A stretch of DNA of 37,019 bases from Erythrobacter sp. (GTDB lineage Bacteria; Pseudomonadota; Alphaproteobacteria; Sphingomonadales; Sphingomonadaceae). The notes beneath the pieces were generated by a model. That model ran no database searches and was not told the DNA's origin. It saw only the letters and a program-made list of their open reading frames with translations. The stretch covers positions 1 to 37,019 of the forward strand of contig JASJDE010000006.1 in NCBI GenBank assembly GCA_030065195.1. Reading direction: 5' to 3'. The position numbers were made by a program, and so were the translations under genes. This document shows, piece after piece, positions 1 through 37,019 of this stretch; position 1 is the first letter of the stretch, and every line of letters begins with the position of its first letter.

Positions 1-650
1 ATTGTCTGACGACCAACGCTCGCGTCGCCGAAACCGTGAAGCTCACCGAAAACAGCTTCCGCGACGTAAACATCGCTTTCGCCAATGAACTCAGCGTCAT
101 AGCCGATGATCTGGGCGTCAATGTGTGGGACGTGATCGCGCTCGCCAACAGGCATCCGCGGGTCAATATCCTGCAGCCAGGACCTGGCGTCGGCGGCCAT
201 TGCATCGCGGTCGATCCATGGTTCCTGGTGTCCAGCGCACCCAAGGTCGCGCGGCTGATCCGCACGGCTCGCGAAGTCAACGATTTCAAGGCGGTGTATT
301 CCGAGCGCCGCATTCGTGCGCTGCTCGATGCAGTGCCCGATGGCAAAGTGGCGCTGCTCGGCCTCGCCTTCAAACCCGACATCGACGACTTCCGCGAGAG
401 CCCGGCGATGGAGATCGCGCTCAGCCTCGCCAAGACGCGCGGCCAGCGCCTCATGCTGGTCGAACCCTTCGCCGAGGAATTGCCGCAGGGATTTGCCGGG
501 ACCGGCGCGCAGCTAGCCGGTCTTGACGAAGCGCTCGAAACGGCGGAAGTCGTCGTCGTGCTGGTCGATCACACCGCGTTCAAACACCTCACTCCCGCCG
601 ACCTTGCGGGCAAGCTGGTGTACGACACGCGCGGCATGATGAAACGGTGA
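1..650 (+). CDS. wecC: UDP-N-acetyl-D-mannosamine dehydrogenase, C-terminal part (truncated at left window edge)
   Basis: Open frame runs in from the window start (CLTTNARVAETVKLTENSFRDVN...). Contains the UDP-sugar dehydrogenase catalytic region PGPGVGGHCIAVDPWFLV and the C-terminal domain LLGLAFKPDIDDFRESPA. Confidence 0.93.
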   Translation, partial: CLTTNARVAETVKLTENSFRDVNIAFANELSVIADDLGVNVWDVIALANRHPRVNILQPGPGVGGHCIAVDPWFLVSSAPKVARLIRTAREVNDFKAVYSERRIRALLDAVPDGKVALLGLAFKPDIDDFRESPAMEIALSLAKTRGQRLMLVEPFAEELPQGFAGTGAQLAGLDEALETAEVVVVLVDHTAFKHLTPADLAGKLVYDTRGMMKR

Positions 651-1777
651 GCAGACCCAAGATACTGGTCACGTTCGGGACCCGGCCCGAAGCGATCAAG
701 ATGTTCCCGGTGGTGCAGGCGCTGCGCGAGACGGGCACGTTCGATGTCCGCATCGCAGTCACCGCGCAGCATCGCGAGATGCTCGATCAAGTCATGGAAA
801 TGGCTGAAATCGTTCCCGATATCGACCTCGACCTCATGCAGCCTGGGCAGAGCCTCGACGCTTTGTCTGCGCGGATCATCACCCGCTTCGGAGAAGCGCT
901 CGATGCCGAACAACCGGATCGTGTACTGGTCCATGGCGATACGCTGACTACCATGATGGCGACGCTGGCATGCTACTTCCGACGCATCCCCGTCGGCCAC
1001 GTCGAAGCCGGATTGCGAAGCGGAGACATTTACGCTCCATGGCCCGAGGAAGTGAACCGCAAGGTCACCGGCACCGTTGCGGATCTGCACTTCGCTCCAA
1101 CCGAGAACGCGGCCGCTGCCCTGCGCGCCGAAAACGTACCAGACAGCGCGATTCACGTCACAGGCAACACCGTGATCGACGCGCTTCTGGTCGCTCGCGC
1201 CAAGCTGAAAGCGGACCCGTCGCTCGCCCCGGCTATCGCGCCGCTCAAACAACGATTTGTCGGCAAGCGCATCATCGCCGTCACCGCGCATAGGCGCGAG
1301 AATTTCGGCGATGGCATGCGGCAAATTGCGACTGCCCTTCGCCAGCTGGCCGCCCGCAGCGATACCGCGCTGATCTATCCGATGCATCCCAACCCCAACG
1401 TTTCCGATGTGATGCGCCCGGCGCTGCAGGACACGGATAACGTCGCGTTGATAGAACCGCTCGACTACCTCAACTTCGTTGCGATGATGGAGGCTGCCGA
1501 CATTGTGCTGACGGATTCCGGCGGCATCCAGGAGGAGGCCCCAAGCTTAGGAAAGCCGGTGCTCGTCATGCGCGACACGACCGAACGACCGGAGGGCGTG
1601 GATGCGGGAACCGCATTGCTGGTCGGCACAAACACGGTGCGCATCGTCAGCGAAGTTTCACGCCTGCTCGATCAGCGAGCCGACTATGCCGTGATGGCGC
1701 AGGCGCACAACCCTTACGGCGACGGCACCGCCAGCCGCCAGATTTCCGACATCATCGCGAAGGCCCACGCGAATTAG
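647..1777 (+). CDS. wecB: UDP-N-acetylglucosamine 2-epimerase (non-hydrolysing)
   Basis: TFGTRPEAIKMFPVVQAL, VHGDTLTTMMA, VGHVEAGLRSGD, TAHRRENFG and DSGGIQEEAPSLGKPVLVMRDTTERPEG are WecB-family signatures. Overlaps the wecC stop. Confidence 0.96.
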   Translation: MSRPKILVTFGTRPEAIKMFPVVQALRETGTFDVRIAVTAQHREMLDQVMEMAEIVPDIDLDLMQPGQSLDALSARIITRFGEALDAEQPDRVLVHGDTLTTMMATLACYFRRIPVGHVEAGLRSGDIYAPWPEEVNRKVTGTVADLHFAPTENAAAALRAENVPDSAIHVTGNTVIDALLVARAKLKADPSLAPAIAPLKQRFVGKRIIAVTAHRRENFGDGMRQIATALRQLAARSDTALIYPMHPNPNVSDVMRPALQDTDNVALIEPLDYLNFVAMMEAADIVLTDSGGIQEEAPSLGKPVLVMRDTTERPEGVDAGTALLVGTNTVRIVSEVSRLLDQRADYAVMAQAHNPYGDGTASRQISDIIAKAHAN

Positions 1778-2327
1778 CTGCCGCCCTTTTGCCGACGACT
1801 CCGACATAATAGGCGGCGCATGCGGCCACCAACACCGAAGCGCCAATATCGGCGATCCAGTTCAGCTTCAGCGGGCCGAACAGCAGCGCGTCCAGCGCAC
1901 TGAAAGACACGGTGCGAAGTGCCACCAATGCGACCATTGCCAAACCAGCGGCCTGCGCAATAAGCACAGCGAAATTGCGACGCCCCCGCGATGCACGCAT
2001 CGCCCTGAAGAACCAGAACACGCCTGCCGAACCTGCCAGGACGGCTATCACGAGGACCAATATTCCCTGAAATCCCCGACGCCCCTCGTAGCTGCCTGTG
2101 GCCACCAAGAGGTCGCGCAACTCGTCGCGCCAGATCGCTTCGAGATCGAGCAATCGCAATCCGGCAAGCACCGAGAATAGAACGGCTAGCATCGCCCAGC
2201 TCTTCCAGTGCGAAGGGACTTGCCGCCGAACCAGCGCGCAGGCCGTCGCAGCAAGACATGATAACAGGACAACGAGATAGAGCGTTGCCGCGATCAAGCT
2301 GAGAATTGAAGGCCCCGAAGATGGCAT
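1752..2327 (-). CDS. Hypothetical multi-pass membrane protein
   Basis: 191 aa with several hydrophobic segments; convergent 26-nt overlap with wecB. No family recognised. Confidence 0.6.
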   Translation of the reverse strand: MPSSGPSILSLIAATLYLVVLLSCLAATACALVRRQVPSHWKSWAMLAVLFSVLAGLRLLDLEAIWRDELRDLLVATGSYEGRRGFQGILVLVIAVLAGSAGVFWFFRAMRASRGRRNFAVLIAQAAGLAMVALVALRTVSFSALDALLFGPLKLNWIADIGASVLVAACAAYYVGVVGKRAAANSRGPSR

Positions 2328-2546
2328 ACGGAATGCTTGTACCTCACGTCACCAAATGTGATCTTTTCGGCCATAGCATCAGTGCCGACAGTCGCAATCG
2401 CGCCGCAGGGTCCGACACCCGTTTTTCCGGGGCAACTCGGCCCAGCGCAGTCAGGTGTGACCATGCCCAGCTTTGTTCCCGTCTCTGTTGCACTGCGGCA
2501 ATGGCGCGTCTAAGGCTTTTCCCGTAGTGATTGGAGGATTTTGCTA

Positions 2547-3269
2547 ATGCGTCCGAAGGCTCGGAATTTCCTGTTTGCTGCCGGGATGGCAGGGCTTTCG
2601 CTGGGCGGGTGCGCTTCGACGCCCGAACCGGTGATCGGCGTTGCGGCTTCGCAGCCGGTCGGCGCTTTGGGCCAGGAAGGATTCTCCGTTGCGCGTCCAA
2701 AGACGTACCTGCTCAGGCCTTCAGACAAGATCTCCGTCAATGTCTTCCGCGAGCCTGACTTTTCAATGGAATCGGTACAGGTCGGCGTTGAGGGTAATGT
2801 TTCGCTTCCCTTGCTCGGATCGATCCCAGCCGCCGGAATGACGACGCAGCAGTTCGAGGCCGATGTCACCCGCCGGCTCGCTGCGGCAGGCCTCAAGTCA
2901 CCGATGGTAGCCATCAACATCGCGGAATACGCATCGCATCTCGTCACCGTCGAAGGGGCGGTCACCACGCCGGGCGTCTATCCGTTCGAGCCGGGCGCAC
3001 GACTGTCTTCCGCGATCGCAATGGCGGAAGGGACCGAGCGCGAAGCGAAGCGCAGCCAGGTTGCGGTGTTCCGCACCCGCGGCGACCAAATATATGTCGC
3101 GAAGTTCGATTATGGCGCGGTGAGTCAGGGCACGATGCTCGATCCGGTGCTCGAACCTAACGATCGCGTGGTTGTCGGCACCGATGGCCTTTCCGTCTTC
3201 TGGCAAGATGCGCTCAAGACCATTCCGGCTCTGGGCGTCTTTGCAACCGTGGCCATAGACAACAACTGA
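2547..3269 (+). CDS. Polysaccharide export outer-membrane lipoprotein (Wza/GumB-like)
   Basis: Lipobox LSLGG|C, polysaccharide export domain (YLLRPSDKISVNVFREPDFS) and SLBB-like segment (VTVEGAVTTPGVYPFEPG). GGAGG upstream of the ATG at 2547. Confidence 0.92.
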   Translation: MRPKARNFLFAAGMAGLSLGGCASTPEPVIGVAASQPVGALGQEGFSVARPKTYLLRPSDKISVNVFREPDFSMESVQVGVEGNVSLPLLGSIPAAGMTTQQFEADVTRRLAAAGLKSPMVAINIAEYASHLVTVEGAVTTPGVYPFEPGARLSSAIAMAEGTEREAKRSQVAVFRTRGDQIYVAKFDYGAVSQGTMLDPVLEPNDRVVVGTDGLSVFWQDALKTIPALGVFATVAIDNN

Positions 3270-3276
3270 TCAACCC

Positions 3277-5484
3277 ATGAACGACCGCTCGATCATCCAT
3301 ACCCCCGAACCGGAGGGTCGTGGAACGTGGCTGGATCCGTATCTTCCAGAGAACCAGCTGGCGCATTATCAGCAGCCGCAGCCGAAACTGATCGACGTTT
3401 CTGCGATCCGCGGGATCCTGTTCCGGCAACGTTGGCTGTTCATTGCGGTCATCAGCCTCGCTCTGATTGGCGGCCTCGTTTACACGCTGATGGCCACGCC
3501 GATGTACCAGGCGCAGGCGACGGTGAAGGTCGAGCCCTACGGTTCCTATATTGTCGAGGGGCAGGACATCGATCAGGGCCTCGCAAGCAACCAGGTGTTC
3601 GACTTTCTCGGCACCCAGCTTGCGATCATCCAGAGCCGTAATCTGGCCTCCCAGGTCGCTGCCGATCTCAATCTAGGGGAGCGGTACGATCTCCTTGGCG
3701 AAGGCATTGATGAAAGCCGTCCGCCGAACCTCGACGATGAGGCTTGGCGCAAGAGCAAGGAAGCGATGGCGGCTTCGATCCTCATGGGGTCCGTCGAAGC
3801 CGATCTTCCGGGTGATAGCTGGATCCTGACGATAACATATCGCTCCGACAATCCGGTTCTGGCAGCGGAAATGGCCAACGCTTACGCCGACGCTTTCGTC
3901 GCGTCGGACACGCGCGAAGGCATTGCCGAAAGCGAATATGCCCAAGAATACCTGCAGGAGCAGATCCAGCTGATCCGCGGGCGCCTGCAAGAAGCGGAGC
4001 AAGCCTCCAACACCTATGCCCGAAACAGCGGCATCATCGTGCAGCCCAGTGCAGGCTCCGATGAAGGCGGGATCGTCACGCTTACGACCGCCAACCTTTC
4101 AAGCATCAACCAGCGCGTATCCGAAGCGCGCGCCAAGCGGATTGACGCCGAGCAGCGCTGGCGTGCGATCCAGAATCTTCCGGCCGCCCAGCTACCCGAA
4201 GTGCAAAGCAATCCAGTATTGCAAGGCCTGGTTTCGGAACGGACCGGATTGCAGAACGAACTGATCGAATTGCGCCAGCGTTACAACGACCAGTTCCCGC
4301 AAATTCAGAACATCCTCGTCAAGATGGAAACGCTCGATCGCCAGATCGAACGCAGCAGCGCCGATATCAAAGCGACAGTCCGCAACGAATACACCGTCGC
4401 CCGCAATCAGGAACAGGCACTCGAACGCGAACTCAACGCACTGACTGGTGAGACGCTGGTCGAGCAGGACCGTCAGGTTCAGTACAGCGTCCTCGAACGC
4501 GAAGCTCAGGCATTGCGCGACCAGCTCAAGGCATTGCTCGATCGCTATAACACGATTAGCACGGCTGCGAATGTCGATGCGGGGACGCTTAGCAAACTGG
4601 ATCCGGCGACGGTGCCTGGCGGTGCCTACTCTCCGAGCCTTTCCCGAAACCTGATGCTGGCACTCGTTTTCGGGGTTGCGCTTGCCGGCGGCCTTGCCGT
4701 CTTGCGTGAGACTTTCGATGATCGAATCCGATCGCTCGACGAAGTCGAAGACAAGATTGGCCTACCGATGTTGGGCCATACGCCATTCGTCGAATCGCGC
4801 GATCTGGAAAAGGAAGAGACCAATCGCTTCAGCGCGCTGATGGAAGCCTATGCATCGATCCGTTCCGCAATCGATTTTGCCTTGCCGCGCAACCAGAACG
4901 TTATCCAGCTAACCAGTAGCCAGGCTTCCGAAGGGAAGTCGACGACGGCCGTTATCCTCGCCGAACTGTTTGCCAGTTTGGGACGAAAGACGCTGCTTAT
5001 TGATGCCGACCTGAGGCGGCCGTCGGTCGCCAGGTTGCTCGATATCGAAGACCCGCAGGCTGGTCTCGTCGAAGTCGTCCTCGGCCATACCGACTTGCAA
5101 TCCGCGGTCGTGAAGGGACTGCATGAAAACCTCGAAATCCTCCCGATAGGTTCGATCAGTCCCAACCCGACCGAATTGCTGGCCTCGCCGCAGATGCGCG
5201 AGTTCATTGAGAAGAATCGCCACGAATACGGGTTGATCATTTTTGACACCTGCCCGGTTATGGGCCTTGCCGATGCGCCTCTCCTGTCGCGCATGGTCGA
5301 CGGGACGATCTTTGTGCTCGAGGCGAACAAAGTGCATTTTGGACAGGCCAAGGCGGCGATCAAGCGCGTACGCGGAGCCGGCGGCAATATCCTCGGGGTG
5401 ATCCTGACCAAGTATCGTGCACTCGAGGCGGGCCAAAGCTACGATTATCAGTATGGGTATTACCAATACGGGCAAGATAAGTAG
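3277..5484 (+). CDS. Polysaccharide co-polymerase / BY-type tyrosine autokinase (Wzc-like)
   Basis: N-terminal Wzz domain with TM segments, Walker A-like SSQASEGKSTTAVILAELFA, Walker A' LLIDADLRRP, and a Tyr-rich C-terminus YDYQYGYYQYGQDK. Confidence 0.94.
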   Translation: MNDRSIIHTPEPEGRGTWLDPYLPENQLAHYQQPQPKLIDVSAIRGILFRQRWLFIAVISLALIGGLVYTLMATPMYQAQATVKVEPYGSYIVEGQDIDQGLASNQVFDFLGTQLAIIQSRNLASQVAADLNLGERYDLLGEGIDESRPPNLDDEAWRKSKEAMAASILMGSVEADLPGDSWILTITYRSDNPVLAAEMANAYADAFVASDTREGIAESEYAQEYLQEQIQLIRGRLQEAEQASNTYARNSGIIVQPSAGSDEGGIVTLTTANLSSINQRVSEARAKRIDAEQRWRAIQNLPAAQLPEVQSNPVLQGLVSERTGLQNELIELRQRYNDQFPQIQNILVKMETLDRQIERSSADIKATVRNEYTVARNQEQALERELNALTGETLVEQDRQVQYSVLEREAQALRDQLKALLDRYNTISTAANVDAGTLSKLDPATVPGGAYSPSLSRNLMLALVFGVALAGGLAVLRETFDDRIRSLDEVEDKIGLPMLGHTPFVESRDLEKEETNRFSALMEAYASIRSAIDFALPRNQNVIQLTSSQASEGKSTTAVILAELFASLGRKTLLIDADLRRPSVARLLDIEDPQAGLVEVVLGHTDLQSAVVKGLHENLEILPIGSISPNPTELLASPQMREFIEKNRHEYGLIIFDTCPVMGLADAPLLSRMVDGTIFVLEANKVHFGQAKAAIKRVRGAGGNILGVILTKYRALEAGQSYDYQYGYYQYGQDK

Positions 5485-5502
5485 CCTGAATGGAGTGGTC
5501 GC

Positions 5503-6378
5503 ATGACCCTGCCTGCACCGTTCACGATTATCGTACCTGCTCATAACGAAGAGGCAGTGATTGCCCGCTGCCTCGAAGCTGTGCTGGCGGATGCGCCGGA
5601 CGAAGGGCGGGCAAAGATCGTCGTCGCTGCGAATGGCTGTACGGATCGAACCGTCGCGATTGCACGCAAGACAGCGCCAGAAGCTGCGGTGCTGGATCTG
5701 CCCCAGGGATCGAAGACCAAGGCGATGAATGCCGCGCACGAACATGCCCCGGACTTTCCGCGCATCTATCTCGATGCGGATGTGCGCTGCAACTATGCCA
5801 GCCTTTCGGCGCTGGCAGACACATTGAGAATGCCCGGTGTAATGGCCGCGTCACCTCGCCTTGAGATGGATCTCTCCCGTTCCAACGCTCTGGTAAGGGC
5901 CTACTATCGGGTGTGGCTTACTCAACCCTACGTCAACCGCGCCATGGTGGGCTCGGGATGCTTCGGTCTGTCGCAGGCGGGCTTTGAAGCGATCGGCGAT
6001 TTCCCAACGATTACGGGCGACGATATCTGGGTGCATTCCCGGTTTCGCGAAAGTGAGCGCCGCAACGTTTCGGTCGATGCGGACGGCAATCGGGTCTTCT
6101 TCACGGTCTCTCCGCCACGTCGCGCAATCGACCAGATTCGTGTCGAGACGCGGCGTCGCCTGGGCAACGAAGAGGTGTTGCGGCTTCACCCCAGCCCGCA
6201 TTTCAGTGGGTCCAATCAGGCCGGGGATCTTCGCACCGCTCTGAATAGCGGCGCGTCGCTGGTCGATGTAGCGATATATTTGGCAATCAAGGCGATAGCG
6301 CGCATTCGCGGACGCTTCGTCAGACCGCGAAGCGGCTCCATCGTCTGGGAGCGCGATCTCGCCGCGCGCGAAGTTTGA
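5503..6378 (+). CDS. Glycosyltransferase family 2 protein
   Basis: TIIVPAHNEEAVIARCLEAVL, YLDADVR (DxD), GDDIWVHSRFR. Confidence 0.85.
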   Translation: MTLPAPFTIIVPAHNEEAVIARCLEAVLADAPDEGRAKIVVAANGCTDRTVAIARKTAPEAAVLDLPQGSKTKAMNAAHEHAPDFPRIYLDADVRCNYASLSALADTLRMPGVMAASPRLEMDLSRSNALVRAYYRVWLTQPYVNRAMVGSGCFGLSQAGFEAIGDFPTITGDDIWVHSRFRESERRNVSVDADGNRVFFTVSPPRRAIDQIRVETRRRLGNEEVLRLHPSPHFSGSNQAGDLRTALNSGASLVDVAIYLAIKAIARIRGRFVRPRSGSIVWERDLAAREV

Positions 6379-6381
6379 ACC

Positions 6382-7380
6382 ATGCCTGCCATCAGTCCGT
6401 CGAAGACCGAGGAAACAAGAGAAGAGAACGGCCTCGGCGCCACGGTCTCGATCCTTATCGTCGCATTTGATTCCGCCGATCTCATCCGGGCCTGTCTCGA
6501 TTCCGTAGAGCAAGCCTGCACGCAGCACAGCTATGAAGTGCTGCTGGTCGACAATGGCGACGGTTCGACCGAAGCCTTGGTGCGTCGCGATTACCCCGAA
6601 GTGCGAATTGTCGAAAGCAGAGGCAATGTCGGGTTCGCTGCGGGCAACAACTGGCTGGCCCGCCATGCACAATCCGACAGGTTCCTCCTGCTCAATCCCG
6701 ATATGGAGCTGGAGCGCGGCGCGATCGATGCCTTGCTCGATGGCGCGGTCACACACCCCGAAGCAGCGGCCTGGGGCGGCGTTACCGTCGATGCACTTGG
6801 CAAGCCCGATAGCGGCAACGCCATTGCCATGCCGTCACTCGCCGAATTTGCCAGCGCTGCGATGGGTAGGTCCATCATCGGGAACAGTCGGATGCAAGGG
6901 GTCGACACGGACGCCAAGGTCGACGTTCTGATCGGCGGCTTTGTCATGTTTGACCGGACCGCATGGGAACGGGTTGGAGGGTTCGACGAACGTTACTTCC
7001 TCTATTGCGAGGAAGTCGACTTGTACTACCGGCTCAAACGACACGGATTCGCTTTTTGGCGTATTGCCGATGCTCGCGGGCACCACGCGATTGCCCACGG
7101 GCAGGGACTTTCACCGCTCCGCATGCTGTATCGTGCGGCTGGTTCGGCGGAGTTCGTTCGGCGCCACTGGTCACTGCCTTCTTCGGCTTTGGCGCGTTTC
7201 TTGATTTGGCTCGCTGCATTCGAGCGTGTCGCCGCGGGGTGGCTTGTCGGCGGTTGGCGTCCAAGACTGGCGGCCATGGGCCGCGGTTATCGCGATGTCG
7301 CACTGAGGCCGCAGTTGTGGGTCCATGGATACGACCCGGATCGGGGATTGCTGAGCCAGTTGAAGCGTGAAAACGCTTAG
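6382..7380 (+). CDS. Glycosyltransferase family 2, rhamnosyltransferase-like
   Basis: VSILIVAFDSADLIRACLDSV, ESRGNVGFAAGNNWLA, LLLNPDMELE, GGFDERYFLYCEEVDLYYRLKRHG. Confidence 0.9.
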   Translation: MPAISPSKTEETREENGLGATVSILIVAFDSADLIRACLDSVEQACTQHSYEVLLVDNGDGSTEALVRRDYPEVRIVESRGNVGFAAGNNWLARHAQSDRFLLLNPDMELERGAIDALLDGAVTHPEAAAWGGVTVDALGKPDSGNAIAMPSLAEFASAAMGRSIIGNSRMQGVDTDAKVDVLIGGFVMFDRTAWERVGGFDERYFLYCEEVDLYYRLKRHGFAFWRIADARGHHAIAHGQGLSPLRMLYRAAGSAEFVRRHWSLPSSALARFLIWLAAFERVAAGWLVGGWRPRLAAMGRGYRDVALRPQLWVHGYDPDRGLLSQLKRENA

Positions 7381-8795
7381 CTCTCGCCGTCATGCATGCC
7401 TTGTCCCGATTCTGCCTGCCGGGAATGCGAAATGCTACGCCGGTCGGGAACCCTGACTTCGCCAACGGGCATAAGACCGCTTGGCATCGTCCGCTTGCGT
7501 TCGGCATAGCCAAGGCTGACGGTGATGCCCAGCAGCATGAAGAACCAGGCTTGAGCCGACAGCCAGATTGCGACGGAAATCACGCCGAAAGCGAACACCG
7601 CCATAGCAATTGCGATGCCGCGTTCGAACCGTTGGTCGACCCGTGTGGAATGCGTGCTGCGACGCGCCAAAGTGTAAATGGCGATCGCGCAGGCAAGACC
7701 AATGAGCAATGGAGGAATGATCCCGAACTGGATCGCCTGCAACAACCAGTAGTGGTCGATCGAGCCCTTCATCCAACTCGGCCGCTCCCACTCGGCATAG
7801 CCAATGCCGAACCACGGGTTCTTTTCGACATTGTCGGTGCCGTAGCGCCAAATCAACACGCGATTATATGCGCTGTAGGAGTTCAGCGAAGCAAAGCGCA
7901 TCACAAAGCTGAACGCACCGGCATTGGTGCCGAATTCCAGAACGAAAGTAACCAACGCGCCGGCCAGGAAAAACATTCGCCAAGACAGGTTGGCGATCTG
8001 TTCGCTCAGCCAGTTGTAGACGACTAGGCCGGTCCCCGCTGCGAGCGCCAGGAGCGCCGCCGAACTGACCGTGAAGAAGCTGCTGATCGAAGCGGCGATG
8101 CCGATCAGGAACGGCCAACCGCGCAGGCCCGAAAGCCAGTAGAGCGGAAGGAAACTCGCGAAGAAGATCCCGGCCAGGATCGGGTGAGGGAATGGCCCGC
8201 GCGCGCGCATGAAACCTAGCCGTTCATCGATCCGGGTGTTCACGCCCTGTCCGGTAAACTGGGCAACAAACGGCTGAAGGAGGTGGGTTTTGGTGACGGA
8301 CTCATAGACTAGGATTCCGCCCATCACGGCTAATCCCGGCAACATCAGGAGCAGGAATATCCGCACATCCCGCAATGATCGGAATGCCGCCCTGGCGAAG
8401 AAATACGCTAGTGCTGTATCGGTGACTTGCGCAACGCTTGCCGTAAACGCGTCGACCGCTTCGGTCGTCATGAATAGTGCGAATGCTGTCCACGCCGCCG
8501 CGCCTGCGACAAAGAGGTCCGGCCATGTGAACCGGAATCTGCCCGACAAGGCGCTGGCGAAAACGAAGATCGCAGCCGGTATGAGAAAAAACCGATAGGG
8601 CGGCAGAACCGATCCCATGATCGACGTGTTGAGCTGCGGGGGCAGCAACAGGATGTAGCCGAGCAGGACGGCAAGATAGATCGGCAAATCGCTCGAAAAG
8701 GCGCGCGGTCGTCCACGGACCGGAGGGGGTGCAAATCGAGGACGATGCGCGGTTGCCACGGCGTCGGACGTTAAACGGTTTGCACGGTCGATCAA
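7377..8795 (-). CDS. O-antigen ligase / Wzy-like polymerase
   Basis: 472-aa polytopic membrane protein with a large loop (GIGYAEWERPSWMKGSIDHYWLLQAIQFGIIPPLL) typical of Wzy_C proteins. Confidence 0.75.
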   Translation of the reverse strand: MIDRANRLTSDAVATAHRPRFAPPPVRGRPRAFSSDLPIYLAVLLGYILLLPPQLNTSIMGSVLPPYRFFLIPAAIFVFASALSGRFRFTWPDLFVAGAAAWTAFALFMTTEAVDAFTASVAQVTDTALAYFFARAAFRSLRDVRIFLLLMLPGLAVMGGILVYESVTKTHLLQPFVAQFTGQGVNTRIDERLGFMRARGPFPHPILAGIFFASFLPLYWLSGLRGWPFLIGIAASISSFFTVSSAALLALAAGTGLVVYNWLSEQIANLSWRMFFLAGALVTFVLEFGTNAGAFSFVMRFASLNSYSAYNRVLIWRYGTDNVEKNPWFGIGYAEWERPSWMKGSIDHYWLLQAIQFGIIPPLLIGLACAIAIYTLARRSTHSTRVDQRFERGIAIAMAVFAFGVISVAIWLSAQAWFFMLLGITVSLGYAERKRTMPSGLMPVGEVRVPDRRSISHSRQAESGQGMHDGES

Positions 8796-8819
8796 GGCGT
8801 GTTGGCGCCCGTATCCGGA

Positions 8820-9407
8820 CTATCCGTCCGCCTGCTGCGTCGGCATGATTTCGCGTGTGCTCACGACCCTTGCCGGCGATCCGGCAATGATGCTCATTGG
8901 AGGAAATTCACCTCGCACCACGGCCCCTGCGCCGACGATGCAACCGTCGCCGATCGTTGTTCCCGGCAGGATCACGGCGCGTGTCGCAAACCACACGTCG
9001 TTGCCGATCGTTATGTCGGCTTCGCCCATTGGCTGATCTGTCACGGGATGGCCCAGGTCGTAGCGATAGCTCGCTGCCGTGACCAACACGTCCGGGCCGA
9101 ATAACGCATCGTCGCCAATACGGATGTGACCGTCACGCGGCCCCCCCCAAAGATGACAGCGGGACCCGATGCGGGCGCGGTGTCCGATCGTAATCCTCTC
9201 GGGATTCTGGAAAATCGCATCGGGGCTCACATTGCGTTCGCCCGCAAATGTGACCTTCCGCAGCGGAGTGACATGATTGTAGTTGTAGAAGTTGACGATC
9301 TTCACGAGATGCAGCCATGCTCGAGGATCGAGCAGGGACGCGAGCAACCGGATTCCGCGCCGCGATTTCACTGGGGCGTCCTTCCGCACCAAATCGGTAT
9401 CCGCCAT
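8820..9407 (-). CDS. WcaF-like left-handed beta-helix O-acetyltransferase
   Basis: Hexapeptide-repeat region (ITIGHRARIGSRCHLWGGPRDGHIRIGDDALFGPDVLV...IGNDVWFATRAVILPGTTIGDGCIVGAGAVV). Confidence 0.87.
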   Translation of the reverse strand: MADTDLVRKDAPVKSRRGIRLLASLLDPRAWLHLVKIVNFYNYNHVTPLRKVTFAGERNVSPDAIFQNPERITIGHRARIGSRCHLWGGPRDGHIRIGDDALFGPDVLVTAASYRYDLGHPVTDQPMGEADITIGNDVWFATRAVILPGTTIGDGCIVGAGAVVRGEFPPMSIIAGSPARVVSTREIMPTQQADG

Positions 9408-9616
9408 GGCGTGCCCTCCGCTTTTCGCTCGTTCCCGGTCGGACGTTGGGCTTAGGTCAGCAGGTCCAGCGAAGTCCAGCGATCAAGGCGGCAATCCCCA
9501 CTGTGCTTTCCCTCGCTCGCGAGCCGCCGGAAACTCGCCGCCCTCCAGAAACAGCTTTCCTACAATTCACCTATTTGGTTAGGCTATTGACGATTCTCAT
9601 CTGATGGAGGTTAGCG

Positions 9617-9886
9617 ATGCCATTCGATCCATTCGAAAACTCGAGCGACAGTCTGATCGCCCCGGCCAAAACAGCATTCGAAATTTCCCCGGATGACAAC
9701 GCCGACCTCGCAGGCGCCACCAAGGCCATCTATGTCGGTACTGGCGGAAACATTACCGCGCGCCCGGTTGAATCCGAACAAGACGTCACCTTTCACAATG
9801 TTGTTGCGGGAACCGTCCTGGCCGTGCGCCTGCGAGCCGTTAGGTCCAGTGGCACCACCGCTGCCGATCTGGTAGGCCTCGCCTGA
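9617..9886 (+). CDS. GTA/phage-type spike base protein (Rcc01079-like)
   Basis: 89 aa MPFDPFENSSDSLIAPAKTAFEISPDDNADLAGATKAIYVGTGGNITARPVESEQDVTFHNVVAGTVLAVRLRAVRSSGTTAADLVGLA. Pattern resembles the RCAP_Rcc01079 spike base family (DP(F)E...SLxxPA...SDxxDLxxxTRAxYVGTGG...VTFxNVxAGxxLPVR...TGTTA). GGAGG RBS. Confidence 0.75.
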   Translation: MPFDPFENSSDSLIAPAKTAFEISPDDNADLAGATKAIYVGTGGNITARPVESEQDVTFHNVVAGTVLAVRLRAVRSSGTTAADLVGLA

Positions 9887-12636
9887 TGAGCTGGCTAGGT
9901 CTTGGTGTTGTCTCCAATCTGTCGACTGCGCTGCTCCAAAGCGTATCCGCGAATGGGACGCCACCGTTGCTGGCCCCATCCGCATCGTGGACAGGCATCG
10001 AAGGAAGCGGGTTTTCTGCGATACCGGTCGACCCGGTACGATTGACTGCCAAGCCGGCTCTGCGACTCATCACGCCGCCCAAACAGCATTTCACCGATAC
10101 GCTCGATGTCGGTGTGTTCGCCGCTGCCAATGACGGCGGTTCGCTGCTCGACAGTCTCGGACTGGCCGGCGTCACGTTTCACCTTGAAGGCAATAACGTC
10201 ACCCTCGAAAGGCCGAGCCTGCACAGTTTCGTCGATGTGAACGGAAGCCTGCAAACCTATTTCGGATGGTGGGTTCGCTTGCGCAAACCGCCGCAGGAAA
10301 GTGGCTATGCGCACCTGTATATCGAAGCCACTCCGCGCGATGCGACGATGCAAAGCCGGGTGATTGGACCCTACCTCTTTGCACCGCAGAACGAACTCTT
10401 CGATGGGCAGCTGAGCGTGGCACCGACGGCTCCGGAGGTGGAAGGAGCCAGCTACCAGAGCGTCGTTGCCGCAATCGAGCATGCCAAGGCTCAGTCGTGG
10501 GAGAACTACCTCCTGACTCTTGCCGAGCCCGGCAAATACGACATCGGCGAGAGCACCCCTACCCGCTGGGACCAAAAGGGATGGTGCAACATAAGCGCAG
10601 GTGTGCCGGGCTGCTCGATCGGCAAACAAGGCTACAGCAACGACGCCGAAGCCAAGATTATTCCCGCACGCTCTCCAATCCGTTTGATGGGCTCCGACCT
10701 GACGCTGGATTTCCGCCATGTGGTCGAAATCGACAGCTTCGACGGCAACTTCTGGTGCGACGGGATCAGCATCACATCAAGCGACCCGCGCGGACGATAC
10801 GAGACCTTGCGCGGCGGCCCGCCGGACCAATTCGGTTGGCGGATCGACGGCAACCCGTACTTCACCGAATGCGAAATATCCGAGCTTTCCGGCGTTTGCG
10901 GACAGGCCAGGTTGGTGCGCGGATGCGTGCTTACCAACATGACCTACGACGTCTTCGGCGATGTCACCTGCGCGGTATTCAACCGCCTGACCAACCATCG
11001 CGGAGGATACTGGTACACGGACCATCCGTGCGTCGAAATCTCCTATTCCGGAGCGGAAGGCTCGGCGACAATTCAGCGCGACGGCTCAGCCGATGCCGGG
11101 ATCGCAACATGGACTGCCAGCTGGGGGACAAGCATTGCGACCTTCGAATGTGGCAACCGGGAGGAATACTATCTTCGCACTTCGGGCGACGGCTACACTT
11201 TTCAGGATCTCGTCGACTGGGTGAATGGCGACCTCGCAGCACTCGACGGCGGCTGGTCCGCCACCCTTACCGATACCGAATTCGCCGATATTCGCTGCTG
11301 CGCCGGTTCACTTCCCGGCGCCAAGGGCGCCGGTTTCGGCCCGCAAGACGTCGCATCCGAACCGTTGACAATAGCCGCCATGTTCGACCGTCATGGAGAT
11401 TTCTACCAGCACGCGACCGGGACGCTGGAGAATGCGATCATTGCCTTCAACTCCGGCGTCGATGTCCAGGCGCAGCTGATCTTCATTTCGCCCACCGAGA
11501 TCGGCGGCGATGCAGCCGAACGTGATCTGATGATCCTTGGCAACGCGTTCTACCTTCGCCCCGGCCTCGACGGCTACTACGATCCCGAAGCCAATTCGTC
11601 GCAATTCGGGCGAACAAATCTCACCGCCAGCCATGTCGTGATTGCCCACAACACACACGCCAACCAACGCTGGCTGATTCGTTCGGACAACCCCGGCTTT
11701 ACCACCGATCCCTATTGCCTTTTCACCAACAATGTCGCCAGCGCCGTGGTCTATGCCGGGCCGACGCTTCCCAATCTGACTATAGATGCACTGCACCTGC
11801 ACGGCTCCGCAACCAAACCTTCAGGAGCGACGCGGGTTGCCTTTGGCGGCGACGAAACCAGCTTGTTCGTCGATCCGGCCGCAGGCGACTTCACTCCCGC
11901 TGGCGCCCTTATGTCGAGTGGATTCGCACCGACCCTCCCCTTTGATGCCTTCAACGGTGAATTTCCCGAGATTGCCGCCCCCGGTGCAATTGCCGCATCA
12001 GCGACGGGATTTGTCGATAGCGGCGTAGGAAGCGGGAGCGGCGATCCCGAAGCCGACCTGATTGCCTTGTTGACTGCGGCAGGCGGACAATCCAGCTTTC
12101 ACGATTACGTCAACGCAAATGATGCCCCGCCTTGGACATCGCAAGACAGCGCCAACTCCAACGACCACACGCAGGCGATCAATTCGCGCAAACCCGGCAT
12201 CGATGCCGGCGGTGCTACATTCGATGGCAATAACGACTTTGTGTTTCAGGCGATCACAGGTGGTTCTTTCACTGTGGCCATGGCGGTAACGGTCAACGAT
12301 CCGGCGGACCCCGGCGTATTCGTTTCGGACGACGCAAACACGACTTATGTGCAATACCAGGCCGGAAGCGGAGTGGCGCATCTCGCGACAGTCAGAGTCG
12401 GTGGCGAAGTCCGCTCGACGCGCGGCGAAGTCCACAATGCCGTAGACGGCGCGGGCGAAGTGGTAATTCTTATGGAAGGCCTCGACCTTGCGGGACGAAA
12501 CCAGCTGCGGATAGGGCGCGGTTCGGGGGCGATGAACGCCACTGTGCGCCGGGTCGCTGTTATCGAGGAAAACGCCTTCCCCAACACCCTGCAGGAAGTA
12601 CGCCAACTAGCCGCCGAAGCAGTCGCGGCCAGCTAG
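9886..12636 (+). CDS. Large spike/fibre-like protein: beta-helix-type central region and LamG/ConA-like C-terminal region
   Basis: 916 aa, start overlaps the stop of the spike base gene. Many short beta-type segments with no signal peptide; C-terminus PGIDAGGATFDGNNDFVFQAITGGSFTVAMAVTV...RNQLRIGRGSG resembles a concanavalin-A-like fold. Confidence 0.7.
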   Translation: MSWLGLGVVSNLSTALLQSVSANGTPPLLAPSASWTGIEGSGFSAIPVDPVRLTAKPALRLITPPKQHFTDTLDVGVFAAANDGGSLLDSLGLAGVTFHLEGNNVTLERPSLHSFVDVNGSLQTYFGWWVRLRKPPQESGYAHLYIEATPRDATMQSRVIGPYLFAPQNELFDGQLSVAPTAPEVEGASYQSVVAAIEHAKAQSWENYLLTLAEPGKYDIGESTPTRWDQKGWCNISAGVPGCSIGKQGYSNDAEAKIIPARSPIRLMGSDLTLDFRHVVEIDSFDGNFWCDGISITSSDPRGRYETLRGGPPDQFGWRIDGNPYFTECEISELSGVCGQARLVRGCVLTNMTYDVFGDVTCAVFNRLTNHRGGYWYTDHPCVEISYSGAEGSATIQRDGSADAGIATWTASWGTSIATFECGNREEYYLRTSGDGYTFQDLVDWVNGDLAALDGGWSATLTDTEFADIRCCAGSLPGAKGAGFGPQDVASEPLTIAAMFDRHGDFYQHATGTLENAIIAFNSGVDVQAQLIFISPTEIGGDAAERDLMILGNAFYLRPGLDGYYDPEANSSQFGRTNLTASHVVIAHNTHANQRWLIRSDNPGFTTDPYCLFTNNVASAVVYAGPTLPNLTIDALHLHGSATKPSGATRVAFGGDETSLFVDPAAGDFTPAGALMSSGFAPTLPFDAFNGEFPEIAAPGAIAASATGFVDSGVGSGSGDPEADLIALLTAAGGQSSFHDYVNANDAPPWTSQDSANSNDHTQAINSRKPGIDAGGATFDGNNDFVFQAITGGSFTVAMAVTVNDPADPGVFVSDDANTTYVQYQAGSGVAHLATVRVGGEVRSTRGEVHNAVDGAGEVVILMEGLDLAGRNQLRIGRGSGAMNATVRRVAVIEENAFPNTLQEVRQLAAEAVAAS

Positions 12637-13268
12637 CCGTCCATCGACTTCAAGGGCACGCCCATCCGAATAAGCCGTCCGCGGATCCGATTGAAAATCG
12701 TGCCGCGTTGCTTCTGGGAGTTGGTGTGGACGAATTGACCCTCGGGAACATCGTCCCGGCTGAGGAAATCGCCGAGCTCCTTCCATCCGTGGCCGCGCTC
12801 AAGCCAGAATTCGAGCAAATCGCCGGGTCGGTCGGCGAAATATTCGCGCACCGTTTCGTTGTGAGCGTCGTAGACCTCGCGATAGCGCGCTTCATGACCG
12901 ACCGGCGCTGGCGCGTCGTCACCGTAGGTCAGCTGCTGGATATGATAGGGATTGTCGCCAAAGTGATTGGCAATTGAGCGATACCAGCGATCCGTCTCTC
13001 TAATCGTCAGGATGAACTTTGAGCCAGGAAACGCCCGATCGAGTTCGCGAAACATCAGCGGCCAAGGCATGTCTTCGACTGCATCGTATTCCTTTGCAAT
13101 CTCAAGCCCGCGCTCGACAAAGGTTGCGCGCAGTTCATCGAGAGGCACGTCCCGTCCGAACACACCGCAGACCCGATACCCGATCTGCGCCAGAGCATCG
13201 CGCAGCGAAGATGTGCCCGTCTTCTGGAATCCGATGCAAAAGACTTTACCGGAGTGGGGTTCTGACAT
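12633..13268 (-). CDS. P-loop sulfotransferase family protein
   Basis: 5'-PSB-like motif KVFCIGFQKTGTSSLRDAL, SKFILTIRETDRWYRSI. Start taken at internal MSEPHSGK. Confidence 0.87.
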   Translation of the reverse strand: MSEPHSGKVFCIGFQKTGTSSLRDALAQIGYRVCGVFGRDVPLDELRATFVERGLEIAKEYDAVEDMPWPLMFRELDRAFPGSKFILTIRETDRWYRSIANHFGDNPYHIQQLTYGDDAPAPVGHEARYREVYDAHNETVREYFADRPGDLLEFWLERGHGWKELGDFLSRDDVPEGQFVHTNSQKQRGTIFNRIRGRLIRMGVPLKSMDG

Positions 13269-13396
13269 CGCAAGACATTCCGACGTAGCTGGTACTTGTC
13301 CTCCACCTACTACAGTCAGCGCCCTTGCCAAGGCGCGGGCGGCTCGCATACGCCCCAGCAGGGCTTAACCTTGTGGACAGCGGGACATCTCACGGC

Positions 13397-14686
13397 ATGC
13401 CTAATCGATTAGTGCAGCGGCTGGACCGGTTTTCGCCCAATGGGCTTCGCTTCGAATTGCTGCTTGGGCTGGGCATGCGCTCTGCTGGGGCCGTGTCCGC
13501 CTTCGCAATGACATGGATAGTCGCGCGCATGTTCGGTGCGGAGACTTTTGGCCATTTCCAGTTGGCCCTGGCGACTGCGACAATTCTGGCGCTGATTGCA
13601 ACGCAGGGACTTGACCGGCTGATCGTGCGGACAGCCAGCGCGACATTTGCCAAGGAGCGAGCGGGAGCGGCGCTCAACTTCTTTGTCCATGCGCGCAACC
13701 GGCAATTGCTTGTAAGCGTGCCACTGGCGATCACCGCATGGCTGATCTCCGAACCGATCGCGGTTCATATTCTGGAGGAACCGGAGGTTGCTTGGCACCT
13801 GCGTTTGCTGGCACCGGCGATCGTGGCCTTGCCGTTGATCAAGGCGTGCAGTTCGCTGCTCCGAGCAAAGGGCAGCGTCCTGGTTTCACAGTCGCTCGAT
13901 GGAGTCGGCTACACTACGCTGGCGATTGTTGTCATCGCTGTTGTGCTGCTGTCAGGGTCGGCGGTTTCAGGCCTTTCTCCGTCAATCGCATACCTCGTGG
14001 GCGTGGTTCTTGTCGCGGGTGCCGGAATCGTGCTTGTCCGGAGAGCGATGCGCTTCGCTAAGCGAGAGATTGGCTCGGTCCAATTGGCCAGCGGGTTGTT
14101 CATCGCGGCGTTTAGTGTGCTGGTCGCGCTCAATGACTGGCTCGGCCTGTTCCTTCTCACGGCATTTCGCGATGCCGCCGAAGCCGGTATCTACCGAGTT
14201 GGTTTCCAAATCTGCCTACTGTTCACACTGGTCAACAGCAGCTTCGCACTCATGGCGGGGCCGCGGTTGGCGACGGCTTTCGATCAGGGTGATGCGGCAG
14301 AGGCATGGAAGACGGTACGTACATCAAGCGCAATGGGCATCGCCATCGTTGCCCCCCTCCTATTGCTGATCCTCTTCGCTGCCGAACCGATCCTGTCACT
14401 CTTCGGAGCAGAATTTGCGCGTGGGGCCGACGCTCTGCGCATTCTTGCAATCGGGCAGTTTATCAATGTCGCCGCCGGTCCCGCAGGGGCAGCGCTCACC
14501 ATGATGAAGCGCGAACGTGCCGTGCTGATAATCGAAATCGCAACGGTGATCGTGTGCGTTGGATTGCTGCTCTGGCTGCTGCCAACCTACGGCATGGTTG
14601 CCGCTGCAATCGCCGCTGCAACCGGAGCGGCCCTGCGAAATGCCGGCGCATTGCTGGTGCTGCGGCGACTACTTGCTGCGCTATGA
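13397..14686 (+). CDS. Polysaccharide flippase (Wzx/MATE-like)
   Basis: Multi-TM protein with Wzx-like segments (GLGMRSAGAVSAFAMTWIVARMFGAETFGHFQLALA...). Start taken at MPNRLVQRL. Confidence 0.85.
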   Translation: MPNRLVQRLDRFSPNGLRFELLLGLGMRSAGAVSAFAMTWIVARMFGAETFGHFQLALATATILALIATQGLDRLIVRTASATFAKERAGAALNFFVHARNRQLLVSVPLAITAWLISEPIAVHILEEPEVAWHLRLLAPAIVALPLIKACSSLLRAKGSVLVSQSLDGVGYTTLAIVVIAVVLLSGSAVSGLSPSIAYLVGVVLVAGAGIVLVRRAMRFAKREIGSVQLASGLFIAAFSVLVALNDWLGLFLLTAFRDAAEAGIYRVGFQICLLFTLVNSSFALMAGPRLATAFDQGDAAEAWKTVRTSSAMGIAIVAPLLLLILFAAEPILSLFGAEFARGADALRILAIGQFINVAAGPAGAALTMMKRERAVLIIEIATVIVCVGLLLWLLPTYGMVAAAIAAATGAALRNAGALLVLRRLLAAL

Positions 14687-15427
14687 CGCCATCCAGGTTT
14701 CAACCGCGTCGTAAAAGGCGAAATCCTGCGCATACCAGCGCTTGAGATTGGCGATCCCTGCTTCAGTCAGGTCCGGGACACCTGAATAATCGTTCGCATG
14801 CGCGCCTTTCGCGTCTCGCCGCGCTTGGGGCGTAAAATCGATGCCTAGCCGGTCGAGCAGAACTTTGAGGTCCGCTTCGAGGTGTTCTTGGCGTAGTACC
14901 CAAACCGGCGGACGGACCGTGAAGATGTCGCCCGCCAACGCAAACCAGTCGATCTGATCCTGCGCGGTGTGGCGGATCGATTTCATCGCAGCCGCCGCTT
15001 TCAGTCCTTCCGCGCCGGGAGCGAACAGAGCTTCGGCCAAATCCGCCGCATGTTCGAAATTGGCAAATGCGGTTTCCTCGTGGGGCGTCCAGGCGATGTC
15101 GTTCAAGGGACGCCCGCGGCGCTTGCGCGAGTAAAAGCCGGAGCGGAAACGGCTGATCGGATCGCGGATCGAGAAGAAATAGTCCGACGGTTCGGGCAGT
15201 TCGGCCAGCGTCACATCGTGCGTCAGGGCGTGGAAGTAAACGTCAGAGCGCGCCGCGTTCACTTGCACCATTATCTGCTTGACCTGCGATCCGGCCGCTT
15301 TGCCGATATGCAGGAAGTACACCACGCGCCGCCCTGGCCTCGACCGGCGAACGCGACGCAGCGATAGTTCCAATCCTGCGCGGTTAGTGAGCTGCGCGAT
15401 CTTGCTGGAGAGAACGTTCAGCTTCAT
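14681..15427 (-). CDS. Sulfotransferase family protein
   Basis: VVYFLHIGKAAGSQVKQIM (5'-PSB-like) and FFSIRDPISRFRSGFYSRKR (3'-PB-like). Start taken at MKLNVLSSK; slight overlap with the upstream gene on the minus strand. Confidence 0.8.
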   Translation of the reverse strand: MKLNVLSSKIAQLTNRAGLELSLRRVRRSRPGRRVVYFLHIGKAAGSQVKQIMVQVNAARSDVYFHALTHDVTLAELPEPSDYFFSIRDPISRFRSGFYSRKRRGRPLNDIAWTPHEETAFANFEHAADLAEALFAPGAEGLKAAAAMKSIRHTAQDQIDWFALAGDIFTVRPPVWVLRQEHLEADLKVLLDRLGIDFTPQARRDAKGAHANDYSGVPDLTEAGIANLKRWYAQDFAFYDAVETWMAS

Positions 15428-16476
15428 ACCGAGAGTAGCGGTCGCCACCAGTCTTCGCGGTCGAGATACCAGCGCAGCGTGTGACGCAGCCCCTCATCAA
15501 AGCCACGTTTCGGCGTGTAGTCGAGTTCGGCCCGCGCCTTGGTCTCGTCGATCGCATAACGTCGGTCGTGCCCGGCACGATCGGTTACGAAAGTCTTCAG
15601 CGTATCGGACTTTTCGCCGCGAGCAGCCGGCGCATCGGGATAGCGATCGGCGAGTCCGTCCACTTCCTCGAAAGCACGGTCGACCTCGGCGCAGATTGTG
15701 TCGATCACGGTCATGTTCGGCAACTCCGCCCCGCCGCCGATATTGTAGGTTTCGCCAGGCGTGCCGCGCTGGAGGCAGGCTTCGATCCCGCGGCAATGGT
15801 CCTCCACATGCAGCCAGTCGCGCACATTCATTCCGTCGCCATAGATCGGCAGGTTCTTGCCCGACAGTGCGTTAAGCAGGAACAGCGGGATCAGTTTTTC
15901 CGGGTACTGGTAAGGCCCGTAATTGTTTGAGCAATTGCTGGTCGTCACCTCGAGCCCGTAGGTGTGGTGATAGGCGCGCACCAAGTGGTCAGATGCGGCT
16001 TTCGACGCCGAATAGGGTGAATTGGGCGCGTAGGGTGTGACCTCACTGAAAGCCGGGTCTTCGGGGCCAAGCGAGCCAAACACTTCGTCGGTCGAAATAT
16101 GATGAAAGCGGTGGTCCTCGCCATCGCCATCGAGCCAGACGGCGCGGGCAGCCTTCAGTAGGCTGTTGGTGCCGAGGATGTTGGTGTCGATGAAAGCGTC
16201 CGGTCCGCTGATCGAACGATCGACATGACTTTCGGCTGCGAAGTGGACGATGATGGTAATCCCGCGATCGCGGAGCAGGTTTTCAACCAGTTCCCGATCG
16301 CGAATATCGCCTTCGACCAATTCGGTACGGTTGGCTCCGGCCAGGGTCGAACGGTTCCCGGCATAGGTCAGAGAGTCGAGAACTGTAACCTCGTCATCGG
16401 GATGCTGCGCATTCCAGTAATGCACGAAATTGCCGCCGATAAAGCCGGCGCCACCGGTTACGAGAATGTTAGCCAA
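15424..16476 (-). CDS. rfbB: dTDP-glucose 4,6-dehydratase
   Basis: ILVTGGAGFIGGNFVHYW, HFAAESHVDRSI, YSASKAASDHLVRAYHHTYGL, GDGMNVRDWLHVEDHC. Confidence 0.97.
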   Translation of the reverse strand: MANILVTGGAGFIGGNFVHYWNAQHPDDEVTVLDSLTYAGNRSTLAGANRTELVEGDIRDRELVENLLRDRGITIIVHFAAESHVDRSISGPDAFIDTNILGTNSLLKAARAVWLDGDGEDHRFHHISTDEVFGSLGPEDPAFSEVTPYAPNSPYSASKAASDHLVRAYHHTYGLEVTTSNCSNNYGPYQYPEKLIPLFLLNALSGKNLPIYGDGMNVRDWLHVEDHCRGIEACLQRGTPGETYNIGGGAELPNMTVIDTICAEVDRAFEEVDGLADRYPDAPAARGEKSDTLKTFVTDRAGHDRRYAIDETKARAELDYTPKRGFDEGLRHTLRWYLDREDWWRPLLSV

Positions 16477-17323
16477 GGGCCTTTTCCTGTTCGAGCATGG
16501 TACGCAGATTGGTGCGCCAGTGGACCGGCTGGTCTCCTAGAACCTCACGCGTGGCGCTGCAATCGAGGAGCGAATATGCGGGACGCTTGGCCGGGGTTGG
16601 ATAGTCGGCGGTGGTAATGGGATTGATGGTCGGAATCGTCTTGATCAAACCCAACTCGTGCCCTTCTTCCGCGATGGCGACGGCAAAGTCGTACCAGCTG
16701 ATCTCACCGTCGTCGCTATGGTGGAATGTCCCGCTCGCACCCCTCTCGATCAGACCCCAGATCGTGTTCGCCAAGCCGGTCGCCCATGTCGGCGAACCAA
16801 CTTGGTCGGAGACGACGCCCAGCTCTTCGCGCTCATTCATTAGGCGGAGCATCGTGCGCACGAAATTTGCGCCGCCCGCTTCGTATACCCATGCAGTTCG
16901 GACCAGCAGGTCGGTGTCGCGCAAATGATCCTCGCCCTCCGCCTTGGTTCGGCCATAGGCGCTGATAGGATTGCGGGTATCGCCGGGATGATAGGCGCTC
17001 GAGGAGGTCCCATCGAACACGAAGTCGGTCGAGATATGCACCAGCTTGCCGCCTTGCGCTTCCATCTCCTCCGCCATGATCGCGACCGCATCGGCATTGA
17101 CCGCGCGAGCGATTTCTTCGTCGCTCTCGGCCTTGTCGACCGCCGTGTAGGCCGCCGCATTGATCAGAATATCGGGTGCCTCGACCACCAGTCGCGCGCG
17201 CAGCATCGCGTCTTCGGTGAAGTCGACATCATCGACATCGATCGCATTGAGATCGGCATGGGGAGGAGCCGTGCGCTGGAGCGCTCCACCCAATTGCCCA
17301 TTGGCTCCGGTGATCAGGACCTT
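16469..17323 (-). CDS. rfbD: dTDP-4-dehydrorhamnose reductase
   Basis: MKVLITGANGQLGGALQ, NAAAYTAVDKAESDEEIA, HISTDFVFDG, GRTKAEGE. Confidence 0.95.
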   Translation of the reverse strand, partial: KVLITGANGQLGGALQRTAPPHADLNAIDVDDVDFTEDAMLRARLVVEAPDILINAAAYTAVDKAESDEEIARAVNADAVAIMAEEMEAQGGKLVHISTDFVFDGTSSSAYHPGDTRNPISAYGRTKAEGEDHLRDTDLLVRTAWVYEAGGANFVRTMLRLMNEREELGVVSDQVGSPTWATGLANTIWGLIERGASGTFHHSDDGEISWYDFAVAIAEEGHELGLIKTIPTINPITTADYPTPAKRPAYSLLDCSATREVLGDQPVHWRTNLRTMLEQEKALG

Positions 17324-17336
17324 CATCGGCAGCGCC

Positions 17337-17882
17337 TTAGTCAAAAGCCGGGACATCGGCGAGCGTCAGTCCCACCTTATCCTTCTCCGAAAGCGCGGGT
17401 GCCGTTCCGAGATCGGGCCATTCTACCCCGACCGCAGGATCGTCCCATGCAAGCGTATGTTCGGTCTGCGGTGAATAGGGCGCGGTGCATTTGTACATGA
17501 AATCGGTGTTGTCGGTGAGCGTCAGGAAGCCGTGCGCGAAGCCTTCCGGGACCCAGAACATTCGCTTGTTCTCGGCGGTCAGCTCCACACCGACACATTT
17601 CCCGAATGTTTCCGAAGACTTGCGCAGGTCCACGGCTACGTCAAACACAGCACCGCGTGTCACGCGCACCAGTTTCCCTTGTGGCCCGGGATTCTGGAAA
17701 TGCAACCCGCGCAGCACGCCCTTTTGCGAATGGCTGTGGTTGTCCTGCACCCAGGTGAGGTCCAGCCCAGCCTCGCGAAACACGCTTTCGTTCCAAGTCT
17801 CCATGAAGAACCCGCGATCGTCTCCGAACACGCGCGGCTCGATGATCAGCAGGTCAGGGATTGTGGTCTCGACGATGTTCAC
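17337..17882 (-). CDS. rfbC: dTDP-4-dehydrorhamnose 3,5-epimerase
   Basis: [53 protein letters not shown]-like region. Confidence 0.96.
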
Positions 17883-18769
17883 GCGATTACCGGATTTTCG
17901 AGCAATCCCAGAAGATACTCGCCATAGCCCGATTTGCGCAGCGGCTGGGCAATCCGCACCAACTCTTCATTCGAGATAAAGCCTTTGCGCCAGGCGATTT
18001 CCTCAGGGCACGCGATTTTGAGGCCTTGGCGCTCCTCGGTGATCCGCACATAAGTCGCGGCATCGAGAAGCGATGCGTGCGTGCCGGTATCGAGCCAAGC
18101 GAAGCCGCGCCCCATGATCTCGACCGACATAGCGCCTTCGTCGAGATACAGGCGGTTCAGATCGGTGATCTCCAACTCGCCGCGCGCCGACGGCTGGAGA
18201 TCGCGAGCGCGATCCGCCACCGTCTCATCATAGAAGTAGAGCCCGGTCACTGCGTAGTTGGACTTCGGCTGCTTGGGCTTTTCTTCGATCGAGATTGCCC
18301 TTCCTTCGCCATCGAATTCGACCACGCCAAAAGCTTGCGGATCGTTTACGCGATAGGCGAAGACGGTCGAGCCAGATTCGCGCGAATTGGCGCTGTCCAG
18401 CAGAGCGGGAAGACCGTGACCGTAGAATATGTTGTCCCCAAGGATCAGCGCGCTCGGCCCACCGCGCACGAAATCTGCACCAATATGGAATGCTTGCGCC
18501 AATCCTTCCGGCCTGGGCTGCTCGGCATAGCTAAGCGACACGCCGAAATCGGAGCCATCGCCAAGCACGCGCTGGAATTGGGCCGCATCCTCGGGCGTGG
18601 TGATGATCAGGACGTCCTTGATCCCTGCCAGCATCAGCGTGCTGAGCGGATAGTAGATCATCGGCTTGTCGAAGATCGGCATTAGCTGCTTCGAAACGCC
18701 CTTGGTGAGCGGATAAAGCCGCGTGCCCGAGCCTCCGGCAAGGATAATGCCTCTGCGTGGTTGTGCCAC
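17879..18769 (-). CDS. rfbA: Glucose-1-phosphate thymidylyltransferase
   Basis: [45 protein letters not shown] is diagnostic. Confidence 0.97.
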
Positions 18770-18964
18770 TTTTCGTTGTCCTGAACGGTGCTGTACCTGA
18801 GAGAGCCATCGCGCATTGCAGCATGGGTTTGGCGGGTCAATGGCAAATGTCTAGCGGTCCAGAGGTGTTGGTGGGATGCGCTTGTCCACTGGCCAAACAG
18901 TCACGAATGCCGCATGTGCGAACGCAATGAGGGTTCCGGGACGATTGCTGGCATCAGAGCGACA

Positions 18965-27383: not shown

Positions 27384-27656
27384 ATGATGAAATTCGCCTC
27401 TCGTCTCGCGATGACCGCAGCTGCGGCTAGCATGGCCTTTGCGCCGATTGCTGCACAAGCGAATACGCGTGCCGGCGACAGTGGTGCGATCTATTCGGCT
27501 TCGGCTGCTTCGCAGCCGGGTCTTGGACGTTCCGCCGACGGGGAATCGCTCGAGGGCACCTCCGGCATCCTTGTGATCCTGTTTGCCGCCGCAGCCATTG
27601 CCGGGATCATCATCATCATCGACGATGAAGACAATCAGTCGCCGGGCGCAAACTGA
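27384..27656 (+). CDS. Small secreted/membrane protein of unknown function
   Basis: 90 aa with Sec-type signal peptide (MMKFASRLAMTAAAASMAFAPIAAQA) and a C-terminal hydrophobic segment SGILVILFAAAAIAGIIIII ending in an acidic tail. Confidence 0.75.
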   Translation: MMKFASRLAMTAAAASMAFAPIAAQANTRAGDSGAIYSASAASQPGLGRSADGESLEGTSGILVILFAAAAIAGIIIIIDDEDNQSPGAN

Positions 27657-27698
27657 ACAATCACTGGATTGGCCAGCTTGGCCGGTCGCCAAATCGAT

Positions 27699-27731
27699 AA
27701 GCGCACGGTATCGAATGCCGTGCGCTTTTTC
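27699..27731 (+). terminator. Rho-independent terminator
   Basis: AAGCGCACGG-tatcgaatg-CCGTGCGCTT followed by TTT: 10-bp perfect GC-rich stem plus T-run, 42 nt downstream of the small-protein stop. Confidence 0.88.
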
Positions 27732-27744
27732 ATTTGAGCGGTAG

Positions 27745-29142
27745 ATGCCAACACAATTTCCGAGCGAAAGATCCTCAGCCCGCGGAGCACCAGATACGGG
27801 TGCCCTGCGACCGCGTCCGTTGCTGGCGGTATGCCTCTTGCTGATGGTGGCGTTCGTCTTCGGCGGCGGCGGGGTACGATACGGGCTCGCCAATCTCGTT
27901 GTGCAGCTGACCGCCTTGGGAATCCTCGCCTTTCATCGCGCGGCTTTCTTCTCGTTCTGGAAGACTAGCCCCCTCTCACTGCGGGTGCTCGTCGGACTGA
28001 GCCTGCTCGTGCCCGTGCTTTACATGGTCCCCCTGCCGGAAGGCATCTGGACTGGCCTTCCCGGACGCGATCTCGTTGAACAATCACTGGCCGCGATCGA
28101 CGCGCCGGGAGGCTGGCGTGCAGCGAGCCTTGATCCTGCAAGAACACTGGTGGCCCTGTCAGGCCTTATCGTTCCATTGACAGTTCTCGCCGTGGGCTGG
28201 AGCATTCCCCGACGCCACCTGATGACCGTCGGTTGGTTGGTGGTCGCACTCGGTCTGGTGTGCTTCGCCTTGGGCGTCCTGCAAGTATTGAGCGGTGGCA
28301 CCTCTGCCGTCATATATACTGAACGGGAGGCCACCGGCCTGTTGTACGGAACATTCGCCAATCGCAATTCTACCGGCGTCTTCCTTGTTGCTGCCCTCAC
28401 GCTCGCCGCGCTTTTGCCGCTGCCACTGGCCCGCCCGCATCCTGCGGCGTTGCCCGCGCGGCTTGGCATCTGCGCCTTGCTTTTGCTCGCGATCATCCTC
28501 ACTCGTTCGCGCACGGCATTCGTCCTGGCAGCCATTCCTATCGCTTTGGGATTGGCCCGCGCATTCTGGGTGTGGCGCGGCGCTCGTTCGACAGAGTCCC
28601 TTCGAGGCGGCAGCCTCGCCGTGATTGCTGGGATCGCCTTAGCTGTCGTGGCTATCGGTTCGGTCGTGGCCCTTGCTCCGGGACGGATCGGCGAGACGCT
28701 CGAACGGTTCGAGGCGGATGACGATGCCAGGGTCTACATTTGGGAAGACGCAGCCTATTCGGCGGAACGCTTCTGGCCTGTCGGAGCCGGAATGGGCACC
28801 TTCGACGAGGTGTTCCAAGTCGATGAATCGCTCGAATTTCTGACCAAGCGTAGGGCCGGCCGCGCGCACAACGACTATCTTGAACTCGCTATCGAAGCGG
28901 GCATTCCCGGACTTTCACTGGCCGCTGGCTGGCTGTTGCTGATCGGGTGGCAGAGCTGGAAAGCGGGTCGATCTCAATTTCGCTGGCCTGCTTGGGGAGG
29001 CGGCGCAGTCCTCTTGGCCGTGGCCCTGCAATCGATCACCGACTATCCGCTTCGCAACCAGGCGATGTTGGCAGTGGCGGCCTTTGCACTCCTTATGCTG
29101 GCTCGTGTGGCGAACGGAACCCACAAGGAAGCTCCACGGTGA
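27745..29142 (+). CDS. O-antigen ligase / Wzy-like polymerase (second copy type)
   Basis: Polytopic; GLLYGTFANRNSTGVFLVAALTLAALLPL and VGAGMGTFDEVFQVDESLEFLTKRRAGRAHNDYLELAIEAGIPGL are Wzy_C hallmarks. Confidence 0.9.
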   Translation: MPTQFPSERSSARGAPDTGALRPRPLLAVCLLLMVAFVFGGGGVRYGLANLVVQLTALGILAFHRAAFFSFWKTSPLSLRVLVGLSLLVPVLYMVPLPEGIWTGLPGRDLVEQSLAAIDAPGGWRAASLDPARTLVALSGLIVPLTVLAVGWSIPRRHLMTVGWLVVALGLVCFALGVLQVLSGGTSAVIYTEREATGLLYGTFANRNSTGVFLVAALTLAALLPLPLARPHPAALPARLGICALLLLAIILTRSRTAFVLAAIPIALGLARAFWVWRGARSTESLRGGSLAVIAGIALAVVAIGSVVALAPGRIGETLERFEADDDARVYIWEDAAYSAERFWPVGAGMGTFDEVFQVDESLEFLTKRRAGRAHNDYLELAIEAGIPGLSLAAGWLLLIGWQSWKAGRSQFRWPAWGGGAVLLAVALQSITDYPLRNQAMLAVAAFALLMLARVANGTHKEAPR

Positions 29143-29858
29143 TCGCGCGCCTATTCTGGATCGCAGCCCTGCTGGCGATCGCCTTTGTCACAGGCAGCGC
29201 GCAGCTGGACAGGCAAGCGCGTGTGTCGCCTCCCCTGGCGACGATCGTGCCCGAACCGTTTCGAGCCTTTGCGCAAGCTCAAATCGCTTCCGCTGCAATC
29301 GTCGGCGACAATTCAGCGCTCGCCTTGGCCGAGGCGGAACGGCTGGTCCGGCGTCGGCCGGTGCCCGCCCAACATATGCGGTTGCTCGCCAATGCCCAGT
29401 TCATGGCCGAACAGACCGAGCAAAGCGCCGTGACGGTGCAGTTGGCGGCCCGGCGTGGATGGCGCGATATCCTGTCGCAGCAGGCGATGTTGGAACTGGC
29501 GCTGGCAGCTGGGGACGAAGCCGAAGCCGCTAGGCGATTTGCCGCACTGCTCCTTAACAACCGTACCGAAAATGAAGTTCTGGCCGAACTCGGCGAGCGC
29601 ATTTTCTCCGATCCCGAAGGGGCCGGTCGCGCCACCTTTGTCGAGATCGTGAACGGTGGGGATCGGTGGCACGACTTCTTTCTGCGTCGCGGTGTTCAAG
29701 TCATCCCTGCCGATGCCTTCGTTGGCATCGTGACAGGTGCTCAAGAGCAAGGCACTCGGTTCGAATGCCAGGCCATCACAAGGACGGCCAAGCAGTTGGC
29801 CAATCGTGCTACGGATGAGGCCAACCGGTTGACTGAGGCGTTCGACGAGCAGTGCTAG
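29139..29858 (+). CDS. Hypothetical membrane-anchored protein following Wzy
   Basis: GTGA overlap with the upstream gene, single N-terminal TM segment, Ala/Glu-rich helical remainder. Confidence 0.7.
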   Translation: MIARLFWIAALLAIAFVTGSAQLDRQARVSPPLATIVPEPFRAFAQAQIASAAIVGDNSALALAEAERLVRRRPVPAQHMRLLANAQFMAEQTEQSAVTVQLAARRGWRDILSQQAMLELALAAGDEAEAARRFAALLLNNRTENEVLAELGERIFSDPEGAGRATFVEIVNGGDRWHDFFLRRGVQVIPADAFVGIVTGAQEQGTRFECQAITRTAKQLANRATDEANRLTEAFDEQC

Positions 29859-30688
29859 GCCCGGTTGAAACGGGCGACAGCCTGCTCGAATCTGGCGGGA
29901 ACCTCGTGGCTTTCATGAACGAATAGATCGTCGGAAGCGTTGAGCCGCGCGACCACTCGGTAGCCATGTTTGATCAGATTGTGCCGGTGGTCGTCCAATC
30001 CGCCCATCTGCTGGACGTTTTCGAGGACAATCGCCTTTGGCGGCGCGGTTTGGAAATCGAAACCGGCCAGGATCAGAGCCTCCGCCCCTTCGACATCGAC
30101 CGACGCAAAGTCGAACACTTCGCCTTCGGGGACGAATTTGGAGATTGGCCCGCATTCCACGAGGTATTCGACATAATCGAATTCTCGCATGTCCTCGGGG
30201 CGCACAAATTCGCGGAACGAGGAAAGCTGATGTTCCCACCCCACTTTGGGCTTGATCTCAACAAATGTACGCGTCTCGGCGCGATCGCTGATCCCGGCAT
30301 TGACGAAAGTAGTACCCGGTCGTTCGTTCCACTTCTCGAGCATCGATTTCATCGGATCGAAGGCATATCCGGTCCATCCTTTCCGCTCGAAGAAGTGGGT
30401 GTTGCTGTTGGCGAATGGGTTGTTGGCCCCGATGTCGAGGAATCGTCCGGTTGCCGTCTCGAATAGCTGGTCGAGGAAATAGTCTTGCCCGATCTGGCCA
30501 TTGTAGCCTTCCTCTCGCAGGTCAAGAATATCCTCTTTGCTAAGCACCACGTAAGGCACTCCGGGAAAGCTCTGCCGGAACTTGGCCTTGTCTTGCGACA
30601 GCTTGTAGGTTTCCCACACTCCTTTTGAGTATGCACGCAGGGGGCCGGGAAGAATCTTCTTCGCAAAGGCTCTGAGTTGGGATGACAT
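29855..30688 (-). CDS. FkbM family methyltransferase
   Basis: RFLDIGANNPFANSNTHFFERKGWTGYAFDP...FDFASVDVEGAEALILAGFDF is the FkbM motif set. Confidence 0.9.
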   Translation of the reverse strand: MSSQLRAFAKKILPGPLRAYSKGVWETYKLSQDKAKFRQSFPGVPYVVLSKEDILDLREEGYNGQIGQDYFLDQLFETATGRFLDIGANNPFANSNTHFFERKGWTGYAFDPMKSMLEKWNERPGTTFVNAGISDRAETRTFVEIKPKVGWEHQLSSFREFVRPEDMREFDYVEYLVECGPISKFVPEGEVFDFASVDVEGAEALILAGFDFQTAPPKAIVLENVQQMGGLDDHRHNLIKHGYRVVARLNASDDLFVHESHEVPARFEQAVARFNRA

Positions 30689-30708
30689 TGGGCTTCCTAG
30701 ATTGTCGA

Positions 30709-31722
30709 TCAGGTGCGTGCCTGAATGAACTGCTTGATTGCGACTTTGGGGTTCAGGCGGTCAACATCGACCTGCTTGCTCTTTGGGATCCGGCCGATCA
30801 ACGCGGCAGCCACGGAGAAGGTCGAGTATCGACTGTGTACCAGGCGGTCGCAACGCGCGAGTGCCATCATGTCGATAAGAGCGTTGCGCGCTTCCGCAAG
30901 GGGATCGCTGAAGACTCCCGAAGCGAAATGGAGCGCGGTTTCGTCGCTCGCCAGCGCCTTGTCGATAGAAAGCGTATCGGGGAAGCGCGAAAGAACCGCC
31001 TCTTGCGCTTCGGCGCTATCGGTCGCCAGAAATATGTTGGCGTCCGGCAATTGCGCAGCGAGCCTTTCCAGCTCTCGCACAATCTTGGGCAGCGGCGCTT
31101 TTCGGTCGGTGAAGCGGATATGCACACCGATTACCGGACCGGGGCGATCCCCGAAGATTCGATCAACTTCCTTCTGGACGACCTCGATTGGTCGGAAATA
31201 TCGATCGAGAAAGTCGCTGGTGATATCGTCGATCGAACGTCCGGCAAAGCGATGATGCTTTGCCATACGGCCAGCCAAGCGCTGAAGCTTTGGCAGGTAC
31301 GACCAGAAAACGCCGATCTGTTGCTCGGGGTCCGGACCGATCAGGTCGATCGACAGCTTTCGATACAGCAGCGGGTTTCGATGGCTTTTGGGGAAATCGC
31401 GGCGAATGATGTCGACTGGCTGCTCTTTCATGTGTCCCGACCACGGCGCGGGCGCAACCTCATGCGCGTCGTCAAATGCCGTAAGGTCGCCCATCCAACT
31501 CGCATCGAACAGCAAGGGATATAGGTTTTCGCCGGGAGCAACATACATGCCGTCTCGCCAGTCGATATAAGGCGTACGGCCATTGAGTTCCGCCAAGACA
31601 CAGCCGGTTACTGCAGACAGCATCCGGTTGCCCAACCCACCTTTCGCCTTGATGACCAGAGCCCGCTTCTCATCTGCGGTCAACACTTCGGCTCCGCCAG
31701 TTAATCGCCATGCCCCGGCCAT
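30709..31722 (-). CDS. NodZ-like fucosyltransferase family protein
   Basis: LVIKAKGGLGNRMLSAVTGCVLAELNGRTPYIDWRDGMY, VIGVHIRFTDRKAPLP (HxRxTD), NIFLATDSAEAQEAVLSRFP, RCDRLVHSRYSTFS. Confidence 0.82.
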   Translation of the reverse strand: MAGAWRLTGGAEVLTADEKRALVIKAKGGLGNRMLSAVTGCVLAELNGRTPYIDWRDGMYVAPGENLYPLLFDASWMGDLTAFDDAHEVAPAPWSGHMKEQPVDIIRRDFPKSHRNPLLYRKLSIDLIGPDPEQQIGVFWSYLPKLQRLAGRMAKHHRFAGRSIDDITSDFLDRYFRPIEVVQKEVDRIFGDRPGPVIGVHIRFTDRKAPLPKIVRELERLAAQLPDANIFLATDSAEAQEAVLSRFPDTLSIDKALASDETALHFASGVFSDPLAEARNALIDMMALARCDRLVHSRYSTFSVAAALIGRIPKSKQVDVDRLNPKVAIKQFIQART

Positions 31723-32071
31723 AGCCGAATTCGCGTCCCACGATAGGGGAAAACGCGGATATCCACGCTCGTCTCAGATCGCATTGGCCAAGCAGCGTCA
31801 GCCCGCCGCCCGCCTTAATGGCAGAGGTCACCGAAGCGTTAGATGTTTCCGATAATCGATCGGGGAGTTTGAAAACTTCGCATTGATCGCTCGCATACCT
31901 CGGACTGCTACTTGCTCAGTACTCCTGCTAAAATTGCTTACTTTTACTTGTTGGCTCAACAATTGTGTTGATTGCTGACAATCGAGAGATCAAGAATGGA
32001 ATTACCCAAGTATGGTGCAGAACAGAACCGCATATGCTTCTTTGAGACAATACTAACGCAAGGGAAATTGT

Positions 32072-33109
32072 TTGAGCATGGGCGCACAACAGCCAATTGC
32101 AGATGATCTGCTCTGGCAACCTGCCGACGAAGTCGGGACGTCCACCGACGCGAATGACATCGCCGGCTGGATCGACGCCTACGGTCAACATCCGCTCGCG
32201 ATACTACTTTCGATCAATGGCGGGGAATTGTTCGTTTGCCGGTACGTCGGGGGCGTCGGATTCTTCCGGTGGGGTAAGGGTGTACTTGTGGTCGGAGGCG
32301 CACTGACGTCCAATCAGGACCACGTACCAACTCTGACGGCATTCTTGGATTGGTGCGACGAACAAAAGCTGGTTCCTCGCTTTGTGCACTTCTGTTCGGC
32401 AACGGCAGCGGCTCTCGCGACCTTGGGGTTCAAGATCGACCAATTAGGGGCCAGCTATTCGCTTGCGTTTGAAGACGGCAACCTGTCGGGCAAGGAATAC
32501 CAGCAAGTGCGTCGCAAGCTCAACAAAGCGCGGCGGCTGGGTGTTACAATTGAGCGGATCGAAGATGCACGGCGCTATTCGGAGCTCGTGCCGCGGCTCA
32601 GGAAAATCAATCGCCAATGGCTACGCCAGAAAGGTGCCAAGCATATCGACTTGCTAGTTTGCGAGTTCGACCGCATTCGGCCCGCCGCAGACACGCTCGT
32701 CTACACGGCATGGCATGAGGGGAATTTGATTGCCTACCTCGTTTTCAGCAGGACCTTGGGCCAAGACGCGGGATGGTTCCACAACCTGTCCCGCCGACAA
32801 ACTGGCTGTGTCGACGGCACCATGCAATTGATCGTATCGACGCTGATGAAGGATCTTGGAAGCGGCGTTATCCATTTTGGCTTCACACCGCTCGTCGAGC
32901 TCGAAGAACCGATCTACCCCCACTCGCCGATTGCGACTGCGATCGCCCGACAATTGTCGAAGTTGGGCGGAGTAGTCTACCCTGCCCGCTCCCAGCGGCA
33001 GTATAAGGTGAGCTGGTGCCCCTCTGAAACAAGCCGGGAATTCCTCGCATATCGCGGCAATCCTCTTGGAGCAGTCCTTTGGTTCCTTCGAGCGACGAAT
33101 TCATTGTAG
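32072..33109 (+). CDS. DUF2156 / phosphatidylglycerol lysyltransferase C-terminal-like (GNAT fold) protein
   Basis: Tandem GNAT-like halves: GKGVLVVGGALTSNQDHVPTLTAFLDWCDEQKLVPRFV, VRRKLNKARRLGVTIERIEDARR, and HNLSRRQTGCVDGTMQLIVSTLMKDLGSGVIHFGFTPL. Confidence 0.72.
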   Translation: MSMGAQQPIADDLLWQPADEVGTSTDANDIAGWIDAYGQHPLAILLSINGGELFVCRYVGGVGFFRWGKGVLVVGGALTSNQDHVPTLTAFLDWCDEQKLVPRFVHFCSATAAALATLGFKIDQLGASYSLAFEDGNLSGKEYQQVRRKLNKARRLGVTIERIEDARRYSELVPRLRKINRQWLRQKGAKHIDLLVCEFDRIRPAADTLVYTAWHEGNLIAYLVFSRTLGQDAGWFHNLSRRQTGCVDGTMQLIVSTLMKDLGSGVIHFGFTPLVELEEPIYPHSPIATAIARQLSKLGGVVYPARSQRQYKVSWCPSETSREFLAYRGNPLGAVLWFLRATNSL

Positions 33110-33220
33110 CAACAATCTGGGTTGCCTTCCCTCTGGCCGCCAGGGGCTTTTAACTGGAGACGATCCTGTAGGTGGGCTCATCCGCCAGGCCGGATACTCG
33201 GTCAGCGAGAATCGCACGGG

Positions 33221-33649
33221 TCAAAACGCATCGTCGGGCCGTTTGAGGCGGTTGCCCAGTATCCCGCGATCGATGCCGAGATGGACAGGAATTGCGAGAG
33301 CGGCCGCAACCGAGCCCGGGAACAACAATGCGTACCCCAATACCAGAATCAAAGCCCCCGAATTGGAATGCATAAGGTTGTAGAGGTGAGTGAAAACGCT
33401 CGGGATTTGTCTTGATTTTGCGACACGGCACATCGTCACTCCGGGCCAATAGCCCACCACGTCGATGATCCAGAAAAGGATGAAATACGCAATCCAGTCA
33501 ATCGCAGGCGCGAAGAGTGCCGTGCCGACTAGGCCGACAGCTAGCATCACATATCCGTCAAACCGATCTGGATCGAGGGTTCGTGCATCAGCAGACTGTG
33601 CCCGTGGCGAATCCACAGCCTGCACGTGGGCCTCGTCGACGTTCTTCAT
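33221..33649 (-). CDS. Small membrane protein, possibly DUF4260-like
   Basis: 142 aa, several TM segments, motif LYNLMHSNSG...PVHLGIDRGILGNRLK. ATGA overlap with the alkB stop suggests translational coupling. Confidence 0.6.
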   Translation of the reverse strand: MKNVDEAHVQAVDSPRAQSADARTLDPDRFDGYVMLAVGLVGTALFAPAIDWIAYFILFWIIDVVGYWPGVTMCRVAKSRQIPSVFTHLYNLMHSNSGALILVLGYALLFPGSVAAALAIPVHLGIDRGILGNRLKRPDDAF

Positions 33650-34809
33650 CGTTCAAAAGCTCCAACGCCCGAATGAGAAAGCAGGCGTAAGATGCGCCGG
33701 CTGGGCGGTCCCACAATGTGCAAGCGCGCGCTATTGCCTCCGACGGCTTCGACCGCCCTAGTATCCATGACTAACCTCCACAGCGGGGGAATGAGCGCCA
33801 GCACGATCATGCCGAAATAGCCGGACGGCAATCGCGGGCCATCGTCCTCGTCGCGCAGTGACTGATACGGCTTCATCGGCTTTGCGTGGTGGTCGGAATG
33901 CCTCTGAACGTTGAGCAACAACATGTTGGAGACCATCGCATCGGTGTTCCAGGTGTGAACCCGCTGCACCGGTTCGCGGCGACCGTTGGGCATTTCCGCC
34001 CGCAAAAGCCCATAGTGTTCGATGTACGTAAAAAGCGTGAGTGTGAACCATGCCGAAACGTGGTGCAGCACAATCCAAGGTAGGACGGCCCACCCGAACG
34101 CAACCACCAGGATTGCCGCGGTAGCGAGTGTGAGTGCGTAGCTCTGGAGAATCCGGTTCTGCGCGGAGAAGGCACTCTTGCCATTCTTCCTCAGGCGTTG
34201 AGCTTCATGGGCGTTACCGCCTGCGATTTCTCCCACCATGTCTCTCAACGCGAATGCATAAATGCTCTCACCCAAACGGGCCGACGCACAGTCTTCGGGG
34301 GTGGCCACATGAATGTGGTGCCCTCGCACGTGCTCGAGCATGAAGTGGCCCATGCCGACAACCGCAAGCGACACCTGAGCGGATAAGCGTTTCAGCTTGC
34401 CCGTCTTGTGCGCGAATTCGTGCCCAATCAGCGTGCATTGGCCGTTGACCAATCCAAAACCAACGACGGCTACAATGCGCGCCCATAGTGGGAGATCGAC
34501 CGTCACTGCCGCATAGACAGCACCAACATAGACTAGGAAATGAAAGGGGACTTGCACATATAGGAACAGGTCGAAAACGCGGTCCTCTTCCTGTTCCCTT
34601 GCTTCAAAGCATCGCTCACCGACGACAAGGTCGATGAGCGGGACGGCAATCAAAAAGAAGGCCGGGACCAGGAATACCGACCACCATCCTGCACCACTCA
34701 AGATTGCATATAGAGCAGCGAGGGGCACTCCGGCGTTGATCGCCAGTCCAACCAGGCGAACGATGTAGGAAGGAATTCTACTCTCGATCCCCGGTTTGCT
34801 AGCAGCCAT
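33646..34809 (-). CDS. alkB: AlkB-type alkane 1-monooxygenase (membrane di-iron)
   Basis: All four AlkB histidine motifs: HEFAHK, EHVRGHH, YIEHYGL, NVQRHSDHHA. Start taken at MAASKPGIESR. Confidence 0.93.
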   Translation of the reverse strand: MAASKPGIESRIPSYIVRLVGLAINAGVPLAALYAILSGAGWWSVFLVPAFFLIAVPLIDLVVGERCFEAREQEEDRVFDLFLYVQVPFHFLVYVGAVYAAVTVDLPLWARIVAVVGFGLVNGQCTLIGHEFAHKTGKLKRLSAQVSLAVVGMGHFMLEHVRGHHIHVATPEDCASARLGESIYAFALRDMVGEIAGGNAHEAQRLRKNGKSAFSAQNRILQSYALTLATAAILVVAFGWAVLPWIVLHHVSAWFTLTLFTYIEHYGLLRAEMPNGRREPVQRVHTWNTDAMVSNMLLLNVQRHSDHHAKPMKPYQSLRDEDDGPRLPSGYFGMIVLALIPPLWRLVMDTRAVEAVGGNSARLHIVGPPSRRILRLLSHSGVGAFER

Positions 34810-35201
34810 ACAAAAGCTCCTGAATATCCCGACAACCACGTAGCGAGCAATGCAAGCCCGCGATTCTTCGGCGCTCGACCACCTCGCAATACGTAGACAC
34901 CAAATACAGTTCGGAACGTTTTCCGATATATTCGACTCTACCAAAACATTCGATTGCGCTGCTTGCCTCCTTTACTCATCCGATAATTCCGTCAGCAAAT
35001 CATTCCTGTCAAGCGCTTGTTGTCACATCGGGCCTTTAGGGAAGGGCACAAGATACAAGCGGTAAGATCAAGCCGCCCTTACGATGCGAAACGGGGCGAT
35101 GAAATTGGCCAGTGATGTTCCGAACGACTACGGTATTTTTGGAGATGGACTCGGGATGCTCGGCATAGACGAGGAAGCTCTGGCCCACCCCGTTGGGCAG
35201 A

Positions 35202-36659
35202 TCACCCATCCATCTGCGACTTGGGCGACGTCGCCTCAAGTTCCGAGCGGAAACGAAACGTGTATGTCGGCCACATTCCCACATTTCTCATTTTGCGATC
35301 GTGAAACCAACTCACGCAGCCGCCGATTTGCCACGGCGTACTGGACAAGAGGCGATCGAGCCTCGTGTTGAAACTCGCTTGAGCCTCTTCACGGATTTCG
35401 GCGGCTTTCCCGGTTTCGATGGCCCACCGAACGATTTTTCGGATGAATGCAACCTGCGATTCCATCATGTAGAGAACGGAATTATGCGCGAGCCCGACGT
35501 TGGGACCAATCAACAGGAACAAGTTGGGGAATCCGCTGACCTGAGTGCCGTAAAACGCATGAACACCATGCTCGTCCCAGTGTTTGTGTAGGCTTAAGCC
35601 ATCTTTTCCGACTACGTCGATACCAGGCATGGGCCGCGTGCCATCGAAGCCTGTCGCCATCACAAGAATGTCGAGCGGGTGCCGTGTTCCATCCCTGCAA
35701 ACAACATCCCGTCCTTCGATTCGCTCAATATCGTCGGTTATCAATTCTGCGTGGGGTTTCTTGAAAGTCGGATAGTAGTCGTCATTGACCAGCACTCGTT
35801 TGCAACCCGGTGCGTATGACGGAGTTGCTCCGGTCTGCACTTCACCTTCGGGAAGGAACCGCTTGACCTGGCGCATCGTGTTATAGCGGACGAGATGCAG
35901 GAGAGACTGGAATTTGAAGTAGGCAATGCCGTTGGCTTCGTGTTTCCAGTACAGAAAAGATCGATACAACCTTCTCCAGAACGGGCCTGCATTGAGCAAC
36001 CGCCGCTCCCAGCCGTAAAACTCGCGGTCGTTGCGCGGGAACAGATAGGGAGCATTACGTTGAAATACAGTTAGATGCTCGGCACTTTCAGCAATGCCCG
36101 ACACCATCTGGACGCCGCTCGCTCCGGTGCCGACGACGCCGACTCGTTTGCCAGATAGGTCGAGCTCCTCAGGCCAGTCGCTGGAATGGAACCGATCGCC
36201 CTCGAAGCTCTCCAGCCCATCGATATTGGGTATGGTCGTGCGGGGCATCTGCCCGGTCGCGGCATACACGAATCGAGCTTTGAATTGTCGACCGGAATCG
36301 CATTTTACCGACCAGCGGCTTTCTGCTTCGAGCCAGGTGATCGCTTGCACAGCCACATTCAACCGGAGGTGGCGATCCAGCCCCGTTTCTCGGAAACAGG
36401 TCCGGAGGTAGTCGAGGATTTCTTCTCGCTTCGGAAACCGGCGCGACCAACGATAGGGGGGCATCCCCTCCAACGCGTACAGGTATGACGGAACATCGCA
36501 CGAGCATCCCGGATAGCGGTTATTCAACCAGACTCCGCCCAGATCCGGAGCGCGGTCGAGAATGACCAAGTCGCTCGCTCCATCCTGGGCCAACGCGTGC
36601 GCAACCGCGAGCCCCGAAAAACCCGTGCCAATAACGAGGTGCTCTACCAGTTCTTCCAT
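35202..36659 (-). CDS. Flavin-containing / Baeyer-Villiger-type monooxygenase
   Basis: FAD GxGxxG VIGTGFSGLAVAHAL, BVMO fingerprint FEGDRFHSSDWP (FxGxxxHxxxWP), NADPH GxGxxG VGVVGTGASGVQ. Confidence 0.92.
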   Translation of the reverse strand: MEELVEHLVIGTGFSGLAVAHALAQDGASDLVILDRAPDLGGVWLNNRYPGCSCDVPSYLYALEGMPPYRWSRRFPKREEILDYLRTCFRETGLDRHLRLNVAVQAITWLEAESRWSVKCDSGRQFKARFVYAATGQMPRTTIPNIDGLESFEGDRFHSSDWPEELDLSGKRVGVVGTGASGVQMVSGIAESAEHLTVFQRNAPYLFPRNDREFYGWERRLLNAGPFWRRLYRSFLYWKHEANGIAYFKFQSLLHLVRYNTMRQVKRFLPEGEVQTGATPSYAPGCKRVLVNDDYYPTFKKPHAELITDDIERIEGRDVVCRDGTRHPLDILVMATGFDGTRPMPGIDVVGKDGLSLHKHWDEHGVHAFYGTQVSGFPNLFLLIGPNVGLAHNSVLYMMESQVAFIRKIVRWAIETGKAAEIREEAQASFNTRLDRLLSSTPWQIGGCVSWFHDRKMRNVGMWPTYTFRFRSELEATSPKSQMDG

Positions 36660-36870
36660 TCCATATCCTAAGAGAGCGGCGCCATTCTGAGCCGGATCAA
36701 ATTTGACCCTTCAGAATCCGCAGACCTCACCTCGACGCGCGCAATGCGCAAGCATTGATCCAAATAATTCTCAGAAATTTGCGATCTTTTTCGATTTTGT
36801 GCTCGATTATGGGATTGTCTACAGAAATCTTAGCATTTCGATGATCGGAGTGAATGCTCTATATTCGAGT

Positions 36871-37019: not shown

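Follow-up and report, generated by a model that had tools for sequence, protein, structure and literature searches.

The head spikes of the RcGTA particle of Rhodobacter capsulatus are the closest described counterpart of the locus reported here. They are encoded by GhsA and GhsB (rcc01079/rcc01080), whose genes lie outside the main GTA cluster and next to capsule genes (rcc01081-86) (PMC10218006, PMC7296036); spike and capsule genes are co-regulated, and the spike binds the capsule (PMC10218006). Residues 2-10 of the RcGTA fibre, IALGLGLGL, form a five-point star within the base pentamer (PMC7296036). In R. capsulatus, CtrA and GafA trigger the late GTA genes, which include those for the head spikes and for lysis (PMC9638019). 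A further point of comparison is provided by the tailspikes of capsule-targeting phages and prophages, which are polysaccharide-directed right-handed beta-helices with modular tips.

The window analysed here, a stretch of 37,019 nucleotides from Erythrobacter sp. placed by its named relatives in the Erythrobacter/Porphyrobacter group, shares with R. capsulatus a homologous base gene, an adjoining fibre gene with a hydrophobic-Gly anchor, and a position outside the main GTA cluster beside capsule genes. Since spike genes adjoining capsule genes have been described before in R. capsulatus, the principle of linkage is not new, and the present case extends a known one. The earlier reading of this DNA had rightly stated that the Rhodobacter spikes lie outside the main cluster and bind capsule, and had overlooked their adjacency to capsule genes. 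The differences from RcGTA are these: the fibre has 916 aa and a beta-helix shaft, compared with 325 aa in RcGTA; the pair is flanked by serotype-type genes inside a complete Wza/Wzc/Wzy/Wzx locus; it has its own promoter-like element, common to a lysozyme gene; and the linkage extends over 17 genera, moving with Wzy and Wzx. The arrangement is a family-wide form of the known spike-capsule linkage, apparently new in its spread. The literature searched does not report the family-wide spread, the place in complete capsule loci, the cassette transfer or the two genomic homes of the spike, although an earlier mention is possible. Unlike phage tailspikes, which the fibre is predicted to resemble in fold, tip modularity and polysaccharide targeting, the pair is not accompanied by a prophage, and the host encodes the adhesin and its predicted receptor in one locus.

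The spike pair and its polysaccharide locus

The genes and protein regions considered below are the following (coordinates in the window, strand, description):

2541..3269, +, Wza-like export lipoprotein (annotation)
3277..5484, +, Wzc-like chain-length kinase (annotation)
7377..8795, -, Wzy-type polymerase/ligase (PF04932, just under the Pfam cut-off)
8820..9407, -, hexapeptide acetyltransferase, capsule modification (PF00132)
9606..9610, +, Shine-Dalgarno GGAGG for the spike operon (sequence reading)
9617..9886, +, head-spike base protein, Rcc01079 family, 89 aa (NF048002, PHROG 12296, PDB RcGTA base)
9886..12636, +, spike fibre, 916 aa, start overlapping the base stop as TGATG (ORF, AlphaFold2 model)
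9886..9909, +, fibre N-terminal anchor MSWLGLGV (M1, G5, G7 invariant; RcGTA likeness)
9955..11985, +, fibre shaft, aa 24-700, beta-sandwich and right-handed beta-helix (AlphaFold2; shared with other fibres)
11986..12633, +, fibre C-terminal module, aa 701-916, lectin/CBM-like model (recurrence on other fibres)
12633..13349, -, sulfotransferase, Sulfotransfer_4 (PF17784, E 1.5e-30)
13325..14686, +, Wzx-type flippase (PF01943)

The 89-aa protein is a spike base. It matches the NCBIfam model NF048002, 'spike base protein, RCAP_Rcc01079 family' (E 1.9e-30, 105 bits against a cut-off of 28 bits), PHROG 12296 in PHROGs (E 7.2e-18) and the RcGTA head-spike base in PDB entries 6tb9/6tba/6tui (E 6e-9), in full agreement with its first identification as an Rcc01079-like base, coordinates included. 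The same family is also seen in phages, e.g. RcapNL. Eighteen genus members of the base were aligned; the base tree, which is poorly resolved on its few columns, does not follow the genus.

A relative of the 916-aa fibre sits behind every close base (16 aligned), and the TGATG overlap of base and fibre is kept across the genus. No family was matched by the fibre in Pfam, NCBIfam or PHROGs, and sequence searches against the PDB gave chance-level matches only. In the AlphaFold2 model, residues ~24-700 are predicted with confidence (pLDDT mostly >80) as a beta-sandwich followed by a right-handed beta-helix, in line with the beta-helix fibre first proposed; in this shaft the identity to other fibres is 30-42%. 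Among viral structures, the model comes closest to a beta-helix protein of Caudovirales (E 8e-5, prob 1.0), and PDB structure matches are weak, including a GH87 glucanase. The 216-aa C-terminal module is also found on L122, L076, L097 and L096, as well as on the otherwise different fibre of L030, where it is joined to a different shaft; this recurrence indicates that the module is exchanged between fibres. Its model (pLDDT 75) is lectin/CBM-like. Taking into account that the lectin/CBM matches are weak, the 'ConA-like' nature assigned to the fibre at first reading is plausible for the tail, and for capsule binding the models offer hints at the level of fold only.

The fibre begins with MSWLGLGV, which resembles the RcGTA anchor IALGLGLGL and is predicted to plug into the base. 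M1, G5 and G7 are invariant in 16/16 aligned fibres, and related N-termini read MPGFGYGLG, MAGFGFGFG, MGRLGFGFG and similar. The hydrophobic-G-hydrophobic-G pattern, picked after the sequences had been seen, occurs in 39/72 partner N-termini compared with 0.6% of the other windows of the same proteins. The anchor is missing from some fibres, more commonly in genomes without a GTA capsid (8/12) than in those with one (13/42; p 0.03). A second class of partners (L114, L131, L133, L134, L136, L137, L119), from three genera and encoded in other polysaccharide loci, starts with M[HR][HT]SG[SA][IL]GG rather than with hydrophobic-Gly residues, and this start is possibly an alternative anchor. In Erythrobacter colymbi (L089:10264-13347), whose genome has no HK97 capsid, the partner opens with the Tat-signal-like MSEPELTRRSFMFGATAISALALAGI and carries no anchor, a possible case of a secreted former spike fibre. 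For G036, the idea that its anchorless fibre accompanies a disrupted capsid gene was dismissed, as the stop precedes the MCP start.

The neighbours are as first described: the acetyltransferase (PF00132) lies upstream and the sulfotransferase (PF17784) downstream, within a Wza/Wzc/Wzy-type capsule locus that also contains a GT2 gene. Apart from the pair, the annotated genes of the window include no recognised phage or GTA structural gene, again in line with the first reading. A prophage tailspike would be expected alongside phage structural or integration genes; the genes around the pair are of polysaccharide and metabolic type. Adjoining the capsule locus, at window positions 20112-27202, is a lasso-peptide-type cluster with an ABC transporter, asparagine synthase, HPr-kinase-like, PqqD and transglutaminase-like protein, as well as two precursor-like ORFs (~23709-23840 and ~24029-24166), the second of which ends in TAAGSGPLFETGPGMMGTKRRP. 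Three of the gene families represented in this cluster are also found beside the spike-bearing capsule loci of L021, L024 and L148.

A promoter-like element common to spike and lysozyme

Two elements precede the base gene:

9555..9581, +, promoter-like element CTTTCCTACA-N15-TA (same element at 51/54 capsule-locus spikes)
9568..9581, +, inverted repeat (C)ACC-N5-GGT(TA), of AACC-N5-GGTT type, possible regulator site

In its general form, the element consists of an A/T tract, [CT]TTTCCTAC[A], ~16 nt and TA, with the core [CT]TTTCCTACA; no published description of it was found. It stands ahead of 51/54 capsule-locus spikes, in most cases at a distance of 50-80 bp from the start of the base gene, and ahead of 0/12 GTA-cluster spikes. 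Scanning six genomes for the element turned up a phage-type lysozyme gene (PF00959), which it precedes in 28/30 genomes; across 8 genomes, the composite pattern gave 47 matches and its reversed control 11. The element was also looked for ahead of the main GTA cluster and is absent there. The lysozyme gene is single-copy (L206-L235) and was found in 37/40 genomes tested, GTA-less ones included. With its spike-type element, it is a candidate GTA endolysin, or a candidate for an independent cell lysis gene.

The sharing of a promoter-like element by spike and lysozyme suggests late production of the spike, and it would fit the logic of late GTA genes in R. capsulatus, with the main GTA cluster remaining outside the arrangement. 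Repeats resembling AACC-N5-GGTT were found upstream of 12 spikes. At ~13 other loci, among them L027, L033, L149 and L163, GTTC-N7-GTTC-like direct repeats stand in their place, just downstream of the TTTCCTACA element; these we take to be LexA-box-like in alphaproteobacteria. GafA carries a DnaA-like domain. TTTCCTACA resembles a DnaA box and the inverted repeat resembles CtrA half-sites; both likenesses are leads only. In genome G021, which has no GTA capsid, the spike-type promoter with TAACCTATTTGGTTA occurs in two nearly identical copies (L187 and L204, at G021:C1:25398 and 2688409), which precede a short ORF and, as judged by eye, a small secreted-looking Excalibur-like protein.

Distribution of the GTA cluster and of spike-capsule linkage

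A GTA structural cluster, whose presence elsewhere in the genome had been proposed as a check, is located on contig C88. It is of RcGTA type and comprises a terminase-like protein, portal, HK97 capsid and tail, together with a Rcc01695-family distal tail protein, hub and megatron; the capsid matches the RcGTA MCP with E 1.7e-84. Spike and cluster are on separate contigs of a MAG that is 87% complete, and in the closed genome G026 MCP and spike share one chromosome. Close relatives of the C88 capsid occur in 16/37 genus genomes, GTA having been lost from many members, and matches to it occur in 254/401 genomes of the family. GTA_TIM (PF13547) had no match in the genus; the conclusion that the genus has no GTA, drawn from this silence, was discarded as a false negative of the domain model on the basis of TIGR02217 and capsid searches.

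The neighbourhoods of 78 spike-base loci from the family were fetched and the neighbouring proteins clustered. Polysaccharide loci house 54 of the 78 (17 genera), 12 lie inside the GTA cluster (6 genera) and 12 elsewhere, compared with 0/20 control regions, from 15 of the same genomes, meeting the polysaccharide criterion. Among the 54 capsule-type loci, Wza or Wzc lies <=10 kb from the spike in 50 and a Wzy cluster is present in 31; no phage genes were identified in the capsule loci examined. Beyond the family, two more families show polysaccharide contexts (L277, L279), and one other shows a GTA-cluster context (L276). Because several locus organisations are involved, the linkage is not a single inherited arrangement.

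The presence of the spike base within GTA clusters of 6 genera ties the spike family to the GTA capsid. These 12 bases mostly follow the MCP directly. Those of other Sphingomonadaceae (e.g. G524, G534, G727) share with our pair the base family, a mostly overlapping fibre and, in several, an RcGTA-like anchor; they differ in lying mostly ~100-140 bp after the MCP and in having no separate promoter element. A GTA MCP is more common in genomes with a capsule-locus spike (34/41) than in the others (220/360; p 0.0036). Nevertheless, 12/54 capsule-locus spike genomes have no GTA MCP and retain intact spike ORFs, and none of the 11 MCP-less spike genomes tested has an HK97 capsid. Consequently, there is no known particle for the spike in these genomes. 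There the spike may have hitchhiked with the capsule, the GTA may have been lost recently, or the spike may serve another function.

Transfer with the capsule and competing explanations

The two loci L146 and L026 belong to different genera, and their Wza (49%), Wzc (47%) and GT2 (32%) are divergent. Identity between the two loci reaches 59-71% for Wzy, Wzx, the spike base, the C-terminus of the fibre and linked genes, and 53% for the whole fibre. These identities indicate joint transfer of the spike with Wzy, Wzx and the linked genes. Over 27 loci, covariation with the variable capsule genes was found for the C-terminal 300 residues of the fibre (r 0.31, p 0.0002, Wzc controlled) and is not significant for the N-terminal part. 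The C-tip result comes from raw-similarity tests and leans on few pairs: it fades once the ~5 closest partners are dropped, covariation with Wzy alone is not significant, and rank-based Mantel tests over all pairs are null. The proposed check on covariation between spike tip and capsule therefore gave a result that is suggestive.

We favour, as reasonably probable, the interpretation that the pair is the head-spike operon of a resident RcGTA-type GTA, housed in the capsule/exopolysaccharide locus, and probably a capsule-linked GTA recognition module. By homology to RcGTA, pentamers of the 89-aa base would be seated on the capsid vertices, one fibre would be plugged into each through its hydrophobic-Gly N-terminus, and the beta-helix and C-terminal tip would bind the polysaccharide produced by the neighbouring genes. 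Expressed from its own promoter, common to the phage-type lysozyme gene, the spike would be made late. With adhesin and receptor genes in a single cassette, horizontal exchange of the capsule type would carry the matching spike with it, and GTA transfer would stay among like-capsuled cells, amounting to kin targeting. The first-pass annotation had proposed such a receptor-binding module travelling with the genes for its receptor. The base and anchor matches, the C88 cluster and the L146/L026 cassette transfer speak for it; the few-pair covariation, the non-significant result for Wzy and the spikes in genomes without GTA or HK97 capsid leave it partly supported. Of the three outcomes that were to count against it, a missing spike match, missing GTA genes and independent variation of spike and capsule genes, none was encountered.

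The persistence of intact spikes in genomes lacking both GTA and HK97 capsid would also be expected if the capsule locus were a recombination hotspot that takes along a GTA spike, be it useful or neutral, whose fibre does not specifically recognise the neighbouring polysaccharide. The weakness of the covariation over most pairs and its lack of significance for Wzy point the same way. We consider this unlikely, yet deserving of some weight: the linkage is seen repeatedly, in polysaccharide loci of different organisation, across 17 genera and in two further families, the variable C-tip covaries with capsule genes where the N-terminal part does not, and the spikes of R. capsulatus bind the capsule specified by adjacent genes (PMC10218006). 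The capsid-less genomes are likewise compatible with a phage-derived operon, or with a spike repurposed for a cell function such as depolymerase or surface adhesin, rather than a GTA component. Phages such as RcapNL carry the base family, tailspike depolymerases are typically beta-helices, and a Tat-signal-like start replaces the anchor in Erythrobacter colymbi L089; however, the examined capsule loci yielded no phage genes, the genome holds a full RcGTA-type cluster, and the same spike family occurs inside the GTA cluster in 6 genera, which makes this origin rather improbable. The disappearance of GTA from many genus members could finally suggest a relic, i.e. a spike operon left over after GTA production ceased. 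Taking into account that ORFs and start overlap are intact in all close relatives and that the element is kept in 51/54 loci, we regard a relic as very improbable.

Returning to the head-spike operon of a resident GTA, a broader proposal can be put forward tentatively, at somewhat less than even chances: that capsule cassettes of Erythrobacteraceae carry their own matching GTA adhesin and cross genera as units, so that capsule type would define the gene-exchange group. If this is true, the adhesin kept in GTA-less genomes would be a self-recognition tag travelling with the capsule, or would have a second role. What selection upholds GTA production, in which the producer cells lyse, is an open question, and confinement to kin is one proposed answer; according to one argument, specific polysaccharide receptors confine GTAs in this way (PMC10883770). 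The linkage of adhesin and receptor genes across many genera makes that argument testable. The promoter-like element provides a handle on GTA regulation in Sphingomonadales, and for the bacteria themselves a change of coat type could also change the cells that their GTA recognises.
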